In this document: piece after piece, positions 1-64,000 of the stretch
Numbering within the stretch: the stretch's first letter is position 1
Layout: each line of letters starts with the position of its first letter
Assembly: GCF_022539505.1 (NCBI RefSeq)
Contig: NC_061509.1
Location: forward strand, 35,530,334-35,594,333
Origin: Lolium rigidum
Taxonomy: Eukaryota; Streptophyta; Magnoliopsida; Poales; Poaceae
Length of the DNA: 64,000 bases
Reading direction: 5' to 3'
Notes under the pieces: generated by a model
Seen by the model: only the letters and a program-made list of their open reading frames with translations
Database searches by the model: none
What the model was told of the DNA's origin: nothing
Translations under genes and position numbers: made by a program

Positions 1-2907
1 AAATCTTGGGCTAATCCGAGCAGTAAAAGATACAGTTATGCGCCATCATTGCTGATAAATTAAAAAGTTTGAGCTATGACTTGAAAAAGTGGCATGTCAG
101 CTTAGCTAAATTAAATGGTTTGATTCAGAACTGTAACAATGTTATCATGATTTTTGATACACTAGAAGAATATAGACCTTTGGTTTGTGCTGAATTTAAT
201 TTTAGAAAGGTTGTCAAGTTGCATCTTCAAGATCTGTTGAAATGTGAAAGTGATTATTGGAAAAAAAGGTGCACAATCCGTTGGATCGAGCAAGGTGAAG
301 AGAACAGTAAATTTTTCCATGCCATGGCGACCGAGAGATATAGAAGGAATAATATTGCAATGCTCAGAGATGAAACAGGGGCTGAGTTCTCAGATCATCA
401 GACTATGGCTGGAATGCTATGGACGAATTATAAAGAAAGAATGGGCCAGTCAAAAGGTATATCTATGCAGTTTGATTTGGGTCATTTGATACAGCGTGTA
501 GATGGGCTTGAAGAGCTTACTGCTCCTTTTACAAAGGAAGAGATGAATGGGGTAATCAAAAACATGCCGACGGATCGAGCCCCTGAGCCGGATGGTTTTA
601 ATGGCCGGTTTTTGAAGAAGTGTTGGCCCATCATTCAAACAGAGTTTTACCGCCTTGCTGAAGAGTTCAATGATGGGAATCTCAAATTGCAGAACATAAA
701 TGGTTCTTACATCACTTTAGTTCCCAAGGTGGCATGTCCTGTTGGGGTCGATGACTTCAGACCAATTTCGCTTACAAATGTATGCTTAAAGTTTCTTACC
801 AAGTTGGCTGCAAATAGACTACATGGGAGAATCTTGGAATGTGTTAGTAAAAATCAGTATGGTTTTTTGAGGAAACGATCTATCCAAGACCGTTTGGCAT
901 GGTCTTTTGAATACATTTACCTATGTCATGCTTCCAAAAAGCCAATAGTAATTCTGAAGCTAGACTTTGCAAAAGCTTTCGATACCATTGAGCATGAAGT
1001 AATCATCCAAGTTATGCAGCATCTTGGTTTCAATGAGAAATGGATTGTTTGGATTAGAGAGATCCTATCTTCTGGAACTTCGGTAATCTTACTGAATGGT
1101 GTCCTTGGGAAGCAGTTTGCATGCAAGCGGGGGTTCGGCAAGGCGATCCTCTCTCGCCTCTATTATTTATCTTTGGCTCGAATTTGTTACAGGTGGTGGT
1201 AAATGATTTGTTGCATCAAGGTATTATTAGTAGACCCATTGATACACATGATGATGACTTTCCAATTATACAATATGCTGATGACACAGTTATGGTTTTG
1301 CCTGCTGATATGGTGCAACTGAAAGCTCTGAAGGATGTTCTCCACAAATATTCGTTATCCACTGGCCTTAAAATTAACTATGGTAAATCACAGCTGATCC
1401 CTATCAATGTGAGCAGTGAAATGACTTCACAGTTAGCTGCAGAGTTTGGTTGCCAAGTGGGGTCGATGTCGTTCACTTATCTTGGTCTCCCGCTGGGAAC
1501 TACCAAGCCTTTGATCAGGAATATGATGCCTTTATATAGTTTGTCGGCTGGAACGTAAATTGTCTGCAAGTTTGAGATTTCTCAACCAGGGCGCTAGGCT
1601 GCAGTTAATCAACTCCGCTCTTGCCTCCATGCCTCAATCAATTTGACTGTGTTCTTAGACAATGTTTGTGGGGTGATCATACTGATACTCCTAAACAATC
1701 TCTTGCTTCGTGGGAGATGGTTACTCAGCCAAAAAAGTCTGGTGGTTTGGGTATTTTCAACTTTCAAAAACATAATGTTGCTCTATTGATCAAATTCTTG
1801 GATAAATTCTATAACCGGGCTGATATACCTTGGGTACATTTGATTTGGTCTTCTCACTATGAACATAAAATACCGCATGCTCAGAATCTATGCGGATCAT
1901 TCTGGTGGCGTGATGTGATGAAGTTGGTGGAAAATTTCAAAGAAGTGGCGGTGGTAAGTCCAGGAAGAGGAGAGGAGACACTGTTTTATTTTGGGAGGAT
2001 AAATGGCAGATCAATGGCTCCTCTACACCTCTAAAGGACAGATTTCCTAGGCTATATTCATATGTGCTTGAGGTTAACGTGTCTGGTGCCAAAGTTTTCT
2101 CTCTGGAGGACCTTATGTCCATATTCCATTTGCCATTGTCACGGCAAGCTCATGAGGAAATGCTTCAGTTGCAGCAAATAATGATGGATGTGCCTTTGTC
2201 TGACTGTGATGATGTTTGGAAATTTTGTTGGGGAGACTCGTATACCTCGGCTAAATTCTATTCTCACATACATAGTCATATCTCTGTTCCTTTGGTTTTC
2301 AAATGGATTTGGAAGTCCAGCTGTACCATGAAGACAAAAAAATTCGCTTGGTTATTATTGAGAGATCGACTAAACACATGTGATCTGCTGCAGCGAAGAC
2401 AGTGGAAGGTCACCAATGATAAGTATTGTGTTATGTGCCCTCTTAGAGCGTATGAGGATCGGGTGCATCTTTTCTTTGAGTGCAATTTCAGCACACGTAT
2501 ATGGAATTATCTTCAGATTGATTGGACCGGAGGAAATGGTGATATACAGGAAATTGTGGCTGCACCACGTAAGAGCTTCCAACACCCTTTCTTTATGGAG
2601 GTGATGATCATGGCTAGTTGGAACATATGGATTATCGGGAATGGATTTATTTTTAGGAATGAGAAACCCACTTTTACAAAGTGGAAGTGTAATTTCATAC
2701 ATCATGCGCATCTCCTCAAGCATAGGATTAAATATAAACATCTAGATAGATATGAGGATTGGCTATCCTCTCTGCCATAAGTGTACATAGGTATAGTTGG
2801 TAGGTTGTTTTCTCTCCTTTCTTTGTACATAACTTTTTGTGTTTTATTATGATATAAATAAATTGTTGTGGGGCTTTTTGCCTCACAGTCCGATCTTTCA
2901 AAAAATA
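1..2907 (+). mobile_element. LINE (L1-type) retrotransposon, 3' part, degenerate
   Basis: This is the 3' portion of a plant L1-type non-LTR retrotransposon; the 5' part lies outside the window. It encodes the reverse transcriptase and the C-terminal zinc-binding region of ORF2, followed by about 120 bp of 3' UTR and a short A-rich tail near 2890-2907. There are no LTRs. The right boundary is approximate and is placed where coding similarity to a second LINE begins. Confidence 0.85.
69..2780 (+). pseudogene. LINE ORF2 pseudogene: reverse transcriptase plus zf-RVT
   Basis: ORF2 copies element RNA into DNA at a nicked target. The first open segment (69-1202) has the linker motif RWIEQGEENSKFFH and RT blocks DFRPISLTNV and KLDFAKAFDTIEHE. 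RT continues in another frame (1121-1558) with GVRQGDPLSPLLF and the catalytic YADDT. A third segment (1621-2034) and a fourth (2064-2780) carry the downstream region and the zinc-binding zf-RVT domain, with the cysteine/histidine cluster CVMCPLRAYEDRVHLFFEC. The switch near 1130-1136 fits loss of one G from a G-run just before the GVRQGDP motif. At least three frame breaks make it inactive. The true start is upstream of the window. Confidence 0.9.
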
Positions 2908-3997
2908 AATATGTTTCCATCATTCCAACTGAAGACGAAGATATTCTCTGCTAGAAGCCAACTCCAAATGGAAAATGCGATTTGAAATTCACTTATAAAC
3001 TATGTTTGCAAGATCTTTTTGATGCAGGATCTTCAAAACCAACTCCACCAGACAACACATCAATGATAGTTCTCAACAAGGTCTGGGAAAATAAGCAGCT
3101 AATGCTGAGAGTCAAAGCTTTTGCTTGGAGGATAATAAGAAGAGCAATTCCTATGGGATAAAAAGCTACAAGGTATTCTAAACACATTTCCAATATTTGT
3201 TGCAGATGTGGAATACAAGAAGATGATATACACTTATTTTTCACCTGCACTTTTGCTAGAGCTGCTTGGTTCCATTCTACCTAGCACCTAAGAACTGACA
3301 TTGTTGCTGCAAATTCAAACAACATAAACACCGTTATATCAAACTTGCTAGCAATCAACCATCCAACTACTACTATCCAACACATTTTCACTTTCCTTTG
3401 GTGCTTATGGAATATGAGAAATGATAAACTTTTCTCCAACAAAGAAGGTTTTCCTAACCATGTTTTCATAAGAATTCATGCCTTGCTAAATAGCTTACAA
3501 ACAAATGCATCTACTCCTCAGCCAAACAAACCTATTGCTATTCCTGAGGAGCTAACCTATGCAGGGCCAAAAATATTTGTTGATGCATCATGAAAAGAAT
3601 AGACCAATAGACGAACAACAAAGGCATGCATTGGGATTTACATAACCTGGCAAGATAACTCACAAGTGATTGATGTGTTTATTGCAGCCAAGACTACAAA
3701 CATTGCATCTCCCATCTAGGACGAGACAACAACTCTTATCAGTACATCGCACATTGCTTCCTTTATTCTTTTGCAGGACCCCATCTTCTTCACTGGTAAT
3801 CGCAGTCTTGCCAAGGCAACAACAACGGCAAGAGCTAAGGATCCAAATGTCCTATGGGAAATCAGGAGATAAGCCATCCAATTCCAGGAGCTAGCTCAAC
3901 CTCTTAGAGCAAAGGTCATCCATGTCACTAGGCAACTCAGCAGAGTTTCCCACACTTATGCACAACAGGCAATGCACGCCACAAGAACATTGCCCAT
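2908..3997 (+). pseudogene. Second LINE ORF2 tail: zf-RVT and RNase H remnant, interrupted
   Basis: Broken coding similarity shows a zf-RVT cluster ([16 protein letters not shown] near 3200-3250) and then the start of a plant-LINE RNase H domain (KIFVDAS near 3571-3591), with several stops and frame changes. The sequence stops at 3997, where element B is inserted, and resumes at 32315 in a compatible frame. The 5-bp CCCAT at 3993-3997 is repeated at 32310-32314 as the insertion's target duplication. It is an unrelated copy to the LINE at 1-2907, since the zinc-binding segments differ. Confidence 0.75.
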
Positions 3998-4109
3998 TGA
4001 TACGTCTCCAACGTATCTATAATTTATGATGTTCCATGCTTGTTTTATGATAATACCTACATGTTTTGCTCGCACTTTATAATGTTTTTATGCGTTTTAC
4101 GGAACTAAC

Positions 4110-5698
4110 TGATAGCGTGTATACACACGTCCGTTGGGAACCCCAAGAGGAAGGTGTGATGTGTATAGAAGCAAGTTTTCCCTCAGTAAGAAACCAAGGT
4201 TATCGAACCAGTAGGAGCCAAGAAGCACGTTGAAGGTTGATGGCGGCGGAGTGTAGTGCGGCGCAACACCAGGGATTCCGGCGCCAACGTGGAACTTGCA
4301 CAACACAACCAAATTACTTTGCCCCAACGTAACAATGAGGTTGTCAATCTCACTGGCTTGCTGTAACAAAGGATTAGATGTATAGTGTGGAAGATGATTG
4401 TTTGTAGAAAACAGTAAAGCGAGTATTGCAGTAGATTGTATTCGATGTAAAAGAATGGACCGGGGTCCATAGTTCACTAGAGGTGTCTCTCCCATAAGAA
4501 ATAGCATATTGGGTAAACAAATTACAGTTGGGCAATTGACAAATAAAGAGAGCATAACAATGCACATACATGTTATGATGAGTAGTGTAAGATTTAATTG
4601 GGCATTACGACAAAGTACATAGACCGCTATCCCAGCATGCATCTATGCCTAAAAAGTCCACCTTCAGGTTATCATCCGAACCCCCTCCAGTATTAAGTTG
4701 CAAACAACAGACAATTGCATTAAGTATGGTGCGTAATGTAATCAACAAATACATCCTTAGATATAGAATTGATGTTTTATCCCTAGTGGCAACAGCGCAC
4801 ATCCACAACCTTAGAGGTTGTTGTCACTCCCAGTATTCAATGGAGGCATGAACCCACTATCGAGCATAAATACTCCCTCTTGGAGTTACAAGCAATGACT
4901 TGGCCGAGCCTCTACTAGCAACGGAGAGCATGCAAGATCATAAACAACACATAGATAGATTGATAATCAACATAGCATAGTATTCATTATTCATCGGATC
5001 CCAACAAACGCACATGTAGCTTTACAGATAGATGATCTTGATCATGTTAGGCAGCTCACAAGATCTAACAATGATAGCACAATAAGGAGAAGACGACCAT
5101 CTAGCTACTGCTATGGACCCATAGTCCAGGGGTGAACTACTCACACATCAATCCGGAGGCGACCATGGCGGTGTAGAGTCCTCCGGGAGATGATTCCCCT
5201 CTCCGGCAGGGTGCCGGAGGCGATCTCCTGAATCCCCCGAGATGGGATTGGCGGAGGCCGCGTCTTTGGAAGGTTTTCCGTATCGTGGCTCTCGGTACTG
5301 GGGCTATTTTCGACGAAGGCTTAAGTAGGCGGAAGGGTAGGTCAGGAGGCGTTACGAGGGGCCCAGACGCCAGGGCCGCGCGGCCAAGGTCCAGGCCGCG
5401 CCGCCCTGTTGTCTGGCCGCCTCGTGGCCCCACTTTGTCTCTCCCTCGGTCTTTTGGAAGCTTCGTGGAAAAATAGGACCCTGGGCGTTGATTTCGTCCA
5501 ATTCCGAGAATATTTCCTTACTAGGATTTCTGAAACCAAAAACAGCAGAAAACGAAGCAATCGGCTCTTCGGCATCTCGTTAATAGGTTAGTGCCGGAAA
5601 ATGCATAATAATGACATATAATGTGTATAAAACATGTGAGTATCATCATAAAACTAGCATGGAACATAAGAAATTATAGATACGTTTGAGACGTATCA
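4110..5698 (-). repeat. 3' LTR of element A
   Basis: 1589 bp, minus strand. It pairs with 9371-11363. The GC-rich stretch at 5137-5480 has open frames on both strands, but these recur as LTR sequence and are not genes. Confidence 0.92.
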
Positions 5699-5713
5699 AG
5701 CATCCCCAAGCTT
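5699..5713 (-). other. Polypurine tract of element A
   Basis: On the minus strand AAGCTTGGGGATGC immediately precedes the 3' LTR. This is the plus-strand DNA priming site. The same 14-mer precedes the 3' LTR of elements B and C. Confidence 0.8.
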
Positions 5714-8293
5714 AGTTCCTACTCGTCCCGAGTAGGTAAACGATAACAAAGATAATTTCTTAAGTGACATGCTATCATAATCTTGATCAATACTATTGTA
5801 AGCACATGTAATGAATGCAGCGATTCGAAGTAATGGTAAATGTAATGAGTAAACAACTGAATCATATAGCAAAGACTTTTCATGAATAGTACTTTCAAGA
5901 CAAGCATCAATAAGTCTTGCATAAGAGTTAACTCATAAAGCAATAGTTTCAAAAGTAAAGGCATTGAAGCAACACAAAGGAAGATTAAGTTTCAGCGGTT
6001 GCTTTCAACTTGTAACATGTATATCTCATGGATATTGTCAACATAAAGTAATATAATAAGTGCAATATGCAAGTATGTAGGAATCAATGCACAGTTAACA
6101 CAAGTGTTTGCTTTTAAGATAGAAGGAAATGGGTAAACTGACTCAACAATAAAAGTAAAAGAATGGCCCTTCGCAGAGGGAAGCATGGATTGCTATATTT
6201 GTGCTAGAGCTTTTATTTTGAAAACAAGAAACAATTTTGTCAACGGTAGTAATAAAGCATATGTATCATGTAAATTATATCCTACAAGTTGCAAGCCTCA
6301 TGCATAGTATACCAATAGTGCCCGCACCTTGTCTTAATTAGCTCGGATTACCTGGATTATCATCGCAATACATATGTTTTAACCAAGTGTCACAATGGGG
6401 TACCTCTATGCCGCCTGTACAAAGGTATAAGGAGAAAGTTCGCATTGGATTTCTCGCTTTTGATTATTCTCAACTTAGACATCCATACCGGGACAACATA
6501 GACAACAGATAATGGACTCCTCTTTAATGCATAAGCATTTAGCAACAAATAATGTTCTCATAAGAGATTGAGGTTTATTGTCCAAACTGAAACTTCCACC
6601 ATGAATCATGGCTTTAGTTAGCGGCCCAATGTTCTTCTCTAACAATATGCATACTCAAACCATTCAACTCATGGTAAATCGCCCTTACTTCAGACAAGAC
6701 AAACATGCATAGAAACTCACATGATATTCAACAAAGAAATAGTTGATGGCGTCCCTAGGAACATGGTTATCGCACAACAAGCAACTTATAAGAGATAAGA
6801 TGCATAAGTACATATTCAATACCACAATAGTTTTTAGGCTATTTGTCCCATGAGCTATATATTGCAAAGATAAAGAATAGCAATTTTGAAGGTAGCACTC
6901 AAGCAATTTACTTTGGAATGGCGGAGAAATACCATGTAGTAGGTAGGTATGGTGGACACAAGTGGCATAGTGTTTGGCTCAAGGATTTTGGATGCATGAG
7001 AAGTATTCCCTCTCGATACAAGGTTTAGGCTAGCAAGGTTGTTTAAAGTAAACACAAGTATGAACCGGTACAACAAAACTCACATAAAAGACATATTGTA
7101 AGCATTATAAGACTCTATACCGTCTTCCTTGTTGTTCGACCTTTACTAGAAAATATCTAGACCTTAGAGAGACCAATTATGCAAACCAAATTTTAGCATG
7201 CTCTATGTATTTCTTCATTAATAGGTGCAAAGTATATGATGCAAGAGCTCAAACATGAGCACAACAATTGCCAAGTATCACATTATTCAAGATGTTATGC
7301 CAATTACCACATGTAGCATTTCCCGTTTCCAACCATATAACAATTTAACGAAGCAGTTCAACCTTCGCCATGAATATTATGCGTAAACCCTAAGGACATA
7401 TGTGTCCATATGCAACAGCGGAGCGTGTCTCTCTCCCACACAATGAATGCTAGGATCCAACTTTTTTAAAACAAAACAAAAACAAAAACAAACAGACGCT
7501 CCAAGTAAAGCACATAAGATGTGATGGAATAAAAATATAGTTTGACTAGAGGAACCTGATAGTGTTGTCGATGAAGAAGGGGATGCCTTGGGCATCCCCA
7601 AGCTTAGACGCTTGAGTCTTCTTGAAATATGCAGGGATGAACCACCGGGGCATCCCCAAGCTTAGAGCTTTCACTCTCCTTGATCATATTGTATCATCCT
7701 CCTCTCTTGATCCTTGAAAACTTCCTCCACACCAAACTCAAAACAAACTCATTAGAGGGTTAGTGCGTAACCAAAAATTTCACATGTTCAGAGGTGACAC
7801 AATCATTCTTAACACTTCTGGACATTGCACAAAGCTACTGGAGGTTAATGGAATAAAGAAATCCATCTAACATAGCAAAACAGGCAATGCGAAATAAAAG
7901 GCAGAATCTGTCAAAACAGAACAGTCCGTAAAGACGTATTTTTCTGGGGCACCAGACTTGCTCAAATGAGAAAACTCAAAACTAATGAAAGTTGCGTACA
8001 TATCTGAGGATCACGCACGTAAATTGGCATAATTTTCTGAGTTACCTACAGAGAATTCAACCCAAATTCGTGACAGCAAGAAATCTGTTTCGCACGATAA
8101 TCCAAATCTAGTATCATCCTTCGATTAGAGACTTTACTTGGCACAACAATGCAATAAAACTAAGATAAGGAGAGGTTGCTACAGTAGTAACAACTTCCAA
8201 GACTCAAATATAAAACAAAAGTACTGTAGTAAAGTGATGGGTTGTCTCCCATAAGCGCTTTTCTTTATAGCCATTGAGATGGGCTCAGCAGTT
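5714..8293 (-). other. Element A 3' non-coding interior
   Basis: About 2.6 kb between the orphan ORF and the polypurine tract. I see no ORF with family similarity. It is collinear with 14381-24249 of B (minus the Tat insertion) and 27458-30029 of C, in inverse orientation. It contains the conserved hairpin at 7579-7599 and extra AAGCTTGGGGATGC motifs. Confidence 0.75.
7579..7599 (-). other. Conserved hairpin with polypurine-like motif (copy A)
   Basis: Arms GGGGATGCC and GGCATCCCC enclose a 3-nt loop. A second AAGCTTGGGGATGC-type motif lies nearby at 7649-7664. Equivalent hairpins are at 15065-15085 (B) and 28150-28170 (C). The function is unknown; it is an inferred RNA structure or internal polypurine tract. 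Confidence 0.6.
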
Positions 8294-8983
8294 TTAATGA
8301 TGCACTCGCAAGAAATAGTATTTGAAGCAAAAGAGAGCATCAACAGGCAAATTCAAAACAAATTTAAGCCTAACCCACTTCCTATGCATAGGAATCTTGT
8401 ACATAAATAAGTTCATGAAGAGCAAAGTGACAAGCATAGGAAGATATAACAAGTGTAGCTTCAAAAATTTCAGCATATAGAGAGGTGTTTTAGTAACATG
8501 AAAATTTCTACAACCATATTTTCCTCTCTCATAATAATATCCAGTAGCATCATGAGCAAACTCAACAATATAACTATCAAGTAAAACATTCTTATCATGA
8601 GTCTCATGCATAAAATTATTACTACTCCCAACATAAGCATAGTCATTCTTATTAATTGTAGTGGGAGCAAATTCAACAAAGTAGCTATCATTATTATTCT
8701 CATCACCATAATCATCAAATATAGGAGGCATAGTATCATCAAAGAAAATTTTCTCCTCCATGTTTGGGGGACTAAAAATATCATGCTCATCAAAACCAGC
8801 TTCCCCAAGCTTAGAATTTTCCATAGCATTAGCAACAATAGTGTTCAAAGCGTTCATATTAATAACATTGCCATTAGCATGCATATAAACTTCCATAGGT
8901 TTTTTAATTTTATCTTCAAACTCCTCATGTCCTAACTCAAGATAAATACTATAAAGATCTCTAATATTTTTGTTGTTTTCCAT
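8294..8983 (-). CDS. Orphan ORF of element A (229 aa), putative membrane-associated protein
   Basis: I do not recognise a characterised family. The frame is open from ATG at 8983 to the stop at 8294. Residues 1-60 are polar and mixed-charge; 60-120 are rich in D, E and N. A repeated DSYxVEFA motif occurs twice (near 98 and 137), followed by ERGKYGCRNFHVTKTPLYML. A hydrophobic segment of about 25 residues (near 170-195) could span a membrane; it is followed by the basic KIPMHRKWVRLK and a second short hydrophobic stretch ending FLRVHH. A 241-aa homologue is in C (26732-27457) and a broken one in B. It sits where Athila-type elements may carry a post-pol ORF, so it may be an env-like remnant or a new accessory protein. 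Intactness suggests recent insertion or selection. Confidence 0.65.
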   Translation of the reverse strand: MENNKNIRDLYSIYLELGHEEFEDKIKKPMEVYMHANGNVINMNALNTIVANAMENSKLGEAGFDEHDIFSPPNMEEKIFFDDTMPPIFDDYGDENNNDSYFVEFAPTTINKNDYAYVGSSNNFMHETHDKNVLLDSYIVEFAHDATGYYYERGKYGCRNFHVTKTPLYMLKFLKLHLLYLPMLVTLLFMNLFMYKIPMHRKWVRLKFVLNLPVDALFCFKYYFLRVHH

Positions 8984-9340
8984 TAAGCCTAACTAGTGAA
9001 ATCACACAACTTAGTGTTCTCAGGAGTATTCATTTTAGCAGTAGTAAATAAAGCAAACTAAATAAAGTAAATGCAAGTAACTAATTTTTTTGTGTTTTTA
9101 ATATGGCAAACAAGATAGTAAATAAATTAAAACTAGCAACTATTTTTTTTGTGTTTTGTTTTAGTGCAGCAAACAAAGTAGTAAATAAAATAAAGCAAGA
9201 CAAAAACAAAGTAAAGAGATTGGAGGTGGAGACTCCCCTTGCAGCGTGTCTTGATCTCCCTGGCAACGGCGCCCGAAAAAGTTGCTGGCGCAAAGTTGAC
9301 GTGGGAGTTAGAGATCTTTGTGGTGTAATTTTTCTTCAGG
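8984..9340 (-). other. Element A leader with internal repeats
   Basis: This is the leader between primer site and orphan ORF. An A/T-rich block (CAAACAA...GTAAATAAA next to TTTTTTTGTGTTTT) occurs twice at about 9075-9190. Element D has the same two-block leader at 63030-63140. A degenerate second primer-site copy is at 9257-9274. Confidence 0.65.
9257..9274 (-). other. Degenerate second primer-binding site in element A
   Basis: The minus strand has a near-match to the tRNA-Asp primer site, with two visible differences from the copy at 9341-9358. Both copies are followed on the plus strand by GAAAAAGTTGCT, which indicates a tandem duplication of about 84 bp in the leader. Confidence 0.65.
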
Positions 9341-9358
9341 TCCCCGGCAACGGCGCCA
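9341..9358 (-). other. Primer-binding site of element A (tRNA-Asp)
   Basis: The minus strand reads TGGCGCCGTTGCCGGGGA, complementary to the 3' end of plant tRNA-Asp(GTC), 12 nt inside the 5' LTR. This primer is typical of Athila-type Gypsy elements. Confidence 0.9.
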
Positions 9359-9370
9359 GAAAAAGTTGCT

Positions 9371-11363
9371 TGATAGCGTGTATACACACGTCCGCTGGGA
9401 ACCCCAAGAGGAAGGTGTGATGTGTATAGAAGCAAGTTTTGCCTCAGTAAGAAACCAAGGTTATCGAACCAGTAGGAGCCAAGAAGCACGTTGAAGGTTG
9501 ATGGCGGCGGAGTGTAGTGCGGCGCAACACCAGGGATTCCGGCGCCAACGTGGAACTCGCACAACACAACCAAATTACTTTGCCCCAACGTAACGGTGAG
9601 GTTGTCAATCTCAACGGCTTGTCTGTAACAAAGGATTAGATGTATAGTGTGGAAGATGATTGTTTGCGAGAAAACGATAAAGCGAGTATTGCGGTAGATT
9701 GTATTCGATGTAAAAGAATGGACCGGGGTCCACAGTTCACTAGAGGTGTCTCTCCCATAAGAAATAGCATATTGGGTAAACAAATTACGGTTGGGCAATT
9801 GACAAATAAAGAGAGCATAACAATGCACATACATGTTATGATGAGTAGTGTGAGATTTAATTGGGCATTACGACAAAGTACATAGACCGCTATCCGAGCA
9901 TGCATCTATGCCTAAAAAGTCCACCTTCGAGGTTATCATCCGAACCCCCTCCGATATTAAGTTGCAAACAACGAGACAATTGCATTAAGTATGGTGCGTA
10001 ATGTAATCAACAAATACATCCTTAGATATGGAATTGATGTTTTATCCCTAGTGGCAACAGCACATCCACAACCTTAGAGGTTGCTGTCACTCCGCCAGAT
10101 TCAATGGAGGCATGAACCCACTATCGAGCATAAATACTCCCTCTTGGAGTTACAAGCAATGACTTGGCCAGAGCCTCTACTAGCAACGGAGAGCATGCAA
10201 GATCATCAGAAATTCAATTCGGCACATGGGAGCATATGCTCCTGCCTTCGGAAAAACATTTTGAAATGTCAAAAAATTTGAACAAAAATTTCCGCGCTTA
10301 CGTTTCGACATTCTACGTACGTATATCAAGTTTTGCAAAAAACCAATATTTTTTATGACTTGTGTGAAAAAGACAAAAAAAGTCACGTACACTGCCCTTT
10401 TTTGCACCAAAATTTGTCTTTTTTACACGCGACAGTAAAAAAGTCAGTTTTCCGTGAGACCAATTTGTAAACGTGTAGAACTTCGAGATATACCTATTAA
10501 ATTTTATGTCCGAACTTTTCAAAATTTTGAAAATATATTTAAAATAGAATTTAAAAACCGGGAGCATATGCTCCCGGGTGCCAAAACACCACTCCCCAAG
10601 ATCATAAACAACACATAGATAGATTGATAATCAACATAGCATAGTATTCATTATTCATCGGATCCCAACAAACGCACATGTAGCTTTACAGATAGATGAT
10701 CTTGATCATGTTAGGCAGCTCACAAGATCTAACAATGATAGCACAATGAGGAGAAGACGACCATCTAGCTACTGCTATGGACCCATAGTCCAGGGGTGAA
10801 CTACTCACACATCAATCCGGAGGCGACCATGGCGGTGTAGAGTCCTCCGGGAGATGATTCCCCTCTCCGGCAGGGTGCCGGAGAGGCGATCTCCCTGAAT
10901 CCCCCGAGATGGGATTGGCGGCGGCGGCGTCTCTGGAAGGTTTTCCGTATCGTGGCTCTCGGTACTGGAGCTATTATCGACGAAGGCTTAAGTAGGCGGA
11001 AGGGTAGGTCAGGAGGCGTCACGAGGGGCCCAGACGCCAGGGCCGCGCGGCCAGGGTCCAGGCCGCGCCGCCCTGTTGTCTGGCCACCTCGTGGCCCCAC
11101 TTTGTCTCTCCCTCGGTCTTCTGGAAGCTTCATGGAAAAATAGGACCCTGGGCGTTGATTTCATCCAATTCCGAGAATATTTCCTTACAAGGATTTCTGA
11201 AACCAAAAACAGCAGAAAACAACAACTGGCTCTTCGGCATCTCGTTAATAGGTTAGTGCCGGAAAATGCATAATAATGACATATAATGTGTAAAAAACAG
11301 GTGAGTATCATCATAAAAGTAGCATGGAACATAAGAAATTATAGATACGTTTGAGACGTATCA
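9371..11363 (-). repeat. 5' LTR of element A, containing a MITE
   Basis: 1993 bp in total; removing the MITE (10207-10596) and one TSD copy gives 1594 bp, against 1589 bp for the other LTR. Confidence 0.92.
10207..10596. mobile_element. Mutator-like MITE, copy 1 (390 bp)
   Basis: A short non-coding insertion in A's 5' LTR; the empty site is visible in A's other LTR near 4930. It is flanked by the 9-bp duplication CAAGATCAT (10198-10206 and 10597-10605), the size expected for Mutator-type transposases. Each end carries the palindrome GGGAGCATATGCTCC(C) about 22 bp from the terminus, and the 3' end reads AAAACACCACTCCC. A relative of 387 bp is at 37793-38179. Confidence 0.85.
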
Positions 11364-12811
11364 CTAACCTATTAACAAGATGCCACAGTGTTAGTTCCTG
11401 TTTTCTGCTGTTTTTGGTTCCAGAAAGGGTGTTCGGGCAATATTCTCGGAATTCGACGAAACGAAGACCCAGTATCTTATTTTTCCTGGAAGACCCCAGA
11501 ACACCAAAGGAGAGTCGGAGGAGGGCCAGAGGGCCACCACACCATAAGGCGGCGCGGCCCCAGGCCTGGCCGCGCCAGCCTATGGTGAGGGGGGCCCAGG
11601 CACCCTCCTGCGCCGCCTCTTCGCCTATAAGACCCCTTTCGACCTAAAAACGCGATATGAATTGACGAAACTCCAGAAAGACTCCAGGGGCGCCGCCGCC
11701 ATCGCGAAACTCCAATTCGGGGACGAAGTCTCGTTCCGGCACCCTGCCGGACGGGGAAGTGCCCCCGGAAGCCATCTCCATCAACGCCACCGCCTCCATC
11801 ATGCTCCGTGAGTAGTTCCCCCATGGACTACGGGTTCTAGCTGTAGCTAGTTGGTACTCTCTCTCCCATGTACTTCAATACAATGATCTCATGAGCTGCC
11901 TTACATGATTGAGATTCATCTGATGTAATCGGTGTTGTGTTTGTTGGGATCCGATGAATTGTTACATTATGATCAGTCTATCTATATAAGTTTGTGAAGT
12001 TATTGTTGCTGCAATCTTGTTATGCTTAATGCTTGTCACTAGGGCCCGAGTGGCATGATCTTAGATTTAAGCTCTATAATTATTGCTTAGATTGTATCTA
12101 CAAGTTGTTTGCACATGTCTATGTCCGGAACCCGAGGCTCCAGTAGTGACAAGAATCGGGATAAGCTGGAGGGGAAGGCGTAGGTATGAGGATCACATGT
12201 TTTCACCAAGTGTTAAAGCTTTGCTCCGGTGCTCTATTAAAAGGAGTACCTTAATTGCCGATAGATTCCCTAGAGGCCCGGCTGCCACCGGTTGGTAGGA
12301 CAAAAGATGTTATGCAAGTTTCTCATTGCGAGCACGTATGACTATATATGGAAAACATGCCTACATGATTAATAATCTTGATGTTCTGTCTTAATGCTAT
12401 TTCAATCCTATCAATTGCCCAACTGTAATTTGTTCACCCAACACTTGTCACTTGTTATTGGAGAGTTACCACTAGTATAGATAGCTGGGAACCCCGGTCC
12501 ATCTCTCATCATCATATACTCGTTCCTACATGTCATTGGAAGTAGTATCAACTATTTTCTGGTGCCATTGCCTCTGTGTTACTATTTACTCGCTCGTTGT
12601 GTTACTCGTTACTACTTGCTCTCATATTACAACTGCTTTCACATCACCCCTGTTGCTAGTGCTTTTCCAGGTGCAGCTGAATTGACAACTCAGTTGTTAA
12701 GGCTTATAAGTATTCTTTACCTCCCCTTGTGTCAAATCAATAAATTTGGGTTTTACTTCCCTCGAAGACTATTGCGATCCCCTATACTTGTGGGTTATCA
12801 AGACTATTTTC

Positions 12812-12829
12812 TGGCGTCGTTGCCAGGGA
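12812..12829 (+). other. Primer-binding site of element B (degenerate tRNA-Asp type)
   Basis: TGGCGTCGTTGCCAGGGA, 11 nt after the 5' LTR, with two visible differences from the sites in A, C and D. Confidence 0.8.
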
Positions 12830-13012
12830 GGCATAGCTCTACTCATAAGTTCACCTGGGGAGTACACTCTACCTCTCTCTCTGTTTTTATTTTATTTTGT
12901 TTTGTTTTGCTTAGTTTACTTCTGTTTAGTTTGTTTTTGTCTTGTTTTATTTTTCCTATATACCCAAAAATCCATAAAAATTTGAAAAATCGAAAAATTA
13001 GAAAATGTTGTT

Positions 13013-14380
13013 ATGGGAGAACCTACAACCTATTTGGATCTTATTGAAATATATATGAATTATAGAGAATCAAGAACGGGTAAAGTTATGAGTGCCGTGA
13101 TAGAAAAATTGAATACAATTGCTAAAATCTAGCTTAAACGCCATGATATAAACTGTTGCTCTAAACAAGATACTAAACATCTTAAATTTCAATGTGGCTT
13201 TAGTGAGGAAATTTTAATTAAGAACTATAATTGCAATAGCTATATTCATTATGGGTTCGAAGAAGTAGAACAATTTGTCTTATTTATGGGAGCCTCTGAG
13301 ATAGAATCCTTCATGGTTAAAAATTATGAAACTTGTGTTGTTTGTAAGGACCTTAAAGATTATGTCTCTTCTATCCTTAATTTTTGCATAGAAAGTTACA
13401 GCAATAATCCTTATATCATTGATTATAAAGAGAGACTCATTAATGCACAAGAATGCACTCACAATTTGCGGGAACCGAGTGGAAGAAGAAATTGATGAAC
13501 ACGAAAGCTCATTGGATGAAAAAGAGGAGGAAATTGATGAACCTGAAAGCTCATTGGATGAAAAAGAAGAGGAGAGTGATGAACAAAAGGAGTAAGAATG
13601 GATTAGCTACCCATGCCAACCTTCTAATGAGAGTAACTCTTTATCTCTTACACTATTTGATTGTCCTCTATGCTTACCAAAGGAGGATGAATGTTATGTT
13701 CCTATGGATTCTCTTGAAATATTCCCTATGAGTAAAACTTGTGAGAATAATTATGCTACTGTTATCTATGATAATCCATGCTACTTTGACAAATCTTATG
13801 ATAATGCTTTGTTTGTGCCTGATGTCGAAATGCATGGTACTAAAGAATTTTGCGTAGCAAATGTTTATGATAAATCTCTAGATGATGGTCCTATGTTACT
13901 TGATAATATTAATTGTACTACTAATGAAAATGGGATTGGAGAGGTATTGACTTTATCTAGGAGTCCCATATCTTTTGAGATTGATCAATCATCTTGTTAT
14001 ATTATTGATAAAAGTGGGTTGAAAGTTTTAATCCCACTATTTTTGAACTTGATAAAAATTATGTGTTTGTAGATCATGAAAAGCATGCTGCATGTGATAG
14101 TTATGTTGTTGAGTTTGTTCATGAAGCTTCTGAAAATTATTATGAGAGAGGAAAATATGGTTGTAGAAATTTGCATGGTACTAAAACACCTCTCTATATG
14201 CTGAAACTTTTGAAGTTACTCTTGTTTTATCTTCTTATGCTTGTCACTTTGTTCTTCATGAATTTATTTGTGTACAAGATTCCTATGCATAGGAAGTGGG
14301 TTAGACTTAAATGTGTTTTGAACTTGCTTTTTGATGCTCTCTTTTGCTTCAACTCTTATTTCTTGCGAGTGCATCATTAA
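13013..14380 (+). pseudogene. Orphan ORF of element B, broken
   Basis: The same C-terminal domain as in A and C (ERGKYGCRN, KTPLYML, hydrophobic segment, KIPMHRKWVRLK, ending FLRVHH at 14380) is joined to a different and longer N-terminal part. The ATG at 13013 opens a frame with an in-frame TAG near 13127, continuing to 13495. The frame then shifts to one that encodes an acidic tandem repeat of a 14-residue unit (EEIDE and SSLDEKE motifs) near 13480-13590, then a Cys-containing middle part to 14072. A third frame (14063-14380) carries the C-terminal domain. At least two stops and two frameshifts make it non-functional. The longer N-terminus suggests that A and C are shortened or have swapped N-termini. 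Confidence 0.7.
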
Positions 14381-15530
14381 AATTGCTGAGCCCATCTTAA
14401 TGGCTATAAAGAAAGCACTTCTTGGGAGATAACCCATGTCTTTATTCTGCTACTGTTTTGTTGTGTCTTGAAAGTTGTTACTACTGTAGCAACCTCTCCT
14501 TATCTTTATTTTATTGCAATGTTGTGCCAAGTGAAGTCTCTAATAGAAGGTTGATACTAGATTTGGATTTCTGCGCAGAAATAGATTTTTATCATTCACG
14601 AATTTGGGCAGGGTTCTCTGTAGGTAACTCATAAAAATCTGCCAATTTACGTGCGTGTTCCCCAGATATGTACGCAACTTTCATTAGTTTTAAGTTTTAT
14701 GATTTGAGCAACGGAAGTACCTCTTAAAAATTCGTCTTTAGTGGCTGTTCTGTTTTGGCAGATTCTGTCTCTGTTTTTTTGCATTGTCTCTTGTGGACTT
14801 TAAGCAAGGCTTTCTAGACGTGGAGAGCTGTAGCTAATGTTTTATTGAGTTCTTGCAATGTGTCACTACGAGGACCAAAGTGGATTAAAGTTTTTTGAGT
14901 ACTAACCCCTCTAATGAAGTTTATGAGAAGTTTGGTGTGAAGGAAGTTTTCAAGGGTCAAGAGAGGAGGATGATATATGATCTAGAAGAGTGAAAAGTCT
15001 AAGCTTGGGGATGCCCCCGTGGTTCATCCCTGCATATTTCAAGAAGACTCAAGCGTCTAAGCTTGGGGATGCCCAAGGCATCCCCTTCTTCATCAACAAT
15101 TTATCAGGTTTCTTCTATTGAAACTATATTTTTATTCGGTCACATCTTATGTGCTTTACTTGGAGCGTCTGTGTGTTTTTATTTGTTTGTGTTTGAATAA
15201 ATTTGGATCCTAGCAATCCTTGTGTGGGAGAGAGACACGCTCCGCTTTTTCATATGAACACTTGTGTTCTTCGTTTTACTTTTAATGTTCAATGACAAAA
15301 GTTGGAAGATGTTGCATTTATTTCTATTTGGTTGGAAACAGAAAATGCCTCATATTGTCTTGGATAATTTGATACTTGGCAATTATTTTTAGCTCTCAAG
15401 TAGATCATGTTTAAGCTCATGCATCATGTAGTTTAAACCTATTAGTGGAGAACTACCGTAGAGCTTGTTGAAATTGGTTTGCATGATTGGTCTCTCTAAG
15501 GTCTAGATATTTTATGGTAAAAGTGTTTGA
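14381..15530 (+). other. Element B 3' non-coding interior, first part
   Basis: Homologous to the same region of A and C. Just after the ORF it holds a conserved block, AAAGCACTTCTTGGGAGATA with ACCCA after it, also present in A near 8240-8262. The hairpin at 15065-15085 is within it. The Tat-like element starts at 15536. Confidence 0.7.
15065..15085 (+). other. Conserved hairpin with polypurine-like motif (copy B)
   Basis: Arms GGGGATGCC and GGCATCCCC around a CAA loop, directly after AAGCTT. Another AAGCTTGGGGATGC is at 15001-15014. Confidence 0.6.
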
Positions 15531-15535
15531 GCAAC

Positions 15536-16703
15536 TGTTATCACCAGAATTTGACCGAGTCAGAGGTGGGCTGCGATCAAGATGGACTTGAAGAATATAT
15601 ACATGGAAGGAATACGTGAATCGGCCTTATGTACCAAGTTTGGGCTAATTGCCCGTGTATCTGTACCATAGTAGGATACGTGTCAGTTAGGAGTTAGAGT
15701 TTTACCCGTGCACGGTTAGGTGCACGCTTGAGTTAGAAAGTCCCCTGGACTATAAATATGTATCTAGGGTTTATGGAAAAAACAACAACCAACGTTCAAC
15801 CAACCAAATCAATCTCGGCGCATCGCCAACTCCTTCATCTCGAGGGTTTCTACCGGTAAGCGACATGCTGCCTAGATTGCATCTTGCGATCTAGGCAGCA
15901 CAAGCTCCACATTGTTCATGCGTTGCTCGTACTGAAGCCTTGTTGATGGCGAGCAACGTAGTTATCATAGATGTGTTAGGGTTAGCATAGTTCTTCGCGT
16001 AACATGCTATCGTAGTGCAACCCTTGCATATCTAGCCGCCCTCATACCTATCTTAGGTGTGGGGCGGCACCCGCTTGATCGTTATTTAGTAGATCTGATC
16101 CGTTACGATTGCTCCTTGTTCATCAAGGATTAGTTTAATATCTCGCAATAGTTAGGCCTTACAAGGGGCTGGAGGATCCAGCGGCACGTAGGGTGTCGTT
16201 CGTTAGTCCTAGACGAGGATGTTCGGGGATCAACCTCGTGTTGGTTTTTAGGCCTTGTCTAGGATCGACTTACGATCACCGTGCGTGGCCGCGAGGCCCA
16301 ATCCTGAGTAGGATGATCCGATTATGCGGTGAAAACCCTAAATCGTCGTAGATCTAATTAGCTTTATCTTGATCAAGCAGGACCACCATATATTCGTGCA
16401 CCCCGTACGAATCATGGGTGTATCGGCTCCTTGAGCCGATTCACGAGATAACCCGAGAGCCGATCGAGGCTCGTATTTAATGTTTACGTGTATGCCATGC
16501 GGGAAACTAAGCGAGGCATCTCCATCACCTTCACTGACCAGGTATAGGTCAGGTGGCACGCCCTTGCAATCAGCATCGGACGTGTGACCAGAAGGCTTTG
16601 CGGGCCGTCGCTCGGAGGGACCTCGGCCAGCCGCAGCCCTAGGTTGTTCCCGGCTCTACGGTGTTGCCCGTCGCTGCCCGCCGGTGGGTTTCGGACGTCA
16701 ACA
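15536..16703 (+). repeat. 5' LTR of the gag-pro Gypsy element
   Basis: 1168 bp, TGTTATC to TCAACA, with scattered differences from its partner at 21672-22839. Confidence 0.93.
15750..15759 (+). promoter_or_regulatory. LTR TATA box
   Basis: CTATAAATAT in the U3 part of the 5' LTR, repeated at 21886-21895 in the 3' LTR. It is the likely core promoter for the element's RNA. Confidence 0.6.
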
Positions 16704-16708
16704 CATTC

Positions 16709-16726
16709 TGGCACGCCCGGTGGGAC
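16709..16726 (+). other. Primer-binding site of the gag-pro Gypsy element
   Basis: TGGCACGCCCGGTGGGAC starts 5 nt after the LTR, where a primer site is expected. I cannot assign the tRNA with certainty. Confidence 0.6.
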
Positions 16727-16764
16727 AAGCTTCTACATCAACCACATCGCCATCTACATCTGAG

Positions 16765-18611
16765 ATGGCGGACGGCACGCCAGTCACATACGAGGATCTG
16801 ACCGACGAGCTCAAGAAGAAATATGACGAGATCAAAGTCATCCTCGAAGCCGACCTCATCGGCTCTTTCCACAGAACCCGTTCACATGGCATCAGGTGGA
16901 AGGGGTTCTCGCCTAATGGTGCACTAGATGGGATAGACCTCTCTGCCCCGTCGGAAGAACGCACCGGGTCCCTGCGGCGAGGAGATCAACTACTTGGTGG
17001 CTCACTCGCTACACCACCACTCGAGAACCCGGTCAACACGTTGGAGCGTGTCGCTCTTCGCGTAATCCGAGGAGATCATGAGGCACCGGTACTCGCCGTC
17101 GGGACCAGCTCTCGGGACGCATCAAGGAGAGTTGCCACTCCGGTCCCGTCCACCGCTGCCATATGCGTTGGCAGCACCGGAAGTGCCGGCTTCACCGGCA
17201 TTCGTCGTCTACAAGATCGGTGGTGACCCTAGTGACTACCGGTTCTTGCCCGAGGCGCCTAAGGAGATCCCTCACGGGTACACGTGCACGTATGTGCCAG
17301 ATTGTGGTAGCTGGGCACTCACAAACCAGGCCACAACATCGGGGACTTACGGGAAAGCGGGAGGGACGTCGGCAACGAGCTTGAGAAGCGGACGTGGCTA
17401 ACTAAGTACGCCACCCCGACGAACCTCCGGAGCTCAGCTCCTCGCGGTTGGCTCGGAGCTGGAAAAGCAAACATGGCTGGCTAAGTACGCCACCCCGGCG
17501 AATCTTCGGAGTTCAACTCCTACAGCCAAGACGACGGATCGGATCGAGCACCATGCCGAGAGACCGGTTCGGCATGGTGCCGAAAAGGAGGGCAATCGGC
17601 TATTCCAAGCCGTACCACGACGACTACGAGATGATCCCGCTGCCACCTAAATATCGGCTCCCTGATTTCTCCAAATTCAGTGGATCAGATGGGTCCAGCT
17701 CCATCGAGCACGTAGGCCGATATTTGGCACAACTAGGACCGGCTTCAGTGTCGGATCAACTACGCGTGAGGCTCTTCTCACAGTCCCTCACGGGGTCGGC
17801 TTTCGGATGGTACACCTCGCTACCACCAGACTCCATCCGGACTTGGAAGCAGTTGGAAGAGCAGTTCCATATGCAGTACCATTCAGAGGCTTCTGAGTCT
17901 GGCATTGCCGATCTAGCACAATTACGTCAGAAGCGTGGAGAAACAGTGACAGAATACATCCAGCGCTTCAGGAATCTTAGGAACCGATGTTATTCGGTTC
18001 GTATAACAGAAAAGGAAGCAGTCGAGTTGGCAGTAGCGGGCCTTGTAACACCGCTCAAGGACATGGCCTCCCAAGCAGACTACCCCTCACTGGCGCACAT
18101 GGTTCAGAAACTGTCGGCATATGAACAGCGCCACCCGGACCTGTACCAGGATAAATTCAAGCGTGCAGTGGTCCTGGTCGATGCAGAGGAAGACGGAGTT
18201 CCTGCGGGAGATCAAGAGGTAGCAGTGGCTGAATGGACTCGGGGAGGAACCCCCGTGTCCTGCAAATGGGTAAAGCCACCAGGCCCGCCAAGGGGGTTTG
18301 ATTTTGATGTGACCAAGACTGAGCAAATCTTCGACCTCCTGCTCAAGGAGAAGCAGTTGATGATTCCTGAAGGTCTCAAATTCCCCACGGTGCAAGAGCT
18401 GAACGGAAAGCCATACTGCAAATGGCATAACTCGCTCTCCCATGCCACCAACGACTGCAGGGTGTGGCGTCAGCACATCCAAGCGGCGATAGAAAAGGGG
18501 CGTCTAATTTTCAACCAGTACGCCATGAAGGTCGACACCCAGCCCTTCCCCGCCGTTAACATGGTAGAATGCACTTACCCTGAAGGTTGCCAGCCCGGGA
18601 TCCTCGTTTAG
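16765..18611 (+). pseudogene. gag (capsid) of the gag-pro Gypsy element, 5' part frameshifted
   Basis: Gag forms the particle that packages element RNA. The probable start is ATG 16765 (MADGTPVTYEDLTDELKKKY). The reading passes through three frames between about 17200 and 17540, partly because of an imperfect tandem duplication with a period of 79 bp (CTAAGTACGCCACCCC at 17402 and 17481). From about 17550 to 18611 one frame is open and holds the core retrotransposon gag domain: DFSKFSGSDG, FGWYTSLPPDSIRTWKQLEE, and KRGETVTEYIQRFRNLRNRC. The C-terminal part has a CKWHNSLSHATNDC zinc-binding-like motif. The core could be translated only from an internal start, so a full product is unlikely. Confidence 0.8.
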
Positions 18612-18618
18612 CATCAAC

Positions 18619-20070
18619 ATGGTAGGACCTGGGCACCACTCTGGCAAAGATGGAGACGAGGGCAGCTGCTCTCGTAGCAAGGACACAGAGGAGGCCGCTC
18701 CACGCGATCGGCTCCATCATGATGGCAAGCGCTACGTCACAGAGGGAGAAGTGAAGAACATAAGATATCAGCGACCCCTCTCTGATCACCTCCTCAACAA
18801 GTATGTAAGTCAGTATGACCAACGCCGACGGTCCAGCTATGATGATGAAAGAGATCGTTTGGCTAGAGAAGCCAGAAGACATCGTCGGCATGATCGCGAT
18901 GAGGAGGAGCACGAGCGCCGTGCCAAAGGAGAATCAAGGGAGCAAGATGACAACGACGAGCATCGGGACTGCCCCTTCTTCGTACACCGCTCGGGATTCA
19001 GGAATGAGCCGATTGCCCACAATCGGCAATTGCCCGAATGCAACCAGAAGAAGAAGGAGGCAGCCAACGTATCTGTGTTCAGGCGCTTAGGGCCTCTCCC
19101 ACCACAAAGCAAACGCGCTGAGTCCCCTCGGTGGGCGGATCTCGAGGATTCAGAAGACGAGGGACAAGAAGAAGAAGAAAACAGGTACCACCATCCAAGG
19201 TGGTGCCCTGATGGACTCAGCCGTTCCCAAAAGCGCAGGGTTCAGCGATTGCGCGGTCTGGAGGAAGCCGAAAGGTTATACTTGCATACGCTAAGGAAGG
19301 CACGACCTGATCTGGCTGCGAAAGTTCAGCGAACCCTGGACGAAGAGGGTCGTCCACGAAAAATGGAGTGGCGCCCCAAGCAAAGGAAAGCCGATGATGA
19401 AACATCGGCTGGTACAAACATGGTGTTCATCCTCCCTTCGGAGTTCAGTGCTCCAGGATTAGACGAGGCACCTGTGGCACAACTTGACTGCGGCCCACGG
19501 CCGGTTATCTTTGAGAAGCCACGAGAAAGAAGCTACAGACATCTGAAGGCCCTGTACTTGCGAGGTTACATCGATGGGAGGCCTGTAAATAAGATGCTGG
19601 TGGACACCGGAGCGGCAGTCAACATCATGCCGTACTCTATGCTACGTCGGTTGGGACGCTCTAGCTCAGATCTAATCAAGACCAACGTGACATTGAGCGA
19701 TTTCAATGGCCAAGCATCTGACGCACAAGGTGTTCTGAACGTGGATCTGACCGTAGGAAGGAAAACTATCCCTACAACGTTCTTCATCGTCGATAGCACG
19801 AGCACTTATGCGGTTCTGCTAGGAAGGGATTGGATCCACGCCAACTGCTGCATTCCCTCCACAATGCACCAATGCATAATACAGTGGGATGGAGATGAGG
19901 TAGAGGTCGTCCAGGCAGATGACTCAGCCGAAATTTCAACGGCTGGCATGAACGCATGGGAAGCAGCAGGCCAAGAACCCCTCTCAGGTATCAATTTGGA
20001 CGACTGCGAGCGCATCGACGTGACGAAGGGAAGGGTTAAGCTGGTTTTATCCACTGGTCTGACCATGTAG
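18619..20070 (+). CDS. Aspartic protease-containing polyprotein part (483 aa)
   Basis: This frame opens 8 bp after the gag stop. Residues 1-230 are very polar and rich in R, E and D. A retropepsin-like domain follows: MLVDTGAAVNIMP (near 326-338) is the active-site loop and YAVLLGRDWIHANC (near 394-407) the ILGRD-type motif. Family members cleave the Gag-Pol polyprotein. The frame ends at 20070 without RT, and no RT motif (YVDD or similar) appears downstream. It may be expressed by frameshift or reinitiation from gag; the sequence does not show which. Confidence 0.8.
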   Translation: MVGPGHHSGKDGDEGSCSRSKDTEEAAPRDRLHHDGKRYVTEGEVKNIRYQRPLSDHLLNKYVSQYDQRRRSSYDDERDRLAREARRHRRHDRDEEEHERRAKGESREQDDNDEHRDCPFFVHRSGFRNEPIAHNRQLPECNQKKKEAANVSVFRRLGPLPPQSKRAESPRWADLEDSEDEGQEEEENRYHHPRWCPDGLSRSQKRRVQRLRGLEEAERLYLHTLRKARPDLAAKVQRTLDEEGRPRKMEWRPKQRKADDETSAGTNMVFILPSEFSAPGLDEAPVAQLDCGPRPVIFEKPRERSYRHLKALYLRGYIDGRPVNKMLVDTGAAVNIMPYSMLRRLGRSSSDLIKTNVTLSDFNGQASDAQGVLNVDLTVGRKTIPTTFFIVDSTSTYAVLLGRDWIHANCCIPSTMHQCIIQWDGDEVEVVQADDSAEISTAGMNAWEAAGQEPLSGINLDDCERIDVTKGRVKLVLSTGLTM

Positions 20071-20957
20071 CTGAAACAAAGCGATGAGCAAACGTGGCAA
20101 AGCTGATCCTGGTGATCGGCCCCAAAAATTATGAAGGAGCATTACAGAACCTTCAGTCAGCGCTTCAATGGATATGGAGGCCGATTCCAGCAATCGGCCA
20201 AAATTATCTTCACCACATGTTCTGCTTGTGTTCAACATCGATCTACTGGGCAGCGGTCACGTCGGCGGATGAAAGTCAACACGAATCCTCGCGGAGCCGA
20301 CGTGCAAGTACAGTGCCCTGGCTAACTACAAAGCCGATATCTGCAGTCACCTGGCAGAATCGGCTCGGGGGGCATATAGTTAGATGAACATGTGCAGATA
20401 AACATGTGTAAACATGTGATGAACATGTGCAGATAAACATGAGCGATACATGTGCAGTGAAACATTGGGGGCCGATAGAAAAATCGGCCCGTAAAAAAAA
20501 TTTTTTTTTTCCATAAGGAACAAAGCCGATGCATAGCCATCGACTCTAGCTCAAAACGCAAGGGCCTCCAACTCTATGCGCAAGGTTGCCAGTTCAGCAG
20601 TGCTGTCAGAGGAATTTTGGCGTACAAGGCGGCTTTTTGCTCATAAGCCGTTGGTGGTCATCTGCAATATCGGCTTTCGACGGAAGAAAAGGGGATCAAT
20701 GGTGCAAGTGTGCTTGGATTCGCCCAAGTTCAGGTCCGTTTGTCTGAACGGTAGGTCCTCACCGCCTATCTCGCCTTAGCCGAGGCTCGGGGGGCAGCTG
20801 ATTTGGTAGGCACTCTGTTTTGAAAGCCGATCGGAGTATCATCGGCTGGCCCCGTATCATAATCCCGTCGGAAGTGGTGGATTGTTGCAGAACCAGATCA
20901 CTAGAGTTGCTGGAAGGGGACCATAGCGATTGCTCAAGGACTACTAATCCTACATGG
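20071..20957 (+). other. Non-coding region after protease
   Basis: No polymerase or integrase similarity. It holds GCCGAT and ATCGGC hexamers every few tens of bases, a short AACATGTG-type tandem array at about 20387-20465, and a poly(A)-poly(T) stretch near 20494-20512. Confidence 0.7.
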
Positions 20958-21386
20958 CTAATCCTCGCTAGCATCATCATCAGCGTCGGAGTTGCCGTCG
21001 GCGCTACTTCTGGAGAGATCCTCGTCGCTGCTACCCCAGCCTGCAGCCGGAGCCTCTTCTTCTTCCTCGTCATCATCATCATCCTCGCTGTCCGCCCAAG
21101 CACGGAAGCGCTTCGTCGGCGGATATCCAGTGGAAGAGGAGGAATCATCCTCCTCCTCTTCTTCTCCTTCCTCGTCGTCATCATCGTCCTCGCTATCCGC
21201 CCACATACGGGAGCGCTTCGTCGACAGGTGCCTGGCGGAGGAGGAGGCCCCTTTCTTCTCTACTTCTTCGTTCTCCTTCTTGTCGGAGGAGATGGGGTTC
21301 GCCCCGGAGTGGAGGTCGTCTTCAGTCTTGCTCTTCGGCGAAGATTGGAGGGGGAGGCCTGAGGAGGTAGACGAAGAGGAAGACAT
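20958..21386 (-). CDS. Antisense acidic, Ser-rich ORF of the gag-pro Gypsy element (about 142 aa)
   Basis: The minus-strand frame is open from at least 21464; I prefer ATG 21386 (MSSSSSTSSG). The protein is Ser-rich at the N-terminus, lysine/glutamate-rich in the middle, and then has a twofold repeat of TKR(S/F)R(M/A)WADSEDDDDDEE (near residues 57 and 90), ending in an acidic tail. The basic clusters could be nuclear localisation signals. I know no function. It lies between protease and 3' LTR on the opposite strand, the same relative place as the antisense gene in the Tat element at 48258-61682. The plus strand is also open here because of low-complexity codons; the repeated motif makes the minus strand more convincing. 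Confidence 0.5.
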   Translation of the reverse strand: MSSSSSTSSGLPLQSSPKSKTEDDLHSGANPISSDKKENEEVEKKGASSSARHLSTKRSRMWADSEDDDDDEEGEEEEEDDSSSSTGYPPTKRFRAWADSEDDDDDEEEEEAPAAGWGSSDEDLSRSSADGNSDADDDASED

Positions 21387-21660
21387 GGCTACAGGGGAAG
21401 AAGGTTTTTTGGGTGCTGGCGGACAGAACAGAGCAGGGGGATGGAGTGGCGAACCGTTCGGCACAGATAAATAAAGGGGTTGTAGTGGAGACTTAATGCC
21501 ATAACGGTTCTCGAGGACGTGATGCCGAAACTATCAGTTCGTGCAGAGAAGCCAAGGAGGCGAGGCGATATGATAAAGGCTCTGCGACGGTTCTGCTCTG
21601 CCATGACATGACCCTTCGAAGGAAAAGCATAATGATTTTGGAAATGTCATTTCCAAAACC

Positions 21661-21671
21661 AGGGGGGCATG
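21661..21671 (+). other. Polypurine tract of the gag-pro Gypsy element
   Basis: AGGGGGGCATG lies immediately before the 3' LTR start at 21672. Confidence 0.7.
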
Positions 21672-22839
21672 TGTTATCACCAGAATTTGACCGAGTCAGA
21701 GGTGGGCTGCGATCAAGATGGACTTGAAGAATATATACATGGAAGGAATACGTGAATCGGCCTTATGTACCAAGTTTGGGCTAATTGCCCGTGTATCTGT
21801 ACCATAGTAGGATACGTGTCAGTTAGGAGTTAGAGTTTTACCCGTGCACGGTTAGGTGCATGCTTGAGTTAGAAAGTCCCCTGGACTATAAATATGTATC
21901 TAGGGTTTATGGAAAAAACAACAACCAACGTTCAACCAACCAAATCAATCTCGGCGCATCGCCAACTCCTTCATCTCGAGGGTTTCTACCGGTAGCGACA
22001 TGCTGCCTAGATCGCATCTTGCGATCTAGGCAGCACTAAGCTCCACGTTGTTCATGCGTTGCTCGTACTGAAGCCTTGTTGATGGCGAGCAACGTAGTTA
22101 TCATAGATGTGTTAGGGTTAGCATAGTTCTTCGCGTAACATGCTATCGTAGTGCAACCATTGCATATCTAGCCGCCCTCATACCTATCTTAGGTGTGGGG
22201 CCGGCACCCCGCTTGATCGTTATTTAGTAGATCTGATCCGTTACGATTGCTCCTTGTTCATCAAGGATTAGTTTAATATCTCGCAATAGTTAGGCCTTAC
22301 AAGGGGTCGGAGGATCCAGCGGCACGTAGGGTGTCGTTCGTTAGTCCTAGACGGGATGTTTCGGGGATCAACCTCGTGTTGGTTTTTAGGCCTTGTCTAG
22401 GATCGACTTACGATCACCGTGCGTGGCCGCGAGGCCCAATCCCGAGTAGGATGATCCGATTATGCGGTGAAAACCCTAAATCGTCGTAGATCTAATTAGC
22501 TTTATCTTGATCAAGCAGGACCACCATATATTCGTGCACCCCGTACGAATCATGGGTGTATCGGCTCCTTGAGCCGATTCACAGGATAACCTGAGAGCCG
22601 ATCGAGGCTCGTATTTAATGTTTACGTGTATGCCATGCAGGAAACTAAGCGAGGCATCTCCATCACCTTCCGACCGGGTATAGGTTAGGTGGCACGCCCT
22701 TGCAATCAGCATCGGACGTGTGACCAGAAGGCTTTGCGGGCCGTCGCTCGGAGGGACCTCGGCCAGCCGCAGCCCTAGGTTGTTCCCGGCTCTACGGTGT
22801 TGCCCGTCGCTGCCCGCCGGTGGGTTTCGGACGTTAACA
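21672..22839 (+). repeat. 3' LTR of the gag-pro Gypsy element
   Basis: 1168 bp, followed by the target duplication GCAAC at 22840-22844. Confidence 0.93.
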
Positions 22840-22844
22840 GCAAC

Positions 22845-24249
22845 AAGGAAGACAGTGTAGAGTCTTATAATGCTTGCAATATGTTTTTATGTAAGTTTTT
22901 CTGTACCGGTTTATACTTGTGTTTGCTTCAAATAACCTTGCTAGCCAAAGCCTTGTACTGAGAGGGAATGCTTCTCGTGCATCCAAAACCTTGAGCCAAA
23001 AACTATGCTATTTGTGTCCACCATACCTACCTACTACATGGTATTTCTCTGCCATTCCAAGTAAATACTTCATGTGCTACCTTTAAACAATTCAAAATTT
23101 ATCATCTCTTATTTGTGTCAATGTTTTATAGCTCATGAGGAAGTATGTGATGTTTTATCTTTCAATCTTGTTGAGCAGCTTTCACCAATGGACTAGTGGC
23201 TTCATCCGCTTATCCAATAATTTTGCAAAAAGAGCCGGCAACGGAGTTCCCAGCCCCAATTAATTAACTTTCATTAATAATTCTCTTCACATGTTTTGCT
23301 CTGATTTATCAGTAAGCAACTTAATTTTGCAAATAGACACTCCTCCATGGTATGAGAATGTTGGAAGGCACCCGAGGATTCGGTTAGCCATGGCTTGTGT
23401 AACCAAAGGTTGGGGGAGTGTCACCTAAATAAAACTAAAATAAATAGACACTCCTTCATGGTATGTGATTGTTGGAAGGCACCCGAGGATTCGGTTAGCC
23501 ATGGCTTGTGAAAGCAAAGGTTGGAAGGAGTGTCACCCAAAAATAAAATAAACTACACTAAAATACATGTGCAAACAAAAGAGAAGAGGGATGATCTACC
23601 TTGGTGGTAGAGATAACGTCCTTCATGGGAGCCGCTCTTTGAAAGTCTGCTTGGCAAGGGGGTTAGAGTGCCCACTACCATTCGTTGACAACAACAAACA
23701 CCTCTCAAAACTTTACTTTTATGCTCTCTATATGATTTCAAAACTTGAAAAGCTCTAGCACATGATTTAATCCCTGCTTCCCTCTGTGAAGGGCCTTTCT
23801 TTTACTTTATGTTGAGTCAGTTTACCTATTTCCTTCCATCTTAGAAGCAAACACTTGTGTCAACTGTGCATTGATTCTTACATACTTGCTTATTTGCATT
23901 CATCATATTACTTTGCGTTGACAATTATCCATGAGATATGCATGTTGAAAGTTGAAAGCAACTGCTGAAACTTATATCTTCCTTTGTGTTGCTTCGATGT
24001 CTTTAATTTGAATTTATTGCTTTATGAGTTAACTCTTATGCAAGACTTTTGATGCTTGTCTTGAAAGTATTATTCATGAAAAGTTTTGCTATATGTTATC
24101 TATTTGTTAAGCAAACTGTAGATCATTGCCTTGAGTCACTGCATTCATCTCATATGCTTTACAATAGTATGATCAAAATTATGTAAGTAGCATGTCACTA
24201 CATAAATTATTCTTTTTATCGTTTACCTACTCGAGGGCGAGTAGGAACT
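22845..24249 (+). other. Element B 3' non-coding interior, second part
   Basis: Continues B after the Tat-like insertion. It includes a duplicated block, CACTCCTTCATGGTATG-type, at about 23338-23420 and 23450-23535. I see no gene. Confidence 0.65.
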
Positions 24250-24263
24250 AAGCTTGGGGATGC
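24250..24263 (+). other. Polypurine tract of element B
   Basis: AAGCTTGGGGATGC abuts the 3' LTR start at 24264. Confidence 0.8.
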
Positions 24264-25057
24264 TGATACGTCTCCAACGTATCTATAATTTCTGATGTTC
24301 CATGCTTGTTTTATGACAATACCTACATGTTTTGCTCGCACTTTATAATGTTTTTATGCGTTTTACGGAACTAACCTATTAACAAGATGCCACAGTGCCA
24401 ATTCCTGTTTTCTGCTGTTTTTGGTTCCAGAAAGGCTGTTCGGGCAATATTCTCGGAATTCGACGAAACGAAGACCCAGTATCTTATTTTTCCCGGAAGA
24501 CCCCAGAACACCGAAGGAGAGTCGGAGGAGGGCCAGAGGGCCACCACACCATAAGGCGGCGCGGCCCCAGGCCTGGCCGCGCCAGCCTATGGTGAGGGGG
24601 GCCCAGGCACCCTCCTGCGCCGCCTCTTCGCCTATTAGACCCCTTTCGACCTAAAAACGCGATACGAATTGACGAAACTCTAGAAAGACTCCAGGGGCGC
24701 CGCCGCCATCGCGAAACTCCAATTCGGAGGACAGAAGTCTCTGTTCCGGCACCCTGCCGGGACGGGGAAGTGCCCCCGGAAGCCATCTCCATCAACGCCA
24801 CCGCCTCCATCATGCTCCGTGAGTAGTTCCCCCATGGACTACGGGTTCTAGCTGTAGCTAGTTGGTACTCTCTCTCCCATGTACTTCAATACAATGATCT
24901 CATGAGCTGCCTTACATGATTGAGATTCATCTGATGTAATCGGTGTTGTGTTTGTTGGGATCCGATGAATTGTTACATTATGATCAGTCTATCTATATAA
25001 GTTTGTGAAGTTATTGTTGCTACAATCTTGTTATGCTTAATGCTTGTCACTAGGGCC

Positions 25058-26569
25058 TGATACGTCTCCGACGTATCGATAATTTCTTATGTTCCATGCC
25101 ACATTATTGATGTTATATACATGTTTTATTCACACTTTATGTCATATTCGTGCATTTTCTGGAACTAACCTATTAACAAGATGCCGAAGTGCCGGTTCTC
25201 GTTTTCTCGCTGTTTTTGGTTTCAGAAATCCTAGTAACGAAATATTCTCAGAATTGGACGAAATCAACGCCCGGGTTCCTATTTTCACCGGAAGCATCCA
25301 GAACACACGAGAAGGACCGGAGGGGGCACCGGGCCCCGGACCATAGGCCGGCGCGGCCCAGGCCCTGGCCGCGCCGCCCTATGGTGTCGTCGCCCCTTCG
25401 ACCCTCCTGCGCCACCTCTTCGCCTATTTAAAGCCCCTGGATCGAAAACCCTGATGCGTTCGACGAAAACCACAGAAACCTTCCAGAGCCGCCGCCATCG
25501 CGAGGCCAAGATCTGGGGGACAGGAGTCTCTGTTCCGGCACCCTGCCGGAGCGGGGAAGTGCCCCGGAAGGCTTCCCCATCGACACCGCTGCCATCTCCA
25601 CCGCCATCTTCATCACCGCTGCTGCTCCCATGAGGAGGGAGTAGTTCTCCATCGAGGCTCGGGGCTGTACCGATAGCTATGTGGTTCATCTCTCTCCTAT
25701 GTACCTCAATACAATAATCTCATGAGCTGCTTTACATGATTGAGATTCATATGAGTTTGTATCACAATTTATCTATGTGCTACTCTAGCAAAGTTATTAA
25801 AGTAGTTCTATTCCTCCCGCACGTGTGTAAAGGTGACGAGTGTGTGCACCGTGTTAGTACTTGGTTTATGCTATGATCATGATCTCTTGTAGATTGCGAA
25901 GTTAACTATTGCTATGATAATATTGATGTGATCTATGCCTCCTACATATGCATGAAGGTGACAGTGTGCATGCTATGTTAGTACTTGGTTTAGTCTTTTG
26001 ATCTATCTTACACTATAAGGTTACTAAAATATGAACAAATTGTGGAGCTTGTTAACTCCGGCATTGAGGGTTCGTGTAATCCTACGCAATGCGTTCATCA
26101 TCCAACAAGAGTGTAGAGTATGCATTTATCTATTCTGTTATGTGATCAATGTTGAGAGTGTCCACTAGTGAAAGTCTAATCCCTAGGCCTTGTTCCTAAA
26201 TACTGCTGCGTTACTACTGCTTGTTTACTGTTTCTCTGCGTTACTACTCGTTGCAATACTACCACCATCAACTACACGCCAGCAAGCTATTTATCGGCAC
26301 CGTTGCTATCTGCTCCTATATATTCATACCACCTGTATTTCACTATCTCTTCGCCGAACTAGTGCACCTATTTGGTGTGTTGGGGACACAAGAGACTTCT
26401 TGCTTTGTGGTTGCGGGGTTGCATGAGAGGGATATCTTTGACCTCTTCCTCCCCGAGTTCGATAAACCTTGGGTGATCCACTTAAGGGAAAACTTGCTGC
26501 TGTTCTACAAACCTCTGCTCTTGGAGGCCCAACACTGTCTACAGGAAAGGAGGGGGAACGTAGACATCA
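25058..26569 (+). repeat. 5' LTR of element C
   Basis: 1512 bp. The first bases form a perfect inverted repeat, GATACGTC-TCC-GACGTATC. A TATA-like CTATTTAAAGCCCC near 25423 is repeated near 30408 in the 3' LTR. Confidence 0.92.
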
Positions 26570-26580
26570 AGCTAATTTTC

Positions 26581-26598
26581 TGGCGCCGTTGCCGGGGA
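26581..26598 (+). other. Primer-binding site of element C (tRNA-Asp)
   Basis: TGGCGCCGTTGCCGGGGA, 11 nt after the LTR, identical to the sites in A and D. Confidence 0.9.
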
Positions 26599-26731
26599 GG
26601 AAAGGTAAAAGGTACTCACACTCCGGATCTCGGCTACTAAGCTATTTTCCGGCGTTGTAAGTACTCAAAGCTATTTCCTTTAGATCCTGCAATTGCATCT
26701 TTTTGTTTCTTGTTTACACTAGTTAGGCATA

Positions 26732-27457
26732 ATGGACAACAATGAGCTTTTTATTCTATTTCCTGATTTAAGACATGGATGGTTTGATCCGAAAATTAAA
26801 AAACCCATGGAACATATTAATATGAACACTTTGAACACCATTGTTGCTAATGATATGGAAAATTCTAAGCTTGGGGAAGCTGGCTTTGATGAGCATGATC
26901 TTTTTAGTCCCCCAAGCATTGAGGAGAAAATTTTCTTTGATGATACTTTGCCTCCTATTTATGATGATTATAATGATATTGGTCTTTTAGTGCCGCCTAC
27001 TATGGAGAGTAATTTTTATGATGATAATACTATGCCTCCTACACTTGATGAGAATAATAATGATAGCTACTTTGTTGAATTTGCTCCTACTACAATTAAT
27101 AAGAATAACTATGCTTATGTTGGGAGTAGTAATAATTTTATGCATGAGACTCATGATAAGAATGCTTTATGTGATAGTTATATTGTTGAGTTTGCTCATG
27201 ATGCTACTGAAAGTTATTATGAGAGAGGAAAATATTGTTTTAGAAATTTTCATGTTACTAAAATGCCTCTCTATGTGCTGAAATTTTTCAAGCTATACTT
27301 GTTTTATCTTCCTATGCTTGTTACTTTGCTCTTCATGAACTTGTTTATTTACAAGATTCCTATGCATAGGAAGCATGTTAGACTTAAATGTGTTTTGTAT
27401 TTGCCTCTTGATGCTCTCTTTTTCTTCAAATACTATTTCTTGCGAGTGCATCATTAA
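26732..27457 (+). CDS. Orphan ORF of element C (241 aa), putative membrane-associated protein
   Basis: Uninterrupted homologue of the 229-aa ORF in A. Shared blocks in order are: KIKKPME, NTIVANxMENSKLGEAGFDEHD, FSPP..EEKIFFDD (20-80), NNNDSYFVEFAPTTINKN (near 108-125), SSNNFMHETHDKN, DSYIVEFAHDA, YYERGKY, a hydrophobic segment LYLFYLPMLVTLLFMNLF (near 187-204), KIPMHRK, and the terminal FLRVHH. C has an additional acidic stretch (near 75-105). The codons for SKLGEAG are TCTAAGCTTGGGGAAGCTGG, close to the element's polypurine tract. Start chosen at the first ATG, 26732, matching A. Function unknown; env-like or accessory roles are possible. Confidence 0.68.
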   Translation: MDNNELFILFPDLRHGWFDPKIKKPMEHINMNTLNTIVANDMENSKLGEAGFDEHDLFSPPSIEEKIFFDDTLPPIYDDYNDIGLLVPPTMESNFYDDNTMPPTLDENNNDSYFVEFAPTTINKNNYAYVGSSNNFMHETHDKNALCDSYIVEFAHDATESYYERGKYCFRNFHVTKMPLYVLKFFKLYLFYLPMLVTLLFMNLFIYKIPMHRKHVRLKCVLYLPLDALFFFKYYFLRVHH

Positions 27458-30029
27458 AAACTGCTGAGCCCATCTTAACGGCTATAAAGAAAGAACTTCT
27501 TGGGATGTGTTATTTTGCTACAGTACTTTGTTTTATATTTGTGTCTTGGAAGTTGTTTACTACTGTAGCAACCTCTCCTTATCTTAGTTTTGTGTTTTGT
27601 TGTGCCAAGTAAAGTCTTTGATAGTAAAGTCAATACTAGATTTGGATTACTGCGCGTAAACTGTTTTCTTGCTTGTCACGAATTTGGGCCTAATTCTCCG
27701 TAGGTAACTCAGAAAATTATGCCAATTTACGTGAGTGATCCTCGGATATGTACGCAACTTTCATTCAATTTGAGCATTTTCATCTGAGCAAGTCTGGTGC
27801 CATTTTAAAATTCGTCTTTACGGATCGTTCTGTTTTGACAGATTCTGCCTTTTATTTCGCATTGCTTCTTTCGTCTGTGTTGGGTGGATTTCTTTGTTCC
27901 ATTACCTTCCGGTAGCTTTGGGCAATGTCCAGAAGTGTTAAGAATGATTGTGTCACCTCTGAACATGTGAATTTTTGATTATGCACTAACCCTCTAATGA
28001 GTTTGTTTCGAGTTTGGTGTGAAGGAAGTTTTCAAGGGTCAAGAGAGGAGGATGATATACTATGATCAAGAAGAGTGAAAGCTCTAAGCTTGGGGATGCC
28101 CCGGTGGTTCACCCCTGCATATATTAAGAAGACTCAAGCGTCTAAGCTTGGGGATGCCCAAGGCATCCCCTTCTTCATCGACAACATTATCAGGTTCCTC
28201 CCCTGAAACTATATTTTTATTCCATCACATCTTATGTGCTTTGCTTGGAGCGTCGGTTTGTTTTTGTTTTTTTGTTTTGTTTGAATAAAATGTATCCTAG
28301 CATTCACTTTATGGGAGAGAGACACGCTCCGCTGTAGCATATGGACAAGTATGTCCTTAGTTTCTACTCATAGTATTCATGGCGAAGTTTCTCCTTCGTT
28401 AAATTGTTATATGGTTGGAATTGAAAAATGATACATGTAGTAATTGCTATAATGTCTTGGGTAATGTGATACTTGGCAATTGTTGTGCTCATGTTTAAGC
28501 TCTTGCATCATATGCTTTGCACCCATTAATGAAGAAATACATAGAGCATGCTAAAATTTGGTTTGCATAATTGGTCTCTCTAAGGTCTAGATAATTTCTA
28601 GTAAGGTGTTTGAACAACAAGGAAGACGATGTATAGTCTTATAATGCTTGTAATATGTCTTTTATGTGAGTTTCTGCTGTACTAGTTCATACTTGTGCTT
28701 GCTTCAAATAACCTTGCTAGCCTAAACCTTGTATCGAGAGGGAATACTTCTCATGCATCCAAAATACTTGAGCCAACCACTATGCCATTTGTGTCCACCA
28801 TACCTACCTACTACATGGTATTTCTCTGCCATTCCAAAGTAAATTGCTTGAGTGCTACCTTTAAAATTCCATCATTCACCTTACAATATATAGCTCATGG
28901 GACAAATAGCTTAAAAACTATTGTGGTATTGAATATGTACTTATGCACTTTATCTCTTATTAAGTTGCTTGTTGTGCGATAACCATGTTTCGGGGACGCC
29001 ATCAACTATTCTTTGTTGAATATCATGTGAGTTGCTATGCATGTTCGTCTTGTCCGAAGTAAGAGAGATCTACCACCTTATGGTTAAGCATGCATATTGT
29101 TAGAGAAGAACATTGGGCCGCTAACTAAAGCCATGATCCATGGTGGAAGTTTCAGTTTTGGACAAAATCCTCAATCTCATATGAGAAAATTATTAATTGT
29201 TGTTACATGCTTATGCATAAAAGAGGAGTCCATTATCTCGTTGTCTATGTTGTCCCGGTATGGATGTCTAAGTTGAAGAATAATCAATAGCGAGAAATCC
29301 AATGCGAGTTTTCTCCTTAGACCTTTGTACAGGGCGGCATAGAGGTACCCCTTTGTGACACTTGGTAAAAACATGTGCATTGTGATGATCCGGTAGTCCA
29401 AGCTAATTAGGACAAGGTGCGGGCACTATTAGTACACTATGCATGAGGCTTGCAACTTGTGAGATATAATTTACATGATATATATGCTTTATTACTACCG
29501 TTGACAAAATTGTTTCATGTTTTCAAAATCAAAGCTCTAGCACAAATATAGCAATCGATGCTTTCCTCTATGGAGGACCATTCTTTTACTTTTATTGTTG
29601 AGTCAGTTCACCTATTCCTCTCCACCTCAAGAAGCAAACACTTGTGTGAACTGTGCATTGATTCCTACATACTTGCTTATTGCACTTATTATATTGCTTT
29701 GCATTGACAACTATCCATGAGATATACATGTTATAAGTTGAAAGCAACCGCTGAAACTTAATCTTCCTTTGTGTTGCTTCAATGCCTTTACTTTGAATTA
29801 TTGCTTTATGAGTTAACTCTTATGCAAGACTTATTGATGCTTGTCTTGAAGTACTATTTATGAAAAGTCTTTGCTATATGATTCACTTGTTTACTCATGT
29901 CATATACATTGTTTTGATCGCTGCATTCACTACATATGCTTTACAAATAGTATGATCAAGATTATGATGGCATGACACTCCAGAAATTATCTTTGTTATC
30001 GTTTTACCTGCTCGGGACGAGCAGTAACT
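27458..30029 (+). other. Element C 3' non-coding interior
   Basis: Collinear with the same region of A and B. No coding similarity seen. The hairpin is at 28150-28170 and another AAGCTTGGGGATGC at 28087-28100. Confidence 0.75.
28150..28170 (+). other. Conserved hairpin with polypurine-like motif (copy C)
   Basis: GGGGATGCC and GGCATCCCC around CAA, as in B, and with the complementary loop in A. Confidence 0.6.
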
Positions 30030-30043
30030 AAGCTTGGGGATGC
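30030..30043 (+). other. Polypurine tract of element C
   Basis: AAGCTTGGGGATGC directly before the 3' LTR. Confidence 0.8.
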
Positions 30044-31552
30044 TGATACGTCTCCGACGTATCGATAATTTCTTATGTTCCATGCCACATTATTGATGTT
30101 ATATACATGTTTTATGCACACTTTATGTCATATTCGTGCATTTTCTGGGAACTAACCTATTAACAAGATGCCGAAGTGCCGGTTCCTGTTTTCGCTGTTT
30201 TTGGTTTCAGAAATCCTAGTAACGAAATATTCTCGGAATTGGACGAAATCAACGCCCGGGTTCCTATTTTCACCGGAAGCATCCGAACACACGAGAAGGA
30301 CCGGAGGGGGCACTCGGGCCCCCGGACCATAGGCCGGCGCGGCCCGAGCCCCGGCCGCGCCGCCCTATGGTGTCGTCGCCCTTCGACCCTCCTGCGCCGC
30401 CTCTTCGCCTATTTAAAGCCCCCGGATCGAAAACCCCGATGCGTTCGACGAAAACCACGAAACCTTCCGGAGCCGCCGCCATCGCGAGGCCAAGATCCGG
30501 GGGACAGGAGTCTCTGTTCCGGCACCCTGCCGGAGCGGGGAAGTGCCCCGGAAGGCTTCTCCATCGACACCGCTGCCATCTCCACCGCCATCTTCATCAC
30601 CGCTGCTGCTCCCATGAGGAGGGAGTAGTTCTCCATCGAGGCTCGGGGCTGTACCGGTAGCTATGTGGTTCATCTCTCTCCTATGTACCTCAATACAATA
30701 ATCTCATGAGCTGCTTTACATGATTGAGATTCATATGAGTTTGTATCACAATTTATCTATGTGCTACTCTAGCAAAGTTATTAAAGTAGTTCTATTCCTC
30801 CGCACGTGTGTAAAGGTGACGAGTGTGTGCACCGTGTTAGTACTTGGTTTATGCTATGATCATGATCTCTTGTAGATTGCGAAGTTAACTATTGCTATGA
30901 TAATATTGATGTGATCTATGCCTCCTACATATGCATGAAGGTGACGAGTGTGCATGCTATGTTAGTACTTGGTTTAGTCTTTTGATCTATCTTACACTAT
31001 AAGGTTACTAAAATATGAACAAATTGTGGAGCTTGTTAACTCCGGCATTGAGGGTTCGTGTAATCCTACGCAATGCGTTCATCATCCAACAAGAGTGTAG
31101 AGTATGCATTTATCTATTCTGTTATGTGATCAATGTTGAGAGTGTCCACTAGTGAAAGTCTAATCCCTAGGCCTTGTTCCTAAATACTGCTGCGTTACTA
31201 CTTGCTTGTTTACTGTTTTACTGCGTTACTACTGCTGCAATACTACCACCATCAACTACACGCCAGCAAGCTATTTACTGGCACCGTTGCTACTGCTCCT
31301 ATATATTCATACCACCTGTATTTCACTATCTCTTCACCGAACTAGTGCACCTATTTGGTGTGTTGGGGACACAAGAGACTTCTTGCTTTGTGGTTGCAGG
31401 GTTGCATGAGAGGGATATCTTTGACCTCTTCCTCCTCGAGTTCGATAAACCTTGGGTGATCCACTTAAGGGAAAACTTGCTGCTGTTCTACAAACCTCTG
31501 CTCTTGGAGGCCCAACACCGTCTACGAGAAAGGAGGGGGAACGTAGACATCG
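30044..31552 (+). repeat. 3' LTR of element C
   Basis: 1509 bp, followed by target duplication GGGCC. Confidence 0.92.
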
Positions 31553-32314
31553 GGGCCCGAGTGGCATGATCTTAGATTTAAGCTCTATAATTATTGCTTA
31601 GATTGTATCTACAAGTTGTTTGCACATGTCTATGTCCGGAACCCGAGGCCCCGAGTGACAGGCAATCGGGATAAGCTGGAGGGGAAGGCGTAGGTATGAG
31701 GATCACATGTTTTCACCAAGTGTTAATGCTTTGCTCCGGTGCTCTATTAAAAGGAGTACCTTAATTGCCGATAGATTCCCTAGAGGCCCGGCTGCCACCG
31801 GCTGGTAGGACAAAAGATGTTATGCAAGTTTCTCATTGCGAGCACGTATGACTATATATGGAAAACATGCCTACATGATTAATAATCTTGATGTTCTGTC
31901 TTAATGTTATTTCAATCCTATCAATTGCCCAACTGTAATTTGTTCACCCAACACTTGTCACTTGTTATTGGGGAGTTACCACTAGTATAGATAGCTGGGA
32001 ACCCCGGTCCATCTCTCATCATCATATACTCGTTCCTACATGTCATTGGAAGTAGTATCAACTATTTTCTGGTGCCATTGCGTACGTATTCTCTATTCTT
32101 GCTCGTCGTGTTACTTGTTACTATCGCTCTCATATTACTGCTTGCTTTCACATCACCCCTGTTGCTAGTGCTTTTCCAGGTGCAGCTGAATTGACAACTC
32201 AGTTGTTAAGGCTTATAAGTATTCTTTACCTCCCCTTGTGTCGAATCAATAAATTTGGGTTTTACTTCCCTCGAAGACTGTTGCGATCCCCTATACTTGT
32301 GGGTTATCACCCAT

Positions 32315-32458
32315 CTATTCTTGCAGGAACAAAGCTCATAGCAACTCAGCATGTCCTGTAGCGGTAGCGGTTCATCGATTACATCTACCAGGAACTGTAA
32401 TTCTATTTGTACCAATTTAGGGTGCTCAGCACCCTACCCTTGTTAAAAAAAGAGGAAG
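32315..32458 (+). pseudogene. Second LINE, 3' end after the nested insertion
   Basis: Continuation of the remnant at 2908-3997: a short coding-like stretch, a stop, then GGGTGCTCAGCACCC and ACCCTTGTTAAAAAAA, which looks like a LINE 3' end with a short A tail. Confidence 0.6.
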
Positions 32459-32492
32459 ACAAAATGAAACCACACACACAAGGGGGCTGAGC

Positions 32493-34304
32493 TGATGGGA
32501 TTCGTAACATAGAAAACAAAAAATTTCCTACCGCAAGAACGAATAACAAGCCAAGATGCAATCTAGAAGATTGGAGCAACAAGAAGATCATGAGACTAAC
32601 CCTCGAAGATTTCCAAAGTCTACGAGATTAGATCTCGTTGTTGCAGAAGATGATCACTTGCCGCTTTCAAAAGCGCGTAGAAGATCTTAACGGTGCCACA
32701 GTCGGGCAGCACCTCCGTACTCGGTCACACGTTCGGTGTTGATGACGACGTCCTTCTCCCCGTTACAGCGGGCAGCGGAAGTAGTAGATCCTCCTCGGAA
32801 TCCCGACAGCACGACGGCGTGGTGGAGGTGGTGGTGGAGATCTCCGGCAGGGCTTCGCCTAAGCGCTAAAGGAGGTGTATGAGGAGGGGGGCGGCTAGGG
32901 TTTGGGGAGAGGGGAAGCTGGGGCGCCGGCCTTGGTGGCTTTGGTTGGTGCGGACAAAGAGGTGGCCGGCCCCTCCCTCTCTCCCTCATTATATAGGTGG
33001 AACCCCAAGGGTTTGCCCAAAGTCTTCGAATAAGACCCTAATTCAAAACTACCTTATGGACGAAACCTAGAGGGACAGGGACTCTCCCCTTCCCCCCTTG
33101 TTGGCCGGCCAAGGAGGTGGAGTCCACCATGCACTCCACCCTCCCACTTGGTTGGCTGGTTAGGGTTGGTGGAGTCCAACCGGGACTCCACCTTCGATGG
33201 TGATTTCTTCCGGAAGGTTCTAGAACATTCTAGCGCCTTCCATAAATGCACCGGATCATTTCCAAAATTGGAAAGTGACTTCCTATATATGAATCTTATT
33301 CTCCGGACCATTCCGGACCTCCTCGTGATGTCATGGATCCCATCCTAGACTCCGAACAAAATTCGAACTCCATTCCATATTCCATATCTACTTAAAACGA
33401 CATCAAACCTTAAGTGTGTCACCCTACGGTTCGTGAACTATGTAGACATGGTTGAAACTCTTCTCCGACCAATAACCAATAGCGGGATCTGGAGATCCAT
33501 AATGGCTCCCACACATTCAACGATAACTTAGTGATCGATTGAACCATTTACATACGATACCGATTTCCTTTGTCACGCGATATTTTACTTGTCCGAGGTT
33601 TGATCATCGGTATCTCCATACCTTGTTCAACCTCGTCTCCGACAAGTACTCTTTACTCGTACCATGACATGTCATCTCTTGTGACCAAGTCACATGCTTG
33701 CAAGCTAATCAGACGACATTCCACCGAGAGGGCCCAAAGTATATCTATCCGTCATCGGGATGGACAAATCCCACTCTTGATCCATATGCCTCAACTCATA
33801 CTTTCCGAATACTTAATCCCACCTTTATAACCACCCATTTACGCAATGGCGTTTGATGTAATCAAAGTACCCTTCCGGTATAAGTGATTTACATGATCTC
33901 ATGGTCGAAGGACTAGATAACTATGTATCGAAAGCTTATAGCAAATTGAACTTAATGACATGATCTTATGCTACGCTTAATTGGGTGTGTCTGATCTTAT
34001 GCTACGCTTAATTGGGTGTGTCCATTACATCATTCATCCAATGACATAACCTTGTTATTAATAACATCCAATGTTCCATTCGCAAAAAAAAAAATCCAAT
34101 GTTCATGATCATGAAACTATGATCATCTATTAATCAACAAGCTAGTTATACAAGAGGCTTACTAGGGACTCCTTGTTGTTCACATAACACACATGTATCA
34201 ATGTTTCGGTTAATACAATTATAGCATGGTATGCAAACATTTATCATAAACACAAAGATATATAATAACCACTTTATTATTGCCTCTTGGGCATATCTCC
34301 AACA
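32493..34304 (-). mobile_element. Copia solo LTR (BARE/Angela-like)
   Basis: 1812 bp, TG...CA, flanked by TGAGC (32488-32492 and 34305-34309). On the minus strand it starts TGTTGGAGATATGCCC and continues AAGAGGCAATAATAAA, the hallmark of BARE/WIS/Angela-type LTRs. No interior or second LTR is present, so it is the product of LTR-LTR recombination. A minus-strand TATA box (CCTATATAATG) is near 32985-32996. A perfect 31-bp tandem duplication covers 33961-34022. Confidence 0.92.
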
Positions 34305-34309
34305 TGAGC

Positions 34310-35887
34310 ATGTACACTTGAGAAGCACTATTGAGTGTGCTTGCATGGCAACCATTCATCAGAAAGACATGCGTATGGAGTGCATAGAGGAGTGCCACCA
34401 CCACAATCGAAGGTTGTCACAATCCCGAGACCTTGCATACTGCAGCACCACCTGCTTGCATGTCAATGAACCACTAGTTAGCAAACTGGGAGCATAAGAT
34501 CAACGAGTGAAGTTGTCATAGTCGAAGGGCATTACTCCTCCGAGAGAAAAATGCATAGACAAAGCTTACACAGATGATGGATTGCTAGAACTTCGAGGAG
34601 TTTCTACCAACGCCATCGAAACACATTGCATGACTGAGATTCCACCAATGTCACGAACATTGAACTCAGCCAAAGGGATAGCTCCAGACACTTTGCAAGG
34701 TGGGGAGGTAGCTAGTGCCATTAAAGGGGGTTGATCAACTGGACCCACACCGGTAACACCAAAACTCAACACGTTCGCTGCCATGACCAACGGATTTAGC
34801 CAAGCTTGCATGACCATGAAGAGATGAAGTCAAAGGGCACCTCACAAACCCATGAACCACACCAGCCAAGAGGTTCCCATGTGACACCTTCAAGAAACAA
34901 AAATGACCGCATAATGCACCATCTTCGCTCAACTTTCGACTGGAGCTTGGGGAGGCTTGTGGTTGAGCCAAATCCTCTCGAGGGCACCACAACCGCCTAC
35001 ACCTCTTACTGGGAGAGAAAGAGAGGGAAGGACAGCTAGTACAAATGCAACAACAATGAATCCAAAAGGAATAGATGAGCAATCAATATTTTAAATGAAA
35101 TATATTGAGTATAATGAAAGAATTATATTTAACCTACAAAAAACATAGAGAGGGAACAAATTCTAAATCAGAATTAGCGAAAGAAGACATTTCAATATCA
35201 AAGCTTAATAACTGAAGACAATAGTGTATTAACACGCTAACCAAATCCACTAACACAAAATAATAAGGAAATATACATAAACCTACATGTCTATGAGTGC
35301 CACTTTGTCATGCAAAATTCTATGCATCCTTACCAGGGTCACCTTTAGTCAATCTAACATCCTTTCCCCTTCAATACAAAATAAATTTCAAAGAAGATAT
35401 ATGATTAAAATACAAACTGCACATACAATATATCGATGCTAAACTAGTGTAACAAAAAACGATGATATGTGACAAGTTGATGCCTCAGTTTTATTTGAGC
35501 GGGTAGGTTTATGCCTCATTCGCATTTTTAATTATGATAGAAGAGTTTAGTTATCATAGAAGATATTAAAAAAAGACCAGTCTTCATGGCTACTTGCTAA
35601 AGCATGGGTAAGGTAATGTAGAGAATTAAACCAAGGTTAGTACAACAGATTGTAGGGAAGCATCCCACTCTACCGAGGTTTGTCGTGATATGAATTAAAG
35701 GGGTGGCTTGTAACTCTACTTAGGAGAGTGGGGAAACATATGCAACAATACCGCAAGAAAATTTAAAAAAGATAACATAAAAGGACAGGACTCAGCTTGA
35801 TGTACTACGCAACTTAGGATAAAATGAATTTGATTTCCCCTAAGAAAAGTTTGGCTCCTGGTTACATGTTTTGAGTGCATGATCTTT
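34310..35887. other. Unassigned intergenic stretch
   Basis: A+T-rich sequence of about 1.6 kb. Short open frames occur, but none carries a family motif. It may be decayed transposon sequence; I cannot identify it. Confidence 0.5.
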
Positions 35888-35892
35888 CTATT

Positions 35893-36079
35893 TGTTAGAG
35901 ATATATTAGGTAGTATTAGATGTCACGGGATTTGTATAGGATTTGTCATTCATCTCCTGCCTTATCTCTAGGAGAGCTTCTTAGCCTCCAAGTCTTGTAC
36001 CCTATATATACTCGCCCATGAGGCGCAATACAACATCCATCATATTCCGCCAATCTCTCTCCCTCTCTATCATTCTACA
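35893..36079 (+). repeat. Left LTR of the inverted-LTR insertion
   Basis: 187 bp, TGTTAGAG to ATTCTACA, with TATA box CCTATATATAC at 36001-36011. Confidence 0.92.
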
Positions 36080-36092
36080 TGGTATCAGAGCC
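36080..36092 (+). other. Left primer-binding site (initiator tRNA-Met)
   Basis: TGGTATCAGAGCC directly abuts the left LTR. Confidence 0.9.
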
Positions 36093-36290
36093 AAGAGGTC
36101 TTGAGTTCAAGACCCGGTTGGCGCAATATAAAATAAAAATATTGCAGCCCACTTTCGGTCCACGTTTAGGCCTGAGGGAGCCACACGTGAGGGGGAGTGT
36201 TGAAGTATAAATGCATTGCCTAATCTCTTCCATCAGATCGGTCTTTTGGTTGCATTGGTTAGAGCATGCAGTTCTACATTACAAAGTGCG
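36093..36290 (+). other. Left arm interior, TRIM-like
   Basis: About 200 bp with a T-arm-like hairpin (GGTCTTGAGTTCAAGACC, 36098-36115) and a polypurine run GTGAGGGGGAG followed by TGTTGAAG at 36200-36207. The latter resembles the start of a different LTR, so this arm may itself be chimeric. Confidence 0.45.
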
Positions 36291-37478
36291 CGCCATGTCG
36301 GAGTAGACTAGTAGAGGAGGTCTCGACGACGGGTGTCGGAGAAGAGGAGCAGGTGGTGTAGTCGGGGAAGAGGCGAGTCTCGACGACGGGTGTCGGAGTA
36401 GAGTAGCAGGTGACGTAGTCGGGGAAGAGCGAGGACGGCGGCGGCGAAGCTGTAGTGTACGAAGACGTAGAAGGCGGCTAACCCAGCGGTGACCATGGGT
36501 GGTCAAGGCTGGACGCCTAGATGGGCGTTGCGGTGGTCGGCGGCGCGGCGGCGACCCGAAGAGGTTGGCGAGCCCAGCGGCGACACTGGGATGAGGCGCG
36601 GCGGCGGTACACGAAGTAGGCGAGGAAGACCCAGCGGCGTGAAGAAGACCATGCGCGGATGGAGGCGACCCGCGCCGAAGGGGCGGCGCTGTGGTGGCCT
36701 CGGACATCGACGCGCGGGGGACGGCGAAGGCGACCGCGTGTGGCGACGCTACGGCCTGAGGGGCCGGCGTAGCTGCAGGGCGCGAGTCGGTGCAGCGGCG
36801 GGACGCCACCAGCGATGTACACGCCTCAGAAGGCGCGTCGTTGGCTAGCAGCGTGGACCAAAGGCGGCGGCGCTGCGACCGAAGGGGCGACGCAGCGGCA
36901 ACCCGATGCTCAATCGGTGGTAGGCGCGTGCTCGGGGACGTGCTTGGCGGAGACGTGCGCGCGGTCGGTTGATCAGACCGACGGCGGCGTTGTACGCGCC
37001 ATGGCGTGGACGACGTGCCGCAGATTGGAGTCGTTGGCGACGTTGTCGGTGATGTTCCGGGCGATGACGGTGAAGACGGACCAGCGATGGAGACCGCGCG
37101 GGCGAGACAGCTGCTGCGTCGCACGTAGGCGCCCCGTGTGTGACGCATGCGGCCGTGCCGCGCAGTTGATGAAGATGGCTGGTGCAGTCGATGCCGTTGT
37201 CGGAGTAGAGGCGCGCGGTGACGGCGGCGGTGGGTGACTCAATCCGATCTATGATCGGTTAACCAAAAAAAAGAAAACGACGGTCGAGCGACCGGCGGAG
37301 CAAAAAGAAAACCAATCTACGGATTGGAAAAAAAAGACTCGAGGGCAGCGGATCAACGGATCGGCCGACGAACCCTCATACGGGTTGCGCGGCCCCCCAG
37401 AGTAGATCATGGAGATCGACCTCCCCGGGGGCGGCGCGGCGCGGAAGCTTGGGCGGCGGCTAGGTCAAGGAGCGTGCC
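36291..37478 (-). other. Right arm interior, G+C-rich, with low-complexity open frame
   Basis: Leader-like sequence belonging to the minus-strand LTR. A minus-strand frame is open from 37148 to 36279 (289 codons, rich in S, P, R and T) but has no motif and several competing frames. A 57-bp direct repeat starts at 36321 and 36378 (TCTCGACGACGGGTGTCGG). I do not call a gene. Confidence 0.5.
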
Positions 37479-37490
37479 GCTCTGATACCA
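37479..37490 (-). other. Right primer-binding site (initiator tRNA-Met)
   Basis: The minus strand reads TGGTATCAGAGC, abutting the right LTR. Confidence 0.9.
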
Positions 37491-37677
37491 TGTAGAATGG
37501 TAGAGAGGGAGAGAGATTGGCGGAATATGATGGATGTTGTATTGCGCCTCATGGGCGAGTATATATAGGGTACAAGACTTGGAGGCTAAGAAGCTCTCCT
37601 AGAGATAAGGCAGGAGATGAATGACAAATCCTATACAAATCCCGTGACATCTAATACTACCTAATATATCTCTAACA
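37491..37677 (-). repeat. Right LTR of the inverted-LTR insertion
   Basis: 187 bp, minus strand; one base differs from the left LTR near its 3' end. Confidence 0.92.
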
Positions 37678-37792
37678 CTATTGATATCATCAAATCCAAG
37701 AAACCTGGCAAGACCATGGATCATGTCGCAAATAGAAAGATTATATTCTGGTTTTGAACTCACGTATAGTGTAACGAATATCACATAAATCC

Positions 37793-38179
37793 CGGAAATT
37801 TAATCCGGCTCCCGGGTACTTATGCTCCCTCTACCAAAAAATCATATTTTGAAGTGTCAATTTTTTTTGACAAAATATTCTACATGTACAGCTCCATAAT
37901 ATATGTGTGTTCGTTAAGTTTTCACGAAAAATCAATATTTTTGTGGTCTATGTATAAAAGAGAAAATTTATCTTGTGAAAAGCATTATTTTTAGCACTGC
38001 ATTTTTTCTTTTTACATACGTCACGTGGTAAGTCGATTTTTTATGAAACGACTTTGTGAGCGCGTTACATGTGAAGACATACAATTTTTTTGTTTCAATT
38101 TTTTGAAATTCAAAATGTGTGTAAGTTGCATTTCAAAATAGAGGAAGCATATGCTCCCATGTTCTAAAACACCACTCCC
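37793..38179. mobile_element. Mutator-like MITE, copy 2 (387 bp)
   Basis: Same family as 10207-10596: 5' end CGGAAATTTAATCCGGC, 3' end AAAACACCACTCCC, GCATATGCTCCC near the 3' end. Flanked by 9-bp CATAAATCC (37784-37792 and 38180-38188). Non-coding. Confidence 0.83.
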
Positions 38180-39030
38180 CATAAATCCTTTCAATATAAT
38201 TTATTTCATCATGTACTGATTAATCATGATGATTCACTCACTCTGGAAGCATTTTCGTATCCCTGCTATCATCTATATATTGACCGTGAATGTACCTATA
38301 GTCCACACACGTGTTTTAATACACACACGAAATAGTAGAATTAACGCGCAAATTGGAATTATGGAGAAATAATATTGACATCCAAGAATATGTCTGAACT
38401 GCAGTATAGACCGAACAAGACATGAATATGATTCCACATACTATGCCTAGTGATTTTTCAAAAAAAAAAATTGTTTTCCACAGGAGAGCGCAAGGTGTAT
38501 TAGATAGAAGACTACATGAAAACATAAACTTAACTAGTACTACAGTATTAGATGTAGAAGTACACAGTGACGGTCGGAAGCTTTCGGTGTGGTCTCAACA
38601 GGTTGTCCCAATTGCAATCTGCGTGGTCTCTAGCCAACGTGAAAAGACAAGTATCCTCCTAGCCATGCAAATATAGTTTTATAATAGTCACCTTTCCCTG
38701 TTAGGCACAAGAAGAGGAGAGCGTATCTGGTGACGTTCTCAACTTCTCGTTAGAGACACATGCCATACGATGATTAGAGGAGGGGAACCTATGTTCTTCG
38801 AACGGAGAACGTATATGGAGTATTGCCGCACGGTATAATAAAATTAGATAGTTTTTAGCCTATATTTTATCTAAGTTTGTGATAAGTATATAAAGTCGGA
38901 TAAAGTATAAATTATGTCATTGACATGCCCACGAGCCACGAGCAACCCGATGACTGATAGACGGGACCGACAGTGTCATTCCTGAAATCGTAGAGTACTT
39001 ATTACTCGGGCTCAATTAGTTGGTCGGAGG

Positions 39031-39149
39031 TAGTAAGTCCTTCGGCTCTAAATACTTATTACAGATTTAACGAAGAATCTCTATGCATGTTTTAGCCTAC
39101 ATATTATTTAAATTTGTAAGAAATATTTAGGGCTGGATTGGAAGGAGTA
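39031..39149. mobile_element. Stowaway-like MITE, degenerate
   Basis: About 119 bp with ends TCCTTCGGCTCTAAATACTT and, inverted, a TACTCCTTCCAATC-type end, resembling grass Stowaway terminal repeats. A related internal segment occurs near 38840-38910. Confidence 0.55.
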
Positions 39150-39223
39150 GTACAATAGTTAATTTGGATCGAAGGGTTAAGTTCGTTAGTTGTGAGTGTT
39201 TAATGTCAAATTTTAAATTTATC

Positions 39224-39284
39224 GGTAGTACATGTTTTTTGAGAGAAAAGGTAGTACATGTTTTTTTGAGAGAAAAGGTAGTAC
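39224..39284 (+). repeat. Short tandem repeat, 26-27 bp unit
   Basis: GGTAGTACATG followed by T-run and GAGAGAAAA, twice, with a partial third GGTAGTAC. Confidence 0.85.
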
Positions 39285-40690
39285 CAATGTTAGAGCCTTA
39301 TATATAGGACTGTTTGAGTGACTTGACACGTTACAATATGTGTTGTGCGAGCACGTACGTGCATGGCTACGTGTGTACTGATCGCCGTTTGGAAACAAAA
39401 GAGCGGCCGCAGCGGTAGCAGGTTTTGCAAAGCTCGGACGAACGGTGGGGCGGTGGGCGTGTGTCACCTTTTTGGGCGTATGTCACCCGTCAACTGCAAC
39501 TCGCACGTACGCAGCGATTCTTCTCTCTATCGGCCCTGGCCTTGACGTGCACGCGCCAACAACGACGCCGCTCGACGTGGAGCGCTCCAAGCCACCACCT
39601 CCGCCTCTAAACTACACGCACCGGCTGGATCCCGATCTGGTAATCATCCATGGCAGGTATACGTGCTAATATATTCCTGAGGCCAGGAAGGAGCCGCTCG
39701 AACGAGGCCCTGGGTTTTTATTATTATTCTCGCATGTACTGGTCCACGACGGCGGTGCTCGTCGTCTTCACGGCCGGACACGACGGCCCTTTCCCTTCCT
39801 ATCTTCTCCAGTTCTGTTTTCTTCTTTTCTTTTTCTTTTTTTTTGCCGGAAAGAACTCTATATATGACATGAGTTTATAAGAAGTACAAACCACTCCAAA
39901 TATAATAAATTTATATCGAGGTTCTTGGACCAAGCAAGCCGCTGACGCGTCGTTGTCACCACCCCTTTACCAGCATTGCGATGACAGTTGGGATGTCTTC
40001 GTGCACGTACCTCTAAGGCTCTAAGGTCTAGCACCCCAGAGCCGAATTCGTCACCATTGAATTGACCTAAATCTTCTAAGTTCTAGCACCAAACCTATAA
40101 CACATGTAGATTGGACGAGATCCACCACTGCAGAAAAGTGACGACCAGACGAATCCCACCCTCCTCAACGAGATCTCCCCGCTGACGAGGTGGACGAGGA
40201 GGCAGGTATGCCTTATTCTTCCCCCACATAACGCCACTATAACCACCATAACGATAATACCGATTGACCAAACTCTAACTTTGGGCACCTGTCTATAGTG
40301 TCGACCGCGGGTCCAATGTCCCCACCCGCTCCTCCCGCCGGAGCTGCTAGCAGAGGACGCGGGGACCCGTCGATCCCCGGTCGTAGACGGTGAGGACGAG
40401 ACAGATGGCAGCAGTTGCTAGCATTTCCACCCAAATACAACTTTGGGTAAGAAAGCAGTTCAATAGAAGTCGGTGAGAGAGTGGGCACTAGCAGTTGAAT
40501 TTGAAATCTCACAAGTAGGACTGATATCAACACTAGCCAACCATCCATTCTATGCCTCAGTTTACTCTCCAGTCACGCTTAACTAGCAACCACAGCCAAA
40601 CTCCAAAAAAAAAAAGATCGAAGTGACCAAGTGATGCGTCCCGACACTCAAACGAAGAACAAATACATAGTACTACTACATTCGTACAAT

Positions 40691-40810
40691 AAAATTTGTC
40701 TGAGATTTATTCTAGTTTAGATATATCTACATACTAGATAGTGTTAATAAATATTTAATTTTTTAGGGTAAAAAACGTTCAAATTTTAATAAATCTAAGA
40801 CAATTTTATC
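40691..40810. mobile_element. Stowaway-like MITE, degenerate
   Basis: Imperfect inverted ends AAAATTTGTCTGAGATTTA and TAAATCTAAGACAATTTTA around an A+T-rich core with TAGATATATCTA. Confidence 0.5.
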
Positions 40811-41348
40811 GGATTGTCATGGTCTCTCTTTTCCCGGCTGATGCGTCCTCGCACTACAATCTCGGCCCGGAACAAACAGCGAGCGATGCGGGCATCAGCA
40901 TGGGGCGCACACGATTTCTACCCAGCATGGCAGGGGAGATAAGAGTATCTCCACTCGTCTCCCCGACGAGGCCCCAAGCGACGTTTTTCCCATCCCGGAC
41001 GGCGAAATTCGGCCTAGTCACGCTCCCGGTTTCTCGTTTTTGTCCGGATTTGGCCCTTCATCCATCCAGCGAGCCCACGCCATCCCCGGTCCCCCGGGGC
41101 GCGCTCGGGGACTCCGCCCGGGGCGCGCTTGGGGACTCCGGACGAAAGCATTTGGCGTGAAACGTCGTGTGGACCCTCGTAGTCGGCGACAGGAAAGCCA
41201 AATCCTGTCGATTTCCCTCCAATTTGCTTGCATATCCCCAAACTCTCCCGCCGAATTTGTCCATTCTCCTCCTCGTCTTCCAGTTCCAGATCTCGTCCTC
41301 GTCTTCTCGTCCACCACCGTTCTCCTCCTCATCTTCTCGTCCACCACC

Positions 41349-42952
41349 ATGCCGCCGAAGGCGAGGAAGCCGCGGGCGAAGAAGGAGCGGCCGCCGGGTA
41401 TGTCGAACGCAGAGTGGGCGGCGGACGAGATCCGGCGCCAGGTCGAAACAAGCAGCAGGGTGGAGAGGGAGAAAAAGGCCGCCGCCAAGAGGGTGGTGGC
41501 GGCGGCCCAGGACGAACAAGCGAGGAAGATCAGCATGGCCATGAGCATGGGCCATGCTCACGGCGGCGGCGGCGGCGCCATGTTCCCCGGCCAATGGCCG
41601 ACGCAAGGTACAAGCAGTTCCCCATCGACTTTCTCCCCTTCGATCTACTCGCCGTCGCCACCTGCCATGTTCCAAGAGGGCGCCTACGTCCAACCGTCCA
41701 GGTTCACGCCGTCGCCGCCCGAGCTCGACGTCGGCAGCGGGAACCAGTACGAGGGCACCTCGCTGGCCCTGCGACGAGGGCCGCTCCCGTTCGGTGCGAT
41801 GGCGGCGCCGAACGACGAGGAGATCCACGAGATGATCACCTCCGGCTCCACGGCCGCCGCTGCGAGCCCGGGGTTTTTCATGGCCACCGCCGCTGCGAGC
41901 CCGGGGTTCTTCACGCAAGAGGAGGCGAGGGCGAGGGCAGCTGTCGCGGCACGCAACGAGTATGTGGAGGATGTGGCCGACGGAAGCCAAGCCGTCGAAG
42001 AAGAAGACGAAGAAGAAGGACTCGCCGCCAACCTGTCGAAGGGAAAGAAGAAGAGGAAGAAGGACTCGCCGCCTGCCGAACCGCGTATCAAATGGACGCC
42101 GAAGGAAGAGGAGTGCCTCGCCGAAGCTTGGATGACCGTGTCCACGAACGGCATAACCGGGGCCAATCGGTCGTTCGACACATATTGGCTTCGATTGAAG
42201 CAGGCGTTCGACGAACGCAAACTCGTCGATCCCTACTTCAGCAAGACGAACATGAACCGGGGAGACAAGGAAATGGCCACCCATTGGGGGATCATACAGA
42301 CGGCGTGCAGCAAATGGCACGACATACAAGAGGAGATCGAAGAACGGCCGATGAGCGGCCACGACTTGGAGCAAAAGGTATGCTCCGTCGACCCTGCATC
42401 ACCGAGGTTAGCTGTGCACCGTGTAGATCGTCGTGAGCTGACCCGTATCGCCGTACTCTTTTTCCCCAGTTGCGCCGTGCTTTGGACAAGTACATGGACG
42501 ACACCGGCATGCAGTTCAAGTTCCTGAACATCTACGCCCGCATCGAGAAGTGCGAGAAGTGGGCGGAAACCCGCAAGAACCTCTCGAAGAGCAAGACCGA
42601 GCAGTACAACCCCGACGCTCCGGCGGCTGGCTTGGCAGATGGGCGCCCGGAACTCGGCCAGAAAAAGCTCAAAGAGCTCAAAAAGACGGGCGATCCCGCC
42701 GACAGGATGCATGCGTCGATCGACAAGTGCTGGGCTGACTTGAGGACGCACGCCGATGGGAGGAACGACAAGTTCGACGGCAGGTGGCGGGAGATGCTCG
42801 CCAACCAAGGCGTCCGGATCGCCCTGCTGAAGACGACGGCGGCGGCGAAGAAGAGGAACACTGACTTGGCGTTTCTGATGGGCGGGAACACGGATCTGAT
42901 GGACGAGGAGACGAGGATTTGGTACCAGGGCCACCGCAGCGACATCCTCTGA
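41349..42952 (+). CDS. Harbinger ORF1: Myb/SANT-like protein with NAM-associated C-terminus, two exons (503 aa)
   Basis: Exon 1 is 41349-42377, the intron 42378-42469 (GTATGC...CCCCAG, 92 bp), exon 2 42470-42952; the frame is kept across the junction. ORF1 proteins of PIF/Harbinger elements bind element ends and help bring the separate transposase into the nucleus. Visible parts: basic N-terminus (KARKPRAKK), a Met/Gly/Pro-rich region, a duplicated AAASPGFF motif (near 175-195), an acidic stretch then the basic GKKKRKK (near 231-237, likely nuclear signal), and a Myb-like trihelical domain (KWTPKEEECLAEAW to about 320). Exon 2 holds a Lys/Glu-rich helical C-terminus of the NAM-associated type. 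The start at 41349 is the first ATG with a good context. The family is also domesticated in plants, but the flanking inverted ends argue for a transposon gene. Confidence 0.78.
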
Positions 42953-43129
42953 CCCACTCCGGCCAGTTCTTCGTCGTCTCCGCCGACCAGTTCTTCCTCA
43001 CCGTCTACACCGTCGACTGCCGCTGCTTCGTCGTCGACTGCCGCCGCTTCGACCACGGCGTGTGAGGAAACTGGTCCGTCGAACACCGCCGTGCCAGCCG
43101 GGACCGCCGATGAGCTCGTTTCCGTGTAA
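42953..43129 (+). other. In-frame Ser/Thr/Ala-rich extension after the ORF1 stop
   Basis: Beyond the TGA at 42950-42952 the frame stays open for 58 codons to TAA at 43127-43129, with a Ser-rich composition like C-terminal tails of related proteins. The TGA may be a recent nonsense change. Confidence 0.45.
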
Positions 43130-43359
43130 TTTCCCTCCTATCGCCGATCTGTGGCTGATCCTTTTGTTGGTCCTTTTGCCGATCAACTGGCCGTATTTGT
43201 AGCGCGGGACGACGGTTTGTTTGAATTTAAACTATGCCCGCCGAACTCCGGGTGGACAACTGGAAATACGGTACTCCCCACGACTTTATTTCGTCCAATC
43301 CGACGGTTGTTTCGTCCGAATTTCGTCGTAGGCAGGCCAAACGAGTGGAGATGCTCTAA

Positions 43360-44457
43360 CAAAGCTAGAGTACAAGCTCTCCATTTCCACCCACCCGATC
43401 GACCCATCCATCGGTTCTGGTTCGACAAAAAGATTCATCTCGCCTGGCAACAAGATAACCTATCTAGTGGCGTGCACACGAGTACTACATACAGTGCTGC
43501 TGCTAATTATGGGCTACCACCAGATCTTTTTCTCTTCCATCCCAAAACGATTGCTCGCTATGCTAAAAAAAGAGGAGTGCCGCTATGGATATGGGCTATA
43601 CAACTGGTACTACAGTAGAGAATTTTTATTCTGGGGGAAGTGTACGAAGGTACATGTGTCGTGTCGTCATCCCTCCCGTTAATAAACAATGCCCCGGGAA
43701 CCTGAAATAGCATAGTGAGCCAATACTTTATACTAGGATGCACCGACGCACGAGGATGGAGGTGAAGCCGGCCCATGATACCACCTTCGTTTAAATCATG
43801 GCTGTTATATGCCGCTCAGTCTTCTTCTTCTTCTTCATAATCATAGATGACCATACTGTGACACCATGTGCCAGTGCCTGATTGACTCTTAATTACTTAA
43901 CCAACTTCCACTTCCATATTTTTTATTGAGCCTGGAGATATTTTAGTGTACGATATACAACGTACGGTGGTGCTCAGATGCTTTCACATTGTGCATCGTA
44001 TCTGCAAAAAAAAAAAAAATCTTCTCGTGAAGAAAAGAAGTTCTCGTGTTTTTCTTCGCCTCGCTGCTCGTGCGTGATTTCTACTTGGGTTGAACGGAGA
44101 AGAGGAGCAGCCCAACTCATTAGGGCCGCCTGAAAATTTTATGCTTGAGCTCCATGAAGCCAGGCTGAGGACCCGGCCCATCACGCCCTCCAAAAATATC
44201 CATTCGGAACAGGAGGTTTATCAGTTATCACCACCCCTCCTCTTACCTACCGCGGCGATGCTGCGATGCGCCACGACAGACACTGGACGCCATGAACCTG
44301 CTGCTCTCATTCCCTTCCATACCCATCGCTCATCGTCCGACTAGCTAACGGAGAAATACCACAGGTAGCCCTGTGAGGAAAACGGTCTAGATGACTAGCG
44401 GGGATTGCACAGAGAGGCTTGGACCAAATCACGCGTATGTCAGTCCAGGAGAAAGTC
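43360..44457. other. Unassigned intergenic stretch
   Basis: No coding similarity seen. Contains a small (CTT)n run near 43817-43836 and a poly(A) stretch near 44007-44019. Confidence 0.5.
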
Positions 44458-45001
44458 CGAGACCCATCTCCAACGTGGCAACGTAAAACGGACGTCTAAA
44501 TTATCCGCGTTACATCGCCTCACGGACGTGAAAATAGTTGTTTTTATCCACGCGTCCGTTTGCATCGCCTCGCGGACGCGAAAATTGTTGTTTTTGTCCA
44601 CACGTCCGTTTGCGCCTGGGTGCCTCCAGCGGCCCGACTTTCTAACTATATTTTTCTCTTTTTCATTTAAACATAGTTACAAACATTACAGAAACTAATA
44701 CACAATTGGAAACATGGTTTTACACAAACTAATACATAGTTTGGAACATGGTTTACACAAACTAATACATAGTTAACACATTGCAAAATGTGTAAACCTA
44801 ACTAGTGTTAGCTTCACAGATTTCGTATATTCGCTGCCAAGAAAGAACACTCTCGAGCACACTCAATCATCCAAACTGGAAAATCCAGCTCGCAATGAAA
44901 ACCCTGTTGTTCCAATCGAGGACGAACATCCAGAAACCGCATTAGCTGCCTCAATTAGCCTGTGACCATATTCGCTGCAAAGAAAAGACACTCTGATTGT
45001 T

Positions 45002-45483
45002 CTAACTGTCGGTGTCCGAACCGGTCTCGCCGGTGTGGTATTGCCTGCGGCAGGATGTGTCGTCGAACACCTTGACGATCATCTTGCCACCCTCCTCGTA
45101 GAGGAAGGTGAGCTGGCAGCCGGGCTCGAGAGCAAGGTCGCGGGCGAACTTGTTCCACCCGGTGTGCAGGTACATCTTGCCCTGCCCGTCGAACAAGACC
45201 TCGACAGGCCACCGTCAAAAGTTGCAGCTGACCTCTCATAGCTGCAACTGGGCCGGCTCGACGCCATCGATGAACTCGGCGAATTTGTCCGGGAGCCGCT
45301 TGATGCCGAGGGATTCCTGGTCGATGCGGAGGAGTAACTCGAAGCATCGGTCCTCCTGCGAAGACGATGACGATGCAGGCGACGGCGATCGTGGGGCTGT
45401 AGCTGCTCCACCTCGGCGGCCCGGCCCTAGGGCCAGTCACGCCCGTGGCCTCGACCACCTCGCCGGCCACCTGGACCCGCCAT
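45002..45483 (-). pseudogene. B3-like DNA-binding domain gene, disrupted
   Basis: The minus strand from ATG 45483 to TAG 45002 encodes, in a frame with interruptions, a B3-like domain: IDQESLGIKRLPDKFAEF, then GKMYLHTGWNKFARDLAL, CQLTFLYEEGGKMIVKVFDD, and an acidic tail ending TDS. B3 proteins are plant-specific transcription factors. Two in-frame TGA codons fall between the halves (near 45236-45242 and 45218-45222), and the N-terminal part is in another frame. A minus-strand TATA box lies about 115 bp upstream. The surrounding element ends suggest a captured gene rather than a normal locus. Confidence 0.65.
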
Positions 45484-45598
45484 GGAGTTCCTCGCGGGGC
45501 TAGTTGCGTCGCACGAAGAGCTAGGCGGCACTACGGTGGAGGTTGTGGCGGCTAAGGTTTGTGTGGTGGAGAGGATGAGGAAGACGAGTGTGCGCCCT

Positions 45599-45608
45599 CT
45601 TTATATAC
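45599..45608 (-). promoter_or_regulatory. TATA box of the B3 pseudogene
   Basis: The minus strand reads GTATATAAAGA, about 115 bp upstream of the ATG at 45483. Confidence 0.55.
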
Positions 45609-46004
45609 GCTGGAGGCATGCGAGAGGCGTGACACGCGTGGCATTGCCATAACTTCGTTGCCAGAGGTGGGCGGCGGCCGCTCGGCCGGCGAGGCATCGC
45701 CATTAATGTGGCGCAGACTGCCGAAGCGACGCCTCAACGCCATTGACTGGCGTGCCTGAGAAGACGCATCGAGCCAGGGTCGCTGCCAGGCAGGCCCGAT
45801 GAAACATCCGCCAGACGCGAGTGGACACTCGTCGCGTCCGCGCAGCTTCCGTAGAGACGCATCCGAGGCGCATATTTGGGCCAGGTTTACGTCTCCGCGG
45901 ACAGCCCAGTCACTATGCGTCGGACCGTTGGGCTTGATCCCAGACTCATTTTTGACCGCACGAACGCAAACAGTCGCTCATCGTCCGTTTGCGAGATGCC
46001 CTAA

Positions 46005-47897
46005 GAATTTTTTACGTAGAAGACAAGTAGATGGATGTCAACTCCTATAGGGACTACTTGACCCGTACCGACTCAGGTTACACCTTGCAATCCATATACT
46101 GTCCCAGTAGATAAGGCGACATATTTTTTTCGAAATGGAGACTCTCATCCCAGCCTCTGCATTGAGTGATGCATACAATTTTTATTGATGAAGATAAGGT
46201 GACATATGATGATGAATTCAAGACAAGCAATATAGAGGAACCATGTCGACTTAAAGTAGGACTTTACCTCTAGAGAGAGGGGCTAAACCTAGGAACATCG
46301 TGTACTGATCTAGTCCCTCGTAGTAGGGGTGCAAAGCGGCACCCAACCCACCCTTCTTCGTAGTCAAAACAAGTCAGATTAGTTGTAACCTTTTTTGTTT
46401 AGAAAATTAGTCTAGTTTGAACTAGATAATACTTTCTCGGGCTTACGCGGGATACCACTTGCAAGACTTCCTACCCCAACTTGTAAGTCATCTTCGATGC
46501 CACATGTCGTGACTTTCCCACAACATTTGGCACCCACCGTGGGGTAGGAGGTGTCTGGAGTCGAGCTCCACGCAGTACTTCTTGATTTGTTTTTATTGAA
46601 GAAATAGTTTTGTCTCCCCAACTTCACCGACGTGTTTGTGAGGCACAACGATATCTAGGTAGTATAAAATAAAGTAAATAAGTGAAAAGTATTTTTATAT
46701 TTTCTAAATTAATAAGAGCTAAAATTATAAAATAAATGCAAGCAAAGTAAAGTAAATCGTGTTTTTACGGTTTAAAATGGACTGGGATTCATGGTATCAC
46801 TTGACATCTCTCTCTCATAAACATGGTGAGATGAATTAAATACTTTAATAGCAAGCAACAAGTGATAGCAAAATAAATGTTGTTGTTCATAATAAGCATT
46901 CATATGGGCATCGCCTATTAGCATAGAGATGATGCAACACATTGTTACTAATACTCTCTTGGAAAGGGAAAATTCCCCTGCCAAGATTAAGAGAAATAAA
47001 GTATTTACTTAAGAACTTTGACATGAAGTTGTTTAACATAATATCATCTTCAGAAAAAGGCTATCTAGATTATCACTACATCCACAATATCATAAGCAAT
47101 AATTTATCCCTAGTGAGGTATCCAATGAAAAGGCAACAACCATTACAACATACATATTGGCATCACTTCCACATACCTACTACCAAGTTAATCCAACTAA
47201 CACACCTCCCCCTTATGGCTTCTTGCATACAAGCTTGATCAGAACATAGCATACATGAACGGGGGTAACATCGGAAACAAAATATCAATTGCATCTCATA
47301 ACTCATCTCATAACAAAAGATCCACCATCAAAGTAATGCAAATATGGCCATAATCACGTAGGCATCTCATATGGCTCTAATTAGTGAAGTACATACGGAA
47401 AGATTGATGAAAACCGACAATGTTGATGATGTTGATGGAGACGGATGAGCAATCGGGGGACTCCAACAACTTTTCTTCCTCATATCTTCGCATGAAAACT
47501 TCTCCGTTTCGTGTATTTCTCCGTTGAGGGCAGTCTCTCTGGTGCTTTACAACATCAGAACTTTATATAGGAAGTTTTAGGTCAAAACTCATTGGATGGC
47601 AGAGGCAATCTTGTGCACAAGGCGGTTGGTGGGTACCATGGAACCACCCATAGTGGTGGCCGTGCCATGGGCCTCTCTGGCCGGTCCTGGCAGCTCCAGC
47701 TCCATCTCCTTTGCCCATCCTCTTGTATTCCCGAAAAATGGGTCCGCGAAAAACATGGGATCATTAGGTGTCCATAATGTTGCTTAAGCTAAAAATACAT
47801 GAAACATGGTTTTATTATTATGCAACATTAAATTCCATCAAATGGAACTTTGTTGCAAATCCCCATAAATCAATGTAAAACATGTAGAGTATGTCAC
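46005..47897. other. Retroelement-derived debris, mostly unassigned
   Basis: Around 46390-46525 is a probable Gypsy LTR end, followed by a primer-site-like sequence. From 46640 to 47890 the DNA is A+T-rich and looks LTR-like in minus orientation, with a CCTATATAAAG box on the minus strand near 47565-47575. I cannot define both ends. Confidence 0.4.
46526..46545 (+). other. Gypsy primer-site remnant
   Basis: TTTGGCACCCACCGTGGGGT after CACAACA, closely matching the primer site of the Tat element at 60768-60787. It marks the 3' end of a truncated LTR at about 46525. Confidence 0.6.
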
Positions 47898-48257
47898 ATA
47901 TCTGATACGTCTCAAATGTATCTATAATTTCTTATGTTCCATGCTACTTTTATGATGATACTCACATGTTTTATACACATTATATGTCATTATTATGCAT
48001 TTTCCGGCACTAACCTATTAACGAGATGCCGAAGAGCCAGTTGCTGTTTTCTGCTGTTTTTGGTTTCAGAAATCCTAGTAAGGAAATATTCTCGGAATTG
48101 GACGAAATCAACGCCCAGGGTCCTATTTTTCACGAAGCTTCCAGAAGACCGAGGGAGAGACGAAGTGGGGCCACGGGGAGCCGCCACACTAGGGCGGCGC
48201 GGCCTGGACCTTGGCCGTGCAGCCCTGTCGTGTGGGGCCCCCGTGAGGCCCCCTGAC

Positions 48258-49148
48258 TGTCGTGGTATCGTCACGGCATATGCCATAGGGTGGCTAATCG
48301 AAGGTGGTCCCTGAGAGATCTCATGACGGTATCCGGAAGCGGGTATGGGGACGAGCGACACGGCGACGTACCCAGGTTCGAGGCCCTCCGGTGGAGGTAA
48401 CACCTATACTCCTGCTAGAGTGTATATGATGATCACACAATACAAGGTTGCTCCTTGAGCTGTGTCCGGCTGCTCCTGGGAGGCTAAGGAAGACTAGAGT
48501 CTCTCTCACAGGGCAGCGCTAGGGGTAGAAATGAAGTGAGAATGATCGATCGGTCCCACGCACGAGAGGGGGTAGTGCGGCTTATATAGGCGCCGGCACT
48601 TTACATATAAGACCCTATAGTCTGCGGCCGGCTTGGCCGGCTCCGGCTCCGCTCCTTCCCGAGGCAATGACGTCAGGAGCCGTTGAGGCCTTATGGCCTG
48701 TCCCGTCCGGCTGCCGAGGTCAGCGGTATGGAGAGGAAGTGTCCCTGTCGCCGTCAGCCACTGTAGCCAGTACGGCTCGACGTAGGCCATGATGGCCTGT
48801 CCGGCGCGTGGCACTATTGCTCCACAGTGCCCCGCGCTTTACGGAAGATGAAGTCAGCGTGGACTTTGGGAACCCGGATCACCAACCCGGTTCCTTCCAG
48901 TGCAAGACTCGCCAGCCTCGAGTCGGCCTGAGGTACAAACCCCCGGTCGGATATGGCTTGTAGAAGCCGGCCCAGCTACGGCATTGGCGGCCGTAGCCGG
49001 GCCGACTAGGACCTAGAGCCAGCCGGCTTCCGGACCAGCCGGCCACGGCGCCAGCCGGCTGCTCCTCAGCCGGCATTTGCCGCGAGCCGGCCAGTGGCCA
49101 GCCGGCTGCTCCGCGTCCATTGCCCTACCCGGGGTCTTCCCCCCGACA
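48258..49148 (-). repeat. 3' LTR of the Tat element
   Basis: 891 bp, partner of 60788-61682. Confidence 0.93.
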
Positions 49149-49170
49149 TTAGCCCCCGAAGCTAGCAAGG
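49149..49170 (-). other. Polypurine tract of the Tat element
   Basis: The minus strand reads GCTTCGGGGGCTAA up to the LTR start. Confidence 0.7.
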
Positions 49171-49657
49171 TCCTGCGTCTAGAAGGACCTAGGCAGGTTT
49201 TCCTGGCTTCTCGAATATACTTGACGGCACTTGGAGGGGCCGACTGAGAATTTCCATTCAGCCGGCTGCGCCCTCATCCGGCTCGTTCCTGCCGGCTGCT
49301 TCTAGCCGGCCGCTATTTACACTTATGCAGCTTTTGCTTTCTCGCAGGTTTTGATGATGTCTCCGCCTTGCTGGATGATTTTTGAACCGAGTTGAACTTA
49401 ATGTCCGGCTCCGGCTTGCGGCGCGCCGGAGTCTCCGCCGCCTCGGGTCCTGCACCCGACTTGACCGGTCTGACGCCTGGGCTCTGACGCCGGTTCGTCT
49501 GGTCGCATCAATGTCCCCTCCGGATCCGGTGCGGTCGTGGGCGACGTGGTGTGGCGGTTTCCAGTAACGGCAGCGGTCGTGGGGGGAGTTAGTGCGCAGA
49601 GGATCCGGGCGACGTGGCCACGATCGCCACTTGGAGGTTAACCGTCCGCCGCGGTCG
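49171..49657. other. Upstream region of the antisense gene
   Basis: G+C-rich sequence with repeated GCCGGC; no gene. Likely holds upstream control elements of the plus-strand gene, which is inference from position only. Confidence 0.5.
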
Positions 49658-49667
49658 GCTATAAATG
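49658..49667 (+). promoter_or_regulatory. TATA box of the antisense gene
   Basis: GGCTATAAATGCC, a canonical plant TATA box on the plus strand, about 300 bp before the ATG at 49959. It is outside the LTR, so the gene appears to have its own promoter. Confidence 0.65.
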
Positions 49668-49958
49668 CCGCGGGGGAGGGTACCGAGGCGGCCACTTGCC
49701 TCACTTCATCTTCCTCGCGCTCCCGTTCCTCTTCGCTCTCTCCTTCGCGCTCGAGCCCGTTGCTGGTCCGGCGAACGTCTTCCGCTGGCGAACTCCGGCG
49801 AGCGAACCTCCGCCGATCCGCCGCCGCTACTCCGACGAGCCGGCGCCACAGGGCCCCGCGTTTCGACGGAGCGTCCTCCGCCGCCGTCGCCGCCGCCGTC
49901 GCAAGGTTCTTCCTCGCCCTTCCGCCTTTCGTGGTCATCTTCTTCTTCTTCCTCGACG

Positions 49959-52900
49959 ATGGCCTCCGCCAGCGGATCGTGGAGGGGCTCGTACATTAGG
50001 GAGGACGACATCGAGCGGCTGGTACGCCTCCGCCGGATCCCGTCGTCGGTGGTCACGCGGGCGCCCGGCGAGGAGACGGAGCCCGAGCCGCAGCCCGGCA
50101 AGCGCGTCGTCTTCGGCGCGCATCTCGATCGCGGGCTGGGTCTGCCGACTTACACCTTCTTCCGCCAGTTCCTTGACAACTTTGGCCTGCAGCCGCACCA
50201 CCTGCCGGCCAACGCCTGCATCCTCCTCAGCTGCTACGTGGCCTTCATGGAGGCCTACGCCGGCTTGTGGCCGGATATCGACTTCTGGAGCCGGCTGTTC
50301 TACCTCAAGGCGCAAACCACTGAGGGCCGCCTGCGGGCCTGCGGCGCCGCCTCGATCTACACCCGGCCGGGTACGCCCTTCCCCAAAATCCCCACCGTTG
50401 ACTCGGTGAAGAATTGGCAGATGTCGTTCTTCTACGTGCGCAACGAGGGGCAGCTCGTCGACCGGATCAACCTGCCGGAGTTCAACCCGGCTCCTCCAGT
50501 CGGCCGGATCAAATGGAGCTACAACGCCCGCACGACGAACCCGGACGCTGAGGTGAACCAGCTCTGGGACTTTCTGGGGGCGGCCGTCGATAACGGGCTG
50601 ACCGCCGAGGACCTCCTCTGCACCATCGCCGAGCGCCGGGTGCTGCCGCTCCAAATGCGCACCCCACAAAATCGGGCATATGTCCGGCCGGTTCGACCCG
50701 AACCGGACCTCCAAGGCGCCGCTCTCCAAGGCCCAAGTGGCCCGCCGGGTGAACAACATCACCAAGGCGAACCTGCCGGATGAGTGGAACTACGGGCTGG
50801 CGCCCCATGACAGGGACCACCAACCCGAGCTGGTAAGCTTTATGTTTTCGCCGACTTCCGGCTTGCGGCTGCGAGGCCGACTTCCCTTTCTTTCTGCCGA
50901 CTTCCGGCTTGCTGTTTGCTCACGTCTTCTGTTTTTTCTAGCTCTTCGATCGCCAGAACGTCGAGGACGGCGACCTGGCGACAAGGAGGTGGACGCCGGA
51001 TCACGCCGATCCGGCCGACCAAGCCGGCGACCAGGCCGGCGACGACGACCTGCTGCAGGCGCCTGACCTAGGCGGCCAGGGGGAGCACAATCCGCCCCCT
51101 TCACCGGAGCAGCAGGAGGACGAGGAGCCGGCGACGTCCGCCACGGGGCCAATCCCCGCCGTGCCCCTGCGCGCGAGGCCGCCAAGCACCACGGCGACTT
51201 CAGCGCCCAAGGGGAAGAAGCGGGTCGGCGAGCCCCGCTCCACTGCCGCCTTGGAGGCGAAGGCGAAGAAGCTCCGCCGGCAGCAGCCGAAGAAGGTTCC
51301 GGAGCAGGCCGGGTGAGTTCTCTTTCTCTCTTGTTTGATTCCTTTTCTTTCCTTACTCTTTATGCTTATCTTCTCCTTGTTTGTCCGGCTAGGGCCCCCA
51401 TCAAGTTTGCCCAGGGCGGCGGCTCCCGGCAGACTCCGCGCGTCGTGTCGCCGCCTCCGCGCCAAAGGAGGGAGCCGACGCCGCAGCCTCTATCGCGCGC
51501 ACCTACGCCGCCGCCGCCTGCGGGTACTCCGCCTCCCGCAGGGGCGCCTTCCTTCGCCGTGCCGCTGGCCTCAGCGCCCGATCGCGGCACGCGGGCCGAA
51601 CCGACGTGCCAGCCGACGCTGGACGACATGTTCCCGCGCCGGACTCGTCTTCCGGACCCCGGCCGCTGGGCCGGCGGGGCATGCCGCCTTCGACCGGAGC
51701 CGGAGCCGGCGGGGCTGCACCGCCCGCGACCGGAGCCGGAGCCGGGCCAAGCGTGGTGGTGCTGGATGAGAGCCCGGAGGGGGCACCTCAGGCGCCGGAG
51801 ACGGCTGCGCCGGCTGGGCCATCTGCTTCGCCCGGAGCGCCGCCACCGCCGGAGCCGGCGACGGAGGAGCCGGCCAGGCAGGAGCCGGCAAGGGATGAGC
51901 CGGCGCGCACGGAGGGCGCCGACTCGCGCGCGCTGGTGAGGACTGGAGCCCCATCGGCGCCGCAGCAGGGCCTGCACGTGGCCAAGGGCGCACTGCTTCT
52001 GCATGTGCCGTCCGTCTCCGACTCCAGCCTTGGCTCGGCTGGCACTATGGAGCAGGCGTGGCTCCACGCCGACTCCTATGAGGTGACCAGCCGGGAGGGG
52101 AACCCCGGCCAAGCATCGGTGGAGATGTTCTTCTCCAGCCTGCAGGCCAATCTCAAGGCCAGGGCTGCCGAGGCCGCGGCCAACGTCGCCAAGGTGGAGG
52201 AAGCCAACAAGGTACGCTTCATCTGTTTTTCAATTTGGTTATCATCCTGGTAGCCCTCCGAGGCATGGGCCGGCTGCTTGGAGCCGGTCCGGGTTTCGCC
52301 TAGCATACTGATTTTCTTTTTTCCTTAGGCTGTGGCGGATCGGCGCACCAATCTGTACAACCGCGCCGTGACCCACTACCACAAGGCCAAGCTGGACCGG
52401 GCCGACTTGGCCCGCGAGCTGGAGGCCGTCAAGGGTAAGATCTTGCTTCTTCCGACTCGATGTCTTCTTTCTTTTTAGTCTTGGTTTGCTGACGTTTCTT
52501 TCCGGCTGCCTTGCAGTTGAAGCCGCCAAGGTCCCGCGGCTGGAGACGGATCTCCGGGCTGCTCGCGCCCAGTGCGCCGAGAGCGAGGAGGCGGGCCGAT
52601 CTGCAGCCGCCAAGCTCAAGGTGGCTGAGGGGGAGCTGGTGCGGCTGCGCCTGCTTGAGCAGAACCACCTCACCGAGCTTGCCTCCCTTAGGACGGCGGA
52701 GAAGGAGAAGGTGGAGGATCTGAGCCGGCGGCTGACTGAGGTGGAGAAGCAGCGGCTTGCGCTTCAGGAGGAGGTCACCACCAAGTCCACGGAGCTGTCG
52801 GCCACCGCCAAGCGCTGGACGGACGAGATTGGCGCGCTTGATCGTGGCTTGTCGGGTGAGTGCATCTCTATGTTCCCTTTCCCTTTGCCGGCTTTCGGCT

Positions 52901-53696
52901 GTCGGCTGCCGGCTTTCGTTGGCAGCCGGCGGCGAAAGCTTTGATTTCTTCGCTATCTCCATCTTTCGGGCTGGGGGCGGTCGGTTCTTGCCGGCTGCCG
53001 CCGGGCTTTTCCTCTTGTCTTAGGACTTCGAAAATTTGCATTTTTCAGCTTATTTCGGCTTCGATGATTTCTGACTTGCTTCTTCTTGCAGCGGCCTTCC
53101 CGGAGACGCAGGATGCGGCGTTAGCAGCCGTTGGCGTTGCGCGCGAGTCCAGGAGGCGGGCGACTGGCGAGGGCAGCTCGGAGTACTTCACCATGGAGGA
53201 CTATATGGCGTCCATGGCTGCCCGCGTCGAGCCCATCACCAAACTCGGCTGGGAGCTCCGGAAGGCGGCTGAGGAGCTGGTCCCGATGCTGTGGCCCGCG
53301 GAGGCGGTGCCGCAAGATATCTCCAGCCTCACCTCCTTGATGGAGCGGGCGCCGGATCGCTTCCTCGACTGGAAGGAGTCTGCCACGCGCGCTGGTGCCG
53401 ACATGGCGCTGTCCTTTGTCCTCTCCTGGTACAACGAGGTGGATCTGGGGCAGCTCGAGTACCGGCGAGCCGGCGTGGAGGACGAGCTCTCAGCCGAATA
53501 CAAGGCCGCCCGGCTTGCCCGAGCCAGCACCATCGCCGACTTCGTCGACAAGGGCGTCTTCGTCGCGGACCCGAACCCTCACTCTGATGATGAGTACGAG
53601 ATGGACGATGAGGAGGCGGAAGAGGCGCCCGAAGATGACCCGGCAGCCGGCTCCACTGACGCTCCTCCGGCTGGTTCTTCTTCAGCTGCTGCCTAG
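49959..53696 (+). pseudogene. Antisense six-exon gene of the Tat element ('putative gypsy type transposon' family), with two or more frameshifts
   Basis: Exons: 49959-50832, 50942-51312, 51393-52211, 52329-52434, 52517-52855, 53092-53696; every intron is GT...AG and phases fit. Exon 1 matches the plant family annotated as putative gypsy type transposon (Transposase_28): GLGLPTYTFFRQFLDNFGLQ, HHLPANACILLSCYVAF, LRACGAASIYTRPGTPFPKI, then SVKNWQMSFFYVRNEG. Exons 2-3 are Pro/Glu-rich and basic; exons 4-5 form a long Glu/Lys/Leu helix, probably coiled coil; exon 6 is helical (FTMEDYMASMAARVEPI) with an acidic tail. An extra C in the C-run at about 50661-50665 shifts exon 1, and a second shift lies in exon 3 near 51600-51720. 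The biochemical role is unknown. It converges on the end of integrase. Confidence 0.78.
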
Positions 53697-54285
53697 TTTA
53701 CCTGTTCCTTATGTTGCTTTTGCCAAGACAGTTTATTAAATCCCCGGGATGCCGGGTGCATATGTATGAATATTATCATCCTTTTATTATGTCACACTTT
53801 AATGTGTTTGTTAATCATTTGTGTGCCGAGTTGCTTTCTTTCGACTTGTTCGCTTTTTCCCATCCGCCCCACTCTTTGGCTGTGCTCTTGCCGGTCGTAC
53901 GTCCGACTTGCGATCCGTCGCCGGATCAAGAGCGGGCCGCTGGGTGAGGCCGACAGTATTTCAGTCGAACGAGCTGAATTCGGCAATCCGGCGCTTTTAT
54001 GAAAAGTTGCAAGTCAACTCGCTTTTACTCTTTCCCTTAGTCGTTTTTCGCGTGCCGGCTCCCTAGGCCTTACTCCCGCCAGCCGGACAGCCGGGTTGCG
54101 GTCTGTAGCTGGATCGGAAGCCGGCTGTCGGAAACCGGATCACGTTACTGAGCCGACCGCGTGAGAGGGTTCAACCCAATTGGCGAAACAAAGTAGAGTA
54201 CGCGAAAAACTTGTCGGAAACGGCGCTCTTGGCGCATGCTTTTTCATAGCTCACAAAAGGGATACAAGGGATACATACATTCCTG
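53697..54285. other. Spacer between antisense gene and integrase end
   Basis: Both genes point into this stretch, so it must hold two 3' UTRs. No ORF with similarity. Confidence 0.6.
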
Positions 54286-54288
54286 CTC

Positions 54289-55640
54289 TCATGTGTAAAA
54301 TGGGCGGAGTAAGTTGACATTCCAGGGACGTTTAGTCTCCTCGTCAGCCTTGTCCGGCTTGTTTTTCTTAGCCTCTTGGGCATCTATGAGATAGTAGGAA
54401 TCATTGCCTCTCGCCTTGCTCACGATGAAGGGACCCTCCCATGGGGATGACGAGTTTATGCTGTCCGGTCTGTCCGCTGGATCAGCCGGAGCACTAGGTC
54501 TCCTTCTCGGAATGCTAAGGGCTGGAACTTCCGGCTGTGATAGCGTCGGAGGCTTTGCTGGTAGATGGTAGATCTGGACCCGGCCAGCAGCCGGGCCTCT
54601 TCGACCAGGTCAACTCCATCTTCGCGAGCTTCTTTGGCTTCGGCTTCTGTGTATAGCTTGATCCTTGGCGCGTCGTGCTCGATATCAGTCGGCAAGACGG
54701 CTTCAGCCCCGTATACGAGGAAGAATGGTGTGAAGCCGACTGAGCGGTTTGTCGTTGTGCGCAGACTCCATAGCACATTGGGCAGCTCTTCAATCCAGCA
54801 GCCGGCTGCTCGCTCGAGCGGCTCCACCAGCCGGGGCCGGATGCCGGCTAGGACCAAGCCGTTAGCCTTCTCCACTTGTCCGTTGGACTCTGGGTGCGCC
54901 ACAGAGGCTAGGGCCATCCGGATCCCCATTTCCCCGCAATAGCGAGAGAAGATGCCTTGGGAGAAATTGCTGCCATTGTCGGTGATGATGCTGTGTGGGT
55001 AGCCGAACCTCACGATGATTTCCTTGAGGAATGTGACGGCTGTGGAGCCGTCCAGCTTCTTGATTGGCTTGGCTTCGATCCACTTGGTGAATTTGTCAAT
55101 CATCACCAAGAGATGTGTCATGCCGCCTCGCTGCTGTTTTGAACGGACCCACCATATCCAAGCCCCATACGGCAAACGGCCATGTGATGGGGATGGTTTT
55201 CAAGGCGGAAGCCGGCTGGTGTCTCTTCTTTGCGAAGCGCCGACAGCCGTTGCACTTCTTCACCAACTCTTCGCGTCTGCGAGCGCGGTCGGCCGATAAA
55301 AACCGTGCCGGAAGGCTTTGGCCACTATGGCTCTGGATGAGGCGTGATGTCCGCACTCTCCTTGATGGATTTCCCGTAGGAGTTCAATCCCTTCAGCCGG
55401 CTCGACGCACCGCTGGAACACCCCACTTACGCTGCGTTTGTACAGCTGGTGGTTGATGATTGTATAGGCCTTGGCCCTTCTCTCAATCCGCTCGGCCTGG
55501 ACTCTATCATCAGGCAGCACACCGTCGGTGAGGTAGGAGAGGAATTCTTGTGCCCATGAAGGTACGCATCTTATCTCGAATACGCTGACCAACAGGGCCT
55601 CCTGCGTGGGAGCTTCCGGATTCGACTGCATGGTCGCCGG
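54289..55640 (-). pseudogene. Integrase of the Tat element, frameshifted
   Basis: Integrase joins element DNA to the genome. In order: an HHCC-type zinc-binding region (HQGECGHHASSRAIVAKAF and CNGCRRFAKKR, about 55400-55220), then the catalytic core with MIDKFTKWIEAKP, ITDNGSNFSQ and HPESNGQVEKANG, which supply the D,D,E residues (about 55120-54850). A C-terminal GPF-type motif (SPWEGPFIVSKARGNDSYY, about 54440-54380) ends at a stop at 54289. At least three frame changes (near 55330, 55150 and 54460) interrupt it. Confidence 0.85.
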
Positions 55641-55946
55641 GTTCGGCTTGCTAGCCGGCGGGTTCGGCTTGCTAGCCCCCGCGTTTGGCGATGAAGCCCC
55701 GGGTTGGACTGAGAAGTCCCCGGGTTCGGCATGGTAGCCGGCGGGTTCGGCTTGTTAGCCCCCGACTTGGGCGATGAAGCCCCGGGTTTGGCTGAGCAGC
55801 CCCGGGTCAGCCGGCACGAATATTGAATCCGAGTCCGGTGACGGTATGATGGACGGCTTCTTGAGAACCGCCAAGGCGATGCCCGGCGGAATGGCTTGCC
55901 GGGTTGAGCCAATCTTGGACAAGGCGTCAGCCGCTTCATTGTTTGC

Positions 55947-57650
55947 TCATGGCACATGGTGGAATTCGCAGCCGTCGAAGAAGCCGGATAGCTGCTGGAC
56001 ATGGAAGCGGTATGAGGCCATGTTGGCGTCCTTCGCGTCCCGGTCGCCGCGATGCTTGTTGTATGACCAAGTCGGGGTCGCCGAAGCGAGTATGCGACGC
56101 ACGCCAATCTCCTTGGCCAGCTTCAGCCCATGAATGAGCGCTTCATACTCCGCCACATTGTTGGATGCGGCGAAGTGGATCTGCAGGACGTAGTCCAGCC
56201 GGTCTCCCTTGGGAGAGGTGATGACGATGCCGGCTCCCAAGCCGTTGCGCATCTTTGAGCCGTCAAAGTGCATCTTCCAATGTGTTGAATCCGGCACAGG
56301 CGGCAGGTACTGCATCTCAGCCCAGTCGACGAAGAAGTCCGCGAGGATCTGCGACTTGATGGATGTGCGTGGCTCGTAGAGGATGGTATGGGCGGCTAGC
56401 TCCAGGGCCCATTTGGCAACCCGGCCGTTGGCGTCCTTGCTGCCGATGATTTCCGCCAAGGGCGCTGTGGCAACCACCTTGATGGGGTGCTCTTGGAAGT
56501 AGTGCTTGAGTTTCTTGGCCGCCATGTAGACGCCGTAGGTGACCTTCTGGTAGTGGGGGTAGTTTTGCTTCGGTCGGGAGAGCACTTCGCTAAGGTAGTA
56601 GACTGGGCGCTGGACCAGCTGCTCCCTGCCGGCTTCTTCGCGCTCCACCACCAGGACAACGCTAACCACTCGGTTGGTGGCTGCGATGTACAACAGCATC
56701 GGCTCCATTGAAGCCGGCGTTGCAAGGATTGGCGCGGTTGAGAGCACGCGCTTCAAGTCACGGAAGGCTTCCTCCGCCTGCGGTGACCAGACGAACTTGT
56801 CCGCCTTCTTCATCAATTGATACAGGGGCAGTGCCTTCTCCCCCGGCCGGCTGACGAAGCGGCTCAAGGAAGCCAGGCAGCCAGCGAACTTCTGGACGTC
56901 CTTGAGGCACTGCGGCAGTTCCATCTTCTCCAGGGCACTGATCTTCTCCGGGTTGGCTTCGATCCCTCGCTGAGAGACGAGGTAGCCAAGGAGCTGGCCA
57001 GACGGCACGCCGAATGTGCACTTGGCCGGGTTGAGCTTCATCCGAAATCTTCTCAGATTGGTGAAGGTTTCTCTCAGGTCATCAAGGAGGGTAGTCGTCT
57101 CCTTGGTCTTTACAACGACATCATCCACATATGCGTGAACGTTTCCGCCGATTTGATCCTGCAAGCATTTTTGCATGCACCTTTGGTAGGTGGCGCTCGC
57201 ATTTTCAAGCCGAACGGCATAGTCGTGTAGCAATAAGCCCCGTACGGGGTAATGAACGAAGTCTTTATTTGATCATCCGGATTCAAAGGAATCTGGTGGT
57301 AGCCTGAATAGGCATCTAGGAAAGACAACGAGTTCACGGCCGGCGATCGAGTCTATGACTTGATCTATGCGCGGCGGGGGAAGGGATCCTTCGGGCACGC
57401 CTTGTTCGAGGCTGGTGTAGTCGATACACATGCGCCAGGAGCCGTTCTTCTTCAAAACCAGGACCGGGTTCGCCAACCAGTCCGGGTGCAGCACTTCCAT
57501 GATGAAGCCGGCTGCGAGCAGCTGGGCGATTTCTTCACCGATGGCCTTCCTTCGTTCTTCGGCGAAGCGCCTGAGAGGCTGCCTCACCGGCTTGGCTTCA
57601 GGCCGGACGTGGAGGTGGTGCTCAGCCAACTCCCTCGGCACACCCGGCAT
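55947..57650 (-). pseudogene. Reverse transcriptase and RNase H domains of the Tat element, frameshifted
   Basis: RT begins near 57650 with NPVLVLKKNGSWRMCIDYTSL, shifts frame near 57330 to FLDAYSGYHQIPLNPDDQIK and YGAYCYTTMPFGLK, and shifts again near 57200. The third frame, open from 57233 to 55947, has the catalytic YVDD at 57131-57120, then the native RNase H (RPVYYLSEVLSRPKQNYPHY), and an additional archaeal-type RNase H (MHFDGSKMRNGLGAGIVI, NNVAEYEALIHGLKLA), a Tat hallmark. The last frame decays near 56070. Confidence 0.88.
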
Positions 57651-57887
57651 GTCTTTTGGAGTCCATGCGAAGATGTCCCGATTCTCACGGAGGAAGCTGG
57701 TGAGCTCGCTTTCCTATTTCCTGCTCAAGCCGGCACCGATGGTGACGTACTTGTCCGGCTGCGCCGGGTCCAGCAGGATCTTCTTGGTGTTGTCGGCCGG
57801 CTGGAAGTGAGTCGTCCCAGCCGGGTTGCCTGCAGCCGGCATGTCTATCTGCGCGGCCTTGGCGAGGGCGACGGCGTCGTGGATGAG

Positions 57888-58430
57888 CTACTTCTCGGTG
57901 GCGATGACCAGCGTCTGGGCCATCTTGGAGCTCTGCGTGGCGCAGTCCATGGAGCGGCGATAGTCGCCGGCTATGGTGATGACCCCCTTGGGGCCAGGCA
58001 GCTTCATCTTCAGGTACCCATAGTGGGGCACCGCCATGAACTTGGTCAGGGCCGGCCTGCCCAGGAGCGCGTGGTAGGGACTCACGAGGTCCACCACCTC
58101 GAACTCGATCTGCTCGGTGCGGAAGTGATCCGGCTTCCTGAACATCACCTCCAGCGTGATCCGGCCGATCGGCTGGCAGCAGTGGCCCGGCACGATGCCA
58201 TCGAAGACGGTGGGGGTGGGACGCAGCTCGGCTTCTTGGATGCCTAGCTTGCGGGCGGTGTCGCGGTAGAGGATGTTGATGCTGCTGCCGCCGTCGATGA
58301 GGACGCGAGAAAAACGCACGCTGCGCCGGGTTGTGCCGATAGTGGGGTCGAGGACCATGGCGTAGCTGCCCGGCTTCGGCAGGACAGCCGGTGTGTCGCG
58401 GCGATCAAAGGTGATGGCCTGCTCGACCGG
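57888..58430 (-). pseudogene. Aspartic protease of the Tat element
   Basis: Retropepsin-like domain with VLIDGGSSINILY (DGGS in place of the usual DTGA/DSGA) and HALLGRPALTKFMAVPHYGY. Open from 58358 to 57888, ending in an in-frame TAG; coding similarity continues beyond it to RT with a further stop near 57710. A frame change near 58440 separates it from gag. Confidence 0.78.
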
Positions 58431-58435
58431 TTTAG

Positions 58436-60468
58436 GTGCTGGGGGACCGGCGGTATGACCGCGTTGACCTCGAGGGAACGGCTCTGCTGGCTCGTCTTGT
58501 CCTCGGGCTCGGAGGTGAAGATGATGTAGGTAGCATCTTCGGCCAGATATCGGCCGCCATGGTGCACTTGGTTAGCCTCGTGGTGCTCGAGGTTGGCGTT
58601 CTCCGCGCCGGCTGCGCCACCCGGCCCGCCGGCTGGGGGCGGCGGGGGTGGAGGCGGGAGAGGTTCACCGCTTGTCAGCCGCTTCATGAAGTGGCAGTCG
58701 CGGGTGGTGTGGTTGGAGGGGTTCTTGCCGCTGTGGTATTTGCACGGCGAATCGAGCATCTGCTCGAAGGTGTACTTCGGCTTCCACTGCTGGTCTTGCT
58801 TCTGGCGGCGGCTGCCGCCTGCCGCGTTGTCTGCCACGGCGGCCACGTGGGCGGAGCCGTACCGGCGGTCCGGCTGGTCGCTGTGACGCTTGCCGCGGTA
58901 GTTATCCCGCCGGCTGCCATGAGAGGCGCCGTCTGCCGGCTTGTGCTCAGCCGACTTGTTGTTGTCCCTTCTTGCTGGGGCCGGTGAAATATCAGCCGGC
59001 GCCTTGCCGGCTTCCTCGGCCGGCGCGTACTTGTCCGCGATGGCCATCAAGGCGGCCATCGACTTGGGGTCACCTGCGGCGCAGCTTGTGCCACAGCATG
59101 GTGTTGGGCCGGCAGCCTCCCATGAAGAAGCTGATGGCTTGGATCTCGTGCACACCCTCGCAGGAGTTGCGCATCTCGCACCAGCGCGTCAGGTATGCGC
59201 GGTCCGCCTCGTCCGGGCCCTGCTTGCACATCTCAAGCTGCCGAGGGCGGCCCGGCCGGTGATAGGTGCCGGTGAAGTTGCTGACGAAGGCTTCTTCGAA
59301 ATCGAGCCAGCCGTTGATGCTGCCGGCTGGCAGGTTGTTGAGCCAGGTGCGGGCGGAGCCGACCAGCATCAGGGGGGAGTAGCGTACCGCCCAACGCTTG
59401 TTGCCTCGAGAGATGCCGACTGCGGTGGAGTAGTCCTGCAGCCAGTCCTCCGGCTTGGCGGTGCCGTCGTACTTGGGCGTGTCGCGGGGGAGCTGGAAGC
59501 CGTCGAGCACGGGCTCGTTGGCGATGCGAGGCCGGAAGCACTTGGGGCAAGCCGGCGCCTCCTCTTCCGCGATGCGGGATTCGACCAGCCGATCGAGGCG
59601 ATCTCTGGCGTCGACGGGCTCGATGCGCGGGCCCAGCCGGGAGCGTGCCGGCTGGCGAGCGCCGCTTGCTTCCGGAGCCGGCCTGTGCTGGCGGCGGGGC
59701 TCGGAGTCTTGCTCCTGGTTCCGGCTTGGAGGAGGCCGGCTGCGGCTGCTGCCGCTAGGCTGGTGGCTCGGCCGGCTCGAGCTTGCGTGTGTGGCCCGGG
59801 AGTCACGGTGCCAGCTTGGTGCTGGGGAAGCGGATTCGGCCGTGTCCCTGGCGCCTTCCCTGTCGTTGCCTGCAGCGCCACGAGCGTGGGAAGCTCTGGG
59901 GGCATTGACATACCTGGGGTCGGCAGCCTGCTTGGTGGCTGCGTTGAGCAGCTCAGTCACCCGCTTGTCCGGCGGCGTAACTCTTCGCCTTCGAAGGCGG
60001 CTCAGCTCTTCTGCGGCGGCTTGTGCCGCGCGCATGTTCTTGTCGGGGTGTTGTAGACGGGTAGCTCCGCGGACGGAGCCGGCGAAGGAGCGCCGTCGCG
60101 GGCGATCTCGGCGCCAAGGTCGCGGCCCTGCGGCGGATCTGGCTGGCTCGGCTGGGCTCGTCGCCGCCTGGAGTGAGGCCGTGGGCGCGGTTGTACTCGC
60201 GCTGGGTGATCTCCATCTGGCGCTTAGCAGCAGCCAGTTCTTCTGTTTGCTTGAGGAGGAGCTGGCGGTGTGCCTCCAAATCTGCCTCGATGGTGGTGGG
60301 GTCGGCGCCGGGCGTGAGCGGGGTGCTCAGCTTTGCCCGAACTTCGTCCAGCCGGGACGGTGGTGGTGGCGCTTTTGGGCCCGAGCCGGAGGCGTTGGGG
60401 TCGACGTTGCGCTCCAGGTTGGGACCACGGGTGCGCGGGTTCTTGGTGGGGAGCTCCTCGCCAGCCAT
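58436..60468 (-). pseudogene. gag of the Tat element, frameshifted
   Basis: Start at ATG 60468 (MAGEELPTKNPRTRG), about 300 nt after the primer site. The N-terminus has a helical segment (LLKQTEELAAAKRQMEITQREY). The frame shifts near 60030. The capsid core follows (FDGFQ-type region PRDTPKYDGTAKPEDWLQDY, ARTWLNNLPAGSINGWLDFE), ending at a shift near 59070. The third frame (to 58436) has DPKSMAALMAIADKYA, a basic Gly/Arg region and a zinc-binding-like CKYHSGKNPSNHTTRDCHFM. Confidence 0.85.
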
Positions 60469-60767
60469 CATGACTTGCACGACGGCGGGGCTGGCGGGAG
60501 CGCTGCTGCCTGCTCGCGGAGGAGGGCTTGCGCAGCGCAACACCTGCCGCGGGTAGCGCGGCAGTGCGACGGTGGCGATGTAGACGTCGTGGCAGCCGAA
60601 GGAGATGATGCTGCCGCCGGCTGGGAAGGGCCGGTCGGCGAAGCAGCCAGCGTTGTCGCTGACGCAATCGAGGGAGCCGAATCTCCAGATCAAGCCTGAA
60701 GCGACTCGCTCGCCGGTGGTGATGGTGAGGCCCGTCCGGATGAAGACACCGGCCGAGGATGCTGAAG

Positions 60768-60787
60768 GCCCCACGGTGGGCGCCAAA
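60768..60787 (-). other. Primer-binding site of the Tat element
   Basis: The minus strand reads TTTGGCGCCCACCGTGGGG right after the 5' LTR; this defines the element as minus-strand. I do not assign the tRNA. Confidence 0.8.
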
Positions 60788-61682
60788 TGTCGTGGGATCG
60801 TCATGGCATATGCCATAGGGTGGCTAATCGAAGGTGGTCCCTGAGAGATCTCACGGCGGTATCCGGAAGCGGGTATGGGGACGAGCGACACGGCGACGTA
60901 CCCAGGTTCGAGGCCCTCCAGTGGAGGTAACACCTCTACTCCTGCTAGAGTGTATATGATGATCACACAATACAAGGTTGCTCCTTGAGATGTGTCCGGC
61001 TGCTCCTGGGAGGCTAAGGAAGACTAGAGTCTCTCTCACAGGGCAGCGCTAGGGGTAGAAATGAAGTGAGAATGATCGATCGGTCCCCTGCACGAGAGGG
61101 GGTAGTGCGGCTTATATAGGCGCCGGCACTTTACATATAAGACCCTATAGTCTACTGGCCGGCTTGGCCGGCTTCGGCTTCCGCTCCTTCCCGAGGCAAT
61201 GACGTCAGGAGCCGTTGAGGCCTTATGGCCTGTCCCGTCCGGCTGCCGAGGTCAGCGGTATGGAGAGGAAGTGTCCCTGTCGCCGTCAGCCACTGTAGCC
61301 AGTACGGCTCGACGTAGGCCATGATGGCCTGTCCGGCGCGTGGCACTATTGCTCCACGGTGCCCCGCGCTTTACGGAAGATGAAGTCGGCGTGGACTTTG
61401 GGAACCCGGATCACCAACCCGGTTCCTTCCGAGTGCAAGACTCGCCGGCCTCGAGTCGGCTCGAGGTACAAACCCCCGGTCGGATATGGCTTGTAGAAGC
61501 CGGCCTAGCTACAGCATTGGCGGCCGTAGCCGAGGCCGACTAGGACCTAGAGCCAGCCGGCTTCCGGACCAGCCGGCCACGGCGCCAGCCGGCTGCTCCT
61601 CAGCCGGCCTTTGCCGCGAGCCGGCCAGTGGCCAGCCGGCTGCTCCGCGTCCATTGCCCTACCCGGGGTCTTCCCCCCGACA
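60788..61682 (-). repeat. 5' LTR of the Tat element
   Basis: 895 bp, with a minus-strand TATA box (CCTATATAAGCC) at about 61110-61121; the equivalent in the 3' LTR is near 48578-48589. Confidence 0.93.
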
Positions 61683-62937
61683 CTGACCTACCCTTCCGCC
61701 TACTTAAGCCTTCGTCGATAATAGCCCCAGTACCGAGAGCCACGATAAGGAAAACCTTCCAGAGACGCCGCCGCCGCCGCCGCCAATCCCATCTCGGGGG
61801 ATTCAGGAGATCGCCTCCGGCACCCTGCCGGAGAGGGGAATCATCTCCCGGAGGACTCTACACCGCCATGGTCGCCTCCGGATTGATGTGTGAGTAGTTC
61901 ACCCCCGGACTATGGGTCCATAGCAGTAGCTAGATGGTTGTCTTCTCCTCATTGTGCTATCATTGTCGGATCTTGTGAGCTGCCTAACATGATCAAGATC
62001 ATCTATCTGTAATGCTACATGTGCGTTTGTTGGGATCCGATGAATAATGAATACTATGCTATGTTGATTATCAATCTATCTATGTGTTGTTTATGATCTT
62101 GCATGCTCTCCGTTTCTAGTAGTGGCTCTGGCCAAGTCATTGCTTGTAACTCCAAGAGGGAGTAATTATGCTCGATAGTGGGTTCATGCCTCCATTAAAT
62201 CTGGGGGAGTGACAGCAACCTCTAAGGTTGTGGATGTGCTGTTGCCACTAGGGATAAAACATCAATTCTATATCTAAGGATGTATTTGTTGATTACATTA
62301 CACACCATACTTAATGCAATTGTCTGTTGTTTGCAACTTAATACTGGAGGAGGTTCGGATGATAACCTGAAGGTGGACTTTTTAGGCATAGATGCATGCT
62401 GAATAGCGGTCTATGTACTTTGTCGTAATGCCCAATTAAATCTCACACTACTCATCATAACATGTATGTGCATTGTTATGCTCTCTTTATTTGTCAATTG
62501 CCCAACTATAATTTGTTCACCCAATATGCTATTTCTTATGGGAGAGACACCTCTAGTGAACTGTGGACCCCGGTCCATTCTTTTACATCGAGTACAATCT
62601 ACTGCAATACTCGTTCTCATCGTTTTCTCGCAAACAATCATCTTCCACACTATACATCTAATCCTTTGTTACAGCAAGCCGGTGAGATTGACAACCTCAC
62701 TGTCACGTTGGGGCAAAGTAATTTGGTTGTGTTGTGCAGGTTCCACGTTGGCGCCGAATCCCCGGTGTTGCGCCGCACTACACTCCGCCGCCATCAACCT
62801 TCAACGTGCTTCTTGACTCCTACTCGTTTCGATAAACCTTGGTTTCTTACGAGAGAAAACTTGCTGCTGTACGCATCACACCTTCCACTTGGGGTTCCCA
62901 ACGGGCGTGTGCTTTACGCGTCATCAAGCTAAATTTC

Positions 62938-62955
62938 TGGCGCCGTTGCCGGGGA
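62938..62955 (+). other. Primer-binding site of element D (tRNA-Asp)
   Basis: TGGCGCCGTTGCCGGGGA, 11 nt after the LTR end at 62926. Confidence 0.92.
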
Positions 62956-63180
62956 GATCAAGACACGCTGCAAGGGGAGTCTCCACTTCCAATCTCTTTA
63001 CTTTGTTTTTGTCTTGCTTTACTTTTATTTACCACTTTGTTTGCTGCACTATATCAAAAACACAAAAAAATTAGTTGCTAGTTTTACTTTATTTACTGTC
63101 TTGTTTGCTATATCAAAAACACAAAAAAATTAGTTACATGCATTTACTTTATCTAGTTTACTTTATTTACTATTGCTAAA
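62956..63180 (+). other. Leader of element D with twofold repeat
   Basis: The block ATATCAAAAACACAAAAAAA with TTAGTT after it occurs at about 63051 and 63112, with similar flanks, as in element A. Confidence 0.75.
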
Positions 63181-64000
63181 ATGAATACTCCTGAAAATAC
63201 TAAGTTGTGTGACTTCACAAACACAAATAATAATGATTTCTTATGCACACCTATTGCTCCACCTGCTACTACAGCAGAATTCTTTGAGATTAAACCTGCT
63301 CTACTAAATCTTGTTATGAGAGAGCAATTTTCTGGTGTTAGTTCTGATGATGCTGATGCCCATCTTAATAATTTTGTTGAACTATGTGAAATGCAAAAGT
63401 ATAAGGATGTAGATGGTGACATTATAAAGTTAAAATTGTTTCCTTTCTCATTAAGAGGAAGAGCTAAAGATTGGTTGCTATCTCTGCCTAAGAATAGTAT
63501 TGATTCATGGACTAAATGTAAGGATGCTTTCATTGGTAGATATTATTCTCCTGCTAAAATTATATCTTTGAGAAGTAGCATAATGAATTTTAAGCAATTA
63601 GATACTGAGCATGTTGCACAAGCATGGGAAAGAATGAAGTCTTTGGTTAAAAATTGCCCAACCCATGGACTGACTACTTGGATGATCATCCAAACCTTTT
63701 ATGCATGATTGAATTTTTCTTCACGGAACCTATTGGATTCAGCTGCTGGAGGTACCTTTATGTCCATCACTTCGGGGGCAGCAATAAAGCTTCTTGATGA
63801 TATGATGATAAATTACTCTGAATGGCACACGGAAAGAGCTCCACAAGGTAAGAAGGTAAATTCTGTCGAAGAAACCTCTTCCTTGAGTGATAAGATTGAT
63901 GCTATTATGTCTATGCTTGTGAGTGGTAGGACTAATGTTGATCCTAATAATGTTCCTTTAGCTTCATTGGTTTCCCAAGAAGAACATGTTGATGTGAACT
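63181..64000 (+). pseudogene. gag of element D (Athila type), one internal stop, 3' end outside window
   Basis: The ATG at 63181 follows the leader. The core retrotransposon gag domain is clear: AEFFEIKPALLNLVMREQFS (near 37-56), DADAHLNNFVELCEMQK, LKLFPFSLRGRAKDWLLSLP, and SIDSWTKCKDAFIGRYY. A TGA at 63706-63708 interrupts the frame, which then stays open to the window end with continuing gag similarity (INYSEWHTERAPQGKK). The stop appears to be a single point change. The gag is the Athila type, matching the primer site. This copy is therefore damaged, although siblings may be active. Confidence 0.88.

Follow-up and report, generated by a model that had tools for sequence, protein, structure and literature searches.

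Structure of the insertion

The window, that is, the whole stretch of 64,000 nucleotides analysed here, lies on C2 of the 2.44-Gb genome of Lolium rigidum. An open frame of 483 aa is located at 18619-20070. The repeat search returned a single inverted pair in the window, 35893-36091 versus 37479-37677, whose arms of 199 nt each are separated by a spacer of 1387 nt and agree at 198 of 199 positions. The only mismatch is a T versus C at LTR position 178. Each arm consists of a 187-bp LTR (LTR187) and 12 nt of the adjoining primer site (TGGTATCAGAGC), which presumably matches the 3' end of the plant initiator tRNA-Met; past the arms, the interiors diverge (CA vs GG). The features of the insertion are as follows:

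35888..35892, unstranded: left target site duplication (TSD) CTATT; single copy at the paralogous empty site
35893..36079, + strand: left LTR187; U3 end outward at 35893, ends ATTCTACA at 36079
36080..36093, + strand: left primer binding site (PBS) TGGTATCAGAGCCA; SMART version, same site in other SMART copies
36080..36278, + strand: SMART/TRIM unit S (PBS, interior, PPT, LTR81); 100% identical to S of loci L022 and L023
36187..36197, + strand: SMART polypurine tract (PPT) GTGAGGGGGAG
36198..36278, + strand: SMART 3' LTR (LTR81), 81 bp, TGTTGAAG...GTTCTACA; complete to its terminus
36276..36279, unstranded: junction between the SMART LTR end and antisense interior B; ACA(T) common to both parents
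36276..37490, - strand: interior B, the 5' part of an LTR187 element, antisense to the window
37477..37490, - strand: right PBS; reads TGGTATCAGAGCGG on the minus strand
37491..37677, - strand: right LTR187; U3 end outward at 37677
37678..37682, unstranded: right TSD CTATT

The two outer LTRs have TG...CA ends and are inverted relative to each other, unlike the direct LTRs of a standard LTR retrotransposon. Comparison with normal elements shows that the U3 ends face outward on both sides (TGTTAG.../...CTAACA). A PBS adjoins both outer LTRs, and the sole PPT found is that of SMART, located 5' of LTR81, so that the standard PBS/PPT arrangement is absent. The first-pass annotation had described two inverted 187-bp LTRs with one difference, each next to a primer site and bracketed by CTATT, with U3 at both outer ends; the repeat search, the arm comparison and the normal elements all agree with this description. 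The junction that it placed near 36290 exists as well, but lies slightly upstream, at 36276-36279.

A single integration

A genome search with the left flank gave one other match, on C4, with 92% identity (both candidates scored). Aligned with the joined flanks of the window, C4:219083600-219084300 is 92.9% identical over 662 columns, contains one CTATT and is ungapped at the insertion point. Because the flanks of this empty site are uninterrupted and CTATT is present once, all 1785 bp must have entered in a single integration. The event thus added 1785 bp and duplicated 5 bp of the target, which is joined to a U3 end on either side. The empty site also excludes the inversion of one LTR of a normal element together with flanking host DNA at a later time, which had been named beforehand as one finding that would overturn the reading. 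A chance origin of the structure is excluded by the length of the arms, the empty site, and the existence of relatives that carry this LTR in direct orientation and have 5-bp TSDs. Taken together, the inverted arms, the interiors, the junction, and the empty site support the earlier proposal of one integration via two U3 termini of head-to-head DNA derived from two elements.

The LTR187 element

In a genome search with the LTR, 40 places out of 1197 first-look candidates were scored, two of which were the window's own. The 12 LTR pairs that were fetched (L009-L020) belong to elements of 1801-2385 bp, eight of them between 2.09 and 2.15 kb. All 12 pairs are direct, and the 5-bp TSDs are exact in ten cases and contain one mismatch in the other two. 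Normal elements with this 187-bp LTR, which the first-pass annotation had advised to look for, are therefore present in the genome. Their interior B aligns with the minus strand of the window from 37490 down to 36276. Typical copies continue for approximately 560 bp beyond this point to a PPT and the 3' LTR, a part that the window copy lacks. At 13 further LTR187 places, the LTRs are direct wherever two of them are recognisable; several of these copies are partial.

No reverse transcriptase (RT) was detected in the scanned frames of the approximately 2.1-kb element: neither eight of the 16 stop-to-stop frames of the L014 copy (longest 292 aa) nor the 289-aa frame of the window gave a Pfam match. 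The LTR187 family is therefore probably mobilised in trans. An autonomous partner was sought in L063, where 10 of 19 frames were scanned without a Pfam match. At this locus (1338-8334), approximately 7 kb of intervening DNA splits an LTR187 element in two. Neither a tRNA gene nor a known RNA family was found at the insertion site.

The two LTRs of the window differ from each other at one site, and the nearest of 27 other LTR rows are three and four differences away. Both share C161 and A182, a pair that occurs in two of the 27 rows, both from L015; A182 by itself is present in L026, too. It is likely, if not proven, from this comparison that both LTRs come from one source within the second (LTR187) family. 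The insertion is recent; provided that the one difference between its LTRs was acquired afterwards, it would be approximately 0.2 Myr old at a rate of 1.3e-8 per site per year.

The SMART unit

The left interior, 36080-36278, is a complete unit of PBS, interior, PPT, and LTR, of which many near-identical copies are found in the genome. Exactly two same-strand LTR81 matches, at a distance of approximately 200 bp, are present at 13 of the loci L021-L050. Ordinary copies of 280-281 bp with 81-bp LTRs account for 12 of the 13; they are flanked by 5-bp TSDs that are exact in 11 cases and carry one mismatch in L042. The thirteenth (L048) is a chimera in which PBS and B follow. The 12 ordinary copies have the features of SMART/TRIM elements, namely a length of <300 bp, an LTR of about 85 bp, a PBS, a PPT, and a 5-bp TSD, and by size and anatomy the left interior fits a SMART-type TRIM. 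The published SMART element (FRetro129) of grasses is described as 292 bp long with 85-bp LTRs, PBS, and PPT (Gao et al., 2012; PMC3281118), close to the 280 bp and 81-bp LTRs found here, and a maize copy covers 280 bp judging from its coordinates (PMC4717578). The window differs in that a foreign LTR replaces one SMART LTR and the other end of the unit is fused to antisense DNA. The earlier suggestion that two related elements had been joined is thus correct as to the joining of two elements, but not as to their relatedness, one being a SMART-type TRIM and the other an LTR187 element of approximately 2.1 kb.

The junction between the interiors

The SMART LTR terminates with ...GTTCTACA at 36278, and its last base is retained at the joint. 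Normal copies of B read GGGAACATTACAAAG in the orientation of the window. The microhomology at the joint is ACA, extending to ACAT with the first base of the PBS behind it. A genome query spanning the joint gave a full-length match at the window only (40 of 450 candidates scored); the remaining listed matches begin at query position 47 (=36276) or beyond. Further copies of the junction had been proposed as a sign of a mobile palindromic form, and among these scored candidates a second copy was not found.

Other inverted or unusual arrangements

The pattern of an LTR187 end plus PBS occurs at 432 places with ≤2 mismatches, 168 of which were read by eye. These 168 places contained one facing pair within 5 kb besides that of the window (L070 66-4994, C1:35.071 Mb). 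Here, a left LTR-PBS-B piece is cut by a CACTA-like start and faces a complete antisense element; the three LTRs share 100% identity across 173 bp, and a matching pair of 5-bp flanks was not found at the locus. L070 was dropped as a clean inverted case for lack of such flanks and because of the CACTA-like start inside it.

A second pattern, the LTR81 end followed by TGTAGAA, which is blind to inverted LTRs with other ends, was found at four places with ≤1 mismatch. Two of them are exact and lie approximately 9 kb apart on C4. They form a second inverted complex, C4:88.468-88.478 Mb, made up of L069 207-2203 (which contains L066) and L025 1242-1870. In L069, LTR-PBS-S-LTR81 stands end to end with the inverted 3' LTR of a related element (joint TTCTACA / TGTAGAA), and the left end is an outward U3 end. 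The LTRs of L069 are 100% identical to each other over 185 bp and 83% identical to LTR187. Past the joint follow the PPT, the tail, and part of B of the inverted element in antisense orientation, until B breaks into other DNA. L025 holds more of B as well as a second S-LTR81, likewise end to end with an inverted LTR, whose element belongs to another family (copia-type RT, RVT_2, E 1.3e-50). Judging from the coordinates, B would be continuous from L069 to L025. The window is thus not the only place with an inverted joint at the SMART LTR terminus. For the blunt joint of L069, however, ligation is at least as good an explanation as template switching.

Two further arrangements were noted. At L050 (1403-1687), an inverted SMART LTR is followed by TTACA and a SMART unit without its own 5' LTR. 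On C5, three same-strand LTR-PBS sites (151706686, 151708566, and 151710434) are spaced by approximately 1.87-1.88 kb and are perhaps a tandem array of LTR-sharing elements.

SMART units between the LTR and PBS of other elements

The survey of SMART units outside the window covered 38 near-complete units at 37 places (L049 is the second unit of L055). The sample consisted of the best matches and of units met in other fetches and was not random; partial units and overlapping loci were omitted. At 10 of the 37 places, a foreign LTR lies directly upstream of the unit, and a PBS plus another interior directly downstream (L018, L022, L023, L026, L031, L043, L047, the first unit of L055, L064, and L067). 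A foreign LTR upstream without a clean PBS downstream was found at L032 and L065. The 11 upstream LTRs of these loci, that of L055 excepted, sort into four groups: L018/L022/L026/L043, which are LTR187-like, L023/L031/L065/L067, L032/L064, and L047. No similarity between the groups was detected at E 1e-3, and a nine-sequence run agrees. Still other units adjoin the outer end of an element, behind its 3' LTR (L044, L049), or form tandems (L029). The array in L029 (1304-2175, C4:221.938 Mb) consists of four SMART interiors and five LTRs.

SMART is already part of LTR187-like elements at L018, L022, L026, L043, and L055, and the S of L022 does not differ from that of the window. The placement of SMART exactly between a foreign LTR and a PBS is the product expected from PBS-to-PBS transfer. 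A plus strand would move to SMART cDNA at the PBS, be extended along it up to the tRNA-derived PBS at its end, and then undergo a second PBS transfer. These loci are unlike ordinary SMART insertions, since the latter leave the two LTRs of SMART and a TSD, whereas the upstream LTR is foreign in all ten. Given the four unrelated LTR types, the survey suggests that very small elements have repeatedly moved along with larger ones in this way.

Origin of the insertion

The leading explanation, about evenly balanced in our estimate, is that the insertion stems from a single integration of an aberrant linear cDNA, made by reverse transcription in a particle containing LTR187 and SMART RNAs. LTR187 plus-strand strong-stop DNA, ending in the tRNA-copied primer site, would have moved to SMART minus-strand cDNA, pairing with the shared 12-nt PBS of the latter instead of that of LTR187 itself. 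The SMART interior, PPT, and LTR81 would then have been copied to the very end of the template. The resulting ...TTCTACA end, without the normal PBS transfer, would have switched via the ACA(T) microhomology onto an LTR187 plus strand, landing approximately 1.2 kb inside the interior, and copying back through PBS and LTR would have led to the U3 end. Integrase would finally have joined the two U3 ends to the target, giving rise to the 5-bp duplication. Such a product should be a dead end, because a transcript from either LTR would meet an antisense LTR.

What can be read from the DNA itself is the set of parts, the empty site and single TSD, a crossover inside the PBS, and a junction that falls on the SMART LTR terminus; co-packaging, the order of the steps, and polymerase switching as the joining route are what we infer. 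The crossover between LTR187 and SMART falls within the 12 shared PBS bases, and the junction coincides with the LTR81 terminus, which is the end of the minus-strand template, with 3-4 nt of microhomology. A crossover in a shared primer site combined with a second joint at a template end with microhomology favours an origin in reverse transcription without proving it. Inter-template transfer in a plant Copia element has been reported for Tnt1 (PMC2923131). The first crossover may predate the inversion, because the chimera L022 has the same S as the window; the left arm may therefore derive from an LTR187-SMART chimera, with the first step having taken place in an earlier cycle. An L022-like chimera with a younger LTR is a possible parent. 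L018 was rejected as the direct parent, as its LTRs are 7 and 8 positions off the left LTR of the window. Also rejected was a SMART unit nested antisense in an LTR187 element with strong-stop mispriming on its PBS, since none of the fetched copies holds SMART in antisense and the carriers, L018 and L055 among them, have it in sense orientation.

A 3-base overlap is expected by chance in 1 of 64 cases, so that end-joining or one-ended integration could yield the same junction. A serious but less probable alternative is that cellular end-joining linked an LTR187-SMART chimeric cDNA, through its U5 end, to an LTR187 cDNA that was broken or unfinished, and that the product was then integrated by its two U3 ends. 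The short overlap would suit microhomology end-joining, and L069 and L025 contain exact end-to-end joints between LTR81 and an inverted LTR. However, this course requires that the LTR187 cDNA was broken within its interior and leaves the PBS-precise LTR187-SMART crossover unexplained, although that crossover may be older. Integrase requires an LTR terminus ending in CA, and the joined end is such an exact terminus, as would be expected if the CA end of LTR81 had attacked the interior of an LTR187 cDNA in trans, with one end only, and the branch had been resolved before two-U3 integration. For retroviruses and retrotransposons, autointegration has been described as suicidal (PMC2644782). We consider it improbable here, as integrase does not need the ACA overlap, the one-ended products must be resolved, and the end-to-end joint of L069 is not expected from integrase.

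The two remaining explanations carry very little weight. That an assembly error or a rearrangement after insertion flipped one LTR, or fused nested or adjacent elements, is highly unlikely in view of the agreement of TSD and flanks with the paralogous empty site. Moreover, an inversion between the inverted arms flips the interior and cannot produce inverted LTRs, and the messier case is illustrated by L070 with its facing LTRs lacking matching 5-bp flanks. A mobile palindromic form replicating as such might find an echo in L069 on C4, with its outward left U3 end and inverted LTRs, but the junction of L069 is different, its LTR is 83% identical to LTR187, and the full-length junction match was obtained at the window alone among the 40 of 450 candidates scored, which makes this form the least probable of all.

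Returning to the reverse-transcription reading, we propose tentatively, and at somewhat less than even confidence, that SMART units spread in part as hitchhikers at the cDNA level: during reverse transcription they would be captured by other families through the common tRNA-primer site, at the exact boundary between LTR and PBS, and would be carried along when those families integrate. The inverted-LTR element would be a failed form of this process, with a switch to the opposite strand taking the place of the second PBS transfer. If this is true, the inward-facing LTR promoters at both ends of such failures could yield dsRNA against a whole LTR family.

Significance and comparison with known systems

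Integration normally uses one U3 and one U5 end. The window therefore offers a base-by-base case of a plant retrotransposon integrase joining two U3 ends, which constrains end recognition, and preserves in legible form a strand transfer or joining event between unrelated families with a common primer site. Inverted products of this type are candidate natural sources of hairpins for family silencing.

Garfinkel reportedly described in 2006 Ty1 autointegration circles formed by the self-directed joining of LTR ends; those are circles, whereas the window contains a chromosomal insertion with a TSD. DIRS-like elements are not known to have a TSD, in contrast to the CTATT duplication here. The 5-bp TSD, the TG...CA LTRs, and the direct-LTR relatives indicate integrase rather than a DIRS-type route. 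DIRS-1 resembles the insertion in having inverted LTRs around an interior, but is described as encoding a tyrosine recombinase and as probably integrating circles (PMC5633606).

Template-switching complexes are described for Triticeae, rice, and maize, which share with the window one TSD, near-identical outer LTRs, and two parents, and which were explained by template switching inside a particle containing two RNAs (Sabot & Schulman, 2007; PMC1950507). As presented there, they contain three direct LTRs and have normal U3 and U5 outer ends, while the LTRs in the window are inverted. A direct internal LTR and two complete cores, by which those complexes are defined, are not seen in the window, where the internal LTR is LTR81 and core B is approximately 560 bp short.

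A screening of titles and the beginnings of abstracts, with subscription papers mostly outside its scope, gave no plant insertion of the inverted-LTR form, and we do not claim its absence from print. As far as their accessible text goes, PMC2151762 (an IRAP primer figure), PMC6189423 (inverted chromosome regions), PMC11044480, and PMC10959353 have no bearing on such an insertion.

Tandemly arrayed TRIMs, to whose class L029 belongs, are direct in the published arrays except for case C of maize (PMC4717578). This inverted pair, TA-TRIM 'C' (AC220956:117725-118283, TSD CTTCA; Gao et al., 2016; PMC4717578), is the closest precedent. It belongs to the SMART family, has inverted units within one 5-bp TSD, and is reported to have been validated by PCR and sequencing. 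It consists of two TRIMs only, and its description includes neither a second family nor an analysis of the junction or mechanism (PMC4717578). The element in the window is a rare, well-resolved accident of a known kind and not a new type of mobile element; what is new in it is that two families are combined, that integration used U3 at both ends, and that the junction can be read base by base.
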